From Devosia sp. 66-14 (GTDB lineage Bacteria; Pseudomonadota; Alphaproteobacteria; Rhizobiales; Devosiaceae): DNA of 64,000 bases. Shown piece by piece: positions 1 through 64,000 of this stretch. The DNA lies in the NCBI GenBank assembly GCA_001899085.1, contig MKVB01000001.1, positions 490,100 to 554,099 on the forward strand, written 5' to 3'. Made by a program: the position numbers and the translations under genes. Every line of letters starts with the position of its first letter. Within the stretch, counting starts at the first letter, position 1. The notes under the pieces are model-generated. The model saw only the letters and a program-made list of their open reading frames with translations. It searched no databases and had not been told where the DNA came from.

Positions 1-111
1 TCGAGCCTGATCGAACGCGCCGACCGCTGCCTCTACGCCGCCAAGCATCGCGGCCGCAACGTCGTCGTCGGCGAGACCGACCTCAAGGACGACGACATCG
101 TCGCGGCTTAG
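1..111 (+). CDS. C-terminal end of a GGDEF diguanylate cyclase (partial)
   Basis: Only the last 36 codons lie in the window. They contain ADRCLYAAKHRGRNVVV, the hallmark C-terminal helix and strand of GGDEF domains (consensus AD.ALY.AK..GRN.V), followed by a short acidic tail and a TAG stop at 109-111. Diguanylate cyclases make c-di-GMP, which would be read by the PilZ proteins found later in the window. The active-site GGDEF loop and any sensor domain lie upstream, so activity cannot be judged. Confidence 0.8.
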   Translation, partial: SSLIERADRCLYAAKHRGRNVVVGETDLKDDDIVAA

Positions 112-356
112 CTGATACGCCGGCCGGCAATGTGACCCCGGCCTCGGGCCCGGCAATTGTGATTCCGCCACCGTCAAAGCAGTCCGCCTGGTGCTCCCGC
201 ACTGGGCGGTGCGCTGCCGCTCCCTCGGTCATTACAGTTCAAGATGGAAATGCGACGATCTTTATTCAATGATCGGCGCGCGACAACTAAATTGAGTCCA
301 TGTCGCGTAAAGTAGTTATCGCAAACATAGTCGGGTCAACTTCATGGGAGAACCGA

Positions 357-2060
357 ATGCGTAAACTGCAACTCGCCTCCATTACCTGTCTTATTGCTTC
401 TGCCGTATCGCCCCTGCCGGCCAGCGCGTTCACCCAGAGCGGTGTCGGCCTGGGCATCGGCAACCTCATTCCCATGGGGCACGAATGGGTGACCCGCCTG
501 GCCGTCCTCGAAGTGCTGGGCGGTGACCCGATCATGCCTCCCGACCCAAATGATCCGCGCCGGACCTGGACCCAGGGGCTCGCCCGCAACCTGAACATCT
601 CCAGTCCGGGAGCGCAGGCCGAGGCCGCACGCATCCGCTCGCTCGCCTGGCCCGACGAGCGCTACGCCTCGACCTACAAGTTCATCTATGATGCGATCCT
701 GGGCGAACGCTGGGTCGACCTGGGCGGCTTCAACGTCGTCGCCGGCAAGATCGGCAAGGTGGATTGCTGGGACGCGGTCGCCCAGGAAGCCGTGGAGGTC
801 CAGTACGACCACTTCATGCGCCGCTTCGATGATACCGGTGGCGCCGGGGGCGTTAACGCGACGAAACAGTCCTATCAGCGCTTCATCGACTACTTCGTAG
901 CTGCGGCGACTGCGCCCACCACCACCATGAACGTCTGGGATGGCGGTGGGACTTCTGATCGGAACGAGGTCGACCGCAACTACTTCCTGCTCGGTCGCGC
1001 GGCGCATCTGCTGCAGGATTCATTCAGCTCCGAACACACGGTGCGCATCAGCGCCGACAACTACCAGCAGGTGCGGCAGGTAAAGAGCTACCTGTGCGCA
1101 CCCGGTTCCGAACAGCACACGCATCGAGAGACGGCGATCTTCGACTACACCAGCGGCGACGTGATCTGGATTCCAGGCACGCAGCTCGGGTCCGGCTGGG
1201 CGTCATACAAGCCAAGCAACATGAAGGTGACGGCCCTGGTTGCAACCGAAGCCTCCAAGGATCTGTGGGCGGCGTTCATCCGGACCATGGGCACCCCGCC
1301 GGCGCAACGGGCCGCCGTGGCGCGGTCCGAAGCCGAAACGCTGGCCCACAACTGGATGTCGTTCGACACCGCCGCCATGCTCAAGTGGTACGATGCCACC
1401 GCAAACCGAGGCGCCACCTACGTTCTCGCCCAGGGGCAGGCTGGCCCCGGCCAGACGGTTTCCGATTGCATGAAGGGCATCGGCTTTGCCAGCGGCACGC
1501 AGCAGGAGGCGGTAAAGAAGTTCCAGGCCGAGCAGCGGCTCTGCCTCTACAATGTCATCCCCGAACCCGGCTATGCCGATCTCTATGACACGTCGATGCA
1601 CATGCCGTTCTATTGGGCCTGGCTCGACAGTACCAGCTTCAAGCAACCACCGGCCGGATGGTCCATCCCCGTTCGTCCCGCCGACACCGGACAGCGCCTG
1701 ACGATCAGGAGCGCCGTCAACGGCCTGCCGATGAGCGCTCCCGACGGCCTGGCGAGTGACAGCCTGATCTATGTCAGGCCCAACGCCCCAGCGCTCGACT
1801 TCATCCGCGTCGGAACCGCCGCGGATGGCTATTACCGCCTTGTTTCCGCACCGGAGCTGTTTCTCAGTTATCGAGCGATAACGGGTGCGGTGAAGCTCTA
1901 CGACTCTCCCGCCGATGCCAACTATCGGCAGTCCGGCCAATCCATCATCAGCCTGCGCTGGAACCAGTACATGTGGCTCGACGGGCAGTCGCCCTACATC
2001 AGCGGCGCGGGTAACCCGAACAATGCCAATGCGAAATGGATCGTCGATCTGCTGCCCTGA
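357..2060 (+). CDS. Secreted zinc-dependent phospholipase C-like protein with C-terminal beta-rich domain
   Basis: I start this 567-residue protein at ATG 357, because GGGAG lies 6 nt upstream and the protein then opens with a classic signal peptide (MRKLQLASI... ending ASA, residue 24); the in-frame codon at 300 would bury it. The catalytic half shows GHEW (His42), HLLQDSFSSEHT (His217, Asp221, His227) and HTHRE (His254, Glu258). These spacings (4, 6, then H-x3-E) match the zinc ligands His118/Asp122/His128 and His142/Glu146 of Bacillus cereus phospholipase C, so the zinc-PLC/S1-P1 nuclease fold is likely. The last 110 or so residues look beta-rich, possibly a lectin-like module. The substrate (phospholipid or nucleic acid) is unknown. 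The gene stands alone. Confidence 0.65.
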   Translation: MRKLQLASITCLIASAVSPLPASAFTQSGVGLGIGNLIPMGHEWVTRLAVLEVLGGDPIMPPDPNDPRRTWTQGLARNLNISSPGAQAEAARIRSLAWPDERYASTYKFIYDAILGERWVDLGGFNVVAGKIGKVDCWDAVAQEAVEVQYDHFMRRFDDTGGAGGVNATKQSYQRFIDYFVAAATAPTTTMNVWDGGGTSDRNEVDRNYFLLGRAAHLLQDSFSSEHTVRISADNYQQVRQVKSYLCAPGSEQHTHRETAIFDYTSGDVIWIPGTQLGSGWASYKPSNMKVTALVATEASKDLWAAFIRTMGTPPAQRAAVARSEAETLAHNWMSFDTAAMLKWYDATANRGATYVLAQGQAGPGQTVSDCMKGIGFASGTQQEAVKKFQAEQRLCLYNVIPEPGYADLYDTSMHMPFYWAWLDSTSFKQPPAGWSIPVRPADTGQRLTIRSAVNGLPMSAPDGLASDSLIYVRPNAPALDFIRVGTAADGYYRLVSAPELFLSYRAITGAVKLYDSPADANYRQSGQSIISLRWNQYMWLDGQSPYISGAGNPNNANAKWIVDLLP

Positions 2061-2102
2061 GTGGCCGGACCAGGCGGGGTGCAGACGCGCTCCGCCTGGC
2101 CG

Positions 2103-3380
2103 TCAGACCAACTCCACCCCGAGCGACCGCAAGGCGTCCCAGTAGCCGGGGTAAGTCTTCCCCACGCAGTCGGGATCGAGAATCGAAATCCCGCCGATCT
2201 TCAGCGCCGCCAGCGCGAAGCTCATGGCGATGCGGTGATCCTCATAAGTCTCGATGCTCGTCCGCGCGTTGCGATGCTTGAGCTCGATCAGCCGCGGATC
2301 GGACGCAACCACCAGGTCGTCGCCGTCCTCACGCGCGAGGCCGGGCCGGATGCGGTTGAGCTCGGTGGAGAGGGCCGAGATCCGATCGCACTCCTTGACC
2401 CGAAGGTTGGCGATGCCGACGAAGCGCACCGGCGTCTCGTTGAATGCCGCGAGTACGGCGAGGGTCGGCACCGCATCCTGCATCTGCGAGCCGTCAATTA
2501 CAGCAGGCATTTGCGGGAACATGCGGATCAGCTTCGCCGCCTCGGCGTCGGGTTGCGTGAACGCGTCCATCGGCACGCCCAAGTCTATCCTGCCACCGGT
2601 AAGCGCCGCCGCCGCCCATAGATAGGTCGCTGCAGAAGCATCGGGCTCGATGTGGAAGTCGGTTGCCTGGTAGCCGGTGGGCTGCACCTGCCAGGTCATC
2701 TCGTCGAGCTGCTCGACGCTGGCGCCAAACGCCCGCATCGCTGCCAGCGTCAGGTTGACGTAGCCGCGGGCATCGAGGTCCTTGCCGGTGAGCGCCACCT
2801 CGATCGGCCCATCGCCGAACGGCGCGGCCATCAGCAGCGCTGAGACATACTGGCTGGAAAGGCCGCCATCGATCTCGACCCGGCCGCTGCCGAACGAACC
2901 GGTACCGTTGATCACCACCGGCGGGCAGCCGGTTTCGCTGGTCGCATCGATCCCGAGCGACCGCAGCGCCACCAGCAGCGGCTCGATCGGGCGCTTGCGC
3001 ATGGCTTCATCGCCATCGACCACCACCCTGCCCTCGACCAGCGACACTGCGGCCGTCAGGAAGCGCGTGGCGGTCCCGGCATTGCCCAGCACCAACGGTT
3101 CGGCCGGCGCCTTCAGCGTACCGTCGCTGGTGACGACGAAGCTCGTTGCATCCGGCTCTTCGACACTGACGCCCATCTGGATCAGCGCCCGGGCCATCAG
3201 CGCCGTGTCCTTGCTCTTCAGCGCTCCGGTGAGCCGGCTGGTGCCCTTGGCCAGCGCCGCCAGCAACAGCGCACGATTGGTGATCGATTTCGAGCCCGGC
3301 GGCGTGACCCGACCGACCAGCGCATGGTCAGGCGGAACGATCGTCAAAGCCTCGAGCTTTGAGGAAGCAGCAGCAGTCAT
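2103..3380 (-). CDS. aroA: 3-phosphoshikimate 1-carboxyvinyltransferase (EPSP synthase)
   Basis: The 425-residue product makes EPSP from shikimate 3-phosphate and phosphoenolpyruvate in the aromatic amino acid pathway. It carries the N-terminal GSKSITNRALLLAALA motif, LGNAGTATRFL and DGDEAMRKRPIEPL, and ends with ETYEDHRIAMSFALAAL plus PGYWDAL. The LGNAGTATR loop resembles glyphosate-sensitive class I enzymes rather than the CP4 type. I chose ATG 3380 because GGAG precedes it at 6 nt and the protein then begins just ahead of the conserved core; an in-frame start 12 codons upstream has no such support. Cytosolic, monocistronic. Confidence 0.95.
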   Translation of the reverse strand: MTAAASSKLEALTIVPPDHALVGRVTPPGSKSITNRALLLAALAKGTSRLTGALKSKDTALMARALIQMGVSVEEPDATSFVVTSDGTLKAPAEPLVLGNAGTATRFLTAAVSLVEGRVVVDGDEAMRKRPIEPLLVALRSLGIDATSETGCPPVVINGTGSFGSGRVEIDGGLSSQYVSALLMAAPFGDGPIEVALTGKDLDARGYVNLTLAAMRAFGASVEQLDEMTWQVQPTGYQATDFHIEPDASAATYLWAAAALTGGRIDLGVPMDAFTQPDAEAAKLIRMFPQMPAVIDGSQMQDAVPTLAVLAAFNETPVRFVGIANLRVKECDRISALSTELNRIRPGLAREDGDDLVVASDPRLIELKHRNARTSIETYEDHRIAMSFALAALKIGGISILDPDCVGKTYPGYWDALRSLGVELV

Positions 3381-3736
3381 GGAGGACTCCGTCACAGAGC
3401 GGCACAATGGCCGCACTCACTCCGGCAGCGCCGGACACATCGATCTGTCGATTGGGCCCGGAACGTGGCCGGGGTGAGGTTGAAGCAAGCCAGACGGATG
3501 TAGCGCAATGGCGGCCCTGCTGCCAAGTCCGTCGTTATCACCCTGCTTCGAGCCCACCCTGGACGTCATCCCCGCGAAGGCGGGGATCCAGTGCGATCTC
3601 TCAGCCTCCATCTGCGCTGCAGCATCCCACTAGGTTCCCGCCTTCGCGGGAATGACGCCGGTGGGCATCTATGCGCGAAGGCTGGAACGCAACTGACACC
3701 CGGTGTGGGGACAGATACAGGAGGCCAAGCCTCAAG
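3381..3736. other. Intergenic stretch with a REP-like inverted pair
   Basis: This 356-base gap separates the start of aroA from the 3' end of the suf operon. Its right half holds two inverted copies of a GC-rich palindromic repeat (listed separately). The short reading frames across it, including one translating as SHWIPAFAGMT, are products of that repeat and not genes. I see no RNA gene or clear promoter besides what aroA needs. Confidence 0.7.
3564..3657. repeat. REP-like palindromic repeat, two inverted copies
   Basis: One copy at 3564-3593 contains CCCCGCGAAGGCGGGG, and an inverted copy at 3633-3657 contains CCCGCCTTCGCGGG. Each is itself a hairpin, and they face each other about 40 bases apart. 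This is the common 'cgtcatnCCCGCgaangCGGGnatccag' element scattered between genes in many proteobacteria. It lies downstream of sufA, where it may stabilise or terminate the suf transcript. Confidence 0.75.
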
Positions 3737-4117
3737 TCAGGCGTGCGCCCGGGCCTCGGCCAGCGCCTTGAGGTCGGCCGGCTTCAGCTGCACGCTTTCG
3801 CCACAGCCGCATTCGCCGGTCTGGTTCGGGTTCTTGAAGGTGAAGCCGGATTTGAGGATGTCTTCCTCGAAATCCATCACCGTGCCGAGCAGGAACAGCG
3901 TTGCCTTGGGCTCCACATAGACGTGGACGCCCTTTTCCTCGATGTGGTCGTCGCCCTGCACCGGCTCGCTGACATAGGCGAGCGTATAGGATTGGCCGGC
4001 ACAACCGGCATCCTTGATGCCGACGCGCACGCCGACCACTGGGGTGGCACTATCCTCGATGATCTCGTTGATGCGCTCGACGGCGGCATCGGTGAGGCTC
4101 ATGATCTTCAAAGGCAT
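3737..4117 (-). CDS. sufA: Fe-S cluster assembly A-type carrier (SufA/IscA family)
   Basis: The 126-residue protein is a HesB/IscA-family carrier that takes Fe-S clusters from the SufBCD scaffold to target apoproteins. The three ligand cysteines are present: Cys39 in DAGCAGQS, and Cys103 and Cys105 in GECGCGES near the C-terminus. It is the last gene of the suf operon, 53 nt after sufT. Length and motif spacing are normal for the family, so the call is firm; SufA versus IscA naming rests on the operon context. Confidence 0.93.
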   Translation of the reverse strand: MPLKIMSLTDAAVERINEIIEDSATPVVGVRVGIKDAGCAGQSYTLAYVSEPVQGDDHIEEKGVHVYVEPKATLFLLGTVMDFEEDILKSGFTFKNPNQTGECGCGESVQLKPADLKALAEARAHA

Positions 4118-4170
4118 CGGTTCAGGACCTTCATCGTAACAAGACGATATATAGACCTAAAGCGCGGAAC

Positions 4171-4587
4171 TTACCACCAGTTCAGCGCCACCTGGGCTTC
4201 CTCGCTCATGCGCGAAGCGTCCCACGGCGGATCGTAGACCATGTTGACGGTGACATCCTGGATGCCTTCGACATTGCGTGCCGCGTTCTCCACCCAGCCC
4301 GGCATTTCACCGGCCACCGGGCAGCCCGGCGCGGTCAGCGTCATGTCGATGGTGAGGTTGCGATCGTCGTCGAGATCGACCTTGTAGATCAGCCCTAGCT
4401 CGTAGATATCGACCGGGATTTCCGGGTCATAGACCGTCTTCAGCGCCCCGATCAGATCCTTGGTGATCCGCTCCACGTCGTCAGCGGGAATCGCTGCGCC
4501 GACGCTTGGCGTGATGCGTGGCGCGTCGCCGGCGTTCGGTTCGGTCGCCGCGACCTCGGGAGCAATCTCGTTCACTTCGTCAGACAT
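4171..4587 (-). CDS. sufT: SUF system Fe-S assembly protein SufT (DUF59/MIP18 family)
   Basis: The 138-residue protein has a non-conserved acidic/alanine-rich N-terminus (about 30 residues) followed by a MIP18/PaaD-type DUF59 domain: VYDPEIPVDIYELGLIY, then MTLTAPGCPVAGEMPGWVE with the conserved Cys, and VYDPPWDASRMSEEA. SufT-type proteins support Fe-S maturation, apparently in cluster delivery rather than synthesis. It lies 53 nt after sufS; that gap holds two copies of a 14-base repeat (CGAAACGGCTTCGC). Confidence 0.92.
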   Translation of the reverse strand: MSDEVNEIAPEVAATEPNAGDAPRITPSVGAAIPADDVERITKDLIGALKTVYDPEIPVDIYELGLIYKVDLDDDRNLTIDMTLTAPGCPVAGEMPGWVENAARNVEGIQDVTVNMVYDPPWDASRMSEEAQVALNWW

Positions 4588-4640
4588 ATCAGTTCCTCAG
4601 GCGAAACGGCTTCGCACCCTTGGACGAAACGGCTTCGCGC

Positions 4641-5861
4641 CTACGCGAAGAAGCTTCGCGCCTTTTCGATGCCCTCGACCAGAGCGTCGATATCATCCTT
4701 GCCGGTATATAGGCCGAACGAGGCCCGGCAGGTAGAGGTGACGCCGAACCTTTGTAGCAGCGGCATGGCGCAATGCGTGCCGGCGCGCACCGCGATGCCG
4801 TAGCGATCGAGGATGGTCGAGACATCGTGCGCATGCGCGCCCTTGACCTCGAACGAGAAGATGCCGCCCTTGCCGGGCGCCGTACCGATCAGCCGCAGCG
4901 AATTGATCCGCCCCAGCCGCTCCAACGCGTAACCGGTCAGTTCCGCCTCGTGCGCCTGCGCCGCTTCGCGGCCGATCCCTTCGACATAGTCGATGGCGGC
5001 TCCAAGCCCGATCGCCTGGACGATCGGCGGCGTGCCGGCTTCGAAGCGGTGCGGCGGCTCGTTGTAGGTGACCGTATCGCGGGTCACCGTATCGATCATT
5101 TCGCCGCCGCCCTGGTAGGGCTGCATATCGGCCAGCAGGTCATAACGGCCATAGAGCACGCCGATGCCGGTGGGGCCGTAGAGCTTGTGGCCGGTGAAGA
5201 CGTAGAAATCGACGCCGAGATCCTGCACGTCGACCTTGAGGTGAACTGCGCCCTGGCTGCCATCGACCAGCACTGGAATGCCGCGCGCATGGGCGATTTC
5301 GACGATCTGTTTGATCGGCGTCACCGTGCCGAGCACGTTCGACATGTGGGTGATCGCCACCATCTTCGTCTTCGGCGACAACGCCGCCTCGAACGCGTCG
5401 AGGTCGAAGCCGCCATCGTCGCGCACGTCCACCCACTTCAGGACGGCGCCCTTGCGCTCCCGGTGGAAGTGCCACGGCACCACGTTGGAGTGGTGCTCCA
5501 TGATGGAGAGCACGATCTCGTCGCCCTCCCCGATCCGCGGACCGAGAAACGACGCGGCAACCAGGTTGATCGCCTCGGTGGCCGAACGGGTGAAGATGAT
5601 CTCTTCGGGCCGGCTGGCATTGAGAAACCGCCGGCTCGCCTCGCGCCCGCCCTCGTAGGCCTCGGTGGCACGGTTGGCGAGCGTGTGGAGGCCGCGGTGG
5701 ACATTGGCATAGGCATGCCGATGCGCCCAATCCATCCGGTCGAGCACCTGGTTCGGCTTCTGCGCCGAAGCACCGCTGTCGAGATAGACCAGCCGGTTGC
5801 CGTGGATCTTCTCTTCGAGGATCGGGAAATCGGCGCGGACCTTGGCGAGATCGAAACTCAT
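4641..5861 (-). CDS. sufS: Group II cysteine desulfurase SufS
   Basis: The 406-residue PLP enzyme releases persulfide sulfur from L-cysteine for the SufBCD scaffold. It shows the PLP lysine in FTGHKLYGPTG (Lys226) and the catalytic cysteine in RAGTHCAMPLL (Cys364), the same numbers as in Escherichia coli SufS. The start at ATG 5861 overlaps the sufD stop as ATGA, pointing to translational coupling; an open frame extends 64 codons further upstream, but only inside sufD. No SufE is encoded nearby. Confidence 0.96.
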   Translation of the reverse strand: MSFDLAKVRADFPILEEKIHGNRLVYLDSGASAQKPNQVLDRMDWAHRHAYANVHRGLHTLANRATEAYEGGREASRRFLNASRPEEIIFTRSATEAINLVAASFLGPRIGEGDEIVLSIMEHHSNVVPWHFHRERKGAVLKWVDVRDDGGFDLDAFEAALSPKTKMVAITHMSNVLGTVTPIKQIVEIAHARGIPVLVDGSQGAVHLKVDVQDLGVDFYVFTGHKLYGPTGIGVLYGRYDLLADMQPYQGGGEMIDTVTRDTVTYNEPPHRFEAGTPPIVQAIGLGAAIDYVEGIGREAAQAHEAELTGYALERLGRINSLRLIGTAPGKGGIFSFEVKGAHAHDVSTILDRYGIAVRAGTHCAMPLLQRFGVTSTCRASFGLYTGKDDIDALVEGIEKARSFFA

Positions 5862-7066
5862 TTGCCCGCCAGCCATCCCTCGATCACCGCCGTCAGTGCC
5901 TCGTTCAGCGCCTCGTCCTCGATCGGATCGATCAGCTCGGCGAGGAACGCCCTGACCAGCATGGTCTCGGCGTCGGCTTTCGCGATGCCGCGGCTCATCA
6001 GGTAAAACAGCGAGTCCTCGTCGAGCTGGCCGCAGGTCGAGCCGTGGCCGCAAACCACGTCGTCGGCATAGATTTCGAGTTCGGGCTTGCAGAGGATTTC
6101 CGCTTCGTCCGACAGCATCAGCCCCTGGCTCATCAGCTTGGCGTCGGTCTTCTGCGCATCGCGCGCCACCACCAGCCGACCCTGCACCACGGCCTTCGAT
6201 CGCCCGCGGGCGATCGACTTGAACAGCGGCTTCGACGCGGTGTTCGGCACCGCGTGCAGCGCGTCCATGGTGATGTCGGCATGCTGGCCGTCGGAAACGA
6301 GATTCAGCCCGGTGATGTCGGCATAAGCGCCGGCGCCTTCATAACGCGGGAACAGCTGCGTCCGGCTCAGCGCCGCGCCGGCATTAATGATCAGGGTACG
6401 CAGCTGCGCACCCTCGGCGAGGTGATACTCGTTCGAGGCGAAATGCGTCGCCTTGGCGGCGGCGAGGTTGACCGTGATGTGGGTCACCCTCGCGTTCTTG
6501 CCGAGCGCCAGGTAGGTCGCGTGGTTGCCGAGATGGGCCTCCTGGCTGCCCGAATAGGTCTCGACGATCACCGCGCTGCTGTCGTCGGCAACGAAGATCT
6601 TGGCAGCGCTGGTCGAATGGCCGGCGGCCCCTTCCGTACGCCGATCGATCTGGATCACCGGATCGACCGAGCCGTCGAGATCGAGCGTCAGGCACTCCCT
6701 GGTCAGCGCCAGGTTGAGACGGGTAACCACATCGTCACGCGTCGTGAGCACGCTGCCCGCCGCCTTGCCGACGATGACACCGGCCGGAGCGGTGCCGGTG
6801 TCCTGCACCACGCCATTGGCGATCATCAGCTGGTAGGCACCGGGCACGCGCAGCGCCGGAGCGCTCGCCTCGGTGGCGGCTGCCGCCAGTTCGGGGACCG
6901 AGCGCAGCAGCTGCTTGAGGTCCGTGTAGTGGTAGGATTCGACGCGCCGTGTCGGCAGCCCGGCGCCACCAAGGCGCTCGGCTTCCGCAACCGCACCGGC
7001 GGCCGTCAACTGGTCGATGAGCTTTTGTTCAGCCGGCCCGAGCCGGACGGGGACATGCATGGTCAT
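5858..7066 (-). CDS. sufD: Fe-S cluster scaffold subunit SufD
   Basis: The 402-residue protein is the SufD half of the SufB-SufC2-SufD scaffold. The recognisable C-terminal core has GRLVVARDAQKTDAKLMSQ, LMLSDEAEILCKPELEIYAD and VVCGHGSTCGQLDEDSLFYL, containing the conserved Cys/His region. It starts at ATG 7066, five bases after the sufC stop, and ends overlapping sufS by four bases. The N-terminal third is divergent, as is normal for SufD. Confidence 0.96.
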   Translation of the reverse strand: MTMHVPVRLGPAEQKLIDQLTAAGAVAEAERLGGAGLPTRRVESYHYTDLKQLLRSVPELAAAATEASAPALRVPGAYQLMIANGVVQDTGTAPAGVIVGKAAGSVLTTRDDVVTRLNLALTRECLTLDLDGSVDPVIQIDRRTEGAAGHSTSAAKIFVADDSSAVIVETYSGSQEAHLGNHATYLALGKNARVTHITVNLAAAKATHFASNEYHLAEGAQLRTLIINAGAALSRTQLFPRYEGAGAYADITGLNLVSDGQHADITMDALHAVPNTASKPLFKSIARGRSKAVVQGRLVVARDAQKTDAKLMSQGLMLSDEAEILCKPELEIYADDVVCGHGSTCGQLDEDSLFYLMSRGIAKADAETMLVRAFLAELIDPIEDEALNEALTAVIEGWLAGK

Positions 7067-7071
7067 CGCCC

Positions 7072-7833
7072 TTACGCTGCCGCTTCGTCGAAGCCGGCAT
7101 AGCCCTTGGCTTCCAGTTCCAGCGCCAGCTCCTTGCCGCCGCTTTCGACCACGCGACCATCCGAGAACACGTGCACCACATCGGGCACGATATGGTTCAG
7201 GAGCCGCTGGTAGTGGGTGATCACCAGCATCGAGCGATCCGGGCCGCGCAGCGCGTTGACGCCCTCGGACACCACCTTGAGCGCATCGATGTCGAGGCCG
7301 GAATCGGTCTCGTCCAGAATGCACATCTTGGGCTTCAGCAGCGCCATCTGCAGGATTTCGGCGCGCTTCTTCTCGCCGCCCGAGAACCCGACATTGAGGG
7401 CGCGCTTCAGCATGTCGCTGTCGATATGCAGCGCCTTGCCGGCTTCCTTCACCGCCTTCATGAAGTCGGGCGTCGTCATCTCGCCCTCGCCATTGGCCTT
7501 GCGCTTGGCGTTCAGCGCCGCCTTGAGGAAGGTCATGGTGGCGACGCCGGGGATCTCGATCGGGTACTGGAAGGCGAGGAACAGCCCGGCTGTGGCGCGC
7601 TCCGACGGCTCCATCTCGAGGATGTTGACGCCATCGAGCAGCACTTCGCCGCCGGTGATCTCATAATCTTCCTTGCCGGCCAGCACATAGCTGAGGGTCG
7701 ATTTGCCCGAACCGTTGCGCCCCATGATCGCATGCACCTCGCCCTTGGGGACGATCAGGTTCACGCCTTTGAGGATTTCGCGCTCCTCGATGCGGACGTG
7801 CAGGTCGCGGATTTCGAGCATGGGGGTGGTCAT
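7072..7833 (-). CDS. sufC: Fe-S assembly ATPase SufC
   Basis: This 253-residue ABC-type ATPase drives the SufBCD scaffold. It has Walker [11 protein letters not shown], the Q-loop FLAFQYP, the SufC-typical signature [12 protein letters not shown] and Walker [15 protein letters not shown]. There is no membrane partner, as expected for this soluble complex. Its start overlaps the stop of the preceding cupin gene as ATGA, so it is probably translated by coupling to that inserted gene. Confidence 0.97.
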
Positions 7834-8330
7834 TCGTGTTCTCCGATGTCTTCGCCGTCCCAGTAGTCGAGGGAGGCATCAGCCTGGCCGATGATGTCGA
7901 AGGGCTTTTTCCCGTCGCTCAGCCGGCTGAAAGCAGCAAACTTGTTCGAGTCCGGATATTCGACCACTTCGCTCTGCGCCTTGGTCGAAACCCCGTAGTA
8001 GCGGAGCGTCACTGCCCCGGTATTGATGATCTGGTGCGCCACGTCGCGACCGCCGGCCGGTGCGCCAAGCACGTCGCCGGCCTTGATCGGGTAGCTCTCG
8101 GCACCGAACCGATAGGTCCCCTCGCCCTCGAGCACGATGAACAGCTCATCCTCGACATGGTGGTTGTGGTAGGGGCAACCGCTCTTGCCGGGCGGCACTT
8201 CGTTGTAGCTGATGCCCATGCCGGTCATGCCGATCCGGCGGCCGAACGAGGCATCGGTCGAGGCGTATTTGGCGCCCTTGCTCCAGCTTTCGAGCGTGAG
8301 GTCGGCGATATTGATGACCGGACGGCTCAC
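7830..8330 (-). CDS. Cupin domain protein (second of a tandem pair inside the suf operon)
   Basis: The 166-residue protein is a single-domain cupin. Motif 1 reads [18 protein letters not shown] and motif 2 [19 protein letters not shown], with the usual His/Glu metal ligands. I place the start at GTG 8330, which overlaps the previous stop as GTGA; an upstream ATG would lie inside the neighbour. It ends overlapping sufC by four bases. It is a paralogue of the adjacent cupin, and both end in a YWDGEDI tail. The substrate is unknown; a role in iron or sulfur handling is inferred only from location. Confidence 0.85.
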
Positions 8331-8836
8331 TTGTCGCCCTCGATGTCTTCGCCATCCCAGTAGCCGAACGGCGTCAGTTTGCCGGCGGTGCTGAAGATCG
8401 ACATCGGCTCCTTGTCGTTGCCATGCGCGATATCGACGGCGATCCGGCCGCTGTCGGGATATTCGGTGACGTCGGCCCGGCCATGGTTGGCAAAGGCGAT
8501 GTAACGCAGTTCGGCATCGCTGGTATTGATGATCTGGTGCGCCTCGCCGCCGGCTGGCGCGCCGATGCAATCGCCCGCCTTGATCGGCAACCGCGCTTCG
8601 CCGACCCGGTAGGTGCCGGTGCCCGAAACGATGAAGAACAGCTCGTCATTGCCGTGGTGCCGATGGTACGGCCAGGCGGTCTTGCCGGCCGGCACCACAT
8701 GCAGCGTCGCGCCGATCTGCTCGGTGCCGACCGCTGCATCGATATCGTGCAGCCCCACCTCAAAGCGATTGCCCACCTTGAGCCGTTTCAGCTCGAGGTC
8801 GGCAACGTTGACGATGTAGCGGGGCGCCTCGGTCAT
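8327..8836 (-). CDS. Cupin domain protein (first of a tandem pair inside the suf operon)
   Basis: The 169-residue cupin has motif 1 WPYHRHHGNDELFFIVSG and motif 2 GDCIGAPAGGEAHQIIN, so a metal site is likely. It shares domain layout, the VINIADL/VNVADLEL opening and the YWDGEDI C-terminal tail with the following gene, showing a tandem duplication that has since diverged. It overlaps the upstream small gene by four bases and the downstream cupin by four, so all three are translationally linked with sufB and sufC. No enzymatic function can be assigned from sequence. Confidence 0.85.
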   Translation of the reverse strand: MTEAPRYIVNVADLELKRLKVGNRFEVGLHDIDAAVGTEQIGATLHVVPAGKTAWPYHRHHGNDELFFIVSGTGTYRVGEARLPIKAGDCIGAPAGGEAHQIINTSDAELRYIAFANHGRADVTEYPDSGRIAVDIAHGNDKEPMSIFSTAGKLTPFGYWDGEDIEGDK

Positions 8837-9195
8837 TGCGCATCCTCGCCCTTGAACTCGGCAATCACTGTGATCTTGCCCACGATGTGCCGGTTGAACT
8901 CTTCAAGCTCCTCGGCCGGCACCCATAGTTCCTCATGTTCGCGACCGCCGACCACCTGCCGCTCAAACCGGCCGGCATAGGCGGCCTCCACGTCGAAACG
9001 CGTCACAAAACCCTGACGCGAGCCGTGCTTGGTGTTCCAATCGCGGGCGATCTGCGTCGCGTACGCTTCGTTGGTGACGGGGTAGAAGATCGGCTGTTCC
9101 GGCAGGCGCGGCGGAAACGCCAAGTGCCCCGACGCTGCAATCAGCGCGAGCTCCTCGGGTCCAACTGGCCGGTACAGCGTCACCACTTCGGTCAT
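8833..9195 (-). CDS. Small protein of the 'ADP-ribosylation/crystallin J1' annotation group
   Basis: The 120-residue protein starts at ATG 9195, overlapping the sufB stop (TGATG). It has the conserved stretches LYRPVGPEELALIAASG, FPPRLPEQPIFYPVTNE and ELWVPAEELEEFNRHIVG. I recall homologues carrying this databank label; the family name implies a possible ADP-ribosyltransferase-like fold, but I cannot point to a verified catalytic triad. No signal peptide, Cys or metal motif is visible. Its place directly after sufB suggests a link to Fe-S assembly, possibly regulatory. Confidence 0.7.
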   Translation of the reverse strand: MTEVVTLYRPVGPEELALIAASGHLAFPPRLPEQPIFYPVTNEAYATQIARDWNTKHGSRQGFVTRFDVEAAYAGRFERQVVGGREHEELWVPAEELEEFNRHIVGKITVIAEFKGEDAQ

Positions 9196-10694
9196 CAGCC
9201 GACGCTGCCCTCGAGCGAGATCGAGATCAGCTTCTGCGTCTCGACCATGAACTCCATCGGCAGGTGCTGCAGCACGTCGCGCACGAAGCCGTTGACGATC
9301 AGCGCCACCGCTTCCTCTTCGGAGAGGCCGCGCTGCATGCAGTAGAACATCTGGTCGTCCGAGATCTTCGACGTCGTCGCCTCGTGCTCGAACACCGCGC
9401 TGGCGTTGCGGCTCTCGATATACGGCACGGTATGCGCGCCGCATTTGTCGCCGATCAACAGGCTGTCGCACTGGGTGAAGTTGCGGGCGCCCTTGGCCTT
9501 GGCATGCGCCGAGACCTGGCCGCGATAGGTGTTGTCGGAATAGCCCGCCGCGATGCCCTTGGAGATGATCCGGCTCGTGGTGTTCTTGCCCAGGTGCAGC
9601 ATCTTGGTGCCGCTATCGACCTGCTGATAGCCGTTCGAAATGGCGATCGAGTAGAACTCGCCCGACGAGTTGTCGCCGCGCAGGATGCACGAAGGATACT
9701 TCCAGGTGATCGCCGAGCCGGTTTCCACCTGGGTCCAGCTGATCTTGGAGTTGTCGCCGCGGCAGTCGCCACGCTTGGTGACGAAATTGTAGACGCCGCC
9801 CTTGCCGTCCTTGTCGCCGGGGAACCAGTTCTGCACCGTCGAGTACTTGATCTCGGCGTCCTTGAGGGCGACGAGTTCGACCACGGCGGCATGCAGCTGA
9901 TGCTCAGCGCGCGCCGGCGCCGTGCAGCCCTCGAGATACGACACGTAAGCGCCCTCGTCGGCGATCAGCAACGTACGCTCGAACTGGCCGGTCTTGGCCT
10001 CGTTGATGCGGAAATAGGTCGAAAGCTCCATCGGGCAGCGAACGCCCTTGGGGATGTAGCAGAACGAGCCGTCGGTGAAGACCGCCGAGTTCAGCGTGGC
10101 ATAGTAGTTGTCGGAAACCGGAACCACCGAGCCCAGATACTGCTTCACCAGGTCGGGGTACTCGCGGATCGCCTCCGAGATCGAGCAGAAGATGATGCCC
10201 ATCTTCTCGAGCTCGGCCCGGAAGGTGGTGCCCACCGAAACCGAGTCGATCACGGCGTCCACGGCGACCTTGGGCTGCTCGATGCCGGCGAGCAGTTCGC
10301 GCTCCTTCAGCGGCACACCGAGCTTCTCGTACATCTCGAGCAGCGCCGGATCGATCTCGTCGAGGCTCTTGGGCCGGTTCGAGCTCTTGGGCGCCGCGTA
10401 ATAGTACATGTCCTGGAAGTCGATCTTGGGATAGTGCACCTTGGCCCAGGTCGGCTCGTCCATGGTCAACCAGCGCTTGTATGCGTCCAGCCGCCATTCC
10501 AGCATCCACTCCGGCTCGTCCTTCTTGGCCGAGATGAAGCGGATCGTGTCTTCGTTCAGGCCCTTGGGAGCCTTGTCGACTTCGAGCTGAGTTTCGAACC
10601 CGTACTTGTATTTCTCGACATCGAGCGCGAGTACCTTCTCAACGGTATCGTCCTCGATCTCTTCCTTCAAAGTCGGGATGTCGTAACGGGCCAT
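9195..10694 (-). CDS. sufB: Fe-S cluster scaffold subunit SufB
   Basis: The 499-residue protein is the central SufB scaffold subunit on which the cluster is built. Recognisable segments are [59 protein letters not shown] and, near the end, [19 protein letters not shown] with the conserved Cys. ATG 10694 is chosen because AGGAAG precedes it and the family N-terminus begins here; an ORF extension of 19 residues upstream is not conserved-looking. It begins 10 bases after the cysteine desulfurase stop. Confidence 0.97.
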
Positions 10695-10704
10695 CGTCTT
10701 CTTC

Positions 10705-11856
10705 CTATGCTGCGACACGGCGGGACTTGTGACGTCCCACCACTTCGCCAAAACCCTTCAGATAAGCCTCGACGTCCTCGATTGAAGAGGACCAGCCGAA
10801 GCTCACACGCATTGCACACTCGCCGAGCTCTGCCGGCACACCCATGGCTGCCAGCACATGGCTGGGGCCGACCTTGCCCGACGAGCAGGCCGAACCTGAC
10901 GAAACGGCGAGACCGGCAAGATCCAGCCCCATCATCGCCACCGCATTCTTCAGTCCCGGCACGGCGAAGTTCGTCACGTTGCCGATCCGGTCGGCCTTCT
11001 CGCCGAAGATCACCAGGTCCGGAGCGATCAGCCGCATCCCGTCCTCGGCGGTCCGCACCAGCTCGCTGACATTGGCCTGGTAGAACCGCTCGGCAAACAC
11101 CTCCGCCGCGGCGCCGAACCCGGCGATCGCCGCCGCTGATTCCGTACCGCCGCGCCGCCCGCTCTCCTGGCCCCCACCGGGGATCAGTCGCACCTGGTCG
11201 GCGTGCCCCTTCATCAGCAGTGCACCGATCCCGGTCGGGCCGCCGATCTTGTGACCGCTGACCGCCATCATATCGGGTGCGCGCGAGGCAAATTCGAGCC
11301 CCACCTTGCCAAAGCCCTGCACCGCATCGACAAAAAGATAGTGCGGGCTCGGGCCGACCAGCACTTCGATGCGGTCGACGGGCTGGATCACCCCGGTCTC
11401 GTTGTTGACGAGATGCACCGCCACCAGCAGGCGCATCCCCACGAGGTCCGCGGCGGCCAGCGCCGACGCGATCTCCTCGACCTTGATCAGGCCATCGGCA
11501 TCGAGGCCGACCTGCTTGACCGGCAGTCCGGTCGCTTCGGCCGCCTTCAGCACCGCGGCGTGCTCGCCGGCGGAGACGACGATGGCATCGACGTTGAATG
11601 CCCTCGCACCGCCCACGATCGCCTGGGTGATCGCTTCGGTCGCCGAACCGGTGAACACCACCTGGTCGCGCTCGGCGCCGGCGAGATGCGCCACCTGGGC
11701 CCGCGCCTTGTCGATCACCGCCCGCAGCGCCCTGCCCTGAGCATGCACCGACGAGGGGTTGCCGACGAGGTCGAGCGCCCCGATATGGGCAGCGCGAGCC
11801 TCCGGCAGCAGCGGCGCCGACGCATTGTGATCGAGATAGATCGACTGTCGCGTCAT
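10705..11856 (-). CDS. Group I (NifS/IscS-like) cysteine desulfurase, first gene of the suf operon
   Basis: The 383-residue PLP enzyme begins [14 protein letters not shown] and has the PLP lysine in [13 protein letters not shown] and the catalytic cysteine loop [15 protein letters not shown], typical of group I enzymes. With sufS downstream, the operon therefore encodes two desulfurases, a pattern usual in alphaproteobacterial suf operons. It is the promoter-proximal gene; the start at ATG 11856 gives the family N-terminus, whereas the open frame runs on 33 codons without similarity. Confidence 0.93.
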
Positions 11857-12172
11857 AGAACCGAGGCCTGCCTCATCCGCTCCGAAAGGCCAGCCGCGAC
11901 GCCAAGGCGCCGCACGTGCCTGAAACAAATCTTGAAATCGGGCGCTCACTTTCACTACAAGGAGCGCTCACCAGCAACCGGAAGCGGTTGGACCACCAAC
12001 TGCCGCCTTCGAAAACCCAGTTTAGAATTATTCGAAACTGGAGTTTTCGGCCCATGTTTTAGGCAGCGGCGCAGCATTCGTCAAGCCGAGAGACCGGCCC
12101 GCGCGCGAGGCATGAGCCCAGCGCATAGAGGCTCGGCGGGGCCCCAGAAAGAACGGTCAAGGAAACGACCTA
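11857..12172. other. Divergent promoter region between the suf operon and the 12173 hydrolase gene
   Basis: This 316-base gap must contain the promoter of the ten-gene suf operon (minus strand) and of the hydrolase gene (plus strand). Its clearest element is the long AT-rich palindrome at 12017-12041. I see no small ORF or RNA gene that I would support. Confidence 0.7.
12017..12041. promoter_or_regulatory. 25-bp palindrome resembling an Irr/ICE iron-control box
   Basis: The sequence is two 12-base arms (CCAGTTTAGAAT and ATTCGAAACTGG) around a single T, with one mismatched pair. The inner 17 bases, TTTAGAATTATTCGAAA, closely match the Irr box (iron control element, about TTTAGAAT-N-ATTCTAAA) described in rhizobia. 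It lies 161 bases upstream of the first suf gene, where Irr- or RirA-type iron control of suf is known in relatives. Binding itself is inferred. Confidence 0.65.
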
Positions 12173-12835
12173 ATGCCAGAAGTCATCTTCAACGGACCCG
12201 AAGGCCGCCTCGAGGGGCGCTACCAGCAGGGCAAGGACCCGAACGCTCCGATCGCCATCGTGCTGCATCCGCATCCGCAGTTCGGCGGCACGATGAACAA
12301 TCAGATCGTCTACAACCTGTTCTACATGTTCGCGCAGCGCGGCTTCTCGGTGCTGCGGTTCAATTCGCGTGGCGTAGGTCGCTCGCAGGGCCTGTTCGAT
12401 CACGGTATCGGTGAACTCTCCGACGCCGCCGCGGCGCTCGACTGGCTGCAGTCGCTCAACCGCGAGTCGCGCGGCTGCTGGATCGCCGGCTTCTCGTTCG
12501 GCGCCTGGATCGGCATGCAACTGCTGATGCGCCGCCCCGAGGTCGAGGGCTTCATCTCGGTGAGCCCGCCGGAAAACCTCTACGACTTCTCGTTCCTCGC
12601 CCCCTGCCCCTCGTCCGGCCTGATCATCCATGGCGACAAGGACCGCGTCGCGCCGCCGCAATCGGTGCAGAAGCTGGTCGACAAGCTGAAGACCCAGAAG
12701 GGCATCACCATCGAGCAGCAGCAGGTCGAGGGCGCCAACCACTTCTACGAAGGCAAGATCGACGAACTCACCGAACGCTGCGCCGACTATCTCGACCGGC
12801 GCCGCGCGGAAATCGCGGCGGGCAAGGGGCGCTAG
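12173..12835 (+). CDS. Alpha/beta hydrolase, dienelactone-hydrolase-like
   Basis: The 220-residue cytosolic protein has the nucleophile elbow GFSFG (Ser108), the acid in HGDKDR (Asp157) and the His in GANHFY (His190), giving an intact triad. The motif LHPHPQFGGTMNN near the N-terminus is typical of a widespread proteobacterial family of unknown substrate. AAGGAAA precedes the start. It is divergent from the suf operon and stands ahead of tyrS. Substrate and physiological role are not evident. Confidence 0.85.
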   Translation: MPEVIFNGPEGRLEGRYQQGKDPNAPIAIVLHPHPQFGGTMNNQIVYNLFYMFAQRGFSVLRFNSRGVGRSQGLFDHGIGELSDAAAALDWLQSLNRESRGCWIAGFSFGAWIGMQLLMRRPEVEGFISVSPPENLYDFSFLAPCPSSGLIIHGDKDRVAPPQSVQKLVDKLKTQKGITIEQQQVEGANHFYEGKIDELTERCADYLDRRRAEIAAGKGR

Positions 12836-12882
12836 CCATACGCCCCGGACCTCCTCCTTCGGAAGGCTCGGGATGAGGTCCT

Positions 12883-12903
12883 CATGGGGGTTAAGCCCCC
12901 ATG
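12883..12903. terminator. Hairpin between hydrolase and tyrS
   Basis: CATGGGGG and CCCCCATG form a perfect 8-bp stem around TTAAG, 48 bases after the hydrolase stop and 30 bases before tyrS. There is no good T-tract, so it may pause or stabilise RNA rather than terminate it. Confidence 0.4.
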
Positions 12904-12933
12904 ACGAGCCGGTCGATTACATAGGGCAAGCCG

Positions 12934-14190
12934 ATGGCCGCCAAGTTCAAGTCCGATTTCCTCAACGTCCTCGATCAGCGAGGCTTCATCCACCAGATCT
13001 CCGATCCCGAGGGCCTCGACGCCCTGGCGGTGAAGGAACGCATCACCGGCTATGTCGGCTACGATGCGACGGCGACCAGCATCCATATCGGCAACCTGAT
13101 CACGGTGACGATGCTCTACTGGCTGCAGGAAACCGGCCACCGCCCCATCAGCCTGATGGGCGGCGGCACGTCCATGGTTGGCGATCCGAGCTTCCGCGAT
13201 GACCAGCGGAGCCTGCTCAGCGTCGACAAGATCAAGACCAATATCGAGAGCATCAAGAAGGTCTACTCGCGCATCCTCCGCTATGGCGACGGCCCGACCG
13301 ACGCCGTCATGGTGGACAACGCCGATTGGCTGCTGAAGCTCAACTATGTCGAGTTCCTGCGCGATGTCGGCCGCCATTTCTCGGTCAACCGCATGCTGAG
13401 CTTCGACTCGGTGAAGCTCAGGCTCGATCGCGACCAGTCGTTGAGCTTCCTCGAGTTCAACTACATGATCATGCAGGGCTACGACTTCACCGAGCTCAAC
13501 CGGCGCTACGGCACCGTGCTGCAGATGGGCGGCTCCGACCAGTGGGGCAACATCATCAACGGCGTCGACCTCAGCCACCGCATGGGCGGTCCGCAGCTCT
13601 ACGCGCTGACCACGCCGCTCTTGACCAAGGCTTCGGGCGAGAAGATGGGCAAGTCGGCCTCCGGCGCCGTCTGGCTCAACGGCGAACTCTTCAGCCCCTA
13701 CGATTTCTGGCAGTATTTCCGGAACACCGAGGACGCCGATGTCGGCAAGTTCCTCAAGATCTTCACCCGCCTGCCGCTCGCCGAGATCGAGAAGCTCGCG
13801 GCGCTGGGCGGCTCGGAGCTGAACGAAGCCAAGAAGGTGCTGGCGACCGAAGTCACGGCGATCGTCCATGGCCGCGAGGCGGCGGAGCAGTCGGCATCGA
13901 CCGCCGCGGCCACTTTCGAAGCCGGTGCGCTCGACCTGTCGCTGCCGACCGCCGAGGTCTCGAAGTCCGACCTCGCCGCCGGCATCGGGTTGCTTGCGGC
14001 GCTGGTCACGGTCGGCCTTGCCGCATCGAACGGCGAGGCGCGTCGGCACATTCAATCGGGCGCGGTGCGCGTCAACGATGAGCCGGTGACGGACGACCGG
14101 GCCAGCCTCGGCACCGCCGCCCTGTTGCCCGAGGGCGTGATCAAGCTCTCGGTCGGCAAGAAAAAGCACGCGCTGCTGAAGCCGGTCTGA
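12934..14190 (+). CDS. tyrS: Tyrosyl-tRNA synthetase
   Basis: The 418-residue class I synthetase has the HIGH-type motif as HIGN (51-54), the KMSKS-type loop as KMGKS (237-241), the DQWGNI segment of the tyrosine site, and a C-terminal S4 RNA-binding domain ([16 protein letters not shown]). Length and arrangement match bacterial TyrRS type 1. The hairpin just upstream might take part in its control, but no T-box is seen, as expected outside Gram-positives. Confidence 0.97.
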
Positions 14191-14498
14191 GCGCCATCTG
14201 TCTGGGCCTCGACCTTGCCACCCCCACGGTGTCACCCCGGCGAAGGCCGGGGCCCATCCTGAGATGCAGCGGGTGAACTGGGCCGCATAGTCAGGCGCCG
14301 GCAGAGCGCCAACGATGAATGGTATCGAGCGTCAGAAGCCGATCCTATCAGGCAACAAGTCCAAGTCCGCGCGATCCACGCCGAGTGGACGGCCCGCGAG
14401 CGACCGAAAGCCCTCAGGATGGGCCCCGGCCTTCGCCGGGGTGACACTGTGCGTTGGGCACTCTGGGTGCCCCGAACTGATTGGCGACGTCGAGAGGC
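14191..14498. other. Convergent intergenic region holding a long inverted repeat
   Basis: This 308-base gap lies between the 3' ends of tyrS (plus) and the universal stress gene (minus). It contains a perfect 35-bp inverted repeat (listed separately) around about 150 bases of non-coding sequence. Reading frames across it have no family resemblance and I call none. Confidence 0.7.
14229..14447. repeat. Perfect 35-bp inverted repeat with REP-like core
   Basis: The left arm is 14229-14263 and the right arm 14413-14447; they are exact reverse complements over 35 bases. Each arm contains its own hairpin, CCCCGGCGAAGGCCGGGG. The core resembles the copies at 3564-3657 but is a distinct subtype. The spacer is 149 bases. 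Placement between two convergent genes suggests a bidirectional transcript end or a REP-type element (REPIN-like pair). Confidence 0.8.
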
Positions 14499-14948
14499 TC
14501 AGCGCGTGACCAGCACCGGAATGCTGGTATGGGCCAGCACGTTGTTGGTCTGGCTGCCGAGCAGCAGCCGGCCGAGCCCGCGGCGGCCATGCGATCCCAT
14601 GACGATCAGGTCGGCCCCTACCGAATTGGCGGTGTTGATGATGCCGTCGGCCGGAAAGCTGTCATTGACATAGACCGTCTTGGCCGTGACACCGGCGGCT
14701 GCAGCGGCCTTCTGTGCCTTGTCGAGCAGCTCCTTGGCGCCGGTCTCCTGCGCTTCGATCAGCTCCGGGATCGGATCGAATGCCGTGCCGGCCACCGTGG
14801 CATAGCCGCCACCGAGCACCGCGGTCGGTTCCGTGACCGTGACGATGGTCATCACCGAGCCGAGCGCCTTGGCGAGACCGAGCGCATGATCGAGGGCGCG
14901 CGAGGCCAACTCCGAACCATCAGTTGCAACGAGAATATGTGCGTACAT
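14499..14948 (-). CDS. Universal stress protein (UspA family)
   Basis: The 149-residue protein has the Usp fold markers: N-terminal ILVATDGSELASRALDHA and the C-terminal nucleotide-binding GSHGRRGLGRLLLGSQTN, fitting the ATP-binding Usp pattern G-x2-G-x9-G-S/T. GGAGGT lies 7 nt before ATG 14948, which decides the start against an upstream in-frame codon. Usp proteins respond to starvation and other stresses. It is a single gene. Confidence 0.92.
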   Translation of the reverse strand: MYAHILVATDGSELASRALDHALGLAKALGSVMTIVTVTEPTAVLGGGYATVAGTAFDPIPELIEAQETGAKELLDKAQKAAAAAGVTAKTVYVNDSFPADGIINTANSVGADLIVMGSHGRRGLGRLLLGSQTNNVLAHTSIPVLVTR

Positions 14949-15048
14949 TTCACGTACCTCCAACTTATCATGTGGAGATCGTAAGCCGTTGCGCCAACCC
15001 ATACTTTGATCGAAATCAACCTGATCGGGAGGATCGCTGGCGCGGCGA

Positions 15049-18000
15049 TCACTCGACGCGGGGAATTTCCTTGGCCCGGTACTCGAACATCCGGCGGAAG
15101 GCGCCGGGGACCAGCGCCGACATCGGGTTGATCTTGAAATCCGGCTTGTCGAGCGGACCGCGCACCGCGAAGGTCACGCCGAACAATCCTTCGCCGTCGC
15201 GCCCCGCCAGCGGTCCGAGCAGCTTGGAGAACGCGTTGTTGAGCCCGAACAGCGGTACATAGGTGCCGGTGAGGTCGTACTGGCGCTTGTCGGTGTAGAT
15301 GAAACCGCGCGCCGTGCCGCCGACCGTCGCGCCGGCCAGCACCGCGTCGGTGATTTCCACCCGGTCGCTGCGTCGCACGAACTCCGCCTCGGCGCTCTTG
15401 AACTCGAGCTTGTTGGAGCGTGCGATCATCTGCCGGGATTCCGAGTGGTTGCCCAGGATCTGCGCGACGTTCCCCTCGTTGACGAAGGCGAAGTTGCGCA
15501 GCGAGAACTGCCCGACGTCGATCTTCTGGTCCTTGACCGTCTCAACCACCAGGCTGCCCGCCCCACCCTCGACATTGGGGTAGACGTTCATCAGCCGCAG
15601 CAGCGTCCCCAGATCGTTGAACGCGACCGACATCACCTTGCCGTCCGGCGTCGGGTTGGTGGTGACCGACACGCTGCGGTCGCCGCCCAGATTGGCCTGC
15701 AGGTTCACCCGCTGCAGATCCGCGCCGCGCAGCACCAGGTCGAGGTTCACGTTGAACGCCGTGGTCTTGTAGAAGCCCAGCGCCCGCTTCAGCTCGAGAT
15801 CCACGGCAATGGTCTGGTTGTTCACCGCTGTCGCCTGCGGCCCGCCGGTCGAATCGCCCGAGAGGCTGAAGAAGCGCTGCAGCATCGGCTTGAGATCGAG
15901 CTGATCACCGCGCAGCCGCACCTGGTAGCCGTTGCGGATCGGGGTCAGCGAGATCTGCGCCTGGTCGCCCGGGCTGAGCGCGAACGACGTGAACTCGGCC
16001 GATTGCAGCCCCTCTTTCAGGTCGAAATCGAGGCTGCCCTCGAGCTTCACATCGCCGAACCCCAGATCGAGATCGTTGATGGTAACGGCGTCGCCGGCCA
16101 TCTTGATCACCGCCTGAGCCGCGCCCTTGCTCCCCGCCGCCTTGCTGATGCCCAGATCCTTGACGTTGACGCTCGCGGCGCTGAGGTCGGCGGCCACCTG
16201 GAAGCTGCCATCCTCGAGCGGCTTTACCGAGATGGCCAGCGGACCGTTGAGGACGCCGGAACTATCGAAGCCGAACTTCTTGAACGCGTCGGAATCCACC
16301 TTCGCCGTCAGCACCACATCGGGTTTCTTCGGATCGAGCGTCCCCATCGCCGAAATCTGCGCCGGCACGCCATCGAGTTCGGTCGTGCCGCCGACATTGA
16401 AGCCCGCCTGCGTCACCCGGAACTCCAGCTGTCCCTTGCCGAGCGTATGCCCTTCGATCGGCGATGCAGTCTCGAAGTCCTGCAGCGTACCGTTGATGAC
16501 ATAGTCCATGCTGCGCGGCTGGTTGGTCTTCTTGTCGGTGACGATGGTCGCCACCAGCCCGAGCGACACCTGACCCTTCAGGATGTCGAGGTCGATGGGC
16601 AGCGTAGCCTGTTTCAGCGCATCCGGCTGGTTCGTCTTGACCCAGTCGATCAGCGCCGGAATACCGCCGGAGAGGTCGCCGGAGATTTCGTATACGGCCT
16701 CGGTGTCGCTGTTCGAGCCGATGATGAAGCCGGCATTGGCGATCGAGACATTGCCCTTGGGCGTCGGGATCGTCGCACCGTCGCCGGAGATCTGGATGTC
16801 GTTGTCCTTGAGGCTGAGCTTCATCTCGCCTTCGATGGTGATCGGCTCCATCGTCTCGAGCGCCTTGATCTTCACGCCGACGCCGACGATGTCGATCGAC
16901 ATCGCATTCTTGGGCATCGGCTTGTTCTCCCCGGGCTCGCCGAGCGAACCGATCGGGAAGTCGTAGCGCATCGTGGATTTCTTGATCCGCCCGCCCACCA
17001 CGTTCTTGACGAACCAGTCGCGCGACTCGCTCGCGAGGAAGGCCGGCCACAGCCGCTTCAGGTCATCGGCCGACAGGCCGTCGCCGGCGATGTTCATCTC
17101 GAAGCCGGTGCCGCGGCGCACCATGTCGATACGGCCGGTCGATACCAGCTGGCTGCCGTCGGCTTTCTTGGCCTCGAAGCGGTCGATGCCGGTGGCGCCG
17201 TAGAGCGGCGCCGACCAGCCCTGGAAATTGACCTCGGTGAACGGCGCTTCCGGCATCCCCTGTTCGTCGGCAATGGCGACATCGCGCGCCGCGACCTTCA
17301 TGCCGACGATCGGTCCGTAGAGCGGGTCGAGCCCGAGCTTGAACACGCCGCTGATATAGCCCGTGCTGCCGGCGACGCTGACCTGCATCTCACCCATGGT
17401 GAACTGGCCGATGGCGGGGTCCCAGACCACCTCGGCGATCGACGTCGCAATCGGGAAGTACTGTCCGTTGACCCGCACATCCATTCCGGTCAGGTCGATA
17501 TGGAACAGCCCGTCGGTGATCTTCTGTGCATTGGTGAAGCCGACATCGATCGACACCGACGCCGTGCCGACCACCGCGATCGAGGTCTCCTGTTCGCCGA
17601 CAAAGGGAGCAAAGGCCCCTGGATCGAGGTTGGTGATCGATGCCTTGAGGCGCGCGCCGCCATCGTCGGTCTCGACCCATTCGAGAATGCCGTTCATCAC
17701 CGATCCGCCGATCCCGGCGGAGAAGTTGCCCGACGCCGACTTGCCGTCGGCATTGGGCGCGATGTCGATGTTGATCTCGGTGAAGTGCCTGAGCACGCCA
17801 TAGAGGGCGTCGTTCATGTCGAGCGCGCCGCGCTTGATCACCAGGCGGGAGAAATTGCCGAGCTTAGCCTGCTGCACGATGCCCGCGATGCCCTTGGCCG
17901 CGGCTTCGAGGTTGTAGACCAGCCAGTCATTGTCGGATCGGATGCCCAGGTTGGTGTCGGGCACCTGCCCCTTCACATCGACGCCTCCCGCCGACAGGTT

Positions 18001-18513
18001 CACTTCGGGGAACTGGTCCTGCCCCTCGATGACCCGCACGGTGCGGCCGCCATCCGGTTCGTCCACATACTCGAACTTGGCGAGACGCGGCCCGAACAGG
18101 TCCTGGTTCACCTGCAAGTGCGGCCCGACGATGGTCACGGTGGCGCCCGGCTGGCCCACCAGGGCCCTGAGCGGCGAGAACCCGACCTCCAGCGCGTCGA
18201 CACTCACCGTGCCGCCGGTCTTCACGTCGGTGAAGGTCACCGGCTTGAACTGGATCACCGGCCAGACGAAGCCCTCGAGCGCCAGCGCCATGTCGCCCAG
18301 CTCGAGCTTGCTGCCCGGCGGCATCGAACCGAGGACCAGGTTGCGGACCTGCGAGCTGACGAAGGGCAGCGGAATCGGCGTGACCAGCAGCACCGCGTAC
18401 ATGACGACGAGCAGAATGACGGGCGCAGCGACTGCCGCCGCTGCGATCCTACCCAGGATGCGCCATGCCGAGCGCTTGCGGAGCTGGGAGCCAGGGGCTG
18501 GAGTAGGTTTCAC
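15049..18513 (-). CDS. Large AsmA/YhdP-like (DUF3971) envelope protein
   Basis: This 1154-residue protein starts with GTG 18513. It has one N-terminal membrane anchor (about residues 23-45) and then a very long repetitive beta-strand region typical of DUF3971/AsmA-like proteins, ending in the conserved VEITDAVLAGATVGGTARG and GTYVPLFGLNNAFSKLLGPL segment. Such proteins (YhdP, TamB, AsmA group) span the periplasm and carry lipids to the outer membrane. It is divergent from the peroxiredoxin gene. The YhdP-type assignment rests on the AsmA-like C-terminus and size. Confidence 0.85.
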   Translation of the reverse strand: MKPTPAPGSQLRKRSAWRILGRIAAAAVAAPVILLVVMYAVLLVTPIPLPFVSSQVRNLVLGSMPPGSKLELGDMALALEGFVWPVIQFKPVTFTDVKTGGTVSVDALEVGFSPLRALVGQPGATVTIVGPHLQVNQDLFGPRLAKFEYVDEPDGGRTVRVIEGQDQFPEVNLSAGGVDVKGQVPDTNLGIRSDNDWLVYNLEAAAKGIAGIVQQAKLGNFSRLVIKRGALDMNDALYGVLRHFTEINIDIAPNADGKSASGNFSAGIGGSVMNGILEWVETDDGGARLKASITNLDPGAFAPFVGEQETSIAVVGTASVSIDVGFTNAQKITDGLFHIDLTGMDVRVNGQYFPIATSIAEVVWDPAIGQFTMGEMQVSVAGSTGYISGVFKLGLDPLYGPIVGMKVAARDVAIADEQGMPEAPFTEVNFQGWSAPLYGATGIDRFEAKKADGSQLVSTGRIDMVRRGTGFEMNIAGDGLSADDLKRLWPAFLASESRDWFVKNVVGGRIKKSTMRYDFPIGSLGEPGENKPMPKNAMSIDIVGVGVKIKALETMEPITIEGEMKLSLKDNDIQISGDGATIPTPKGNVSIANAGFIIGSNSDTEAVYEISGDLSGGIPALIDWVKTNQPDALKQATLPIDLDILKGQVSLGLVATIVTDKKTNQPRSMDYVINGTLQDFETASPIEGHTLGKGQLEFRVTQAGFNVGGTTELDGVPAQISAMGTLDPKKPDVVLTAKVDSDAFKKFGFDSSGVLNGPLAISVKPLEDGSFQVAADLSAASVNVKDLGISKAAGSKGAAQAVIKMAGDAVTINDLDLGFGDVKLEGSLDFDLKEGLQSAEFTSFALSPGDQAQISLTPIRNGYQVRLRGDQLDLKPMLQRFFSLSGDSTGGPQATAVNNQTIAVDLELKRALGFYKTTAFNVNLDLVLRGADLQRVNLQANLGGDRSVSVTTNPTPDGKVMSVAFNDLGTLLRLMNVYPNVEGGAGSLVVETVKDQKIDVGQFSLRNFAFVNEGNVAQILGNHSESRQMIARSNKLEFKSAEAEFVRRSDRVEITDAVLAGATVGGTARGFIYTDKRQYDLTGTYVPLFGLNNAFSKLLGPLAGRDGEGLFGVTFAVRGPLDKPDFKINPMSALVPGAFRRMFEYRAKEIPRVE

Positions 18514-18668
18514 TGTTTTCCGACTTGAGGCCGCTCGCTTTGCCGCCCTATTCTAGAATCAAACCGAGCAGCGGTTCACTGCCAGATGATACCGGCTGCA
18601 ATATGGCACTAACACCCCACTGGATGCGCGGCATTTCCGGCGTTTTCCCGTCCACAGAACCGGACCAG

Positions 18669-19184
18669 ATGACAGTTCCCGCCCCAGGCAGCCCGGCCCC
18701 CGACTTCGAGCTCATCACCGACAGCTACGAAAAGTTCCGCCTGTCCGATCACCTCGGCCATCCGGTGGTGCTCTACTTCTATCCGCAGGACGATACCGAG
18801 GGCTGTACGCTGGAGAACATCGAGTTCACCGACCAGATGCCCGAATTCAGGCGGCTCGGCGCCGTTGTCGTCGGCATTTCTCCCGATACCGTCGAGAAAC
18901 ACTGTTCCTTCCGCGACAAATACAACCTCGGCGTTGTTCTCGCCGCCGATCCGGAGCGCAAGGCAATCGAAGCCTACGGCATCTGGCAGCTGAAAAAGCT
19001 CTGGGGCGTCGAATATATGGGCGTCAAACGGATGACCGTACTGATCGGCCCGGACGGCAAGGTGGCGGAGGTCTTTCACGCCACGCGCATCAAGGGCCAC
19101 GCCGAAAAGGTGCTGGCCGCGACTCGCGCACTGGTCGAACGGACCGGCACCGCCCCGCCCAAAGCCAGGCGTCCGCGCCGCTGA
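18669..19184 (+). CDS. bcp: Thioredoxin-dependent peroxiredoxin, BCP/PrxQ family
   Basis: The 171-residue protein reduces peroxides. It has FYPQDDTEGCTLENIEFTD with the peroxidatic Cys46; the resolving Cys five residues later, found in many BCP proteins, is replaced by Glu-Phe context, so this looks like a 1-Cys type or one using another partner thiol. No other cysteine occurs in the protein as started here. I place the start at ATG 18669 by family length; an in-frame ATG at 18603 would add 22 residues without similarity. Confidence 0.88.
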   Translation: MTVPAPGSPAPDFELITDSYEKFRLSDHLGHPVVLYFYPQDDTEGCTLENIEFTDQMPEFRRLGAVVVGISPDTVEKHCSFRDKYNLGVVLAADPERKAIEAYGIWQLKKLWGVEYMGVKRMTVLIGPDGKVAEVFHATRIKGHAEKVLAATRALVERTGTAPPKARRPRR

Positions 19185-19268
19185 GGCCCCTGCCGCGCAA
19201 GGCTTTTCGCGTTTGTTAACCCTAACCGTTCATGATCGGGACCAGTCAAGTGGCGTCCCGGAGTTGCG

Positions 19269-20459
19269 GTGGTGCGTGCGAAATCGAGTACGGTTCAGCC
19301 GGTTTCCAGGATGTTTGGTGCGCCGAGGAAGAAGTCGCCTCGCGTCCCCGGTGCAGGCATCCGGCCAGGCTATCTCTACGGCGCCTTTGCTGTGCTGTTC
19401 GGCACCAACGTCCTCACCCTCGTCGCCTTCCTCATGGCGCCTGACATCTCGGCCCTGCTGAATGGCCAGAACGACGTTGTCGTTTCGGCCTACGAAGACC
19501 GTATCGCCCAGCTGCGCGTCGAGGTCGACCGCCTGCACTCCCGCCAGTTTGCCCAGACCGGCGACATCAACCTGCAGCTGCAGGAACTGACCCAGCAGCA
19601 GGAAGTACTGCTCGAGCAGCACCAGTTGGTGAAGCAGCTCGCCCAGAAGGCGGCCGAGCTTGGTATCGAGACTGCCGCGGCGCCCTCGGTCGACGAAGAT
19701 GACGATGTCGCGCCCGTCGCTGCCGTGACCCCGGCAGCCACTGGCAGCGCTGGCGACCTTGCCGAAGTCGGCGCCTCGATGACCCGGATGATGGACGATA
19801 GCCGCATGGCCCTCGCCGCCTTGTCCGTGTCGGCCACCGAATCGACCGACACCATTCTCGATGTGCTCGGCGGCCTGGGCATCAAGCCCAGGATGCCGGA
19901 TGGTCTGTCCGACGCCGTTGGCGGCCCCTACCAGCCGCCGGTCGAGGGGGCGGATGCCAGCGGCATCGTCGATGACGCCAACGACGTCTACCTCGCTTTG
20001 GCGCGCTTCAAGGCCGCGCGCAGCGCCATCGATCTGGCGCCGATACACAAACCGATGGGATCGCTTAACCGGATCAGTTCGACCTTCGGCAACCGCAAGG
20101 ATCCGTTCACCGGCGGCCGTGCCTTTCACGCCGGCCTCGACTTTCCGGCCCCCAAGGGCACCACGGTGCTCAGCGCCGGCTATGGCAAGGTCACCTTCGT
20201 CGGCGAGAAATCCGGCTATGGCAACCTGGTCGAGATCACCCATCTCACCGGCCTCGTGACCCGCTACGGCCACCTGAGCGCTTTCCTCGTCAAGGAAGGC
20301 CAGATCGTCAACACCGGCACCCCGATCGCCAAGGTCGGCTCTACCGGCCGTTCCACCGGCCCGCACCTGCATTTCGAGGTGCGCAGCAAGGACGTGGCGG
20401 TCGACCCCGGCAAGTACCTTGCAGCCGGCAAGCGCCTGGCGCGCTTCCTCGGCGCCTAG
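19269..20459 (+). CDS. M23 (LytM) family metallopeptidase, membrane anchored
   Basis: The 396-residue protein begins at a GTG preceded by GGAG (5 nt); ATG 19311 is an alternative without a good ribosome site. A transmembrane segment (about 34-56) is followed by a coiled coil rich in Gln and Glu (about 70-115), a linker, and a C-terminal LytM domain with FHAGLDFPAPKGT, TRYGHLSAFLVKEGQ and STGRSTGPHLHFEV, so the zinc ligands are intact. It probably cuts, or regulates cutting of, peptidoglycan during division, as in related EnvC/NlpD-like proteins. Confidence 0.92.
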   Translation: MVRAKSSTVQPVSRMFGAPRKKSPRVPGAGIRPGYLYGAFAVLFGTNVLTLVAFLMAPDISALLNGQNDVVVSAYEDRIAQLRVEVDRLHSRQFAQTGDINLQLQELTQQQEVLLEQHQLVKQLAQKAAELGIETAAAPSVDEDDDVAPVAAVTPAATGSAGDLAEVGASMTRMMDDSRMALAALSVSATESTDTILDVLGGLGIKPRMPDGLSDAVGGPYQPPVEGADASGIVDDANDVYLALARFKAARSAIDLAPIHKPMGSLNRISSTFGNRKDPFTGGRAFHAGLDFPAPKGTTVLSAGYGKVTFVGEKSGYGNLVEITHLTGLVTRYGHLSAFLVKEGQIVNTGTPIAKVGSTGRSTGPHLHFEVRSKDVAVDPGKYLAAGKRLARFLGA

Positions 20460-20463
20460 ATAC

Positions 20464-20478
20464 GGGGCTTTCGCCCCC
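20464..20478 (+). terminator. Short GC hairpin after the M23 peptidase gene
   Basis: GGGGC and GCCCC pair across TTTC directly after the stop codon. The stem is short and lacks a T-tract, so it is a weak terminator candidate. Confidence 0.3.
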
Positions 20479-20584
20479 GCCGATTGCAGCGCCGCAACGA
20501 CTTCGGCAAATCAGCCATGCATTCACCCAAGACCAGCTAGTTGCTCTGGTTTTTCGCCGGGGACGGGTTTAGGTTCCCGCCACA

Positions 20585-23500
20585 ATGCTGATGACCTCAG
20601 ACATTCCGACGATGCTGCGGCTGCACCGGGCGATGTTTCTCGCCCGCGAGATCGACCGCGTGGAACAAGACCTGGTCAAGCAGGGCCTTGCGCATTTCCA
20701 TGTTTCTGGCGCCGGCCACGAGTCGACCGCGCTGATCGCCGACTATCTCGGCCAGCAGGATTGGCTGCACCTGCACTATCGTGACAAGGCGCTGCTTCTG
20801 GCGCGGGGCCTGCCGCTGGTCGAATTCTTCCGCAGCCTGCTGGCCACCGGGCCCTCGCACTCTGCCGGCCGACAGATGAGCGCGCATTACTCGGCGCGCG
20901 AGCTGAACGTCGCCTCGATGGTCGGCCCGGTCGGCAACAATGCGTTGCATGCCGTGGGCAACGCCCAGGCGGTCAAGTTTCACCCCGATTCCCCGGTGGT
21001 GATCTGCTGCGTCGGGGACGGCACGACTCAGCAGGGCGAGTTCCTCGAGGCGGTCGGCGAAGCGGTGCGCACCGGTGCACCGGTGGTCTTCGTCATCCAG
21101 AACAATAACTGGGCCATCTCGACCAAGACGCCCGGCCAGACCTTCTTCGACCTGCCCACCGGCCCCGCCGACAGTTTCCTCGGGCTGCCGATCCGCCGCG
21201 TCGATGGCGTCGATCTCGCGGCAACCCGCACCGCGTTCGAATCGGCGGTGACCCATACCCGCGCCACCCGCGGCCCGTCGCTGCTGCTGATGGAACTGGA
21301 GCGGCTGTCCGATCACACCAATGCCGACGACCAGGCGCTCTATCGCGCGGCCGACGAGCTGAAATCCGGCAAGAGCCGCGACCCGCTCGAAGCCATCCGC
21401 CAGTCGCTGCGTGAGTCGCAGATGGGCGACCAGGCGCTTGCGCAGCTGGAAACCAGCCTGATCGCCGAAGTGGCTGCTGCCGTCGTCGAAGCGCGCGGCG
21501 AAGCGGTGCCGCAGACCGCCGGCGAGGCCAAGGCGCCCTACCCGGCCGAGTTCGCCCACGCCAAGGAATATCGCGGCGACGCCAAGGCCCCCAGCCTGAC
21601 TATGCGCGAGGCGCTCAACCGGGTGCTGCGCGACCAGCTTCAGGCCAACCGCGACGTGCATCTGCTCGGCCAGGATATCGAGGATCCCAAAGGCGACGTA
21701 TTCGGCGTCACCAAGGGCCTGTCGACGGCCTTCCCAGGCCGGGTCCGCAACGCCCCCCTGTCGGAGTCGACCATTGTCGGCACCTCGATCGGTCGTGCGC
21801 TGACCGGCCAGCGGCCGGTGGCCTTCATCCAGTTTGCCGATTTCCTGCCGCTCGGCTTCAACCAGATCATCTCCGAGCTCGGCTCGATGTACTGGCGCAC
21901 CGACGGCACCTGGCAGGCGCCGGTGATCCTGATGGTGAGCTGCGGCGGCTACAAGGCCGGCCTCGGGCCGTTCCACGCCCAGACGCTCGAATCGATCCTC
22001 GCCCATGTGCCGGGCATCGATGTGGTGATGCCGTCGAGCGCCGGCGATGCGGCCGGCCTGCTCAACGCCGCCTTCCAGAGCAAGCGGCCCACAGTGTTCC
22101 TCTACCCCAAGAGCGGCCTCAACCTCTCGGATCGCCGCACCTCGGACGACACGGCGAGGCAGTTCGTGGCGCCCGGCAAGGCGCGCACGGTGCGCCAGGG
22201 CAACGATCTGACCCTCGTCACCTGGGGCAATCCGCTGACCCAGTCACTGCTCGCCGCCGAGACGCTGTCCGGCGCCGGTGCGGAGATCGACCTCATCGAC
22301 CTGCGCTCGATCTCGCCCTGGGACGAGGATGCGGTGCTGCGTTCGGTTCGCCGCACCAAGCGCCTGCTGGTCGTGCACGAGGACAATCACACGGCCGGCT
22401 TCGGCGCCGAAGTCATGGCGACGGTCATGGAGCAGGCCGGCCTTCCGGTCAGCGCCAAGCGCGTCACCCGCGACGACATCCACGTGCCGTTCCAGTTCGA
22501 GCGCCAGATCGACACCCTGCCCTCCTACCGCCGCATCATGGAAGCGGCAGCCGCGCTGCTCGAGTTCGATCTCGCGTGGGAGGCGCCCAAGGCTGATGCC
22601 GGCCCCGCCGCCATTACCGCCATCGGCTCCGGCCCGGCCGACGACGAGGTCGAGGTGGTCGAGCTGCTGGTGAAGCCTGGCGACATGATCAGGACCGGCG
22701 ATCTGGTTGCCGTCGTCGAGGCGACCAAGGCCGCCGTCGACGTCCAGGCCACCGTCACCGGCAAGGTGCTGTCGATCCCGGTCGAGCCCAAGCAGAAGAT
22801 CGCCGTCGGCGCGCCGCTGATGTTCGTCGAAGCCGACGCCTCGGTGGCGCGGCAGCAGACCACCGTTACCGCCGAGCGCATCGACAGGGCCATCCTGAAG
22901 CGCCGCAGCGCCCAGCAGGCTGCCCCTGTCGCCATCGGCCGGGCAGACGTTCCGGTTGGTGTGTCCGGCATCGCCGGCGTGACCGGCGCGCGCAAGGTTC
23001 AGAACGCCGACCTCAAGGGCAACTGGCAGACCCGCGATGCCGGCGATATCGTCAAGCTCACCGGCATCGAAAGCCGTCGCTGGGTGCAGCCGGGCGAGAC
23101 GGTGTTCTCGCTTGCTGTGTCGGCCACGCAGAAGCTGCTCGACGAGCAGCAGCTCGAGATCGGCGACATCGACCTGGTGATCGCCGCCACCGGCACGCCC
23201 GATGTGATCACGCCGTCGCTCGCCTGCCGCGTCGCCGATGCCGTAAGCACGGCCGGCCGCGTCAGCCTGCCGGCCTATGACATCAATGCCGCCTGCTCGG
23301 GCTATCTGTACGCCCTCGCGCAGGCTCGCGACTATGTCACCAATCACCCCGCTGCGCGGGTGCTGGTGGTGACATCCGAAGTGCTGTCGCCGCTGCTGGA
23401 CCAGAACGATTTCAACACCGCGGTGCTGTTCGCCGACGCGGCGACCGCGTCGCTGGTGCAGGGCCCGGGCCACGAGCAGCCGACCCTCTTCACCTTCGCC

Positions 23501-23908
23501 CAGCCGACCATCGCCGGCGCCCCGGAATCGGGCGAGCTGCTGAGCGTGCCGCGGGCCGGCGAGGGCTATATCAAGATGAACGGTCGCGAGGTCTTCGCCG
23601 ACGCCGTTCGCGCCATGTCGGCGACGCTGACCTCGGCCTGCGCGGCCGAAGGCATCAGCATGGACGATATCGACCTGATGGTGCCGCACCAGGCCAACCA
23701 GCGCATCATCGACGCCATCGCCCGCCGCTCGGGCCGCCCGGCGCACTCGATCATCCGTAACCTCGGCAACACCAGTTCCTCGACCATCCCGCTGGCGCTG
23801 ATGGACGCGCTGCCGACCCGGAAGCCCGGCGACCGGCTCGGCCTCGTCGCCTTTGGCGGCGGCATCACTTACGCGGCGGCAATCGCGACGGTCGGATCGG
23901 GGCGCTAG
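20585..23908 (+). CDS. Four-domain fusion: 2-oxoacid dehydrogenase E1-alpha, E1-beta, lipoyl domain and KAS III
   Basis: One continuous 1107-residue frame. Residues about 8-330 are an E1-alpha (GRQMSAHYS; thiamine pyrophosphate motif from GDG 144-146 to NNNW 173-176). Residues about 335-660 are an E1-beta (DIEDPKGDVFGVTKGL, GFNQIISELG, LGPFHAQTLE), most like branched-chain oxoacid dehydrogenases. Residues 686-752 are a lipoyl domain with the modifiable lysine in EATKAAVD (Lys715). Residues about 790-1107 are a FabH-like ketosynthase with AACSGYLYA (Cys904), PHQANQR (His1035) and LGNTSSST (Asn1062), so the triad is complete. No E2 acyltransferase or E3 is nearby. I infer that an acyl group made from a 2-oxoacid may pass via the lipoyl arm to the ketosynthase, giving a beta-keto or acyloin-type product. 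Confidence 0.88.
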   Translation: MLMTSDIPTMLRLHRAMFLAREIDRVEQDLVKQGLAHFHVSGAGHESTALIADYLGQQDWLHLHYRDKALLLARGLPLVEFFRSLLATGPSHSAGRQMSAHYSARELNVASMVGPVGNNALHAVGNAQAVKFHPDSPVVICCVGDGTTQQGEFLEAVGEAVRTGAPVVFVIQNNNWAISTKTPGQTFFDLPTGPADSFLGLPIRRVDGVDLAATRTAFESAVTHTRATRGPSLLLMELERLSDHTNADDQALYRAADELKSGKSRDPLEAIRQSLRESQMGDQALAQLETSLIAEVAAAVVEARGEAVPQTAGEAKAPYPAEFAHAKEYRGDAKAPSLTMREALNRVLRDQLQANRDVHLLGQDIEDPKGDVFGVTKGLSTAFPGRVRNAPLSESTIVGTSIGRALTGQRPVAFIQFADFLPLGFNQIISELGSMYWRTDGTWQAPVILMVSCGGYKAGLGPFHAQTLESILAHVPGIDVVMPSSAGDAAGLLNAAFQSKRPTVFLYPKSGLNLSDRRTSDDTARQFVAPGKARTVRQGNDLTLVTWGNPLTQSLLAAETLSGAGAEIDLIDLRSISPWDEDAVLRSVRRTKRLLVVHEDNHTAGFGAEVMATVMEQAGLPVSAKRVTRDDIHVPFQFERQIDTLPSYRRIMEAAAALLEFDLAWEAPKADAGPAAITAIGSGPADDEVEVVELLVKPGDMIRTGDLVAVVEATKAAVDVQATVTGKVLSIPVEPKQKIAVGAPLMFVEADASVARQQTTVTAERIDRAILKRRSAQQAAPVAIGRADVPVGVSGIAGVTGARKVQNADLKGNWQTRDAGDIVKLTGIESRRWVQPGETVFSLAVSATQKLLDEQQLEIGDIDLVIAATGTPDVITPSLACRVADAVSTAGRVSLPAYDINAACSGYLYALAQARDYVTNHPAARVLVVTSEVLSPLLDQNDFNTAVLFADAATASLVQGPGHEQPTLFTFAQPTIAGAPESGELLSVPRAGEGYIKMNGREVFADAVRAMSATLTSACAAEGISMDDIDLMVPHQANQRIIDAIARRSGRPAHSIIRNLGNTSSSTIPLALMDALPTRKPGDRLGLVAFGGGITYAAAIATVGSGR

Positions 23909-24989
23909 CCGGCGGAGACAGCCCCTGCAGCAGGCCGACCAGCTCGGCCTGACGGTGCATGCCGGTCTTTCCGAACACCGCCTGGACCTGATTGCGCACC
24001 GTCGCGGCGCTCGCCCCGGTCGTGGCGGCGATCTGCCCGATGGTCATGCCGCCGCCGAGCGCGCGGGCGATCCGGGTTTCGGCCGGGGTAAGGTCGAACA
24101 ATCCCTGGATGACGGCTATGTCCGGCAGCTCTCGTGGGGTGACCGGGGTCAGCAGCAGCACCGCCGCCGCACCAGTGAACACTTCCCGCGCCGACGCGCG
24201 GATCGGCAGCAGATGGGCCACCAGCGGCACGGTCCCCTCGCTGGCCGGGATTGGAATCGATCGCGCCGGCCCTTGGTGCAGCCCTGCTTCAGCCGCCTCC
24301 AGTGCGGCAACGAGCATCTGGTCGGCGCCGTCATTGGCGAACCCGAGCCGCTGCGGGCGCGACTGCACCACGGCCGGCGTCAAACTCTCGAGCAGGCCAT
24401 TGCTGGCGATCGCCGCGCCGCGTGGCCCGAGCACCGCAGCCGGGATCCCGACCATTTCGAGTGCCGAGACGGTGCCCTCGGCGCGCTCGAAGGCGATCCG
24501 CGCCGACATCAGCGCCGCCCGCGCCAGGTGTGGGCGGAGCCGATCCAGCCGCTCCACCTCTGCCCGCTCCACCGGCCCATCCTCGAGGCGGCGCTCGCCG
24601 TGAAAGATCAGCAGGTCGCCGGTTGGCACCTTGATCCCGGTCGCGACGCCCCAGCCATAGCCGCGCGGCACGAAGAACTCGCGCCGGATCGGGTCGGCTT
24701 CCCACTCCTCGCGGGTGAAGACATCGAGGTCGGTGACGAAGCCCTGATGATCGTAAGCCAGTAGCCGTGCAGTGCGATCGTCGCGGCCGGGATAGCCGGC
24801 TTCGAAATACCCCTTCGACATCTCATGGAGGCTGCCCGATGCGGTCCAGTGCACCGCCTGCTCCCGCACCGCGAACAGCAATCCGCCACTGACTTTGCCC
24901 ACCCGGGCGAGCTCTTCGAGCACATCCGGCCAGAGGTCGGGAATGGCTCCGGCCTCATAGATCCTGTCGATGAGGTCGTCATCCTCCAT
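23865..24989 (-). CDS. LuxR-type transcriptional regulator
   Basis: The 374-residue protein has a C-terminal LuxR/FixJ helix-turn-helix (LTPAETRIARALGGGMTIGQ, then TGASAATVRNQVQAVFGKTG). The N-terminal 290 residues look like a PAS/GAF-type sensor region without a clear ligand motif; there is no phosphoacceptor receiver domain. Its 3' end overlaps the convergent fusion gene by 44 bases, so their transcripts are antisense there. It may regulate that gene, but this is only suggested by position. Confidence 0.88.
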   Translation of the reverse strand: MEDDDLIDRIYEAGAIPDLWPDVLEELARVGKVSGGLLFAVREQAVHWTASGSLHEMSKGYFEAGYPGRDDRTARLLAYDHQGFVTDLDVFTREEWEADPIRREFFVPRGYGWGVATGIKVPTGDLLIFHGERRLEDGPVERAEVERLDRLRPHLARAALMSARIAFERAEGTVSALEMVGIPAAVLGPRGAAIASNGLLESLTPAVVQSRPQRLGFANDGADQMLVAALEAAEAGLHQGPARSIPIPASEGTVPLVAHLLPIRASAREVFTGAAAVLLLTPVTPRELPDIAVIQGLFDLTPAETRIARALGGGMTIGQIAATTGASAATVRNQVQAVFGKTGMHRQAELVGLLQGLSPPASAPIRPSRLPPRK

Positions 24990-25183
24990 GGCAGAGTTTC
25001 CTGCAGGCCGTCGATTTGAGTTACGTAGCTCGGCGCATGCTGCATTAGTTCAAATGCATCATGCGTGCGCAATACGTTACCGGTAACAATATTGCGGCGC
25101 CGAGGTGGCCCTGGGCGCTCGTCTTGAAAATTCGGGTCTTCGGACGGTTGTTGGCCGGTGATTTGCCTCACCGGCCAACTTCG

Positions 25184-26312
25184 TTACTCGGCGTCCGTTA
25201 CCGTGTCGGCATAGCCGGTGACCCGTGCCGCGAGGGACGCTTCCATGAAGTCGTCGAGGTCGCCATCGAGCACGCCGGACGTGTTCGAGGTTTCGTGGCC
25301 GGTCCGCAGGTCCTTGACCATCTGGTAGGGCTGCAGCACGTAGCTGCGGATCTGGTGCCCCCAGCCGACATCCGTCTTGGCGGCGGATTCGGCATTGGCC
25401 GCTTCCTCGCGCTTCTGCAGTTCAACTTCGTACAGCCGCGCCTTCAGCATCGCCATGGCAGTGGCGCGGTTCTTGTGCTGGCTGCGCTCCTGCTGGCAGG
25501 CCACCACGATGCCCGACGGCACGTGGGTGATGCGGATGGCCGAGTCGGTGGTGTTGACGTGCTGCCCACCCGCGCCGGACGAACGATAGGTATCGACCTT
25601 CAGGTCGCTCTCGTTGATCTCGATATTGATGGCGTCGTCGACCACCGGATAGACCCAGGCGCTCGAAAAGCTGGTGTGCCGGCGCGCGGCGCTGTCATAG
25701 GGCGAGATGCGGACCAGCCGGTGCACGCCGCTCTCGGTCTTCAGCCAGCCATAGGCGTTGTGGCCTGAAACCTTGATCGTCGCCGACTTGATCCCGGCTT
25801 CTTCGCCGTCATGGATTTCCATCGTCTCGACCTTGAACTTCCGCCGCTCCGCCCAGCGCGTGTACATGCGCAACAGGATGTTGGCCCAGTCCTGACTCTC
25901 GGTGCCGCCGGCGCCCGAGTGAATCTCGAGATAGCAGTCATTGCCGTCGGCTTCGCCCGACAGCAGCGTCTCGACCTGCGCGGAGCGCGCTTCCTTCAGC
26001 GTCTCCTGCAGCGCCTGCTCGGCTTCCTTGACGACGTCCGCGTCGCCTTCCGCCTCGCCCATCTCGATGAGCTCGGTGTTGTCGCGAACGGAAGCTTCAA
26101 ACGACTTCACCGCCTTGACCTGCACGTCCAGCTCGTCACGCTTCTGCATGATCGGCCGGGCCTTGTCGGGGTCGGCCCAGAAGTCGGGATGCTCGGTGCG
26201 AGCGGTCAGGTCGTCGAGGCGGGCTTCAGCTGTATCCCAGTCAAAGATGCCTCCTCAGCAGGCTTACGACCTGCTCGATTTCAGCGATGACCTTGGTGAT
26301 TTCGGCGCGCAT
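25184..26312 (-). CDS. prfB: Peptide chain release factor 2, with programmed +1 frameshift
   Basis: RF2 releases peptides at UGA and UAA. Reading starts at ATG 26312 (GAGGA upstream), runs 23 codons to an in-frame UGA at 26243-26241, and continues in the +1 frame from 26242 for 352 residues, giving 375 in total. The GGQ catalytic motif is in [17 protein letters not shown]. The codon-recognition tripeptide, SPF in E. coli, reads SPY here ([14 protein letters not shown]). A single-frame annotation would miss the N-terminus and begin wrongly near 26149. Confidence 0.95.
26241..26255 (-). promoter_or_regulatory. prfB: Programmed +1 ribosomal frameshift site of prfB
   Basis: On the coding strand the site reads AGGAGG CAT CTT TGA C. 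A Shine-Dalgarno-like AGGAGG lies three bases before the slippery CUU, followed by the in-frame UGA, with the same spacing as in the E. coli prfB site. Slow UGA decoding when RF2 is scarce lets the ribosome shift +1, so the protein regulates its own synthesis. Confidence 0.93.
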
Positions 26313-26429
26313 TTCAGTCCTCAAATCCGTTGCCGTTCATGTAGTTGAGACGAAGGGCTCAATCAACCCGTTCTTCCCCGCGTCATCGCCCCATGCTAGG
26401 CAGCGAGCTTGTGAGCGAGGGGCCTTGCC

Positions 26430-27203
26430 GTGACGGAACGCATCGAAGGGGTAAGCTTCGTGTCGAGCGGCACACCGGAGGCTGACCGCGCCGCCCAGCT
26501 TTTGCGCGAGCGCTACGGCGATTGCGGCTTCGATGCCGCAACCACTGTGGTCGCCCTCGGCGGTGATGGGCTGATGCTGCAGACGCTGCACCGCAAGATG
26601 GGCGCCAACGTGCCCGTCTACGGCATGAACTTCGGCTCCGTCGGTTTCCTGATGAACGAATTCTCGTCCGATGGTCTGTCGGCGCGGCTGGCCGCCGCCA
26701 AGCCGACCCACATCTATCCGCTCGAAATGCGCGTCCGGCTGGCTGATGGTTCCGAGCACAACGCCTTGGCGCTCAACGAAGTCTCGCTGTTCCGCATGAC
26801 TTACCAGGCGGTCAAGGTCGAGATTCTCGTCGATGGCCAGCCACGCCTCGAGGAGCTGATCTGCGACGGCGTACTGCTTGCGACACCAGCGGGATCGACC
26901 GCCTACAATCTCTCGGCGCACGGCCCGATCCTGCCGATCGACTCGCCGCTCCTCGCCCTGACCCCGATCTCGCCGTTCCGCCCGCGCCGCTGGCGCGGCG
27001 CCATCCTCAACAACCGCGCCGTCGTCACCTTCCGCACACGGGAGGCCGACAAGCGCCCGGTCAGCGCGGTGGCCGACAATGTCGAGTTCCAGCGCGTGAT
27101 CGAGGTGACGGTGCGCGAGAACCGTAGCCAGAAGGTAACGCTTCTGTTCGACCCGGGCACCGGCCTCGATGAGCGCGTGCTGAGCGAACAGTTCCGCTAC
27201 TAG
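26430..27203 (+). CDS. nadK: NAD kinase
   Basis: The 257-residue enzyme phosphorylates NAD to NADP. It has the diagnostic [13 protein letters not shown] motif, [21 protein letters not shown] (the NE/D region) and [17 protein letters not shown]. The start is a GTG preceded by GAGGGG at 8 nt. Length is normal for the short bacterial form. It is divergent from prfB, with 117 bases between them. Confidence 0.95.
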
Positions 27204-27230
27204 GGCTGACCCACGGCCGATCCGGCAGCC

Positions 27231-28439
27231 TCAGGCGGCAGGCAGCGCCAGGCGTTCCTCGGCGTCCAGCTGGGGCAGCGCCATCTCGGTCTGCGTCATG
27301 CCGGCAAAGGCCGACATCACCCCGCGCGCCGCGCGGCGGGCCAGGATGACGTTCTGCTCGCTGAGATAGGCAAACGCTTCTTCTAGCTCTTCGGGGATTA
27401 CCCCGTCATGCTCGACGATCAGTTCCTCGGTCAGCGCGGTGACGACGAAATGCCGCGCCGCGAGATCGTCGGCGAGATCGGCCGCGCGTGCGTGAAAAAT
27501 CAGCCGGACCAGCATATTGCGCACCGCCTCGCCGAGGCCGCAGCGGGCGAACAGCGCGTTGAGCGCCGCGCGGCTGCCATGCTCGAGCAGCGTGAACACC
27601 TTCTCGCGGGGGATTTCGGCCAGTTGCGCCACGCAGTCGGCAAAGAACAGCACGTGGCCCTGGACGATGGCATGCAGCATCACACGGGTGGAAACGAATT
27701 CCGACTCGACCAGCTCGATGGCGTAAGGCGCCCTGCCCGCTGCTGCCTCCTGCTCCCCGATCGCCGTAAGGGCAGTGTCGGTCGCGTCGCGCAGCAGCCG
27801 CTCCAGCCGATGCGGCGCCACCGCGCCGCTGACCATCCGCGTCTTTCGGAGTGCCGCGGCCACCGCCTGCACCAGGACCAGTCGGGCATCCGCCGGCAGG
27901 TCGTCGCGGGCCAGCAGCAGGCCGCGCAGTTCGGCATCGCCGACCCCGTCGCGATCGGCCGCCTGGCGCAGCATTGCCGCCGAGAACGGCGCATCGGGCC
28001 GCTCGAGCAGTTTCACCAGCAGCGGTCGCCCGCCCTTGGCGATCAGCGCCTCGGTCACCCTTCGGCTCAGTCGCTCACGGGTGGCCGTCGCCATCAGCAT
28101 CGCTTCGTCGGCCCCGCCGATCAACGCGATCAGGTCGGCATCGATCAGGGCCGGCGAATATTGCACCACCGCGCGGGCAATCACCGGGCTGTCGTGCAGC
28201 AGGGCCAGCAGGATCGGGCGTGGTGCCTCCGTCGCGTGCAGCAGGCCGTAGGCGAGCGCTCCACGCACGCGCACCGAAGGATCGTCGAGGAAGCCGATCA
28301 GCGCCGCATACAGCGCCGCGTGCTCGTCGGCCGGGCCGTAATGATTGAGATAGGCCATGGCGGCGAGGTGGGCTGCCTGCCCCCGCTCCTCGCTGTCACG
28401 CGATTGGCTCAGCGCAACGAAATCCTGGTACGCAACCAT
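27231..28439 (-). CDS. DUF2336 domain-containing protein
   Basis: The 402-residue, mostly helical, alanine- and leucine-rich cytosolic protein matches the alphaproteobacterial DUF2336 family as I know it: HEAT-like repeats with LDDPSVRVRGALAYGLL early on and TRERLSRRVTEALIAKG and LLLARDDLPADARLVLV in the middle. ATG 28439 is chosen because GGAGAG precedes it; the TTG one codon earlier is less likely. Function is unknown, though members often sit near flagellar or cell-cycle genes. A CtrA-like box lies about 50 bases upstream. Confidence 0.75.
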   Translation of the reverse strand: MVAYQDFVALSQSRDSEERGQAAHLAAMAYLNHYGPADEHAALYAALIGFLDDPSVRVRGALAYGLLHATEAPRPILLALLHDSPVIARAVVQYSPALIDADLIALIGGADEAMLMATATRERLSRRVTEALIAKGGRPLLVKLLERPDAPFSAAMLRQAADRDGVGDAELRGLLLARDDLPADARLVLVQAVAAALRKTRMVSGAVAPHRLERLLRDATDTALTAIGEQEAAAGRAPYAIELVESEFVSTRVMLHAIVQGHVLFFADCVAQLAEIPREKVFTLLEHGSRAALNALFARCGLGEAVRNMLVRLIFHARAADLADDLAARHFVVTALTEELIVEHDGVIPEELEEAFAYLSEQNVILARRAARGVMSAFAGMTQTEMALPQLDAEERLALPAA

Positions 28440-28483
28440 CAAGCTCTCCGATAGGCGCCAGCAAAGACGCTATCGGGGAAGGC

Positions 28484-28498
28484 TTAAGGAACGGTTCA
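28484..28498. promoter_or_regulatory. CtrA-like box upstream of the DUF2336 gene
   Basis: TTAA-GGAACGG-TTCA fits the CtrA consensus TTAA-N7-TTAA with one mismatch. It lies 45-59 bases upstream of the DUF2336 start and overlaps the stop of the transglycosylase gene. One-mismatch hits are common by chance, so support is modest. Confidence 0.35.
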
Positions 28499-29344
28499 CC
28501 ATAATTTCGGCGGCTTGGGCAAGGTGCCGTCCTGCCCATAAAGCTGGGTGAACAGCGCGCTTCCCTGCGCCTCGGTCGCCGGGCTCATCAGGGTGCGGCT
28601 CTGCACTTCGCCTTCGCTCGAAAACAGCGAAGTGAACGACATGTCGTCGGGGGAGAAGCGGGATGGAACTGCCGTAGCGTCCCACTTGCCGGCTGCCGGC
28701 GCCGCCAGTTGCTGGGTTGCGAAGCGCGTATCGACAGCGCCGTCATGCTTGGCCACCAGTGCCCGATAGACCTCGCGAATCGTCCGCGCCTCGCCGCCTT
28801 CATAAAAGATTGCCCGGTTGGCGCTGGCCTGCCTGGGAAACAGCTTGGCGGCAATCTGGTCGGGATCTTTCAGGCCGGCGTTGAACAGCTTTTCAGCGCC
28901 CTGCGCTCCGAGGAAATGCGCGATGTAAAGCTCGCCGGGGCTCGGCATCCGGCCGAACTTCTCGAACAGGTAAGCACCATTGCTGCGCGTGAACGCCGCC
29001 GCCATGTCCGAGGCGATCTGCGGGTCTTCGCGCAGTTTCAGAACTTCCTGCCGGAGTGCTTTGTCGGCGATGTAGTAATCGCCATCCGAGTCGACCTGGA
29101 TGGCGGCCGCGTACTGGCCGTAGCCGAGCCGCGGCCCCTCCTGTTTCATCACCTGCAACCAGGTGCTGTCGAGGAACTGGAACAACCCCGTGGCGCTCGA
29201 GGTCGGCGCCTTTGCTTCGGGGTTGAGGCTGCTCTCGCGGATCGCCGTGCGCAGCAGATAATCGAAGTCGACATCGCTCTTCGCCCCTGCCGTATCCATG
29301 GCATAGGCAAGCGGCTGCGGCACCGATATCGGCTTGACGCCCAT
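28496..29344 (-). CDS. SLT-domain lytic transglycosylase, no signal peptide
   Basis: The 282-residue protein has the SLT catalytic region with TAIRESSLNPEA (catalytic Glu37), SATGLFQFLDSTWLQ and GELYIAHFLGAQGAEKL. It lacks an export signal and begins almost directly with the catalytic domain, followed by about 100 residues without a recognised domain. Unexported SLT proteins of this kind in Rhizobiales are often linked to flagella, perhaps exported by the flagellar machine; that link here rests on the CtrA-like boxes upstream. Confidence 0.8.
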   Translation of the reverse strand: MGVKPISVPQPLAYAMDTAGAKSDVDFDYLLRTAIRESSLNPEAKAPTSSATGLFQFLDSTWLQVMKQEGPRLGYGQYAAAIQVDSDGDYYIADKALRQEVLKLREDPQIASDMAAAFTRSNGAYLFEKFGRMPSPGELYIAHFLGAQGAEKLFNAGLKDPDQIAAKLFPRQASANRAIFYEGGEARTIREVYRALVAKHDGAVDTRFATQQLAAPAAGKWDATAVPSRFSPDDMSFTSLFSSEGEVQSRTLMSPATEAQGSALFTQLYGQDGTLPKPPKLW

Positions 29345-29363
29345 CGACTCGAAGGGTCCGTTG

Positions 29364-29411
29364 CTAACGTTCGGTTAACCAATCGCCTGTGATTGGTTAA
29401 CGAATGGTTAG
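29364..29411. promoter_or_regulatory. Two CtrA-like boxes spanning an 11-bp inverted repeat
   Basis: CTAA-CGTTCGG-TTAAC (29364-29379) and TTAA-CGAATGG-TTAG (29397-29411) each fit TTAA-N7-TTAA with one mismatch. Between and within them, GTTAACCAATC and GATTGGTTAAC (29374-29401) form a perfect 11-bp inverted repeat with a 6-base loop. The site lies 20-67 bases upstream of the lytic transglycosylase gene, and its right edge overlaps the nitroreductase stop codon. CtrA controls flagellar and division genes in alphaproteobacteria. Confidence 0.55.
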
Positions 29412-29986
29412 CCCTGCCACCTCGTCACCACTTCCTCGAGGTTCGGCCGATCGCGATCCTCGATCACGGTGGTCGGCGTGCCGATATGGATGAAACCGAC
29501 GAATCGCTCGCCGCCGCGCGCCCCCAGCATGGTCTGGGCTTCGGTGTCGAAGCCATACCAGCGATTGGTCCAGCTCGCGGCAAAGCCCATGGCGAACGCC
29601 GCGTGGGAGAGGTTGAAGCAGACATTGCCCGCCGACAGCAATTGCTCCATCTCCGGAGCCTTGGGGTTCGGCTTGGGCGACAACAGCACGCCGATGGTCA
29701 CCGGCGCCGGCAGGAACTGGCGCCGCTCGATATCGAGGCCGGCCTCGTCGAGCTCGGGACGCTTCCGCCTGGCGATCTCGGCCAGTTTCTCGCCGGCCCG
29801 CACGCGCGCCTCTCCCTCGATCAGAATCAGCCGCCACGGCACGAACTTGCCGTGATCCGGCACCCGGGTGCCGATGGTGAGGATTTCCTGCAGTTCTTCC
29901 GGTGTCGGGCCGGGGTCTTTGAGGAAGCCGATTCCGACGGAGCGGCGGGTCTTCAGGTAGTCGCGCACTGCGGCGTTGATGGGCAT
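29408..29986 (-). CDS. Nitroreductase family protein (YdjA-like)
   Basis: The 192-residue FMN-binding protein has the family N-terminal TRRSV segment, IGTRVPDHGKFVPWRLILIE, and the C-terminal FIHIGTPTTVIEDRDRPNLEEVV. The short length and the VPDHGKFVPWR motif are those of the YdjA subgroup, whose natural substrates are unclear. It lies upstream of the transglycosylase gene on the same strand, but the promoter elements between them suggest separate transcription. Confidence 0.88.
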   Translation of the reverse strand: MPINAAVRDYLKTRRSVGIGFLKDPGPTPEELQEILTIGTRVPDHGKFVPWRLILIEGEARVRAGEKLAEIARRKRPELDEAGLDIERRQFLPAPVTIGVLLSPKPNPKAPEMEQLLSAGNVCFNLSHAAFAMGFAASWTNRWYGFDTEAQTMLGARGGERFVGFIHIGTPTTVIEDRDRPNLEEVVTRWQG

Positions 29987-30015
29987 GGTCTGGTCCTTGC
30001 GAGCGTCGGGTCCTT

Positions 30016-31098
30016 ATGACACAGCTTTTCCCCAATCCAAGCGTAGGCACGCGAGACATTTTGAAGCGAAGCGCCCCAGGGCGCTGGTGGCGGGGACTTA
30101 GGGTGAAACTCAGGCACTGGATCGGCATCCTCGGGATCGCGGCCATGCTCGCGCCGATGGCGGCCATTGCCGAGGATCCGCCGGTCCCCCTGCCCCGCCG
30201 CGCCGACCGCATGCCGCAGGCCACCGAGCAGCTTACGGAGACGCCTGCAACCGCCGACGTCGCCAGCACGCCGCCCGCCGCCGCCGATCCGGGCCCCGCC
30301 GCGGCGGCTGCCGAGGCAGTGGCGATCAACACCACGCCGCAGCCGGTGACGCTGATGGCCAAGATCACCGAGGAAGGCGGACCGCTGCCGGACGGCGTGA
30401 CCTGGCGCGTCTTCGAAACCCGCACCGATGCCGCCGGCGACCTGGTGCTGGCCAAGAAATCCGACGAGGCCACGGCGCACCTGGAACTGCCCCCCGGCAG
30501 CTATGTCGTCCATGTGGCCTACGGGCGGGCCCAGACCACCGACACGCTGACCGTCGCCGAAGGCGACAACTCCAAGCAGCTGATCCTCGATGCCGGCGCC
30601 ATGCGGCTCAACGCGGCGGTCACCGGTGACATCGCCATCCCGATCAACCTGTTGCGCTTCGATATCTACACCAGCGGCAGCACAGAGGCCGATCGTACCC
30701 TGGTGGCCCAGAACCTCAGCCCCAACGACATCGTCACCCTCAACGCCGGCACCTATCACATCGTCTCGTATTTCGGTGACGTGAACGCCGTCGTTCGCGC
30801 CGACCTGCGGGTCGAGCCCGGCCAGTTGACCGACGCCACGCTTTACCACCGTGCGGCGCAGATCTCGTTCAAGCTGGTCAGCGAGGCCGGCGGCGAGGCC
30901 ATTGCAGACATCGAATGGACGGTGAAGACGGCCGACGGCCAGACGGTGTTCTCCAATATCGGCGCCTTCCCTTCGACCGTGCTCGGTGAAGGTGACTACC
31001 TGGTTTTCGCCAAGCGCGGCGACCAGGTCTACAACCGGGAATTCCAGGTCCAGCCCGGCGCCGCCAAGGAAATCGAGGTCCTCACCACGGTCTACTGA
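30016..31098 (+). CDS. Exported protein with repeated beta domains, function unknown
   Basis: A 360-residue frame; a GTG at 30103 (giving 331 residues) is an attractive alternative start, because the product then opens with a textbook signal peptide (KLRHWIGILGIAAMLAPMAAIA). A Pro/Ala-rich linker is followed by about three related beta segments of some 75 residues each, with recurring patterns like LPPGSYVVHVAYG, LNAGTYHIVSYFG and LGEGDYLVFAKRG. These resemble Ig-like or carboxypeptidase-regulatory-like folds and suggest a periplasmic or surface role. I do not recognise the family. Confidence 0.7.
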   Translation: MTQLFPNPSVGTRDILKRSAPGRWWRGLRVKLRHWIGILGIAAMLAPMAAIAEDPPVPLPRRADRMPQATEQLTETPATADVASTPPAAADPGPAAAAAEAVAINTTPQPVTLMAKITEEGGPLPDGVTWRVFETRTDAAGDLVLAKKSDEATAHLELPPGSYVVHVAYGRAQTTDTLTVAEGDNSKQLILDAGAMRLNAAVTGDIAIPINLLRFDIYTSGSTEADRTLVAQNLSPNDIVTLNAGTYHIVSYFGDVNAVVRADLRVEPGQLTDATLYHRAAQISFKLVSEAGGEAIADIEWTVKTADGQTVFSNIGAFPSTVLGEGDYLVFAKRGDQVYNREFQVQPGAAKEIEVLTTVY

Positions 31099-31126
31099 CC
31101 GCCTCGAAGAAATCTTCGTCGCCCCG

Positions 31127-31153
31127 TGTCGATCTCTCGGTTGCTCGCTCGTC
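31127..31153 (+). promoter_or_regulatory. Predicted ECF42-type promoter of the DGPF-sigma cassette
   Basis: TGTCGA (31127-31132) and CGTC (31150-31153) are separated by 17 bases, 69 bases upstream of the first DGPF gene. As I recall, ECF42 sigma factors recognise a -35 of TGTCGA and a -10 of CGA/TC upstream of DGPF genes, so this is probably the autoregulated promoter of the sigma factor encoded at 32144. Confidence 0.6.
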
Positions 31154-31221
31154 GTGTCATTGCAGCAGGATGAACTCGTGCCACTCCGGGCGCGACATCC
31201 CCGGACACAAGGAGACCGAAG

Positions 31222-31647
31222 ATGCGCTTCATGATCATCGTCAAAGCCACCCCCGAAAGCGAAGCCGGCACCATGCCGCCCCCGGAAGCATTCGAGGCGA
31301 TGGGCCGCTTCAACGAGGCGCTGATCAGCGCCGGTGTGTTGCTGGCGGCGGAGGGCCTGCATCCCTCGAGCCAGGGCAGCCGTATCACCTCCGAGGCAGG
31401 CCGGCTGATCGTCAGGGACGGCCCGTTCACCGAGGCCAAGGAACTGATCGCCGGCTTCTGGGTGATCAGCGCCAAGTCGCGCGACGAAGCGCTGGAATGG
31501 GTCAAGCGCATCCCGTTCGCCGATGGCGAGACCATCGAGTTGAGGCGGGTGTACGAGGCGGCCGATTTCGCCGACATCGTCCCCGCGGAGGCCGTCGCCC
31601 AGGAACAGGCATGGCGCGACGCCAACCAGAAGCCGCTCACCAATTGA
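31222..31647 (+). CDS. YciI-like DGPF-domain protein (first copy)
   Basis: The 141-residue ferredoxin-fold protein has the signature RDGPFTEAKELIAGFW and begins MRFMIIVKATPESEAGTMPP. AAGGAG precedes the start. DGPF (YCII-related) proteins are the usual partners and targets of ECF42 sigma factors; their biochemical role is unknown. It is followed after 10 bases by a second copy and then the sigma gene, forming one operon. Confidence 0.93.
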   Translation: MRFMIIVKATPESEAGTMPPPEAFEAMGRFNEALISAGVLLAAEGLHPSSQGSRITSEAGRLIVRDGPFTEAKELIAGFWVISAKSRDEALEWVKRIPFADGETIELRRVYEAADFADIVPAEAVAQEQAWRDANQKPLTN

Positions 31648-31657
31648 AGGAACCGAC

Positions 31658-32083
31658 ATGCAGTTCATGATCATCCGCAAGGCGGACGCCGAAACCGAAG
31701 CCGGCGTCATGCCGGGAGCGGACCTCATCGCCCAGATGACTGAGTTCCACGAGGACGCCGCCAAGGCGGGCATCGTCGTTGCCGGGTCGGGCCTGATGCC
31801 GAGCTCCCGCGGCGCCAAGGTGAAGTTCAACAATGGCAGGCCCACGGTAATCGACGGTCCCTTCGCCGAGGCCAAGGAGCTGATCGCCGGCTACACCCTG
31901 ATCGAGGTGCCGTCGCGCGAGGCCGCGATCGAGTGGGTCAAGACCTGGCCCAGGCTCGACGGTCACGGCAATGTCGAGATCGAGATCCGGCAGCTCTTCA
32001 CCGAAGCGGATTTCGGCGAGGCTTACACCGAGGCCATGGCGAGCCGGGATGCGGCGCGTGACGCGCCCCGCACCCCCGAGTAA
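31658..32083 (+). CDS. YciI-like DGPF-domain protein (second copy)
   Basis: This 141-residue paralogue of the preceding gene is the same length and shows MQFMIIRKADAETEAGVMP and IDGPFAEAKELIAGYT. AAGGAA lies just before ATG. The tandem pair arose by duplication and has diverged mainly in the C-terminal 30 residues. Its likely role is tied to the sigma factor 60 bases downstream. Confidence 0.93.
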   Translation: MQFMIIRKADAETEAGVMPGADLIAQMTEFHEDAAKAGIVVAGSGLMPSSRGAKVKFNNGRPTVIDGPFAEAKELIAGYTLIEVPSREAAIEWVKTWPRLDGHGNVEIEIRQLFTEADFGEAYTEAMASRDAARDAPRTPE

Positions 32084-32143
32084 GCACCGTGCCCGACATC
32101 GGCAGCTTGCTGCGGCGGGTCGGATTTGATCTGATCCGCCGCC

Positions 32144-33406
32144 ATGACCGAGAGAGAAACCCATCGCGCCATCGAGGCGGTGTTCCGCATCGAGCAGGCC
32201 AAGCTGATCGCCGGTTTGACCCGAATCGTCCGCGACGTCGGCCTCGCCGAGGAACTGGCGCAGGATTCGCTGATCGTCGCGCTCAACCACTGGCCGGAAA
32301 GCGGCGTCCCCCGCAATCCGGGCGCCTGGCTGATGCAGACCGCTAAGCGGCGCGCCATCGACTATTTCCGCCGCAACAAGATGGCGGCGCGCAAGCTCGA
32401 CGAGCTCGGCTACGATCTGCGCGAAATCGAATCCACGGCGCCCGACCTCGACACGCCGCTCGATGACGATGTCGGCGACGACCTGCTGAAGCTGATCTTC
32501 ACCTCCTGCCACCCCGTGCTGTCGTCCGAGGCGCGCGTCGCATTGACCCTGCGCCTGCTGGGCGGCCTCACCACCGATGAGATCGCCCGGGCATTCCTCG
32601 CTGCCGAGCCGACCATCGCCCAGCGCATCGTGCGCGCCAAGAAGAGCCTGGCCGAAGCCGGCATGCCGTTCGAGGTGCCCCGCGCCGAGGAACGCGCCGC
32701 CCGGCTCGCCTCGGTGCTCGAGGTGCTCTACCTGATCTTCAACGAGGGCTACTCGGCCACTGCCGGCGACGACTGGACGCGCCCGCAACTGTGTGAGGAA
32801 GCCATGCGCCTGGGTCGCATCCTCGCCGGCCTCGCTCCGGAGGACGCCGAGGTCCATGGCCTCGTGGCGCTGATGGAGATCCAGGCCTCGCGACTGCGGG
32901 CCCGCACCGGTCCCGGCGGAGAGCCGGTGCTGCTGCTCGAACAGAATCGTGCCCTGTGGGACCAGATGCTGATCCGGCGCGGGCTTGCCGCGCTCGAGCG
33001 GGCCGAGAGCCTTGTCGGGGCCGGCCCCTATGTGCTGCAGGCCGCCATCGCCGCCTGTCACGCCCGGGCCCGACGCGCCGACGACACCGATTGGCGGCGG
33101 ATCGCCGCGCTCTACGACATGCTGGCCGAACTGACGCCCAGCCCGGTGGTCGAACTCAACCGCGCGGTCGCCCACAGCATGGCCTTTGGCGCCGCCTCTG
33201 GCCTGGCCATCCTCGATGCCATCATCGACGACCCGGCATTGCGGAACTACCACCTGCTGCCCAGCGTGCGCGGCGATTTCCTCGTGAAGCTTGGTCGCCT
33301 CGCCGAGGCCCGCGCCGAGTTCGAACGCGCCGCCGAGCTGACCCGCAACGAGCGCGAGCGCGTCCTGCTGCTCGACCGTGCCGCCGCCTGTCAGCCCGCG
33401 GCCTGA
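32144..33406 (+). CDS. ECF sigma factor, ECF42-like with C-terminal TPR-like extension
   Basis: The 420-residue protein has a region 2 (EELAQDSLIVALNHWPE, RRAIDYFRR), a region 4 helix-turn-helix (LGGLTTDEIARAFLA, TIAQRIVRAKKSL) and the long C-terminal domain with YLIFNEGYSAT and TPR-like helices that marks ECF42-type sigma factors. These lack a membrane anti-sigma factor; the extension itself is thought to control activity. Two DGPF genes directly upstream and a matching predicted promoter support the assignment. Confidence 0.93.
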   Translation: MTERETHRAIEAVFRIEQAKLIAGLTRIVRDVGLAEELAQDSLIVALNHWPESGVPRNPGAWLMQTAKRRAIDYFRRNKMAARKLDELGYDLREIESTAPDLDTPLDDDVGDDLLKLIFTSCHPVLSSEARVALTLRLLGGLTTDEIARAFLAAEPTIAQRIVRAKKSLAEAGMPFEVPRAEERAARLASVLEVLYLIFNEGYSATAGDDWTRPQLCEEAMRLGRILAGLAPEDAEVHGLVALMEIQASRLRARTGPGGEPVLLLEQNRALWDQMLIRRGLAALERAESLVGAGPYVLQAAIAACHARARRADDTDWRRIAALYDMLAELTPSPVVELNRAVAHSMAFGAASGLAILDAIIDDPALRNYHLLPSVRGDFLVKLGRLAEARAEFERAAELTRNERERVLLLDRAAACQPAA

Positions 33407-33519
33407 GCCGGGCGCCGCTTGCGGTTCCTCGCGAATTGTTCTGAAGCAGAACGCGCCCCGCTATCTCCGTCACATTTCACAGTGCTATAGAGCGAAAGCT
33501 TGCAGCAGAAGCGCGCATT

Positions 33520-35289
33520 ATGGCTCAACCCGACCGTCGACTGGTCCCGATCGTATCGCTGGACATCGTGGGTTATTCCCGCCTTGTCGAGCGCAATGAA
33601 CGTCAGACCCTGCGCCTTGTGCAGCGGGTCTACGATCGGCTGATCTCGCGCACCATCGGGGCGGCCGGCGGCAAGGTCTTCAAGACCATGGGCGATGGTC
33701 TGCTGGCCGAGTTCAACAGCGTCGTCGCCGCCGTGCAGTGGACGGCCGATCTGCAGCGCCAGATCCACGAACGCAAGATCCACGCGCCGGGCGGCGAGCT
33801 ATTCCAGGTCCGCGCCGGCATCGTGCTGGCCGATGTGCTGGTGGCCGGCAACGACCTCTACGGTTCGGGCATCAACCTGGCGGTGCGGGTGCAGAGCCAC
33901 TCCCCGGCCGGCGGCATGTGCATCACCAAGTGGATGTACCAGTATCTCGACGGCACCATCGAGCTGCCATTCGTCGACATGGGCCCCACCGAGCTCAAAA
34001 ACATCTCCAAGACGGTCCGCATCTATGCCTGGCATCCGGCCGGCCTGGTGCGGCCGCAGCCGGCGGCCAGTACGCCACCGCCGGCCCCGCCGAGCAACCG
34101 CCCCTCGGTGGTGGTGCTGCCGTTCGACAACCTCTCGGGCGAGGCCGACCAGAGCTATTTCGCCGACGCTGTGGTCGAGGAGATCACCGCCACCCTGAGC
34201 CGGGTGAAGGACTTCTTCGTCATCGCCCGCAATTCGGCCTTCACCTACAAGGGCCGCGCCGGCATCGACATCCGCCAGATCGGCCGCGACCTCGGTGTGC
34301 GCTATGTCGTCGAGGGCTCGGTTCGACGCGTCGGCGAGCGCGTGCGGATCACCGCGCAGCTGGTCGAAACCGAGGCCGGCAGCCACATCTGGTCCAACAA
34401 GGTCGATGGCGCCGTCGCCGACCTGTTCGACCTGCAGGACCGCATGGCCGCCGAAGTCGCCAGCGCCATCCAGCCCTCGATCCGCCGCGCCGAAGTGGAG
34501 CGCGCCCGCAGGAAGCGTCCCGACACCCTCGCCGCCTACGATCTGGTGATGCGCGCCCTGCCGCATTTGTGGTCGCACAGCCCCGAGGACAACGCCGAAG
34601 CGATCGCCTTGCTGACTCGCGCGCTGGCGCTGGACCCGCATTACGGTCTCGCCGCCGCCCTCGCCGCCTGGGCTCACGGCCAGCAGGTTGCCTATAACTG
34701 GACCGCCGATTTCACGTCGGAGCGCCGCACCGCCGCTGCCCTGGTCGAGACGGCATCCCGGCATGTCGCCGACGATCCGACCGCCCTGACCGCCCTTGCC
34801 TCCGCGATGATGATGCTGGGCGGCGACGTGCGGCAAGCCGCCACCTTTGCCGACCGGGCGCTCGAGCTCGATCCCAACCATGCCTGGGCCTGGATGCGCC
34901 GCGGCTGGGGCCACGTCTATCTCGGCAACCCCGAGGATGGCCTAACCGCGTTCGAACGTTCGGCGCGACTATCGCCGATGGACCCCTTCGCCTTCAACGT
35001 GCACCTGGGTATGGGGCTTGCCAACTTTGCCGCCGGACGGCCGCAGCAGGCCATCGCGTGGGCGCAACGCGCCATGGCGGAGCGCCCGGGCCTGACCTGG
35101 CCGCATCGTGATCTCGCGGTGTACTTCGCCCATCACGGCGATCTGGCATCGGCCGCCGATGCACGCGAACGCTTTCAGCGCTCCCACCCGGAGGTCAGCG
35201 TTGCCTCGATCGGCGACGGTCTGCGCTTCATGTACCCGTCGCTGCTGGCGCGCTACCTGCAAGGCCTGCGGCTGGCCGGATTGCAATAG
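33520..35289 (+). CDS. Class III adenylate/guanylate cyclase with TolB-like and TPR regions
   Basis: The 589-residue protein has an N-terminal cyclase domain (1-175) with both metal aspartates, Asp15 in SLDIVGYSRL and Asp59 in KTMGDGLLAEF, and the transition-state Asn119 and Arg123 in GSGINLAVRVQ. Thus it appears active. After a Pro-rich linker comes a TolB N-domain-like region (about 185-320; VVVLPFDNLSGEADQSYF), then TPR repeats to the C-terminus. This layout is frequent in rhizobial genomes; no membrane segment is evident. The signal sensed is unknown. Confidence 0.9.
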   Translation: MAQPDRRLVPIVSLDIVGYSRLVERNERQTLRLVQRVYDRLISRTIGAAGGKVFKTMGDGLLAEFNSVVAAVQWTADLQRQIHERKIHAPGGELFQVRAGIVLADVLVAGNDLYGSGINLAVRVQSHSPAGGMCITKWMYQYLDGTIELPFVDMGPTELKNISKTVRIYAWHPAGLVRPQPAASTPPPAPPSNRPSVVVLPFDNLSGEADQSYFADAVVEEITATLSRVKDFFVIARNSAFTYKGRAGIDIRQIGRDLGVRYVVEGSVRRVGERVRITAQLVETEAGSHIWSNKVDGAVADLFDLQDRMAAEVASAIQPSIRRAEVERARRKRPDTLAAYDLVMRALPHLWSHSPEDNAEAIALLTRALALDPHYGLAAALAAWAHGQQVAYNWTADFTSERRTAAALVETASRHVADDPTALTALASAMMMLGGDVRQAATFADRALELDPNHAWAWMRRGWGHVYLGNPEDGLTAFERSARLSPMDPFAFNVHLGMGLANFAAGRPQQAIAWAQRAMAERPGLTWPHRDLAVYFAHHGDLASAADARERFQRSHPEVSVASIGDGLRFMYPSLLARYLQGLRLAGLQ

Positions 35290-35375
35290 GCAACTCGCGA
35301 CGCAACTTTATCCATTCCGTAAGTATTTCCCCAACACCAGCTCTGCATTGTCGCCCGGCGCATGGGGGTTTCACC

Positions 35376-35642
35376 TTGGACATCCGACTAGAGAAGCGTC
35401 TTTCGCCGCGCCGCAACACCGTGATCGAGGCAACGATCGTGTTCGATGGTGGGCGCACCCGGATTCGTTGCATCATCCGCAACCTGTCCGAGACCGGCGC
35501 CAAGCTCGAGGTGGCGTCGGTGACCCGGATCCCCCGCACCTTCGACCTGGTCGTCGACAAGGTCCGCCCGCAGGCCTGTATTGTGGTCTGGCGCTCCGTG
35601 AAGGAGCTGGGAGTGCAGTTCCGCGAGCCCCAACTGCGCTGA
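35376..35642 (+). CDS. PilZ domain protein
   Basis: The 88-residue protein is essentially a lone PilZ domain with the RLSPRR arginine motif and NLSETGAKLE (the [DN]-x-S-x-x-G motif), so c-di-GMP binding is plausible. The start is an unusual TTG at 35376, preceded by GGGGG at 7 nt; no ATG in frame would keep the arginine motif. The target it controls is unknown. Confidence 0.85.
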   Translation: MDIRLEKRLSPRRNTVIEATIVFDGGRTRIRCIIRNLSETGAKLEVASVTRIPRTFDLVVDKVRPQACIVVWRSVKELGVQFREPQLR

Positions 35643-35798
35643 GCGCCGCCTCGCCCGTCGTTCAACGCCCCTGGCTGAAATGATCGGCGACCAGCGCCGG
35701 CAGTTTCTTTGTCTCCCCAACTATTCAAATGCCGTTCATCTGCCTTATCTTAGGTGTGGCAGCAGGTTTCAGGCACTGGTCCCTTGGGGGGACACGTT

Positions 35799-36155
35799 AT
35801 GTCGAGGCATGCATTCTTCGTCGCCGGCGAGCGCATCGTTCACGTCGCCAACCCGTGTGGTGCGGGTTTCCAGTATCAGGCACAGGCCCATACCTTGCTG
35901 CCACAGGCCCAGGTCGGCCCGCATCAGCACGAGTTGGCCGAGACCGTGCTGGTGGTGAAGGACGGCCTGCTCGAGGTGATGATCAACGGCGCTGCCGGCT
36001 TCGTCGCCGCCGGCTCGTTCATTCGCATCCCGCCAAAAACCTGGTTCGCCTATCGCGGCGTCGGCGACACGCCGACGAGGCTGCTCTGCCGCACCGCGCC
36101 CGCGGTCGCCGCCAGGGATGCCTGCCGGATCACCATCCACATCGCTGCCGCGTGA
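35799..36155 (+). CDS. Cupin domain protein
   Basis: The 118-residue protein is a small cupin with GPHQHELAETVLVVKDG (motif 1 His/Glu residues) and FIRIPPKTWFAYRG (motif 2 region). ATG 35799 follows GGGGGAC closely and starts MSRHAFFVAGE; an in-frame codon at 35754 would add 15 residues without a ribosome site. It is not closely related to the suf-operon cupins. Function unknown. Confidence 0.8.
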   Translation: MSRHAFFVAGERIVHVANPCGAGFQYQAQAHTLLPQAQVGPHQHELAETVLVVKDGLLEVMINGAAGFVAAGSFIRIPPKTWFAYRGVGDTPTRLLCRTAPAVAARDACRITIHIAAA

Positions 36156-36224
36156 CGCGGCGCCCCATGGCCCATAGCGCTTCGTCTATCGGGGCCGGTG
36201 TCTTGCCTCAGTCGTTACAAACAG

Positions 36225-36250
36225 AAGGGGCCGCATTGCTGCGGCCCCTT
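36225..36250. terminator. Bidirectional rho-independent-type terminator
   Basis: AAGGGGCCGC and GCGGCCCCTT form a perfect 10-bp stem with a 6-base loop, ending in T-rich sequence on both strands. It sits between the convergent 3' ends of the cupin gene and thrS and probably serves both. Confidence 0.85.
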
Positions 36251-36266
36251 TGCTGTCTCGTCCCGC

Positions 36267-38237
36267 TTACGCGGCCTGCTGCTTGAGGTCCGGCGGAACC
36301 GCTTCCGCCATCAGATCGACGATCGCGTCGGTAGCGGCGATCACCTTCTGGCCCTCGGTGCCGAGGCGACGGACCGATACGGTCCCCTCCTCCGCCTCGC
36401 GCTTGCCGACCACGAACATCAGCGGCACCTTCTGCACCGAGTGCTCGCGCACTTTGTAGTTGATCTTCTCGTTGCGCGCGTCGAGTTCGGCACGAATGCC
36501 GCCCGCCTTCAACCGGTCGACCAGCTTCTGGGCGTAGTCGTCAGCCTCCGAAACGATGGTCGCGACCACCACCTGGGTCGGCGCCAGCCACATCGGCATC
36601 TTGCCGGCATAATGCTCGATCATCATGCCGATGAAGCGCTCGAGCGAACCGAGGATCGCCCGGTGAAGCATCACCGCGTACTTCTTGGTGCCGTCTTCAG
36701 CGACATACATCGCCCCGAGCCGCTCGGGCAGCACGTAATCGAGCTGCAGCGTACCCACCTGCCAGGAGCGCCCGATGGCGTCCTTGAGGTGGAACTCGAG
36801 CTTGGGTGCATAGAACGCGCCCTCACCCTCGGCGATGACGAAGTCGTAGCCCGTGGCCTTGAGCGCGTCGCCCAATGCCTTCTCGGCCGCGTCCCAGCGC
36901 TCGATGGTGCCGCCGAATTTCTCCGGCCGCGTCGCGAGCTTGATCACCACGTTCTCGAAGCCCATGTGCTCGTACACCGAGTAGAGCAGATGGACGAAAC
37001 GCTCGGTCTCGGCCTGGATCTGCTCTTCGGTGCAGAAGATGTGGGCGTCGTCCTGGGTCATCTGCCGCACCCGCAACAACCCATGCAGTGCGCCATGGGC
37101 TTCGTTGCGATGGCAGCAGCCGAACTCGGCCATGCGGATCGGCAGGTCGCGGTAGCTCTTGATCCCCTGGTTGAAGATCTGGATATGGGCCGGGCAGTTC
37201 ATCGGCTTCAACGCCATGAGCTCTGCCTTGCCCGACAGCACCGGGCCCGTCTCCTCGGTGCCGGGCACTTCGTCAGGCACCACGAACATGTTCTCGCGGT
37301 ACTTGCCCCAGTGGCCCGAAGCCTCCCAGAACTTGGAACTCATCAGCTGCGGGGTTTTGACCTCGTTATAGCCGTTGGCGTTTACCCGACGGCGGATATA
37401 GGCCTCCATCTGGTTGTAGAGTACATAGCCCTTGGGGTGCCAGAACACCGACCCCTGCGCCTCTTCCTGCAGGTGGAACAGATCGAGGTCCTTGCCGATG
37501 CGGCGGTGATCCCGCTTCTCGGCTTCCTCGATCATGTGCAGGTACTCGTCCAGTTCCTTCTGGCTGGCGAAGGCCGTGCCGTAGATGCGGCTCAGCACCG
37601 GATTGTTGCTGTCGCCACGCCAGTAGGCGCCGGCCACCTTGGTCAGCTTGAACGCCGTGCCGATGTCCTTGGTCGAGCGCATATGCGGGCCGCGGCAGAG
37701 GTCGAACCACTGGCCCTGCTTGTAGATCTTGATCATCTGGTCGGCCGGAATGGCGTCGACCAGCTCGACCTTGAAGTTCTCGCCCTTGGCGGCAAAGACG
37801 CGCTTGGCCTCGTCGCGGGACCACACTTCCTTGGTGAAAGCGGCGCCGCGCGCGATGATCTCGGCCATCTTCTTCTCGATGGTGGCGAAATCGTCCTCGC
37901 TGAACGGCGTGTCCCGCTTGAAGTCGTAGTAGAAGCCGTTCTCGATCACCGGACCGATGGTGACCTGCGTCTCGGGCCACAGCTCCTGCACGGCTTCGGC
38001 GAGCACGTGCGCGGCATCGTGCCGGATCAGCCCGAGCCCGTCGGCGCTGTCGCGCATCACGAACTCGATCCTGCCGTCTGCCTCGAGCGGATCGGAGAGG
38101 TCGCTGAGGACCCCGTTCCACTTCATGGCGACCGTCTTCTTGGCGAGGCTTGGGGAGATGCCCTCGACCACGGTGGTCCCGGTGGTGCCACGCGCATAGT
38201 CGCGTACTGCACCGTCGGGGAACGTCACCTTGATCAT
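36267..38237 (-). CDS. thrS: Threonyl-tRNA synthetase
   Basis: The 656-residue class II synthetase has an N-terminal TGS domain ([17 protein letters not shown]), the editing domain with the [11 protein letters not shown] motif, and the catalytic core with the zinc cysteine in [10 protein letters not shown], motif 2 around [12 protein letters not shown] and motif 3 near [12 protein letters not shown], then an anticodon-binding domain. ATG 38237 has GGAG 6 nt upstream; ATG 38243, two codons earlier, sits directly against it and is less likely. Confidence 0.97.
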
Positions 38238-38384
38238 TTTCATCTCCAATGGAAATTGCCGGCGGAAGTGCCGGCAAGGCGGGGTGTCTAGCATGCGTCG
38301 CGGGCTTACGCCAAGCACGCGTGCACAAGCGCCCGGAGCGCTTGGGCCCCGGGCGGCATGGTCAAACTGCTTGGGCGGCGGGCG

Positions 38385-38645
38385 CTAGACTCGCCTGCCC
38401 GATACCGCCCTGCCAATGGCAATGAGGATGCAGGCGCCGATCACGCCGGCGATCAGGTAGCCGAACCATCCGCCGAACGAGATGCCCAGCAGCCCGAACA
38501 CCAGGCTGGCGACGATCGCGCCAACGATGCCAAGGATGATGTTCATCACCACGCCGCTGCTATTGTTCATGAACCGCCCGGCAAGCCACCCGGCAATGCC
38601 GCCGATGATGATCGCCGCGAGCCAACCCACACCGTCGAAAGCCAT
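38385..38645 (-). CDS. GlsB/YeaQ/YmgE family membrane protein
   Basis: The 86-residue protein is three hydrophobic helices with glycine-rich turns (GGIAGWLAGRFMNN, GIVGAIVASLVFGLLGI, GYLIAGVIGACILIAIG), the pattern of the family once called transglycosylase-associated proteins. These inner-membrane proteins are often induced by stress; their function is unclear. It is a single gene between thrS and yidD. Confidence 0.92.
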   Translation of the reverse strand: MAFDGVGWLAAIIIGGIAGWLAGRFMNNSSGVVMNIILGIVGAIVASLVFGLLGISFGGWFGYLIAGVIGACILIAIGRAVSGRRV

Positions 38646-38734
38646 CTCACGTTTCCTTTTCCGTTAAGTCGCTAGCCAGGCAGAACATTCCGGCTGGCAA
38701 GCAATAACGGCGGACAACGAAAAACGATCCGTGA

Positions 38735-39046
38735 CTACTTCCAGCGCCCGTAGGTCCACGGCGTATACCAGTGCGCATCGGCCGGCAGCGTTTGCGGCAC
38801 CGGGTCGTAGCCATGCGTGCCGCCCGGGCGGCAGCGCACGATCCGCGCCAGGCCCATCCAGCCGCCGGGCCAGAAGCCGTGGCGCCAGATGGCGTCGCGC
38901 GTGAACTCCGAGCATGACGGAGCGTGCCGGCAGGTGCGGCCCATGAACATCGACAGCGAGTAGCGATAGCCCTGGATCAGCCCGTACGAAACGAGCTTGA
39001 ACGGCCAGTCGACGATGCTCCAGAACAGCTGCGTGATGCGATGCAT
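38735..39046 (-). CDS. yidD: Membrane protein insertion efficiency factor YidD
   Basis: The 103-residue protein has the diagnostic GRTCRHAPSCSEFTRDAI (with two Cys) and WPGGWMGLARIVRCRPGGTHGYDPVP. YidD assists YidC-dependent membrane protein insertion. ATG 39046 overlaps the stop of the upstream scaffold gene by one base (TGATG), so the two are coupled. It usually sits beside rnpA and yidC, but in Rhizobiales this placement next to an IscU-like gene is one I recognise. Confidence 0.95.
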   Translation of the reverse strand: MHRITQLFWSIVDWPFKLVSYGLIQGYRYSLSMFMGRTCRHAPSCSEFTRDAIWRHGFWPGGWMGLARIVRCRPGGTHGYDPVPQTLPADAHWYTPWTYGRWK

Positions 39047-39498
39047 CAGCCGGCGGCCGCTCCCCGCGGAGCCTCGAGCTTGTCCAGTGCCTCGCACACC
39101 GCGTCGAACACCAGCAGCGTCGAGGTGTGGCGCGGGCGGTACTCGCGCACCGGCTCGAGATATTTGAGGTCGATCCACTTGTCGCCCGATGGCGGGGGAC
39201 CATCGGCCTTGAGCATCGCCGTCATCTCGTCGCGCACCCGGCGAAACTCCGCCACGGGCGTCCCCACCACATGCGTCGCGACCACGGCTGCCGAGGTCTG
39301 GCCCAAAGCGCAGGCCTGGATATCGTGGCCATAGCCGGTGATCACGCCATCGGCGACGTTGATGTCGACTTCGATGGTCGAGCCGCACACCCGGCTGACC
39401 TTGCGGGCGCTGGCATCGGGATCGCTGAGCCGCCCCGGCCGTGGCTGATTGCCGGCCAGTTCGAGGATCCGGTCCGAATAAAGATCGCTGAGTTCCAT
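39046..39498 (-). CDS. IscU/NifU-like Fe-S cluster scaffold protein
   Basis: The 150-residue protein shows the IscU/SufU core: SRVCGSTIEVDINV, then DIQACALGQTSAAVV, and a third cysteine in FDAVCEALDK, which together match the three cluster-ligand positions. It lies far from the suf operon, which has no U-type scaffold, so it may be a separate carrier. The ribosome site before ATG 39498 is weak; a frame extends 31 codons upstream without similarity. It is divergent from folE. Confidence 0.82.
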   Translation of the reverse strand: MELSDLYSDRILELAGNQPRPGRLSDPDASARKVSRVCGSTIEVDINVADGVITGYGHDIQACALGQTSAAVVATHVVGTPVAEFRRVRDEMTAMLKADGPPPSGDKWIDLKYLEPVREYRPRHTSTLLVFDAVCEALDKLEAPRGAAAG

Positions 39499-39654
39499 CT
39501 TTTTCGCGAAACTGTTTCTTGGCCGCTGTCGTTGCCCACCTATATAGTGATGGAGATGCAACAAGTCAGCGGCGTCCATCGTCACTGACACCGTACCGGG
39601 AACCGTGGGGCGACGTATTGCGTCTGTCGCCTGCTATTGACCGAGGAACCAAAG

Positions 39655-40272
39655 ATGGACGCCAGCGCCAAGCCGCAGCACGCCAAACTCGTCCCTGAAA
39701 TCACCCGCCCCAGCCGCGAAGAAGCCGAAGCGGCAGTTCGTACGCTGATTGCCTGGGCCGGCGACGACCCGACGCGCGAAGGGTTGCTGGAAACCCCGCA
39801 TCGCGTCACCAAGGCCTATCGCGAGTTCTTTGCCGGTTATGGCGAGGATGCGCGCGAGGTGCTGCACAAGACCTTCAAGGAGGTCGGCGGTTACGACGAT
39901 GTCGTGCTGGTGCGCGACATTCCGTTCTCCTCGCATTGCGAGCACCACATGGTGCCGTTCTTCGGCAAGGTGCACATCGCCTACCTGCCGCATGACGGCG
40001 TCGTCGGACTGTCCAAGCTGGCTCGGCTGGTCGAGGTCTATGCCCGCCGCCTGCAGGTGCAGGAGAACATGACGGCGCAGATCATCGACGCGGTGAACGA
40101 GCACCTGAACCCGCGCGGCGCCGCCGTGATGATCGAAGCCGAGCACATGTGCATGTCGATGCGTGGCGTGCGGGCCCATGGCGCCCTGACCATCACGCAG
40201 CGCTTCACCGGCGTGTTCGCCGAGGACCGCAATGAGCAGGATCGCTTCTTCGCCATGCTGGGCAAGCGCTAG
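39655..40272 (+). CDS. folE: GTP cyclohydrolase I
   Basis: The 205-residue enzyme makes dihydroneopterin triphosphate for folate synthesis. It has the zinc and active-site residues in [14 protein letters not shown] and [12 protein letters not shown], plus [13 protein letters not shown] near the N-terminus. GAGGAA precedes ATG 39655; the TTG at 39637 is less likely. Single gene. Confidence 0.97.
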
Positions 40273-40341
40273 CGCCCGAGGCGATCGCCGACCGCAACCG
40301 CGATCAAGTCTGCTATATCTGGGCGGGCATAGGGTGAGCCC

Positions 40342-41184
40342 ATGTCCGCCGTCGCCAAAACCCTCTGGATCATCGAATCGCGCTTCGGCATGCCGCTGAC
40401 GCTCGAGGAAATGGCCGTGCATGCCGGCGTGTCGCGTTATCACCTGTCGCGCATCTTCCCGCGCGCCACCGGGTACTCGATCTCCCAGTACCTGCGCGGC
40501 CGCCGCCTCACCGAGGCCGCCAAGGCACTCGCCGGCGGCGCGCCCGACATCCTCGGCGTCGCACTCGATGCGGGCTATGGCTCGCACGAAGCCTTCACCC
40601 GCGCCTTCCGCGATCTGATCGGCCTTACGCCGGACGAAGTCCGCCGCCGCCGCCGGCTCGACGACCTGCCGCTGCTCGAACCGCTGCGCATCGACACCGA
40701 AGTGCCGGTGGAACTCTGCGCCCCACGGATCGAGAACCGGCCCCCGATGCGCATCGCCGGGCTGCTGGCTCGGCACGTCATGAACGGCGATGCTGCAATC
40801 CCCGCGCAGTGGCAGCGTTTCAACCCATATGTCGGCAACGTGCCCGGTGAGGTTCCGGGCGTCTATTACGGGCTCTCGGGCCGCTACTTCCCGCAGACCG
40901 GCGAGTGCGAGTACATGGCCGGCATGGAGGTGCGCGAGACCGCCGAGCTGCCGCGCGAGTTCACGCTGATCACCGTGCCGGCACAGCGCTACGCCAGGCT
41001 TTCGCACCGCGGGCATATCACCACCATCCGCTCGACGATCGAAGCGATCTTCGCCCAATGGCTGCCGACTTCGGGCTACCGCAAGAAGCACGCACCGTGG
41101 AGCTTCATCGAATATTACGGCCCCGACTTCAACGAGCACACCGGCCTCGGCACGGTCGAGATCTGGATCGCGCTCGAGGATTGA
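40342..41184 (+). CDS. AraC-family regulator with C-terminal GyrI-like effector domain
   Basis: The 280-residue protein has an N-terminal AraC double helix-turn-helix (VHAGVSRYHLSRIFPRATG and GVALDAGYGSHEAFTRAFRD) and a C-terminal GyrI-like domain (PPMRIAGLLARH, FTLITVPAQRYARLSHRG, PDFNEHTGLGTVEIWIAL). This Rob/SoxS-like arrangement often senses small hydrophobic molecules. Target genes are not evident; hisI follows after 31 bases and may be cotranscribed. Confidence 0.92.
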   Translation: MSAVAKTLWIIESRFGMPLTLEEMAVHAGVSRYHLSRIFPRATGYSISQYLRGRRLTEAAKALAGGAPDILGVALDAGYGSHEAFTRAFRDLIGLTPDEVRRRRRLDDLPLLEPLRIDTEVPVELCAPRIENRPPMRIAGLLARHVMNGDAAIPAQWQRFNPYVGNVPGEVPGVYYGLSGRYFPQTGECEYMAGMEVRETAELPREFTLITVPAQRYARLSHRGHITTIRSTIEAIFAQWLPTSGYRKKHAPWSFIEYYGPDFNEHTGLGTVEIWIALED

Positions 41185-41215
41185 GCGCCGGCCGGCCGCG
41201 GGATAAAACCCGCCG

Positions 41216-41659
41216 ATGAGCACCCCCTTCGCCGACCCCAAAGCCCTCAGCCATGCCGACCTCGAGGAAGGCACGCTGTTCGCCCCGAAATTCGACGCCC
41301 ACGGTCTCGTCACCGCCGTGGCGCAGGAGGCCGGCAGCAACCGCGTGCTGATGGTCGCGCACATGAACGCCGAAGCCCTGCGCCTCACCATCGAGACCGG
41401 CGAGGTGCACTACTATTCGCGTTCGCGGAACAAGCTCTGGAAGAAGGGCGAGAGCTCGGGTGAAATCCAGCAGCTCGTAGAGATGCGAACCGATTGCGAT
41501 CAGGACGTGGTGCTGCTGCTGGTCGAACAGACCGGCCGGGGCGCCGCCTGCCACACCGGCAGGAAGAGCTGCTTCTACCGCATCGTCGAGAATGCCGAGA
41601 CGCTGCGCCAGAGCGGCGAGCCGCGGCTGTTCGATCCGGCCCAGGTTTACAAGAGCTAG
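41216..41659 (+). CDS. hisI: Phosphoribosyl-AMP cyclohydrolase
   Basis: The 147-residue enzyme performs the third step of histidine synthesis. It has [20 protein letters not shown], the [12 protein letters not shown] loop, the metal-binding DCDQD and the cysteines in [14 protein letters not shown]. It is the stand-alone HisI form without a HisE domain, as is normal in alphaproteobacteria. No other his gene is nearby, and the start lacks a strong ribosome site. Confidence 0.96.
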
Positions 41660-41670
41660 AGCCGAACGCC

Positions 41671-41889
41671 TCAATAGTGCGGCGGCGGCGGCTCGACCGC
41701 CGGCGCCAGCGCCGGATGCGCCTCGACGTCGCGCAATTGCGAGCCGAGGTTGTGCAGTTCGCGCTTCAGCGCCTCGATTTCCTTGAAATGCAGGGCCAGC
41801 GCCGCATTCAGCTCCTCGATCGCCTGGTCCTGGAAGGCGATCGTCGTCTCCAGCGTCACGATCCGTGCTGTGAGGTCGGTATCGCTCAT
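41671..41889 (-). CDS. slyX: SlyX family protein
   Basis: The 72-residue protein is a coiled coil (LTARIVTLETTIAFQDQAIE, LNAALALHFKEIEALKREL) with the typical SlyX tail SQLRDVEAHP followed by Pro-rich PPPPHY. It overlaps the rhomboid gene stop by four bases (ATGA). SlyX function is unknown. Confidence 0.88.
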   Translation of the reverse strand: MSDTDLTARIVTLETTIAFQDQAIEELNAALALHFKEIEALKRELHNLGSQLRDVEAHPALAPAVEPPPPHY

Positions 41890-42638
41890 TGCAGTCCTCC
41901 TCGGCTGGGGCGGCGCTCGAACAGCGGCGCAAGGAACAGGCCGGCAAGGAAACCGCCCAGATGTGCCTGCCAGGCAATGCCGATCGATTGCCCGATCAGC
42001 AAGGGCAGGAACGGCACCGCCGCGTTCAGCACCAGCCAGACCACAATGAAAAACGCCGCACGCTGGTTGCGCATCAGCTCGCCCAGCGTCGCCATGCGCC
42101 GCCCGAGCACGCGGGCTTCGCCGGTCTCGGGATCGCGCCCGACGATCACCGGCTGAAAAATGAAGCGGCACGCCGCCCCGGTCAGCCCCGCCACGCCGCC
42201 CGAGGCGCCGATCAGCCATTGCCCATCCGACAGGTCCGTCATTGCGAAGGCGGCAGCGCCGGCGACAGCCGTCGCCAGGAACAGAATCACTGTCGCCCAT
42301 GCCCCGTAACGGCGCGCCACGGGGGTGCCGAAAATGGCCAACCAGGCGCAATTGATTAAAAGGTGCTCCCATCCCGCATGCACGAAGGCATGCGTGAACG
42401 GGGTCCAGAGCAGCGGTATCCACCCTCCCGGATACTCCCCGCTGAAGACCCCGCGCGCCGGGATGAAGGCCAGCCAATAGACCAGCTGTGGGTCGCTCTG
42501 TTCGTTAAGAATGAAGGTTCTAGCGAGCTGTACGGCCAACATCAGGCCCAGCAGCGCGGTCACCACGCCGGGCAGCAGAATGGCTGGCTGACGATCGTCA
42601 GGCGCCTGATTTTGTTGGTGATTTCGCTCGTCAGACAT
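41886..42638 (-). CDS. Rhomboid family intramembrane serine protease
   Basis: The 250-residue membrane protein has about six helices. It shows THAFVHAGWEHLLINCAWL, the catalytic serine in GASGGVAGL and the catalytic histidine in AHLGGFLAGL. Rhomboids cleave membrane proteins within the bilayer. ATG 42638 begins a hydrophilic N-terminus before the first helix; slyX follows in the same operon. Confidence 0.93.
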   Translation of the reverse strand: MSDERNHQQNQAPDDRQPAILLPGVVTALLGLMLAVQLARTFILNEQSDPQLVYWLAFIPARGVFSGEYPGGWIPLLWTPFTHAFVHAGWEHLLINCAWLAIFGTPVARRYGAWATVILFLATAVAGAAAFAMTDLSDGQWLIGASGGVAGLTGAACRFIFQPVIVGRDPETGEARVLGRRMATLGELMRNQRAAFFIVVWLVLNAAVPFLPLLIGQSIGIAWQAHLGGFLAGLFLAPLFERRPSRGGLQ

Positions 42639-42710
42639 GAAAACTCCCGGTTTTCCGGGCTTTGTAGCCCAATCCCCCGACTTATCCACACGGGGCCCGC
42701 CGCGTTAACC

Positions 42711-42725
42711 CTAACAATTGTTTAA
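42711..42725. promoter_or_regulatory. CtrA-like box upstream of the PAS_5 gene
   Basis: CTAA-CAATTGT-TTAA fits TTAA-N7-TTAA with one mismatch, and another TTAACC half-site precedes it at 42705. It lies about 100 bases upstream of the PAS_5 gene, in the divergent region shared with the rhomboid gene. Confidence 0.4.
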
Positions 42726-42824
42726 GGGCGATTTCCGCTCAGGCTTTTGTCACTCTTGGTGTTGCGTCGGTCGCCCCTTCTCCGGGACGCGATGCTCGGG
42801 GTTTGGGAACAAGGCAAAAAGACT

Positions 42825-43487
42825 ATGCAAAAGGCCAGCACCAAGGCGCTGTTCGACTATTGGAATGCGCTGCGTGGGTCTCGCAGCGCCCCGGATCGGC
42901 GCGATATCGACCCGACCCGAATCCGCTCCGCCCTCGCCAACACCTTTATCCTCGAGCTCAGCGATTCCAACGAGTTCGATTTCCGCCTCGCCGGCTCGCA
43001 TCTGTGTTCAGCCTATGCCCGCGAGCTGAAGGGCCGCTCCTTTACGCGTCTGTGGCACGAACGTGACCGCGACGCCATCGACACCCTGGTCCGCGCCGTC
43101 ACCGAGGATCATGCGGTTGCCCTCGTCACGTTCCAGGGCACGACGGCGGTGCACACCCGCCTGTCGGTCGAGACCATCCTCCTGCCGCTGCGTCACAACG
43201 GCTCCACCCAGACGCGCCTGCTCGGCGCCATGACGGCGATCGACGAGCCCTACTGGTTCGGCGTGCAGCCGATCATGGAGCAGCGCATCACCGGCCTGCG
43301 CCTGATCTGGCCCGATGACGTGTCGCTTGCCGACATGAGCAACGACGTCGCCGCATCGGTGCCGGCCGAAGACCTGGTCTTTGCCAGCGCCGGTTCCGCC
43401 GTCCCTACCCCGATGAGCGCCACCGTCTACGGTCGGACCGCGCGCCGCTACGCCCACCTGGCCGTGATCGACGGCGGCCGCCGCTAG
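42825..43487 (+). CDS. PAS_5 domain protein (MopJ-like family)
   Basis: The 220-residue protein matches the PAS_5 family (PF07310): TKALFDYWNALRGSRSAPDR near the start, then FDFRLAGSHLCSAYARELKG. Single-domain proteins of this kind include Caulobacter MopJ, which affects cell-cycle signalling. ATG 42825 gives the family N-terminus and has AAGG upstream; ATG 42792 is an alternative adding 11 residues. The C-terminal 50 residues are low in similarity to anything I know. Confidence 0.78.
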   Translation: MQKASTKALFDYWNALRGSRSAPDRRDIDPTRIRSALANTFILELSDSNEFDFRLAGSHLCSAYARELKGRSFTRLWHERDRDAIDTLVRAVTEDHAVALVTFQGTTAVHTRLSVETILLPLRHNGSTQTRLLGAMTAIDEPYWFGVQPIMEQRITGLRLIWPDDVSLADMSNDVAASVPAEDLVFASAGSAVPTPMSATVYGRTARRYAHLAVIDGGRR

Positions 43488-43503
43488 CGGTAAATACCCT
43501 GTC

Positions 43504-43523
43504 GTCCCGGGCAAAACCGGGAC
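43504..43523. repeat. Short GC-rich inverted repeat
   Basis: GTCCCGG and CCGGGAC pair across GCAAAA, 16 bases after the PAS_5 gene. The surrounding GTCGTCCCGGG...CCCGGGACCCGAC looks like a solitary REP-type element and could also act as a transcript end. Confidence 0.5.
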
Positions 43524-43670
43524 CCGACGCACCGCTGCGATCCAAACCAGCGCATTCCTGCCCAAAAATCAGCAGTTGGGCGCATTGTGCGCCTCAGGCC
43601 TTACCTTCGGTTAACCAAGAGTGGACTAGCCTAGGCCAATCAATCGCTTGGCCCCGGCAGGTCTCCTCTG

Positions 43671-44294
43671 ATGCTCACCGATAACGCACGCTCTGCGCGA
43701 CCTGCCCGCTCGTACGCGCAGCTGCCTCGCTTCCAGCGCGTCAGGGTCTCGCTGCTCGGCCGCTACATGCTGACCGACCGCCGCGAGTTTCCCTGCCAGG
43801 TGATCGAAATGTCGCCGGGCGATGCCATGATCATTGCACCGATCTCCGGCATCGCCGGCGAGCGCGTCATTGCCTATATCGACCATCTCGGCCGCATCGA
43901 GGGCGACATCACCGACGTCATCGATGGCGGTTTCAAGATGGACATCGTCGCCACCTCGCGTAAGCGCGACAAGATGGCGGCGCAGCTGACCTGGCTGGCC
44001 AACAAGGAATTGCTCAACCTGCCGGAAGATCGCCGGCACGAACGCGTGGTGCCCGACAACCGCCACTCTACCGTCGTCCTAGACGACGGCCGACGCTACA
44101 ACTGCAAGATCATCGACATCTCGCTCTCGGGCGCGGCGATCGAGCTGGCAGTCCGCCCAGCCATGGGCACCCCGGTGACGCTGGGCCGCATGCGCGCCCG
44201 CGTGGTCCGCCATTTCGGCGACGGCGTCGCGGTCGAGTTCGTCTCCGCCCAGGAGATGCTGACCGTCGTGCAGCAGAACCTGCGGGTCAACTAG
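43671..44294 (+). CDS. PilZ domain protein, probably with two PilZ-like domains
   Basis: The 207-residue protein has a degenerate N-terminal PilZ-like half (about 20-105; RYMLTDRREFPCQVIEMSPG) and a canonical C-terminal half with RRHERV and DISLSGAAIELAV, so the second domain should bind c-di-GMP. GGTTAACC lies about 50 bases upstream. It is followed by a BTLCP protease gene on the same strand, a family linked elsewhere to c-di-GMP-controlled adhesion. Confidence 0.85.
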   Translation: MLTDNARSARPARSYAQLPRFQRVRVSLLGRYMLTDRREFPCQVIEMSPGDAMIIAPISGIAGERVIAYIDHLGRIEGDITDVIDGGFKMDIVATSRKRDKMAAQLTWLANKELLNLPEDRRHERVVPDNRHSTVVLDDGRRYNCKIIDISLSGAAIELAVRPAMGTPVTLGRMRARVVRHFGDGVAVEFVSAQEMLTVVQQNLRVN

Positions 44295-44474
44295 AGCCCC
44301 TCAGGGGAAGGCGCAGCCTTCTCCCCGCGCTCGAGCGATCTGCCGTATCCCCCCTCCGCTATGGCTAACGAGTCCTGACCAGGACCGTTCGAATTCGCAT
44401 AAAAACTAGCTTGCAGTTTTTCGTTCGGGGCAATTCGGCCCCGGCATCGTGGCTTCCGTCAGGGGGCAACCACG

Positions 44475-45101
44475 ATGTCGAAGTTCAAAGGGTTCATCGC
44501 AGCGGCAGTCGCAGTCGGAATGGCGGCGTTCATTCTCGCCATGCCGGCACACGCCGACCAGGTCGATTTCACCAACCCGGCCTTCGCTCCGGCCGGCGGC
44601 ATCACCAGCATCCCGGTGGGCGCCGCCGAGTTCTGCAAGTCGCACCGCGGCGAATGCAAGGCCAACCCCAACGCCGTCGGCGCCATGGTGCTCACTGAAG
44701 CGCGCTGGGCCGAGCTGGTGCAGATCAACAACCTGGTCAATACCGCCGTCACCGCCATCACCGACGAAGACTACTACAAGGTCGCCGAGTACTGGGCCTA
44801 CCCCGATGACGGCTATGGCGACTGCGAGGACTTCGCGCTCGCCAAGCGCAAGGCCCTGATCGATGCCGGCTGGAGCCCGTCGACGCTGCTGGTCACCGTC
44901 GTTCGCGAGACCAAGGGCACCGGACACGCCGTGCTGATGGTCCGCACCGATCGAGGCGACCTGGTGCTCGACAACCAGGATGGTCGCATCCTGCTCTGGA
45001 ACGAGACGCCCTACCAGTACCTGAAGCGCCAGTCGCAGGCCGATGCCGGCCAGTGGGTCGACCTGGTCGATCCCCGCACCACCTTCGTGGCGACGAAGTA
45101 A
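44475..45101 (+). CDS. Exported transglutaminase-like cysteine protease (BTLCP family)
   Basis: The 208-residue protein has a signal peptide ending near MPAHA and the BTLCP triad: Cys in YGDCEDFALAKRK, His in GTGHAVLMVRT and Asp in LVLDNQDGRIL. This is the LapG-like family of periplasmic proteases; LapG cuts surface adhesins under c-di-GMP control through LapD. No LapD or large adhesin is in the window, so the target is unknown. Confidence 0.9.
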   Translation: MSKFKGFIAAAVAVGMAAFILAMPAHADQVDFTNPAFAPAGGITSIPVGAAEFCKSHRGECKANPNAVGAMVLTEARWAELVQINNLVNTAVTAITDEDYYKVAEYWAYPDDGYGDCEDFALAKRKALIDAGWSPSTLLVTVVRETKGTGHAVLMVRTDRGDLVLDNQDGRILLWNETPYQYLKRQSQADAGQWVDLVDPRTTFVATK

Positions 45102-45104
45102 GCC

Positions 45105-45632
45105 TCACCCGAGGGCGGCCAGCGCCTCGGCTTCGATGCGCCGGATCCAGTCCCCCTTGCACATGCTGTAGTCGTGCGAACTCAGGCGATGCTGCTCGAA
45201 GCAGCGTCGCTTCACCGCTTCGTACTGGGCGGCAAGGTCCGGGTGGGCGATCAGGTAGTCGCGGAATGCCAGGTGACGGGCGATGGCTGCAGACCCCAAC
45301 ACGTAGCAATGCAGGTGAACCCGGCGTTTCCCCGTTTCCGGATCGTCGAGAGTGCAGAACCGCCGACCGGCGAGCCCGTACTCGCCCCACCATCGATAGC
45401 CCAGCGTCTCGACAGCCGGCCGTTTCGCGTCGAGCCCCTCGAGCGAGCGCACCACCGGGACAATGTCGAGCGTTGGTTTGGCGACGATCCCGGGGATCGC
45501 CGTCGAGCCGATATGGTGGATGGCAAGCAGGTCGTCGCCGAGGATGACAGCAAGCCGCTCGGCCTCAGCGGCGAAGCCGGCGGCCCAGAGCAGGTCATGC
45601 GGCTGGAGTTCGACCGGGACGGAGAGCGACAT
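45105..45632 (-). CDS. GrpB family nucleotidyltransferase-fold protein
   Basis: The 175-residue protein has the GrpB hallmarks HHIGSTAIPGIVAKPTLDI (a G-S-T-x-I-P-G strand as in nucleotidyltransferases), HLHCYVLGSAAIARHLAFRD and a C-terminal YSMCKGDWIRRIE. GAGGG precedes ATG 45632. It ends three bases from the convergent protease gene. The biochemical role of GrpB proteins is uncertain. Confidence 0.9.
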   Translation of the reverse strand: MSLSVPVELQPHDLLWAAGFAAEAERLAVILGDDLLAIHHIGSTAIPGIVAKPTLDIVPVVRSLEGLDAKRPAVETLGYRWWGEYGLAGRRFCTLDDPETGKRRVHLHCYVLGSAAIARHLAFRDYLIAHPDLAAQYEAVKRRCFEQHRLSSHDYSMCKGDWIRRIEAEALAALG

Positions 45633-45650
45633 CTGCCCTCGTCGGCAGGC

Positions 45651-45971
45651 CTAGGCCGTCAGCGCGAAATAGCTGCCGACGAAAATCAGCCCGGTGATGA
45701 AGGCCCAGCCGAAACCGACGAATGCAGCAATCAGCGCCGAGCTGATCGACAGCGTGCCGTTGCGATCATGTTGCCAACCCATCTGCAGCATGATGAACGG
45801 CCCGCACACGAAGCTCACCGCCAGGTGGCCGAGGCCGTGCGCAAAGGTCTTGCCGTCGTAGCGCAGCGCCGCCTGGGTGTTGGCCAGCCATTGATAGAGA
45901 TAGGTGCCGACGCCGGCGATGGAGAGGCCAACCGCCATGATCAACCCGGCCAGCAGCAATTCCCTGAGCAT
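45651..45971 (-). CDS. Small membrane protein of unknown function
   Basis: The 106-residue protein has three predicted membrane segments (about 5-27, 48-67 and 77-102), separated by short loops containing YDGKTFAHGLGHLAV and GWQHDRNGTLSI. I do not recognise a named family. It lies upstream of grpB on the same strand, 18 bases away, so they may be cotranscribed. A perfect CtrA-type box stands 26 bases upstream of its start. Confidence 0.75.
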   Translation of the reverse strand: MLRELLLAGLIMAVGLSIAGVGTYLYQWLANTQAALRYDGKTFAHGLGHLAVSFVCGPFIMLQMGWQHDRNGTLSISSALIAAFVGFGWAFITGLIFVGSYFALTA

Positions 45972-45996
45972 TCACGCGCCCTCTGAATGATCGTCT

Positions 45997-46011
45997 TAAC
46001 TCTTTGTTAAG
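45997..46011. promoter_or_regulatory. Perfect CtrA-type box
   Basis: TTAA-CTCTTTG-TTAA matches the CtrA consensus without mismatch. It lies between the divergent genes at 45651-45971 (minus) and 46071-46742 (plus), 26 and 60 bases from their starts, so it may control either or both. Confidence 0.55.
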
Positions 46012-46070
46012 CATATCCAGCGCCCATTGAGATGTCACCTGACGCACACAACACTGGTTAATTTGCATCG

Positions 46071-46742
46071 ATGGCCGGCCCCGCTCAGGTCCAGCGCCCC
46101 GCTCACGGCGCAATCGGCTTCAATCTGACGGCGATCGCGGTCCTGCTGGCCCTTGGCGGCATCGGCGTCGCTTATCTGATCGATGCAGCCGGCCGCGGTG
46201 CACGTACCCAGGTGCACCGGCTCGATACCGAGACCACCCTCACCCGCACCCTGGGCGGTCGCGATCTCGAAATTCCGCTGTCCTGGTTCCGCTACGAGGA
46301 GCAGCGCATCGAAGGGTTCGCCAAGCAGATCGACCTGCGCTTCGAACTGCCCTTCGGCGTCGACGCGCATGATCAACCAGTCGATGTCACGCTGCTGCCG
46401 CGCAGCCGGGCGCGGCCGAGCGCCGCCCTGCTGGATGGCGTCTATCTGCACCAGTTCCTGCCCGAGCAGTTGGATGGCCCACCGGGTCTGGTGGGCAAGC
46501 CGCTGCGGCCGGATGGCGGTTATGCGGGTGAGGTGGTCTGGTACGATCCGCTGTCGGCGGAGCCATTCGTTGCCAAGTGCTCCAAGCCGATCGCGTCAGC
46601 CGCGACCGGCCAGTGCCTCAGGACGGTGTATCTGGGCCCGGGCATCGCGGCCGTCTATGCCTTCCCGGAATCGGCGCTGCAGCACTGGCGCGAGTTCGAC
46701 GCCGAACTGACCGCGAGGCTGGGGCAGATAGGCGCGCTATAG
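46071..46742 (+). CDS. Membrane-anchored protein of unknown function
   Basis: The 223-residue protein has a single N-terminal membrane helix (about 16-38; NLTAIAVLLALGGIGVAYLI) and an otherwise soluble, probably periplasmic domain with EIPLSWFRYEEQ, a Cys pair (KCSKP, GQCLRT) that could form a disulfide, and LGPGIAAVYAFPE. I know of no named family. The nearby CtrA-type box hints at cell-cycle-linked expression. Confidence 0.75.
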   Translation: MAGPAQVQRPAHGAIGFNLTAIAVLLALGGIGVAYLIDAAGRGARTQVHRLDTETTLTRTLGGRDLEIPLSWFRYEEQRIEGFAKQIDLRFELPFGVDAHDQPVDVTLLPRSRARPSAALLDGVYLHQFLPEQLDGPPGLVGKPLRPDGGYAGEVVWYDPLSAEPFVAKCSKPIASAATGQCLRTVYLGPGIAAVYAFPESALQHWREFDAELTARLGQIGAL

Positions 46743-46820
46743 ACCCAGGAGGGCGCGCGCCGGACGCAGCTTTCGCTGCTGGCGCCGGTGGGGTTGCCCC
46801 GCACCGGCTGCTCGAGCGGT

Positions 46821-47039
46821 TTAGTGGATCTCGTCGAGATCGACATCCAGAATGGCCATCTGGAAGTTGTACGAGCGATCGCCATCCTCGTCGTCGACAT
46901 AGATCAGGCCGAGGAATTCCTCGCCCAGATACACTTCGACGCTGTCGTTCTGCTTGTTGCGCGGGCGAACGTCGATGTTCCGATTGCCGAATTTCTGCTG
47001 CAGAAACTTCTGGAGCTTGATGATTTCAGGGTGGTTCAC
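46821..47039 (-). CDS. DUF3126 family protein
   Basis: The 72-residue protein (EIIKLQKFLQQKFGNRNID, then GEEFLGLIYVDDEDGDRSYN) matches the small alphaproteobacterial DUF3126 family. The start is GTG 47039, with AAGGAG 5 nt upstream; the open frame upstream of it is not conserved-looking. It follows cysE on the same strand after 144 bases, an order I recall from other Rhizobiales. Function unknown. Confidence 0.88.
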   Translation of the reverse strand: MNHPEIIKLQKFLQQKFGNRNIDVRPRNKQNDSVEVYLGEEFLGLIYVDDEDGDRSYNFQMAILDVDLDEIH

Positions 47040-47183
47040 GGCGGCTCCTTCAAGGGCATGCGCGGGGGTCGATTTGGGATCGCCACAATAGGCATTGCGC
47101 CCCGGCGGGCAATCCCGTGCCATGCATTTTCCGCGCTGAAGGGCGCAAAAATGCGGGCGGACGCCCGCCCGTCAGTCGCAGAA

Positions 47184-48008
47184 TCAGCCCGTCAGGTCCT
47201 GCACCATGGCGAGCTGGTCCATCACCGATGCCGGATGCGGCGTGCCGGCCTCGCCGATGATGCGGGCCGGAACGCCGGCCACCGTTACCCGCGGCGGCAC
47301 TTCCTTGACCACCACCGAGCCGGCGCCGATGCGAGCACAATCGCCGACCCGGATATTGCCCAACACTACCGAATGCGCCCCGATCAGCACGCCGTTGCCG
47401 ATCTTGGGATGGCGGTCCTCTTCGGACTTGCCGGTGCCGCCCAGGGTCACGCCCTGCAGGATCGAGACATTGTCGCCGATGGTGGCGGTCTCCCCGACCA
47501 CGAAGCCGGTGGCATGGTCGAGCATGATGCCCTTGCCGATCCGTGCGGCCGGGTTGATGTCGACCTGGAACACGGCGCTCGAGCGGCTCTGCAGGTAGAG
47601 CGCGAAATCCTTGCGTCCCATCAGCCACAGCGCATGCGCGAAGCGATGCGTCTGGATGGCGTGAAAGCCCTTGAAATAGAGGAAGCAATCGACCGCCTTG
47701 TGCAGCGCCGGGTCCCGCTCCAGGGTCGCCGCGAGGTCGGCCCGTGCTTCGAGCCCGATCTCCGGACGCGCCTCGAGCGCCTCACGGAACGCCTGGCGGA
47801 TCAGGTCGGCGGAAACATCGGGGTGGTCCAGCCGCTCGGCCAGCCGGTGGGCGAGCGCATCTTCGAAGCCGTCGTGATTGAGCACGTTGGAATAGAGCAG
47901 ATTGGTCAGCGATGGCTCGCTGGCCACCACTTGTCTGGCCCCCGAGACCACTGCGTCCCACACCGGGTCCATGGCCGTGACATTGGCCGTCTTCAAATTC
48001 GTGCTCAT
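47184..48008 (-). CDS. cysE: Serine O-acetyltransferase
   Basis: The 274-residue enzyme makes O-acetylserine for cysteine synthesis. It has an N-terminal helical domain (CFLYFKGFHAIQTHRFAHAL) and a left-handed beta-helix of hexapeptide repeats (DINPAARIGKGIMLDHATG, VSILQGVTLGGTGK, GVLIGAHSVVLGNIRVGD). GGAGAG lies 4 nt before ATG 48008 and decides the start. The C-terminal tail, which in other CysE binds CysK, does not end in the usual Ile. Confidence 0.96.
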   Translation of the reverse strand: MSTNLKTANVTAMDPVWDAVVSGARQVVASEPSLTNLLYSNVLNHDGFEDALAHRLAERLDHPDVSADLIRQAFREALEARPEIGLEARADLAATLERDPALHKAVDCFLYFKGFHAIQTHRFAHALWLMGRKDFALYLQSRSSAVFQVDINPAARIGKGIMLDHATGFVVGETATIGDNVSILQGVTLGGTGKSEEDRHPKIGNGVLIGAHSVVLGNIRVGDCARIGAGSVVVKEVPPRVTVAGVPARIIGEAGTPHPASVMDQLAMVQDLTG

Positions 48009-48109
48009 AACGCTCTCCATCGGCGAATGCCGATATAAGACAAAACGTGCTCCGATACCAACCCATAGCGCAGAGATTAGTTCGCCGGCGCTGGACTCGC
48101 GCCGAATGG

Positions 48110-48868
48110 TTACTCCGCAGCGTGCCGCGCGAGGAATTCCAGTGCTGCGGCCTTGAACTGCTTGTCCCCGGTCGCGCGCATGTGATCGCGCCGCTCGATG
48201 GTGAAGGCCTCGCCATGCGGCAGGAGCGCCGCCAGCCCCGCCGCCGAACCGGCCATGTCGTCGTCGCTGCCCACCGCCACCAGCACCGGCTGGGTGATGC
48301 GGCGCACATCGGCCTCGCGCATCGGTTCGCGCGAGTTGACCATGCAGGCGGCGAGCGCTGCGCGGTCCGCCTTGTTGTGGTCGGCGAAGATGCGGAACTG
48401 CCGCCCGGTGCGTCCGGTCACCTGGTCGAGCGACTCGGCGGTGAGGGCGGAGATGATCTCCTCGCTGTCCTCGAGCCCCGAGATCAGGTTGAGCCCCATG
48501 CCGCCCCAGACCGCGCAACTGACCGCTTCGGGCTCCTGCAGCATCAGGTAGGCGGCGATGCGCGCGCCCATCGAGTAGCCCATGATCGGCGCCCGGCCGA
48601 TGCCCAGATGCTCCAGCAGGCGCTTGGCGTCCCGCGCCATCTCGTGCGCGAAGTAGAGCTGCGCATCGTAAAGCTTGCGCGAGGCGCCGTGGCCGCGATT
48701 GTCGAAGGTGATCGGCTGGTAGCCGGCCCCGACCAGGGTCTCCACCCAGCCGGTGTCGATCCAGTTGACCTTGCCGGACGAGCCGAAGCCGTGGATCAGG
48801 AGGATCGGCCTGCCCTCGCCGTGCACTTCATAGGCGATGGAAATTCCGGCGGAGCTGAACTGGAGCAC
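48110..48868 (-). CDS. Alpha/beta fold hydrolase
   Basis: The 252-residue protein has the oxyanion segment LLIHGFGSSGKVNW, the nucleophile elbow GYSMGARIA, a likely acid in VGSDDDMAG and the histidine in RRDHMRATGDKQF. I start it at GTG 48868, just ahead of the conserved core; the longer frame to 48970 would overlap the neighbouring gene. Its substrate is unknown. It lies upstream of cysE on the same strand. Confidence 0.88.
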   Translation of the reverse strand: MLQFSSAGISIAYEVHGEGRPILLIHGFGSSGKVNWIDTGWVETLVGAGYQPITFDNRGHGASRKLYDAQLYFAHEMARDAKRLLEHLGIGRAPIMGYSMGARIAAYLMLQEPEAVSCAVWGGMGLNLISGLEDSEEIISALTAESLDQVTGRTGRQFRIFADHNKADRAALAACMVNSREPMREADVRRITQPVLVAVGSDDDMAGSAAGLAALLPHGEAFTIERRDHMRATGDKQFKAAALEFLARHAAE

Positions 48869-48941
48869 GTGATCGGCCTCTGGCGTTTGGAGGACGTGTC
48901 TAGCGCCACGAGGGGCCGCGCGGCAACCACCTCCGCCCAGG

Positions 48942-49235
48942 TCATCGTTTGACCGGAAACCGACCGTCAATCATCATCTGGCACGGCAGCACCGCATAGT
49001 CATAGACGTCGCCGGTCTTCAGCTCCGTGGCGCGAATGAGCACGAAGTACTCGCCCACCTTCACGATCTTTTTCGGCTTCAATCCCGCCGAGCGAAGGAT
49101 GCCGAACATCTCCGATTTGGTGGCGCAGCCCAGATAGTTGCGTTCGACGAAGTTGCTTCCGGCCACCGCCGGGGACGGACCGACAGCCACCGACATGATC
49201 GCGGCCGCCGCCGCCCCAAGAACCAGTGATTTCAT
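48942..49235 (-). CDS. Small exported protein of unknown function
   Basis: The 97-residue product has a signal peptide (MKSLVLGAAAAAIMSVAVG, ending near AVA) and a mature domain of about 70 residues with two cysteines (LGCATKS and LPCQMM) that probably form a periplasmic disulfide. GAGGGA precedes ATG 49235. I recognise no family. Confidence 0.75.
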   Translation of the reverse strand: MKSLVLGAAAAAIMSVAVGPSPAVAGSNFVERNYLGCATKSEMFGILRSAGLKPKKIVKVGEYFVLIRATELKTGDVYDYAVLPCQMMIDGRFPVKR

Positions 49236-49409
49236 TTTTCCCTCATTGCCTTCAATGCGTTGCAGGTATTGATCGGCAATGGGTAGCAAGTCGGACTGAA
49301 CCGCCGGCCACCAGGCTGCTCAGCCCCGGTTCATCGTTCTGCGCCCGCGCTTCCAAATCAGCGGCGTGTTGGCTATGTTCCGGCCGAATTCGAACCCGAG
49401 GACCACCCG

Positions 49410-49655
49410 ATGGCGCACGAGAGCACCCCGCACTTCCACAATACCCAGGGTCTGCCGCGCATCGAGGTCGGCTCCAAGGAGTTCATGTGCGTCGGCGCCC
49501 TGCCTCCGTTCGATCACCCGCACATCTATATCGACATGGGCAAGGACAACGAGACGGTCTGCTCGTACTGCTCGACCCTCTATGTGTTCAACCCGCAGCT
49601 GGCGCCCGGCACCTCCGAGCCGCTCTCGGCGGTGTATCACTCCGAAGCCGCCTGA
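49410..49655 (+). CDS. CHCC-type zinc-finger domain protein
   Basis: The 81-residue protein has MCVGALPPFDHPHIYIDMG and CSYCSTLYVF, the Cys, His, Cys and Cys of the zf-CHCC family (PF10276) also found in the mitochondrial complex I subunit NDUFS6. GAGGA precedes the start. Alphaproteobacteria encode it widely. It is followed after 8 bases by the FAD monooxygenase gene. Confidence 0.92.
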   Translation: MAHESTPHFHNTQGLPRIEVGSKEFMCVGALPPFDHPHIYIDMGKDNETVCSYCSTLYVFNPQLAPGTSEPLSAVYHSEAA

Positions 49656-49663
49656 TTTCCCCG

Positions 49664-50905
49664 ATGTCCGGCAACGGACGCACCGTCTACATCGCCGGAG
49701 CCGGCATTGCCGGCATGACGCTGGCCCTGGCGCTCGCCAAGTTCGGCGCGACCGTCGTGGTGCTCGAGCGCAACGCGCAGGTTCAGGAAGTCGGCGCCGG
49801 CCTGCAGGTCAGCCCCAACGCGCGAAAGATCCTCAACCGGCTCGGCCTCGACAAGGCGCTGGCGGCCAAGGCGTTCGAGCCGCAGGGCATCGATGTCTAT
49901 CCCTATGGAGCCGATCAGCCGCTGCTGACCCTCGAACTCGGCCAGGTGATGGAGCAGCGCTTTGGCGTCCCCTACACGGTGATGCACCGCGCCGACCTCG
50001 CCGAGGTGCTGTACCGGGCCTGCAAACGCTTCGCCAATATCGACCTGCTGTTCGGTGTACGCGCCTATGACGTGGTGAGCCACGCGCGCGGCGTTTCGGT
50101 CACCGTCGACGAAGCCGACGGCAAGTCGCGCTCGGCTCGCGCCTTCGCCTTCATCGGCGCCGACGGCGTCAACTCGCGCACCCGTACCGGCGTGCTGATG
50201 GGGCCCGAAGCCACCTACTCGGGCATGGTCGCCTGGCGTATCACCCTCGGCCAGTCGGCGCTCGACGGCGTGCTGGCGCCCGATCGCACCAGCCTGCTCT
50301 GGGGGCCGGGCTATCATGCCGTAGCCTACCCGTTACCGCATCGCCGGCAGACCAACGTCGCGCTGTTCGCCCGGTCGAAGGCCGCCCTCACCTTTGGAGC
50401 CGAGCCGCCGCGCGTCCCGGACCTGCCCTGGGCGGCGTTGAAAAGCCGGCAGTTCGCGGCCATTCGTGAGGCCGCCGGCGACCAGTGGGGATACTGGCCG
50501 GTCTCCACGATCGCCACGCCGACCTGGTCCGAAGGCGGCGTTGGTATCATCGGCGATGCCGCGCATGCCATGCTGCCGTTCCAGGCGCAGGGCGCCGCCA
50601 TGGCCATCGAGGATGCCGCCATCCTCGCCCCGCTGCTGATGACCGAGGCCGATGCCGACCAGGCGCTCCTCCGCTATGCCGCGCTGCGCCAGCCGCGCGT
50701 CGAGCGGGTCCGAAAGCTTTCGGCCTCCAATGGGTTTGCCTTCCACTTGGAGTGGCCGTTCACCCTCGCCCGCAACGCGGTGGTGAAGCTCCAGGGTCCA
50801 CGGGGCCACCTCAAGCGGCTCGACTGGCTCTATGGCTATGATGCGGCGCCGGATCCGCAGAGCCTTCCAGCCCCGCCGCGCCCACCGCGGCAGGATGCGC
50901 ACTAG
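49664..50905 (+). CDS. FAD-dependent monooxygenase (salicylate hydroxylase-like)
   Basis: The 413-residue group A flavoprotein has the FAD dinucleotide motif YIAGAGIAGMTLALALAKFG, a DG segment (FIGADGVNSRTR) and the second FAD motif IIGDAAHAMLPFQAQGAAMA. It presumably hydroxylates an aromatic or similar substrate with NAD(P)H. It begins 8 bases after the zinc-finger gene and lies next to a TetA-like exporter; whether those belong together is unknown. Confidence 0.92.
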   Translation: MSGNGRTVYIAGAGIAGMTLALALAKFGATVVVLERNAQVQEVGAGLQVSPNARKILNRLGLDKALAAKAFEPQGIDVYPYGADQPLLTLELGQVMEQRFGVPYTVMHRADLAEVLYRACKRFANIDLLFGVRAYDVVSHARGVSVTVDEADGKSRSARAFAFIGADGVNSRTRTGVLMGPEATYSGMVAWRITLGQSALDGVLAPDRTSLLWGPGYHAVAYPLPHRRQTNVALFARSKAALTFGAEPPRVPDLPWAALKSRQFAAIREAAGDQWGYWPVSTIATPTWSEGGVGIIGDAAHAMLPFQAQGAAMAIEDAAILAPLLMTEADADQALLRYAALRQPRVERVRKLSASNGFAFHLEWPFTLARNAVVKLQGPRGHLKRLDWLYGYDAAPDPQSLPAPPRPPRQDAH

Positions 50906-50910
50906 GCGGA

Positions 50911-51007
50911 GGCAGGAAAGTTCCGAGACTTTCCGGTTCGGTCTCGCGACAAACATCAACGTGAAGCGGGAGCGTAATGCTGCAAAACACAATCCCGCTC
51001 CTGAACC
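50911..51007. repeat. Rhizobial-type intergenic mosaic repeat (copy 1)
   Basis: The core TTTCCGGTTCG-N5-GCGACAAA at 50930-50953 recurs at 60356-60379. It is preceded by a GGAAAG/CTTTCC inverted pair and followed by an AGCGGGA/TCCCGCT inverted pair. This is reminiscent of the intergenic mosaic elements of rhizobia and Brucella. It lies between the monooxygenase and exporter genes. Confidence 0.6.
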
Positions 51008-51075
51008 CCTTGGCGCTTGCCTTCGTTGAAGGCGATGTGTCAACTGCCGCTCCAAATTGGGAATAGTCGCCCCGC

Positions 51076-52419
51076 ATGCCTGTTTCTCCGCAATCCAATC
51101 TCACCCTCGCCTGCGTGCTCATCACGATCTTTCTCGACATGCTGGGCTACGGCATCATCCTGCCGGTGCTGCCGCAACTGATCGGCCAGCTCTCGGGTGG
51201 CAGCGTCGCACAGGCGGCGGTGATCGGCGGCTACCTCGTCTTCGCCTATTCGCTGATGCAGTTCCTGTTCGGGCCGGCGCTCGGCAATCTCTCCGACCGC
51301 TTCGGTCGTCGACCGATCATCCTGATCGCGCTGGCCGGCCTCACCATCGACTACACCATCATGGGCTTTGCCAATTCGATGGTGCTGATCTTCATCGGCC
51401 ACACCATCGCCGGCATCTCCGGCGCGTCGGTCGCGACCGCCACGGCCTACATCGCCGACATAACCCCGCGTGAGAAGCGCGCCCACCGTTTCGGGCTGAT
51501 CGGCGCCGCCTTCGGCCTCGGCTTCATCTTCGGGCCGGTGGTCGGTGGCCTGCTCGGCGAGCTGGGCCCGCGCTGGCCGTTCTACGCCGCGGCGGTGCTG
51601 GCCGGCGCCAACCTGCTGTTCGGCTTCTTCGTGCTGCCCGAGAGCCTGGGCAAGGACAAGCGCCGCCCGTTCGATATCCGCCGCGCCAACCCGTTCGGCG
51701 TGTTGATCAGCCTCAGCAAGAACCCGGTCATCCTGTGGCTGCTCGGCACGCTCGGCATCTTCGTGCTCGCCAGCCAGTCCTTCCCCTCGGTGTGGAACTT
51801 CTTCACCATCGAGGTGCTGAGCTTCTCGTCGGCGCAGATCGGGGTGGCGCTCGGCTGCTTCGGCATCGGCTTTGCTGCCAGCCAGGCCTTGCTGGTCGGC
51901 CTCCTCACCAAGCGGATCGGCGAGTGGTCCACCGTGCTGCTCGGCATGCTGGCGGCGTCTATCGCCTTCATCGGCACGGCCTCGATCCACTCCGAGATTC
52001 CGCTCTACTTCTTCCTGATCTTCGGTTCGCTCGCCGGCGTCGCCGGCCCCGCCATCAACTCGCTGATGTCGCGGCAGGTGCCCGATGATGCGCAGGGCGA
52101 GCTGCAGGGGGCCATCAACGCCACCAACTCGCTGGCCTCGATCCTCGGCCCGCTCCTCGCAACGCAGCTGTTCAGCCACTTTACCCAGGCCGAGCCCGGC
52201 ACTCCGGGCTATTTCCCCGGCGCGCCGTTCCTCGGCGCCGGCATCCTGGTGATCGTCGCGGCAGTGCTGTTCATCTACACGGTGCGCCGCTTCGACCTGA
52301 TGCACCGCCCGCGCGTCGCCAAGAAGGATCACGTCCACGAAATGGCGCAGCCCGGCCAGCAACAGACCCCGCCGCACGATGAGAACGGCGACGCGGCGGA
52401 ACGCCCGGCGGGCCGGTAG
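51076..52419 (+). CDS. MFS exporter of the TetA (TCR/Tet) type
   Basis: The 447-residue protein has 12 predicted membrane helices. It opens with FLDMLGYGIILPVLPQLI, has the motif A loop GNLSDRFGRRPIIL and motif C-like GLGFIFGPVVGGLLGELGPR, all typical of the TetA/DHA1 branch. The last 40 residues are a polar, cytoplasmic tail. Chromosomal TetA-like proteins of this kind need not confer tetracycline resistance; the natural substrate is unknown. Confidence 0.93.
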   Translation: MPVSPQSNLTLACVLITIFLDMLGYGIILPVLPQLIGQLSGGSVAQAAVIGGYLVFAYSLMQFLFGPALGNLSDRFGRRPIILIALAGLTIDYTIMGFANSMVLIFIGHTIAGISGASVATATAYIADITPREKRAHRFGLIGAAFGLGFIFGPVVGGLLGELGPRWPFYAAAVLAGANLLFGFFVLPESLGKDKRRPFDIRRANPFGVLISLSKNPVILWLLGTLGIFVLASQSFPSVWNFFTIEVLSFSSAQIGVALGCFGIGFAASQALLVGLLTKRIGEWSTVLLGMLAASIAFIGTASIHSEIPLYFFLIFGSLAGVAGPAINSLMSRQVPDDAQGELQGAINATNSLASILGPLLATQLFSHFTQAEPGTPGYFPGAPFLGAGILVIVAAVLFIYTVRRFDLMHRPRVAKKDHVHEMAQPGQQQTPPHDENGDAAERPAGR

Positions 52420-52486
52420 ACCGTATTCAAACCGTCACATCGGCTTGCTAGGCGGCCCTCTTTGCCTCGATGAGGGCTGGGGGACC

Positions 52487-52918
52487 ATGGACGTCAGACC
52501 ATCTGCAGCAGCCGACCTTGCCGCGCTGGCAAACCTGATGACGGAACTCGGCTACCCCACAACGATCGAAGCGATCGCGACGCGGATGGCGCTCATCGAT
52601 GCCCGGACCGACTTCGCCACCTTCGTCGCCGACATCGAGGGTGTGGTGGCGGGAATGATCACCGTCACGGTCTCTCCGTCGCCGTTGCGCAGCGAACCGA
52701 CCGGCGCGATCGTGGCGCTCGTCGTCTCCTCGGCATTCCGGGGCCGCGGCATTGCCCCTGCCCTGATCGAACGCGGTGAGAGCTGGCTTCGCCAGCACGG
52801 CGCCAGCCGCGCGACGGTCAATCCCAGCATCCACCGCGAGCCCGCCCATCGCCTCTACAATCGGCTGGGCTACGAGCACACCGGCCTGCGCCTCACCAAG
52901 GCGCTCGACGCCGGCTGA
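52487..52918 (+). CDS. GNAT family N-acetyltransferase
   Basis: The 143-residue protein has the acetyl-CoA-binding motif A as VVSSAFRGRGIAPALIERGE and a C-terminal HRLYNRLGYEHTGLRLTK. GGGGGA lies before ATG 52487, supporting this start over the frame running into the exporter gene. The acceptor substrate is unknown. Confidence 0.92.
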   Translation: MDVRPSAAADLAALANLMTELGYPTTIEAIATRMALIDARTDFATFVADIEGVVAGMITVTVSPSPLRSEPTGAIVALVVSSAFRGRGIAPALIERGESWLRQHGASRATVNPSIHREPAHRLYNRLGYEHTGLRLTKALDAG

Positions 52919-52969
52919 CTGGGCGTCCGAGGTGCTGAACTCGCCAGCGCCTCGATCTGGCTGACGAGC

Positions 52970-54388
52970 CTACTTGCCCAGCGTTGACGGCCACTTGCCG
53001 TGCTGCTCGCCTTCGCGGTCGGTGAGGATAAAGCCGTGCGCACCGAAGAAATCGCGCTGGCCCTGGGTGAGGTTCGCCGTGCCCTGCGCCTGGCGGTAGC
53101 TGTCGAAATAGGCCAGCGATGCGCTGAGGCAGATCAGCGGGAACTCGCCGATAGCGCCTGCCGCAACGATCTTCCTGAGCGACTTGTGCGCGTCCTTCAT
53201 GATGGCGACGAAGTCCGGCACCATCAGCAGGTTGGTGGCTTCGCCCTTGGCATAGGCCGCAGACATCTGGTCGAGGAAGCGCGAGCGGATGATGCAGCCG
53301 GCTCGCCAGATCTTGGCGATGGTGGCGAGCGGCAGGTTCCAGCCGAACTCTTCCGAGGCCTTGGACAGCACGGCAAAGCCTTGCGCGTAGGAGACGATCT
53401 TGCCCGCCAGCAGCGCCTTCTCGAGGTCGTCGAGCGACACGCCGGCCTTGCCTGCCGACGGCTTGCCATACGCCGCCTCGGCGGCCACGCGCTCTTCCTT
53501 GCGCGACGAGATCGAGCGGGCCGCCACGGCGCCCTCGATGGCGGTGGCCGGCACCGCCAGCTGCTGCGCTGCAATGGCTGTCCAGGTGCCGGTCCCCTTC
53601 TGGCCGGCCTTGTCGAGGATCAGCTCGACCAGGGGCTTGCCGGTCTTGGGTTCGATCGCCTCCAGCACATAGCCGGTGATCTCGATGAGGTAGGAATTCA
53701 GCGGCCCCTGGTTCCAGTCCTTGAACACCTTGGCGGCGGCAGCCGGGTTCATCCCCAGGCCGTCACGCATCACGCCATAGGTTTCGGCGATCATCTGCAT
53801 GTCGCCATACTCGATGCCGTTATGGATCATCTTGACGAAGTGGCCCGCGCCACCTTCGCCTAGATAGGCGCAGCACGGCTCGCCGTTGAACTTGGCCGAG
53901 ATCGCCTCGAGAATCGGCTGGGCGTTCTTCCACTGCTGCTCGGGGCCGCCGACCATGATCGAGGGACCGTGGCGTGCGCCCTCCTCGCCGCCGGAGACGC
54001 CGATGCCGAGGAAGCCGATATCCTTGGATTTGAGATACTCGTAACGTCGCTGGCTGTCGGTATAGAGCGAGTTGCCGCATTCGAGGATGGCGTCGCCCGC
54101 CTCGAGGTGCGGCAGGAGCTGCTCGATCATCTCGTCGACCGGCTTGCCGGCCTTGACCATGATGATGATGGAGCGCGGCCGCTTCACCGACTGGATGAAC
54201 TGCACCAGGTCGGCTTCCGGCACGACCTTCTGATCGAGCCCCTGCTCTTTCGCCATCGCGACGAAGTCGTCGATCTTGGAGGCGGTGCGGTTGTGGACCG
54301 CGATGGTGTAGCCGTTCTCGGCGATGTTGAGCGCCAGATTGGAGCCCATTACTGCGAGCCCGATCAGGCCGATATCGGCAGACGCCAT
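52970..54388 (-). CDS. gnd: 6-phosphogluconate dehydrogenase, decarboxylating
   Basis: The 472-residue enzyme makes ribulose 5-phosphate. It has the NADP motif IGLIGLAVMGSNLALN, GVSGGEEGARHGPSIM, the catalytic FVKMIHNGIEYGDMQ and the C-terminal RDFFGAHGF. ATG 54388 has GGAG at a good 6-nt distance; ATG 54391, one codon earlier, is too close to it. It is divergent from the gluconate dehydrogenase and gluconokinase genes, so a shared gluconate pathway is likely. Confidence 0.96.
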   Translation of the reverse strand: MASADIGLIGLAVMGSNLALNIAENGYTIAVHNRTASKIDDFVAMAKEQGLDQKVVPEADLVQFIQSVKRPRSIIIMVKAGKPVDEMIEQLLPHLEAGDAILECGNSLYTDSQRRYEYLKSKDIGFLGIGVSGGEEGARHGPSIMVGGPEQQWKNAQPILEAISAKFNGEPCCAYLGEGGAGHFVKMIHNGIEYGDMQMIAETYGVMRDGLGMNPAAAAKVFKDWNQGPLNSYLIEITGYVLEAIEPKTGKPLVELILDKAGQKGTGTWTAIAAQQLAVPATAIEGAVAARSISSRKEERVAAEAAYGKPSAGKAGVSLDDLEKALLAGKIVSYAQGFAVLSKASEEFGWNLPLATIAKIWRAGCIIRSRFLDQMSAAYAKGEATNLLMVPDFVAIMKDAHKSLRKIVAAGAIGEFPLICLSASLAYFDSYRQAQGTANLTQGQRDFFGAHGFILTDREGEQHGKWPSTLGK

Positions 54389-54581
54389 CATTATCTCCAT
54401 TGGGAGTCATTAGGATTTCATTGCGCGGCTTTTTGGCACGGGCGACGCCCGAATGCCACCCCATCCCGCCCCTGAGCCACCTGCCCTGTGCACGGCCCTC
54501 GCCGCGATGGCCGCGCGGTCTTACCAAGCCGCGCATCATCCACTAGTCTCGCGCCGCCTGAGACTGGGAGGGGCGCTGACT

Positions 54582-55355
54582 TTGGACTCGATTTCTCTAT
54601 TCAACCTGCGCGGCAAGCGCGCCTTGGTCACCGGTTCGAGCCGTGGCATCGGCTTCGGTATTGCAGCGGCGCTGGCCGGCGCCGGCGCCGAGATCATCCT
54701 CAATGGCCGCGATCCGGCCGCGCTTGGCGAAGCCGCGGCACGCCTTGCCGATGACGGCGCCCTGGGCGTGAAGGCGCTGGCTTTCGATGTCACCAGCGAG
54801 GAGAGCGTCGAGGACGCCATCGCGCACGCCGAGAACGAAATCGGGCAGATCGACATCCTCGTCAACAATGCCGGCATGCAGCACCGCGCGCCGCTCGAGG
54901 AGTGGCCGCTCGAAAAGTTCAAGCAGGTCATCGACACCAACCTGACCTCGGCCTTCATCGTCGGCCGCGCCGTGGCGCGCGGCATGATCGCCCGCAGAAG
55001 CGGCAAGATCATCAATATCTGCTCGGTGATGAGCAACCTCGCCCGCCCTTCGATCGCTCCCTATGCGGCGAGCAAGGCGGCGATCGCCAACCTGACCCGC
55101 GGCATGGCGGTCGACTGGTCCAGGCACGGCCTCAACGTCAACGGCATCGCGCCCGGCTATATCCGCACCGAGCTCAACGAGGCGCTGCTGAAGAATCAGG
55201 AGTTCAACTCCTGGGTCGAAAAGCGCACCCCGATGGGCCGCTGGGGCGACCCGGCCGAACTGGGCGGCGCCGCCGTTTTTCTGGCCTCAGAGGCTTCCAC
55301 CTTCGTGAACGGACACATCCTCTATGTCGACGGCGCCTTCACTGCCACCGTTTGA
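54582..55355 (+). CDS. SDR oxidoreductase, probable gluconate 5-dehydrogenase
   Basis: The 257-residue protein has the SDR cofactor motif TGSSRGIGFGIA, NNAGMQHRAPLEEW and the catalytic YAASK, and closes with GHILYVDGAFTAT. The NNAGMQHR/PLEEW wording is typical of gluconate 5-dehydrogenases. The likely start is TTG 54582, preceded by GGGAGGGG, giving the family length; the frame to 54453 is longer but not similar. It overlaps the gluconokinase gene by 32 bases. Confidence 0.85.
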   Translation: MDSISLFNLRGKRALVTGSSRGIGFGIAAALAGAGAEIILNGRDPAALGEAAARLADDGALGVKALAFDVTSEESVEDAIAHAENEIGQIDILVNNAGMQHRAPLEEWPLEKFKQVIDTNLTSAFIVGRAVARGMIARRSGKIINICSVMSNLARPSIAPYAASKAAIANLTRGMAVDWSRHGLNVNGIAPGYIRTELNEALLKNQEFNSWVEKRTPMGRWGDPAELGGAAVFLASEASTFVNGHILYVDGAFTATV

Positions 55356-55884
55356 GAATGCCCGCATCATCATCGCCATGGGGGTGTCGTCGTCGGGCAA
55401 ATCGGCGACCGGCGCAGCCATAGCGCGGCGGCTGCACGCCCCGTTCCTCGATGGCGACGGCTACCACCCGGCCGCCAACAAGGAGAAGATGCGCAACGGC
55501 ATCCCGCTCACCGACGAAGACCGCTGGCCCTGGCTGGAAACGCTGGCCGGAGCGCTACGGGAAGCCGCCGAGCAGAAGGGCGTCGCAGTCGGCGCCTGCT
55601 CGGCGCTGAAGCGCGCCTATCGCGACTACCTCACCGAGAAGGCGGGCGAACCGATCCTCTTCGTCTTCCTCGACGGCGATATCGAGATGATCCGCAAGCG
55701 CATCGAGGCCCGCAACCACGAGTTCATGAGCCCCAAGCTGCTCGACAGCCAGTTCGCGACGCTCGAGCGCCCCGAGCCCGATGAGAACGTGCTGGCGGTT
55801 TCGATCGAAGACCCCATCGAAACCGTGGCCGGAAAAGTGGTGAAGCAGTTCGGCCACCTGAAGGTGTTCAAGCGGGGGCAGTAG
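55324..55884 (+). CDS. gntK: Gluconokinase
   Basis: The 186-residue kinase has the P-loop GVSSSGKSATG, FLDGDGYHPAANKEKM, the CSALKRAYRDYL motif and the conserved HEFMSPKLLDSQFATLERP. It makes 6-phosphogluconate, the substrate of the divergent gnd product. The ATG at 55324 lies inside the 3' end of the dehydrogenase gene in another frame, which couples the two genes. It is cytosolic. Confidence 0.95.
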   Translation: MSTAPSLPPFENARIIIAMGVSSSGKSATGAAIARRLHAPFLDGDGYHPAANKEKMRNGIPLTDEDRWPWLETLAGALREAAEQKGVAVGACSALKRAYRDYLTEKAGEPILFVFLDGDIEMIRKRIEARNHEFMSPKLLDSQFATLERPEPDENVLAVSIEDPIETVAGKVVKQFGHLKVFKRGQ

Positions 55885-55888
55885 CGTC

Positions 55889-56284
55889 ATGCTCGACCAT
55901 ACCGGCATCAACGTCAGCGACATCGCCCGCAGCAGGCTGTTCTACGCGGCGGCCCTGGCGCCGCTCGGTTAAGTCATCCGCAGGGATTTCGGCGTGGCCG
56001 TCGGGTTTGGCGTAGCCTCCGGGTTTGGTCGCTCCCCCGACCCAGGCGGCGACTTCTGGATTTCGGAGGGAGCGCCCTACACGCCGCGATCGCATTTCGC
56101 CTTCAGCGCCGAGACACCGGCGCTGGTCGATGCCGCCTATGCCGCGGCCATCGCTGCCGGCGGCGTCGACAATGGCCGGCCCGGGATCCGGGCGCAGTAC
56201 CACGCCGGCTATTATGCCGCCTTCGTTCACGACCCCGACGGCTACAATTTCGAGTTTGTCTGCCACGCTGCGGCAGCGAGCTAA
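55889..56284 (+). pseudogene. VOC/glyoxalase family gene interrupted by an in-frame TAA
   Basis: The frame starts MLDHTGINVSDIARSRLFYA, meets TAA at 55970-55972, and continues in the same frame to a normal end with SEGAPYTPRSHFAFSAET and FVHDPDGYNFEFVCH. Together the 132 codons make one full-length VOC domain protein, and the stop falls after PLG where relatives usually have Tyr (TAC or TAT). It is a single base change, or a sequencing error. GTG 55994 could restart a truncated product. Confidence 0.8.
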
Positions 56285-56805
56285 AAACCGAACGAGAACT
56301 GCCCGGTCGGCGACGCCGCCTTTTCCAGCGCCAGCATTTCCATCTTGGCCCGTACCCCGCCCGGCGAGGAGAAGCCACCGGTGCGGCCGTCGGCCGCCAG
56401 CACCCGATGGCACGGGACGATCAATGGAATCGGGTTGGCTCCCATGGCTGCGCCCACCGCGCGCGACAGCGCCACGTCGCCGAGCCAGCGGGCAATCGCT
56501 CCATAGGTGGTGGTCTCGCCCCAGGCGAGCCCGCGGATGTGCTCGTAGATGCGCCGGTTGACCCCAGGGACCCGCGACAGGTCGAGTTCGACATCGGTGA
56601 AATTGTCGTTCGCCCCCTCGGCGTAGGCGAGGATACGCGCTGCGACCTCCGCTTGCCCTTCGGCATTCTCGACGCCACCGGCTGTCTCGAGCCGGGCCCG
56701 CATCTCCTGCGGCGTATCGCCGGGCAGCAACAGACGTGAAATCCCGGCATCGGTCCAGCCGATCGCCATGGGTCCCAGCGCCGTGTCGAGCATGCGGTAG
56801 TGCAT
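56281..56805 (-). CDS. ogt: Methylated-DNA-protein cysteine methyltransferase (Ogt-type)
   Basis: The 174-residue protein removes alkyl groups from O6-alkylguanine onto its own cysteine. It has the active site IPLIVPCHRVLA, the DNA-binding helix TTTYGAIARWLGD and RAVGAAMGANP. It is the short stand-alone form, unlike the Ada protein at 62373. It ends overlapping the broken VOC gene by four bases and follows the TetR gene on the same strand. Confidence 0.95.
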   Translation of the reverse strand: MHYRMLDTALGPMAIGWTDAGISRLLLPGDTPQEMRARLETAGGVENAEGQAEVAARILAYAEGANDNFTDVELDLSRVPGVNRRIYEHIRGLAWGETTTYGAIARWLGDVALSRAVGAAMGANPIPLIVPCHRVLAADGRTGGFSSPGGVRAKMEMLALEKAASPTGQFSFGF

Positions 56806-56849
56806 GAGGCTCAATGTAGTGAGCGTTCGTCGCGGAATGAACCCGAAAA

Positions 56850-57413
56850 CTACGGAATGCCCATCGCCGTCAGCCACTCGCGCAGCTCGCGCCTGAGGAA
56901 GCCGCGCAGCGTACCCTCGCGCGAAAACCCCCACCACAGCACGGCGCCCTGCCACTGGCTGGCCATCAGCCGGCCGAGCAGCTCCTGCCGCGCCGGATCC
57001 GCGCTGAGCCGCCGGCCCAGGGCACGCGTCATTGCCTGGTTCCAGGCAACACCGCGAGCGCGCAGCATCGGATCGCGAAAATCCTCGCGCAGCAGCAACA
57101 GGCCCTGGGTCGCTTCATCGCCCGCGCCATAGCCGGCCGACAGCCGCACCAGCAGCGCAATGGCCCCCTCGGGATCGACCGGGTGGCTGGCATCGGCTCC
57201 GGCGACACTCAGGTCGAGCTGATCCCACATCCACAGCAGCGCCGCGCGCAGCAGCGCCTCGCGATTGCCATAGCGCTGCACCAGCGTTGCCGGCGACAGG
57301 CCGGTGGCGGCCGATGCCGAGGCGAAGGTCAGGCCCGCCGGACCCTCACGCGACACCAGGGCGGCGACTGCTTCGACCACATCCTCATCTGAGATCTTGC
57401 GGGGTCTGGACAT
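56850..57413 (-). CDS. TetR family transcriptional repressor
   Basis: The 187-residue protein has an N-terminal helix-turn-helix (VVEAVAALVSREGPAGLTFA, then TGLSPATLVQRYGNREALL) and a variable helical ligand domain. ATG 57413 starts MSRPRKISDED; a TTG three codons upstream would run into the operator. A 22-bp palindrome just upstream, shared with the divergent 57479 gene, is its probable binding site. Confidence 0.93.
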   Translation of the reverse strand: MSRPRKISDEDVVEAVAALVSREGPAGLTFASASAATGLSPATLVQRYGNREALLRAALLWMWDQLDLSVAGADASHPVDPEGAIALLVRLSAGYGAGDEATQGLLLLREDFRDPMLRARGVAWNQAMTRALGRRLSADPARQELLGRLMASQWQGAVLWWGFSREGTLRGFLRRELREWLTAMGIP

Positions 57414-57422
57414 GGCTTCCAA

Positions 57423-57444
57423 TATAAACGAATGTTCGTTTATA
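57423..57444. promoter_or_regulatory. 22-bp TetR operator palindrome
   Basis: TATAAACGAA and TTCGTTTATA are perfect inverted arms around TG. The site lies 10 bases from the TetR start and 35 bases from the divergent reductase start, where a repressor dimer would block both promoters. Confidence 0.85.
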
Positions 57445-57478
57445 AACTGCCTACATGAGCACCATCAAGGAGAATCGC

Positions 57479-58006
57479 ATGGCCCGCATCGTCGGCTACA
57501 TCGCCTCGAGCCTCGACGGCTTCATCGCCGACCCCGGCGAGTCGCTCACCTGGCTCACGCAGCGCACCGATATGGAACTGGGTGAGTTCGACTACAACCT
57601 GTTCATCAAGCGCATCCGGACCGTGGTCATGGGGCGCGGCACCTATGACTGGCTGGTGCGTGAGAACATCCCATGGCCTTACGGCGAGCAACGCGTCATC
57701 GTCGTCACTTCACGCCCCCTGCCCGATCCGATCGGCCAGCTCGAAACCCGCACCGACATCGACGCGCTGATCGCCGAACTTCGCGCCCTGGACGATGGTG
57801 ACGTCTGGATGCTCGGCGGCGGCCAGTTGCAGATGGCGTTCATGGAACGCGCCGCGCTCGACGAGATCGAAATCTACGTCATCTCGCAGGTGCTCGGCGG
57901 CGGCTTCCCGCTGTTCCCCGCCACCGGCTTCGAGAAGCGCCTGAAGCTGCTGTCGTCCAACACCCTGGGCACCGGCTGTGTACGGCTCCACTACAGCTTC
58001 GAGTGA
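57479..58006 (+). CDS. Dihydrofolate reductase family protein (RibD C-terminal-like)
   Basis: The 175-residue protein has IASSLDGFIADPGESLTWL near the N-terminus, VVMGRGTYDWLV and WMLGGGQLQMAFMERAALDE, all marking the RibD-C/DHFR-like reductase fold. AAGGAG precedes ATG 57479, which decides against ATG 57455. It is divergent from the TetR repressor and probably its main target. The substrate is unknown; these proteins are not the main folate enzyme. Confidence 0.9.
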   Translation: MARIVGYIASSLDGFIADPGESLTWLTQRTDMELGEFDYNLFIKRIRTVVMGRGTYDWLVRENIPWPYGEQRVIVVTSRPLPDPIGQLETRTDIDALIAELRALDDGDVWMLGGGQLQMAFMERAALDEIEIYVISQVLGGGFPLFPATGFEKRLKLLSSNTLGTGCVRLHYSFE

Positions 58007-58027
58007 GCGCTGCCTACCATCGGCGAC

Positions 58028-58066
58028 AGGCGGCCTCTCCTCTCCTGAGAGGAGAAGCGACCGCCT
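58028..58066. terminator. Interrupted inverted repeat after the DHFR-like gene
   Basis: AGGCGG and CCGCCT form an outer stem, and CTCCTCTC and GAGAGGAG an inner 8-bp stem. It stands between two convergent genes and probably ends transcripts from both, although no long T-tract is present. Confidence 0.5.
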
Positions 58067-58090
58067 GCCTGGATTGTGAGGTGCGCCGAT

Positions 58091-58486
58091 CTAGATCGGC
58101 TGGCTCTCCAGCACGATCTCCCATTTGTCGCCCAGCGCGATCTGGATTTCCGAGACGAGAAACGGCAGCAGCGCATTGAACTCGTTGCGATCCCGCTCGG
58201 AGATCCGCCAGGTCAGATCGTTCGGGTTATCCCAGTTGACCTGCCGGTCGTAGAGTTCGTTGAGCCGCGTCAGCCGCCGGATGATGTCGTTGGAAAAGCC
58301 CCAGAAGCCGAGCTCCGTCGCGTGGCCATCGACGAACAGCGGCGCCAACCCGTGGCTGACCATGCCGAAATCGACCAGGAACACCACCTGCTTCACAGTG
58401 GATCGCGCCCCAGTTTGCCGAGGTTCGTAGGTCGCCTCCGGCGCTTCGTCCGCCCAACCGACGGACACTGCCTTGCTCGAGGTCAT
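58091..58486 (-). CDS. Conserved-looking protein of unknown function
   Basis: The 131-residue soluble protein has no signal peptide or membrane segment. It shows KQVVFLVDFGMVSHGLAPLF, GFSNDIIRRLTRLNELYDRQ and a C-terminal FLVSEIQIALGDKWEIVLE. GGAGGT sits 3 nt before ATG 58486, supporting the start and that this is a real gene. I recognise no family or active site. Confidence 0.7.
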   Translation of the reverse strand: MTSSKAVSVGWADEAPEATYEPRQTGARSTVKQVVFLVDFGMVSHGLAPLFVDGHATELGFWGFSNDIIRRLTRLNELYDRQVNWDNPNDLTWRISERDRNEFNALLPFLVSEIQIALGDKWEIVLESQPI

Positions 58487-58671
58487 AGGACCTCCGCCAT
58501 GTGCCGGAAATAGGGCGGCACCGCCCACCTTCGGAGGCGTGGCCCCCGCTTCGACTTCAGATAGCTCACTGTCTATCGCCCCTCAGATCCGTCCGCAGGA
58601 GCAAGGTTAGCCAGTTCGTCGCGCGTGGGCAATTTATGCCCAGCCGAGTATCCATCTGCTTGTGCAAAAGC

Positions 58672-59022
58672 TCAAGCGAGCCACACCGCAATCAGCGCCA
58701 CAACAGCGGGAATTGTCTGTACGAACAGTATCTTGCGGCCAACGGTGACGGCCCCGAAAACACCTGCGACGGCAACGCAAAGCAGGAAGAAGATCTTGAT
58801 CGGATCACCGGCCTCGCCCAACCAGATGCCCCAGATCAGCCCCGCGGCGAGAAAGCCGTTATAGAGCCCCTGGTTGGCAGCCAGCGTTTTCGACTCGGCC
58901 GCGAAGGCCGGTGTCGTACCGAACGCCTTCATCCCCTGCGGCTTGTCCCACAGGAACATCTCGAGGATCAGGATGTAAATGTGGATAAGGGCGATGACGC
59001 CCGTCAGGATGCTGCCGATCAT
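58672..59022 (-). CDS. DUF1304 family membrane protein
   Basis: The 116-residue protein has four predicted helices and the DUF1304 pattern: HIYILILEMFLWDKPQGMKAF at the start, NQGLYNGFLAAGLIWG in the middle and a C-terminal hydrophobic helix. Its function is unknown. It lies downstream of the CsbD gene on the same strand, separated by a terminator. Confidence 0.9.
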   Translation of the reverse strand: MIGSILTGVIALIHIYILILEMFLWDKPQGMKAFGTTPAFAAESKTLAANQGLYNGFLAAGLIWGIWLGEAGDPIKIFFLLCVAVAGVFGAVTVGRKILFVQTIPAVVALIAVWLA

Positions 59023-59062
59023 GCCCGCGACTCCATGCTGGATGCGCCGAGCCTAATGCAAA

Positions 59063-59084
59063 AAGGCCGCCCGGGGGCGGCCTT
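59063..59084 (-). terminator. Rho-independent terminator of the CsbD gene
   Basis: AAGGCCGCCC and GGGCGGCCTT form a perfect 10-bp stem with a 2-base loop. On the minus strand it is followed by TTTTTGC, a good U-tract, 22 bases after the CsbD stop codon. Confidence 0.85.
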
Positions 59085-59105
59085 CGCAAGACTATGACCG
59101 ATCGG

Positions 59106-59288
59106 TCAGTGCTTGAGCGCGTCTCGCGCTGCTTCCTTCACCTTGCCGGCGGCCTTCTGCACCGAGCCTTCCACCTTGTCGGCGGCGCCGTCGGCCTGCA
59201 GCTTGCGGTCGCCCGTCACCTTGCCGACGGCTTCCTTGACGTTGCCGCGGGCCTGCTTGGCCGCACCCTTGATCTCGTCCTTGTGCAT
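59106..59288 (-). CDS. CsbD family stress protein
   Basis: The 60-residue Lys/Ala-rich helical protein shows the repeated CsbD pattern: DEIKGAAKQARGNVKEAVGK and AADKVEGSVQKAAGKVKEAA. Such small proteins are often under general stress control, but their role is unknown. GGGAGA precedes ATG 59288. It is shorter than many ORF callers accept with the right start. Confidence 0.93.
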   Translation of the reverse strand: MHKDEIKGAAKQARGNVKEAVGKVTGDRKLQADGAADKVEGSVQKAAGKVKEAARDALKH

Positions 59289-59385
59289 TTCCCGGTCTCC
59301 CTGGGGGTTAGCGTTCGGGGCGAATAATGCGGGCCGGCCATCAAACGTTCCGGCTGCCGGACGAATTAATCCGGCAGCCGGCATG

Positions 59386-60156
59386 CTAGCCTTGCCGATT
59401 GGCATGGACCTTCATCGCGCCCGACAGGTACTGGGCGAACCCCGGCTCGATCGCCTCATAGCGGGCGATGAAATCCGGATGCTGGAGATAGAGGTCGGCG
59501 AGCCCGGCATAGGCCTCGGGCGGGCATGGCCTGCCCCACATCTGCGCGACCCAGGCGCGATGGCGGGCCAATAGCGGATCGAGGCTGGGCGAGCCGATCG
59601 GCACGCCGCGCCGCAGCCCTTCGGCCAATCCCTGCTCCATATCGTGCAGTTCCTGATTGAGGTGCTGCTTTTCGGCTTCCGACAGGCTCTCGTACTTGCG
59701 CTTGCTGAGCGCGATGCGGTCCGGCATATCGCCGCCATACTGCTCCACCAGCCAGGCCTCGTACTCGGCCGGCTTGTCGGGCGAGATGCCCTTGTACAAA
59801 TCCGCGTTTCTCATCGCGCGTTCTCCTTCAAGACTGGCGATCGTGCGGTCGATCGTCCTGACGAGTTGGGCATAGCGCTTGGCCTCCTCGCTCAGCCGGT
59901 CACGCTGCTGGCGCAGCGCCCTCAGCCGGTCGAAACCAGGGGCATCTAGGATGGCGCCGATCTCCGCGAGGGGGATGCCGAGTTCCCGATGCAGCAGGAT
60001 CTGCTGCAACCGCAGCAATTCCTCCTGGCCGTAGTGGCGATAGCGGTTCTGCCCGGTGAACGCCGGCTTCAACAGGCCGATCTGGTCGTAATGGTGCAGC
60101 GTCCGGACCGAAACGCCGGAAACCCTCGCAACCTCTGTAACCGTCAGTGTTTTCAT
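59386..60156 (-). CDS. MerR-family regulator with TipAS-like effector domain
   Basis: The 256-residue protein has a MerR DNA-binding domain (TVTEVARVSGVSVRTLHHYD, then NRYRHYGQEELLRLQQI) and a coiled-coil dimer helix. The C-terminal half resembles the TipAS antibiotic-recognition domain (LSEAEKQHLNQELHDMEQGL and RHRAWVAQMWG). ATG 60156 has GGAGAA upstream. TipA-type regulators activate their own gene upon binding drug-like molecules; no exporter target is adjacent. Confidence 0.9.
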   Translation of the reverse strand: MKTLTVTEVARVSGVSVRTLHHYDQIGLLKPAFTGQNRYRHYGQEELLRLQQILLHRELGIPLAEIGAILDAPGFDRLRALRQQRDRLSEEAKRYAQLVRTIDRTIASLEGERAMRNADLYKGISPDKPAEYEAWLVEQYGGDMPDRIALSKRKYESLSEAEKQHLNQELHDMEQGLAEGLRRGVPIGSPSLDPLLARHRAWVAQMWGRPCPPEAYAGLADLYLQHPDFIARYEAIEPGFAQYLSGAMKVHANRQG

Positions 60157-60330
60157 CACACGCGTTCTCCGCGGGATACGGGATAGTCCCTGACGCTACG
60201 TGAGGGTCAATATCGATTTGCGCAGAAGCTGCGACAGCGGGTTTTACACCACGTCAACCAGGCCCCCGGCTATCGCCCGCAAATGTGGAAACTCGGTATT
60301 TCGTCCGCCGTTTCTGCCTCGCAGACTGGG

Positions 60331-60412
60331 AGTGCTTTCCGGAAAAGTGCAGGCTTTTCCGGTTCGAAAGCGCGACAAATCAAAGGCGCGGAGCATTTCT
60401 AGGAAATGCTCC
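60331..60412. repeat. Rhizobial-type intergenic mosaic repeat (copy 2)
   Basis: The core TTTCCGGTTCG-N5-GCGACAAA at 60356-60379 matches copy 1 near 50930. It is followed by a strong hairpin, GGAGCATTTC and GAAATGCTCC around TA-G (60390-60412), just upstream of the gene at 60431. A GGAAAAG/CTTTTCC inverted pair precedes the core. Confidence 0.65.
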
Positions 60413-60430
60413 GGTGATCTGAGAGGTGAA

Positions 60431-60793
60431 ATGGCGCAACGGATCGACATTCAGGACCTGCTCGTCTGGGCCTTTCGGCACCAGGCGGTGGAGAACGCGG
60501 CGGGTGCCGAGGCGGATGCGCTGACGGTCTACTGGGCCGTGCTCGCGCTGCCGGTCCCCCACGCCACGGTGATCCGCCGCTTTGCTCGCGAGGCCCGCCG
60601 GCCCGATTGGCATGCCGCCCACACGCGCTGCGTGTCGCTCGACGGCGTCCGTCGGTCGCGCCGGCTCTACACCGAATGGGTCCGCGCTCTGGTGGTGCTG
60701 CAACGCACCCTCGAGGGCTCGCTCGGCCGGTTCACCGTCACCGGTCCGAACCTCGACGACCAGCCCTGGCTACGCGAGCGCCTGCGGGCCTAG
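60431..60793 (+). CDS. Protein of unknown function
   Basis: The 120-residue soluble, Trp- and Arg-rich protein begins at ATG 60431 with GAGAGGTG upstream; the longer frame from 60200 crosses the mosaic repeat and is not coding-like. Visible segments are DIQDLLVWAFRHQ, TVYWAVLALPVPHATVIRRF and a C-terminal GPNLDDQPWLRERL. I recognise no domain; a phage- or host-related role cannot be decided. It converges on the next gene, overlapping by four bases. Confidence 0.6.
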   Translation: MAQRIDIQDLLVWAFRHQAVENAAGAEADALTVYWAVLALPVPHATVIRRFAREARRPDWHAAHTRCVSLDGVRRSRRLYTEWVRALVVLQRTLEGSLGRFTVTGPNLDDQPWLRERLRA

Positions 60794-61254
60794 TTGCACT
60801 GTCGTACCAGCCGGGTCAGCGCCGATGACGATCCGGCGAGCCCGAAACTGTGGACCGGATAGCGGCCGTCGGCGTCGACGACCGTGAGGGCTTCGCCCGA
60901 TTTCAGCAGCGCCATCAGCGGCCCATTCGCCGGCACTTCGCCCGCGAACAGGCCATCCATTTCCTGGTAGTTCATCGACAGCCGCTGGGTGGAGATGCCA
61001 ACGGTGAAATCCACGTCCGTCACCTCGCCCAGGTCCGGCGACCGCTCGCCGCCGGCAGCAAGGTCGTAGCGCAGGAACACCTCGCCCGCCGAGCAGGTCA
61101 GCAGCAGATAGGCGTCGGGCAGATCGGTGGCGCAGGCCGAGGCGGTGAAGATCTGTCCGCCCTCATCGTCCATCATCCCGGCCGTCCAGGTCTCGCACGC
61201 CGCGGCGGGTGCAGCGCCCAGCACCAGCAGGGCCAGTAGCGCCGGGCGGATCAT
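60790..61254 (-). CDS. Exported protein of unknown function
   Basis: The 154-residue protein has a signal peptide (MIRPALLALLVLGAAPAAA) and a mature domain with three cysteines in the first half (ACETWTAG, SACATDL, LTCSAGE) and one at the C-terminus (RQCN). The pattern LYRYDLAAGGE-like beta strands resembles small periplasmic stress proteins. ATG 61254 overlaps the ASCH gene stop by four bases, so the pair is coupled. Confidence 0.75.
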   Translation of the reverse strand: MIRPALLALLVLGAAPAAACETWTAGMMDDEGGQIFTASACATDLPDAYLLLTCSAGEVFLRYDLAAGGERSPDLGEVTDVDFTVGISTQRLSMNYQEMDGLFAGEVPANGPLMALLKSGEALTVVDADGRYPVHSFGLAGSSSALTRLVRQCN

Positions 61255-61538
61255 GGCGCGTCGCCCAGATAGCTGACCTCGATGCGCTGGAACAGCGGCC
61301 CCTGCTTCATCGTGCCAAGCCACTTGTCGAACTCGGCAACGTCCCGAAAGCCGGCTTTGCGGGCGTCGGCCTCGGTGACGTCGGACGGCGACATGTCGTC
61401 GATCCGGCCGATCTTCAGCAATCCGACCTTGGTCTTCAGCGTACCGCCCGGCTTCACTGTCGGTCGCGTCCAGCGCCGGAACTGCAGTGTGATGTCACCC
61501 CGCTTGATCGCCTCGAGAACCTCGAGCTTCAGCAGCAT
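61251..61538 (-). CDS. ASCH domain-containing protein
   Basis: The 95-residue protein is a small ASCH (RNA/nucleotide-binding, PUA-like) domain: LEVLEAIKRGDITLQFRRWTRPTV in part, then GLLKIGRIDDMSPSDVTEAD. ASCH proteins have been linked to RNA modification or hydrolysis of modified nucleosides. It is the first gene of a two-gene unit with the exported protein at 60790. Confidence 0.78.
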   Translation of the reverse strand: MLLKLEVLEAIKRGDITLQFRRWTRPTVKPGGTLKTKVGLLKIGRIDDMSPSDVTEADARKAGFRDVAEFDKWLGTMKQGPLFQRIEVSYLGDAP

Positions 61539-61786
61539 CCGTCACTCCCTCCTGACCTGAAACCGGCGCCGATCCGAAGCGGCGGAGCCGACAACGCAAG
61601 CCGGCGAAACCCAATCGGACAACCCTGCCCTGCACTCCAACCCTTTGATGTCGGCTGCAATGAAGTCAAGGCCGCAACCGTGTTGCCGCATCGCTGCGGG
61701 CTCCCGATTGGAGGACAAGGATCGGAGCGTTCCGATCGGGTCATCGAGGCTACATCGCTCTCCAACAAGCCTCCTGGAGAGACAGC

Positions 61787-62287
61787 ATGCCTCGTATCGG
61801 CTACGCGCCCGGCGCTTTCGACCTGTTTCATGTCGGGCACCTCAACCTGCTTCGGCAGGCCAGATCGCATTGCGACTTTCTGATCGCCGGCGTGGCATCC
61901 GACGAGATCCTCAGCGAGCACAAAGGCGTCAGCCCGGTAGTGCCGCTCGCCGAACGCCTCGCCATCGTCGGCAGCATCCGCGCCGTCGATCGCGCCTATC
62001 CGGCAGTCACCGCGGACAAGCTGGCGATCTGGCGGGACCTGCAGTTCGACGTGCTGTTCAAGGGCGATGACTGGCGGGGCACCGAAAAGGGCGATCGGCT
62101 GGAGCGCGCCTTCGCCGCGGTCGGCGTCGAGGTCATCTACTTCCCCTATACCCTCGCCACCTCGAGCACTGCTCTCCGGCGCACCCTGCGCAATATCGAC
62201 GCCATGGCCGAGCGCGGCACTCCCACCGTGCATGCCTCGCTCCCGCATGCCCTCTTCCAGCTGTCGCCGATCGCATCGAGCAACTGA
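61787..62287 (+). CDS. Cytidylyltransferase-like nucleotidyltransferase
   Basis: The 166-residue protein opens with YAPGAFDLFHVGHLNLLRQA, the HxGH active site (HVGH, 15-18), and has LATSSTALRRTLR, the SST-x-x-R nucleotide motif. It resembles glycerol-3-phosphate or ethanolamine-phosphate cytidylyltransferases and the nucleotide-transfer half of RfaE. The acceptor is unknown. It sits upstream of ada on the same strand, 85 bases away. Confidence 0.9.
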   Translation: MPRIGYAPGAFDLFHVGHLNLLRQARSHCDFLIAGVASDEILSEHKGVSPVVPLAERLAIVGSIRAVDRAYPAVTADKLAIWRDLQFDVLFKGDDWRGTEKGDRLERAFAAVGVEVIYFPYTLATSSTALRRTLRNIDAMAERGTPTVHASLPHALFQLSPIASSN

Positions 62288-62372
62288 AGCGGTGGCGCGT
62301 CATGTTCGTGATTTCCGGGTCGCCGCGCCGGCGCCGAAGTGGCATCCCTTTCGAAACCACCTGTTGCGATCG

Positions 62373-63485
62373 ATGACCATGATGACTGCGCACGCCCTGA
62401 CGGCAAACCCGAACCACCCGCCAAACGTTGCTGCCGACCCCAGGTGGCAGCGCATCGTCGCGCGGGACCGCACCGCCGATGGCGCGTTCTGGTATTCCGT
62501 GCTCACCACCGGCGTCTATTGCCGTCCCTCATGTCCTTCGCGCACTGCCAACCCCAGGAATGTCCGCATCCATGCCTCGCCAGCCGACGCCCGGCGGGCC
62601 GGCTATCGCCCATGCAAGCGCTGCAACCCGGATGGCATGTCGGTCGAGGGCGAGAACGCCGTCGTCATCGAGATGGCGTGCCGGCTGATCGAGGCCAGCG
62701 AGGAAGCTCCGTCCTTGGGTGCCCTTGCCGAGTCCGCCGGCCTCAGTCCCAGCTACTTCCATCGGCTGTTCAAGGCGACGACCGGCGTGACGCCCAAGCA
62801 GTATGCCGCGGCGCACCGCGCGGAAAAGCTGCGGGAGAGCGTACGCACCGGCGCCAGCGTCACGGCAGCGATGTACGACGCCGGCTTCAACTCCAGCGGA
62901 CGCTTCTACGAGAACGTGGGCGGCATCCTCGGCATGACGCCGACCCAGTACCGCCACGGCGGCGCCAACGAGGAGATCCGCTTTGCGGTCGGCCAGTGTT
63001 CCCTCGGCGAAATCCTCGTGGCCTCGAGCGCCAGGGGCGTGGCGGCTATCCTGCTGGGTGACGATCCCGACCGGCTGCTGCGTGATCTCCAGGATCGCTT
63101 CCCCATGGCGAGGCTGATCGGCGCCGACGCCTCCTATGAAGCCCTGATCGCCCAGGTGGTGGGTTTCGTCGAGCAGCCCGCCATCGGGCTCAACCTGCCG
63201 CTCGACGTCCGCGGTACCGCGTTCCAGCAACGCGTGTGGCAGGCGCTGCGCGAAATCCCGGTTGGCCGGACAGTGTCCTACGCCGATATAGCCCGGCAGA
63301 TCGGTCGCCCGTCGGCGGTCCGGGCGGTCGCCGTAGCCTGCGCGGCCAATCGGCTGGCGGTCGCAATTCCCTGCCACCGCGTCGTCAGGACCGACGGTTC
63401 GCTCTCGGGCTACGCTTGGGGTGTCGAGCGCAAACGCGACCTGATCGCACGCGAGGCCGTATCGACGCTGGAAGCAGCGTCATGA
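62373..63485 (+). CDS. ada: Ada: bifunctional alkylation-repair protein and transcription activator
   Basis: The 370-residue protein has all three Ada parts. The N-terminal zinc domain has Cys50, Cys54, Cys81 and Cys84, the same spacing as E. coli Ada (38/42/69/72). An AraC-type helix-turn-helix follows (ALAESAGLSPSYFHRLFKAT). The C-terminal methyltransferase has AIPCHRVVRTDGS (Cys334). The start at ATG 62373 leaves a short disordered lead; the frame continues upstream inside the neighbouring gene. It overlaps alkA by four bases (ATGA). Confidence 0.96.
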   Translation: MTMMTAHALTANPNHPPNVAADPRWQRIVARDRTADGAFWYSVLTTGVYCRPSCPSRTANPRNVRIHASPADARRAGYRPCKRCNPDGMSVEGENAVVIEMACRLIEASEEAPSLGALAESAGLSPSYFHRLFKATTGVTPKQYAAAHRAEKLRESVRTGASVTAAMYDAGFNSSGRFYENVGGILGMTPTQYRHGGANEEIRFAVGQCSLGEILVASSARGVAAILLGDDPDRLLRDLQDRFPMARLIGADASYEALIAQVVGFVEQPAIGLNLPLDVRGTAFQQRVWQALREIPVGRTVSYADIARQIGRPSAVRAVAVACAANRLAVAIPCHRVVRTDGSLSGYAWGVERKRDLIAREAVSTLEAAS

Positions 63486-64000
63486 GCGAGCCGGGCCGCT
63501 ACACCCGGGCCGAGGCGTTCCTCAGGGACCTCGATGCAGATTGGGCCCGGCTCGTCGCGCTGGTCGGGCCTTGCCGCCACGATCCCAAGGCGGCGCGCGA
63601 GCCCTATGAGGCGCTGGTTCGCGCCATCGCTTACCAGCAGTTGACCGCCAAGGCCGGTGACGCGATTATCGGCAAGCTCAAGCACCAGCTTGCGGCCGAC
63701 GATTTCCCTTCGGCTGCCGACATCGCAACGGCATCCTTCGAAGTGCTGCGCGCCTGCGGCTTTTCCGCAACCAAGGTGGCGACCGTCAAAGCCATTGCCG
63801 AAGGGGCGCTCACCGGGCTGGTGCCGCCGCGCGCCGTCGCGGCAACGATGTCGGACGAGGAGTTGATCGAGCGCATCTCGGCGATCAAGGGGATTGGCCG
63901 TTGGACCGTCGAGATGCTGCTGATGTACACGCTTGAGCGCGAGGACGTGCTGCCGGCCGACGATTTCGGCGTACGCGAGGGCTATCGAGCCCTGAAGGCT
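63482..64000 (+). CDS. alkA: DNA-3-methyladenine glycosylase II (partial, cut by window end)
   Basis: The first 173 codons are present. The protein is a helix-hairpin-helix glycosylase: RAIAYQQLTAKAGDAIIGKL, the hairpin and GPD loop IKGIGRWTVEMLLMYTL, and LPADDFGVREGY with the catalytic Asp161. It excises alkylated bases. ATG 63482 overlaps the ada stop (ATGA), forming an ada-alkA operon in which Ada would activate its own repair partner. The C-terminus is beyond position 64000. Confidence 0.93.
   Translation, partial: MSEPGRYTRAEAFLRDLDADWARLVALVGPCRHDPKAAREPYEALVRAIAYQQLTAKAGDAIIGKLKHQLAADDFPSAADIATASFEVLRACGFSATKVATVKAIAEGALTGLVPPRAVAATMSDEELIERISAIKGIGRWTVEMLLMYTLEREDVLPADDFGVREGYRALKA

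Follow-up and report, generated by a model that had tools for sequence, protein, structure and literature searches.

The window, by which we mean the whole 64,000-nucleotide stretch of Devosia DNA analysed here, contains a gene that runs without a break over 1107 codons from its ATG to its stop (20585-23908, plus strand) and joins E1-alpha, E1-beta, lipoyl and KAS III (FabH-like) domains, in that order, in one chain. Each domain scores above its Pfam curated cut-off (Table 1), and the source assembly has the identical frame with zero internal stops. A first-pass annotation made from the sequence alone had proposed this frame and domain order and had placed GDG144-146, Asn174, Lys715, Cys904, His1035 and Asn1062; all of this was borne out, each residue lying where it had been placed. 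An AlphaFold2 model of the protein has a mean pLDDT of 87.9, and stretches of at least three residues fall below 50 only at 1-5, 776-787, 986-991 and 995-997.

Table 1. Features of the fusion gene. Positions are in the numbering of the window and residues in that of the Devosia fusion protein; fractions are counts among fusion proteins.
Feature	Position	Strand	Residues	Remark
Whole fusion gene	20585..23908	+	1107 aa	ATG to stop, stop included
E1-alpha domain (PF00676, E1_dh)	20627..21505	+	15-307	Pfam, above curated cut-off
E1-beta pyrimidine-binding domain (PF02779, Transket_pyr)	21596..22120	+	338-512	Pfam
E1-beta C-terminal domain (PF02780, Transketolase_C)	22175..22501	+	531-639	Pfam
Lipoyl domain (PF00364, Biotin_lipoyl)	22643..22822	+	687-746	Pfam, above curated cut-off
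Lipoyl Lys	22727-22729	+	Lys715	in E-A-T-K-A; invariant, 82/82
Linker, lipoyl to ketosynthase	22832..22954	+	750-790	
KAS III (FabH-like) domain	22958..23887	+	792-1101	
FabH Trp32 position	23045..23047	+	Asp821	CoA adenine stacking lost (alignment)
Ketosynthase triad Cys	23294-23296	+	Cys904	82/82
FabH Arg151 position	23411..23413	+	Phe943	CoA adenine stacking lost (alignment)
Ketosynthase triad His	23687-23689	+	His1035	82/82
Ketosynthase triad Asn	23768-23770	+	Asn1062	82/82

A conserved fusion of E1, lipoyl arm and ketosynthase

The first-pass annotation had proposed a search for homologues of the same architecture and had named a frameshift or assembly join at 22560-22980 as the finding that would overturn its reading. 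Such homologues occur, rarely, across several bacterial phyla, with loci in Devosia, Rhizobium, Rhodobacter-like bacteria, Planctomycetes, Verrucomicrobia and beta- and gammaproteobacteria. One open frame, defined as a query match that starts before residue 60 and ends beyond residue 1050, is kept in 79 of the 80 loci fetched from other genomes, two of them trimmed by contig ends (L010 starts at residue 27 and L081 stops at residue 1069); the sole exception is a MAG (L042) whose frame is broken near residue 833. No frameshift or join was seen at 22560-22980 in the gene's own frame or in the comparison of the 80 loci, and an assembly join is ruled out because the other genomes repeat the single frame.

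Residue counts were made on 82 fusion proteins, all distinct in sequence. Eleven checked catalytic or docking residues (six in E1, the lipoyl Lys, the ketosynthase Cys, His and Asn, and an Arg at the ACP-docking position) are identical in every one of them. The E1 half has the ThDP motif (GDG144-146 with Asn174) and catalytic residues of 2-oxoacid dehydrogenases, His64, Asp145, Asn174 and His244 being invariant in E1-alpha and Glu394 and His464 in E1-beta. It shares families, fold and ThDP motif with the E1s of Thermus thermophilus (1um9) and human BCKDH (1dtw); in contrast to branched-chain and pyruvate dehydrogenase E1s, the fusion has alpha, beta, lipoyl and ketosynthase parts in one chain and lacks an E2, and a Pfam search of the chain gave no E2 acyltransferase domain (PF00198). 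The predicted lipoyl domain likewise agrees with a 2-oxoacid dehydrogenase in its invariant Lys. We rejected biotin as the group on Lys715, since neither neighbour of this residue is Met in any of the 82 sequences. The linker that follows measures 34-63 residues across the family; the motif P-x-L-x-[RK] lies in or beside it in 50/82 relatives, and the window protein has I-L-K-R-R there.

Within the KAS III domain, ACP_syn_III (PF08545, residues 898-965) and ACP_syn_III_C (PF08541, residues 1019-1101) score above their cut-offs, and Foldseek comparison with FabH structures gave TM-scores, by target, of up to 0.91 among the matches listed. The triad and the fold are those of KAS III/FabH. The domain falls short of the NCBIfam fabH model TIGR00747 (219.1 bits against a cut-off of 292.1) and passes the broader model NF006829 for beta-ketoacyl-ACP synthase 3 (258 against 249). 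Solved enzymes (1ub7, 8vd9, 1hn9) share with the fusion the fold, the Cys-His-Asn triad and the ACP-docking Arg, a residue whose docking role we assume; they differ from it in their CoA adenine-stacking residues and in that the fusion ketosynthase is joined to its own acyl supplier. At the FabH Lys214 position, which we take to face the ACP and to correspond to residue 1005 of the fusion, Lys occurs in 1/82 fusions against 8/10 stand-alone KAS III, and this loss counts against an unchanged ACP contact.

In FabH the CoA adenine is sandwiched between Trp32 and Arg151, according to PMC4606726. Both are present in solved FabH chains (5/5 alignments among the matches listed). In the fusions the Trp32 position holds Asp (48), Glu (31), Gly (2) or Met (1), with Trp in 0/82 against 9/10 stand-alone KAS III, and the Arg151 position holds Phe (73), Pro (5), Leu (2) or Tyr (2), with Arg in 0/82 against 6/10. 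By alignment, then, the sandwich for an acyl-CoA primer is missing from all 82 fusions, which lends indirect support to the CoA-free route that the first-pass annotation had suggested. The loss is not exclusive to fusions, because four of the ten stand-alone enzymes also lack the Arg and one (L107) lacks the Trp. Of the 82 fusions, 35 retain Arg36, which in FabH contacts the pantetheine. It is possible that the fusion ketosynthase binds acyl-CoA weakly.

Relatives and genomic context

In the E1 tree the ketosynthase fusions form one group (100/100), which is joined by a set of E1-lipoyl-E2 proteins (96/88) and then by Streptomyces E1s (98/94); in the ketosynthase tree a 100/100 branch separates them from the 10 stand-alone KAS III. 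The E1-lipoyl-E2 architecture was confirmed by Pfam in four of the five members of the nearest set. These four Planctomycete proteins (L092, L119, L120, L121) have an E1ab-lipoyl chain like that of the fusion (L092 is 38% identical over residues 21-749), but end in an E2 acyltransferase (PF00198) where the fusion ends in KAS III. Since the fusion's nearest relatives by E1 carry E1, lipoyl and E2 in one chain, we conclude that the ketosynthase occupies the place of the E2, and homology thus supports the earlier proposal that it stands in for a missing E2.

Actinobacterial OdhA, unlike the fusion, is a 2-oxoglutarate enzyme without a ketosynthase. It resembles the fusion in combining an E1 with an acyl-transfer step in a single polypeptide, oxidative decarboxylation and succinyl transfer occurring in one chain as described in PMC10415282. 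The Streptomyces E1ab genes lie beside PKS/NRPS genes starting lipoyl-E2-ACP-KS in both loci examined (L097, L098). In these streptogramin-like clusters a lipoyl-borne acyl group is apparently loaded on a carrier for a ketosynthase, judging by domain order; unlike in the fusion, E1 has a gene of its own, the lipoyl and ketosynthase domains are separated by E2 and ACP, and the ketosynthase is type I. A description of this loading order was not found in the streptogramin literature consulted, where a review (PMC6963833) states that in the case of pristinamycin isobutyryl-CoA is loaded at SnaE1.

Inspection of neighbouring genes, also proposed by the first-pass annotation, was mostly uninformative. 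Comparison of neighbour clusters across loci found no common operon partner: most recurrences stay within a set of close relatives, namely Rhizobium, Devosia, a group of eight Pirellulaceae loci and a group of three loci of gammaproteobacterial type with topoisomerase I, and only a broad ABC-transporter cluster and a DUF1501 cluster (c13 and c53) recur between distant loci. A Pfam tally covered 71 of 85 neighbouring proteins at 25 chosen loci, skipping neighbours above 650 aa and setting aside 14 short, partial or doubtful proteins (those of L045 among them); no family appeared in more than 3 of the 71, and the ACP family matched just one. What the inspection did yield are ACP genes beside the fusion in two Planctomycete loci, at its 3' end in L072 and upstream of it in L045, where a nearby gene also carries PF00198. 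These two neighbourhoods hint at ACP as the partner carrier. All nine genomes examined encode E3 (dihydrolipoamide dehydrogenase, above cut-off) and LipA, and several have other E1 genes. The idea that the fusion substitutes for a missing FabH was rejected, because stand-alone KAS III is also present in 9/9.

A proposed route from 2-oxo acid to 3-oxoacyl-ACP

In textbook fatty-acid initiation the acyl-CoA is supplied by a separate enzyme. Here E1, lipoyl arm and chain-starting ketosynthase are in one protein, and therefore the usual CoA step could be skipped. We favour, at a probability of roughly 60%, a self-sufficient initiating ketosynthase, one whose acyl primer is made within the same protein. 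More specifically, the E1 half with ThDP would decarboxylate a 2-oxo acid, as its family and invariant residues suggest, and place the acyl group on the Lys715 lipoyl arm of the same chain, which would hand the thioester directly to Cys904. The ketosynthase would then condense it with malonyl-ACP, releasing CO2 and 3-oxoacyl-ACP, as the triad and the kept Arg suggest, and the cell's ordinary E3 would presumably reoxidise the dihydrolipoyl group. The net reaction would be 2-oxo acid + NAD+ + malonyl-ACP to 3-oxoacyl-ACP + 2 CO2 + NADH, with no primer-CoA thioester; the primer, we tentatively suggest, may be bigger than acetyl and perhaps branched-chain. Direct transfer from lipoyl to ketosynthase is favoured because the adenine-stacking pair is absent and the ACP-docking Arg kept in all 82 fusions, because the closest E1 relatives carry an E2 where the ketosynthase sits, and because the next relatives adjoin the Streptomyces lines described above.

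The position equivalent to E2, the Streptomyces order in which E2 seems to play a relay role, and the ACP genes in L072 and L045 would also suit a ketosynthase that merely relays the acyl group, taking it from the lipoyl arm and leaving it on the thiol of a carrier protein, to give acyl-ACP with no condensation. We consider this unlikely: in FabH the His and Asn serve malonyl decarboxylation, and a pure transferase would let them drift more freely, yet the triad is complete in 82/82. Less likely still is that the two halves communicate through free acyl-CoA that the E2 of a different protein would make, so that the fusion secures co-expression only. The ordinary E3, the additional E1 genes and the partial retention of Arg36 agree with such a route, but both adenine-stacking positions are lost, the ketosynthase occupies the E2 position, and each of the two trees puts the fusions in a single group, neither half having lost any of its checked catalytic residues.

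The earlier annotation had left the product as beta-ketoacyl or acyloin-type; the former fits the triad and the docking Arg, and the latter found no support. An acyloin or diketone synthase, in which a ThDP-bound acyl carbanion attacks an acyl group on the ketosynthase or lipoyl, draws on the carboligation possible for ThDP enzymes of this superfamily, but is very improbable given the invariance of the six E1 residues and lipoyl Lys, a triad of the decarboxylative condensing type, and no supporting context in the neighbourhoods inspected. Weakest is a dedicated cofactor step such as BioZ-like synthesis of 3-oxopimeloyl-ACP for biotin from 2-oxoadipate, for although such synthases (9j6e, 9w96) are among the KAS III matches, both come far behind FabH (E 2.5e-32 for 9j6e against 1.1e-47 for 1ub7), no biotin gene was recognised in an unsystematic look by eye at the neighbours inspected, and we know of no E1 alpha/beta enzyme that accepts dicarboxylic 2-oxo acids.

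Implications for chain initiation

We found no paper on an E1-lipoyl-KAS III fusion in the open-licence literature, a scope outside which subscription papers mostly fall. On balance we also think it somewhat more likely than not that the proteins are a conserved enzyme family for starting fatty-acid or polyketide chains on 2-oxo acids, in which lipoyl rather than CoA hands the primer to the ketosynthase, and that KAS III replaced E2 in the course of its evolution. If the proposed route is correct, a single chain that both makes and condenses an acyl group would represent an additional means of supplying a ketosynthase, priming would be independent of the acyl-CoA pool, and protein engineers would have a one-gene primer module. 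In addition, the family suggests that E2 and KAS III can take each other's place on the same E1-lipoyl platform, and it draws attention to the order lipoyl-E2-ACP by which streptogramin-like assembly lines appear to be loaded.

Architecture and occurrence of the fusion

The window fusion joins E1-alpha, E1-beta, a lipoyl domain and a KAS III ketosynthase (KS) in one open reading frame that is intact in its own 5.7 Mb assembly, bearing out the uninterrupted frame of 1107 codons described in the first-pass annotation. In Pfam, scores above cut-off were obtained for E1_dh, Transket_pyr, Transketolase_C, Biotin_lipoyl and the two KAS III models. Among the 25 NCBIfam matches listed of 40, no model spanned the whole chain; the best was the broad 'beta-ketoacyl-ACP synthase 3' model, narrowly above cut-off, and the score for the fabH model TIGR00747 fell below that model's cut-off. 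AlphaFold2, given an alignment of 39 family members, returned a well-folded model (mean pLDDT 87.9, pTM 0.69) whose E1-beta part was matched by Foldseek to the branched-chain E1 of Thermus and whose C-terminal part was matched to FabH.

The proposed search for homologues of the same architecture was run on species genomes and gave 114 relatives, of which the best 80 were taken. A single open frame carries the chain in 79 of these 80 loci (contig ends cut 2 of the 79), and the frameshift or assembly join cautioned against earlier was not seen; in one MAG locus (L042) the frame is broken near residue 833. Identity to the window protein runs from 42% (L083) to 97% (L010), the nearest locus among the matches listed being Devosia insulae (97%). 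According to record titles, hosts among the best 80 of 114 include Devosia, Rhizobium (tropici/rhizogenes/lusitanum group), Tabrizicola, Rhodobacter, Pirellulaceae and other Planctomycetes, Verrucomicrobia, beta- and gammaproteobacterial MAGs, Cysteiniphilum and Facilibium. The fusion is rare among the genomes sampled: 13/121 in its own family, every one in its own genus (in 1 of the 13 only residues 43-834 are in frame), 1/397 among other genomes drawn from its phylum, and 3/246 in the phylum of the Planctomycete fusion L072, counting L072's own genome. Five more matches in this last sample are related E1s, four of them shown as E1-lipoyl-E2. This scattered distribution suggests gene transfer or wide loss.

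Across 82 different fusion proteins (duplicate rows L001, the window, and L090, equal to L072, taken out), E1 residues His64, Asp145, Asn174, His244, Glu394 and His464, the lipoyl Lys715, the KS triad Cys904, His1035 and Asn1062, and Arg1040 are invariant, and Asn1038 is kept in 81. Because these key residues are constant at identities down to 42%, selection appears to act on all three activities. The stretch from His244 to Tyr-Arg254 is 11 residues long in 82/82, and the E1-lipoyl-E2 and Streptomyces members of the E1 tree share this length. A short P-x-L-x-[RK] motif in the linker between lipoyl and KS domains (50/82) might serve E3 or the KS as a docking site.

CoA and carrier contacts of the ketosynthase

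The KS domain was compared with 10 stand-alone KAS III proteins, one from its own genome and nine from eight other fusion-bearing genomes. In FabH, the CoA adenine is sandwiched by Trp32 and Arg151, and Arg36 and two Asn contact the pantetheine (PMC4606726). In our alignment the Trp32 position is Asp or Glu (Trp in 0/82 fusions versus 9/10 stand-alone proteins) and the Arg151 position mostly Phe (Arg in 0/82 versus 6/10). Solved FabH chains carry Trp at the first and Arg at the second position in 5/5 printed alignments. The Arg36 position retains Arg in 35/82. We take W42 and R161 of M. tuberculosis FabH to be the counterparts of Trp32 and Arg151; PDB titles name mutants of W42 plus R161 (2aj9) and R46 plus R161 (2ahb).

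The ACP-docking position (Arg249 in E. coli, Arg1040 here) is Arg in 82/82, but the position of Lys214, a second ACP-side residue (residue 1005 here), is Lys in only 1/82 versus 8/10 stand-alone proteins. In E. coli FabH the size of the primer is limited by Phe87; the corresponding position holds Thr in 66/82 and Ser in 14/82, which would be in line with a primer larger than acetyl. Since Trp32 and Arg151 are lost and Arg1040 is invariant, the domain seems no longer to bind the nucleotide end of CoA but to retain the main ACP contact. Such an end is lacking in a dihydrolipoyl thioester, so a lipoyl-fed KS could look like this.

Relation to E1-lipoyl-E2 chains

For an E1 tree, the E1 part of 41 non-redundant fusions was combined with 16 further E1s; the tree has a midpoint root and a long-branched outgroup. 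The fusions form a single group (support 100/100), which under this root is joined first by five proteins from Planctomycetes (96/88) and next by three E1ab proteins from Streptomyces (98/94). By Pfam, four of the five are single E1-lipoyl-E2 chains (L092, L119, L120, L121; the last three are the same genes as L093, L094, L096), and the fifth, L095, has an open frame that departs from the lipoyl-E2 part. At about 1100 aa, such a chain combines all parts of a 2-oxoacid dehydrogenase except E3 in a single polypeptide. Over residues 21-749, lipoyl included, L092 and the window fusion share 38% identity, but L092 ends in E2 where the fusion has KAS III. The earlier proposal of a ketosynthase in place of E2 thus holds as homology of position. 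In the KS tree the fusions again form a single group (100/100) against the 10 stand-alone KAS III. Both trees would be best explained if KAS III had replaced E2 once in a chain of E1 and lipoyl; the reverse, KAS III replaced by E2, is conceivable under another root.

In Streptomyces, the E1ab genes of L097 and L098 are each followed immediately by a PKS/NRPS gene, and the encoded protein starts with lipoyl, E2 catalytic domain, ACP and KS; this count covers those two of the three, the third record (L122) being unannotated. By gene content both clusters look streptogramin-like. According to a review (PMC6963833), pristinamycin II starts from isobutyryl-CoA at SnaE1. The domain order suggests that, in these relatives, transfer of an acyl group from lipoyl to ACP could bypass CoA (CoA-free starter loading), and may point to branched-chain 2-oxo acids as substrates of the E1 family. 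These functions are split between adjacent genes in Streptomyces, whereas the fusion holds E1, lipoyl and KS in one chain.

Gene neighbourhood and proposed role

Inspection of the fusion's neighbours, as had been advised, found no gene common across phyla (neighbour clusters and Pfam tally). Lipid-related neighbours, selected here for that relevance while most neighbours have no lipid link, include a fatty-acid hydroxylase gene that lies upstream of the fusion in Rhizobium (25 loci in cluster c2; Pfam on L019), an enoyl-ACP-reductase-like gene (L050), a desaturase (L084), a FabF-like gene (L112), an ACP gene overlapping the fusion's 3' end (L072), and, upstream of the fusion in L045, genes for an AMP-ligase, an ACP, an E2-like and an LPG-synthase-like protein. 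They fit a carrier-bound product, without naming it. In 8 loci a microcompartment-domain (BMC) protein is encoded directly downstream, and a shell connection is possible there.

Features of the window and of related loci
Feature	Location	Strand	Remarks
ORF, 1154 aa	window 15049-18513	-	no Pfam or NCBIfam match; relatives few genes from fusion in 9 related loci (cluster c23)
M23 peptidase gene	window 19269-20459		one side of fusion gene
Fusion gene	window 20585-23908	+	one ORF, 1107 aa
Linker	window 22832-22954		P-x-L-x-[RK] in 50 of 82 fusions; I-L-K-R-R instead in window fusion
Regulator gene, LuxR-like end	window 23865-24989	opposite to fusion	GerE match below cut-off
prfB	window 25184-26149	opposite to fusion
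Second E1ab-lipoyl fusion, own genome	L002:1381-3831		816 aa; no E2, no KS; 27% identical to window fusion; next gene reads by eye like D-2-hydroxyacid dehydrogenase
Partial copy of E1-alpha start	L084:6159-6689 (G125:C82)		just upstream of complete fusion gene; 60% identical to window residues 11-187
Protein with two BMC domains	L060:13341-13961		and 7 more Pirellulaceae-type loci; cluster c31; Pfam on L060
E1-alpha/E1-beta/lipoyl/E2 chains, Planctomycetes	L092:1435-4647; L119:3810-7238; L120:3789-7262; L121:5827-9189
E1ab gene and PKS/NRPS starting lipoyl-E2-ACP-KS	L097:14929-22362; L098:14878-22307		Streptomyces plasmid clusters

Judging from sequence, the fusion most likely (probability about 0.62) would convert a 2-oxo acid and malonyl-ACP, by way of lipoylation, acyl transfer and condensation, to a 3-oxoacyl-ACP, with no CoA thioester of the primer. 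The main rival, an acyl relay without condensation, is improbable. Dihydrolipoamide dehydrogenase and lipoyl synthase both scored over cut-off in 9/9 fusion-bearing genomes examined. A stand-alone KAS III is likewise present in each of these nine genomes, so the fusion would be an additional initiator with a special purpose.
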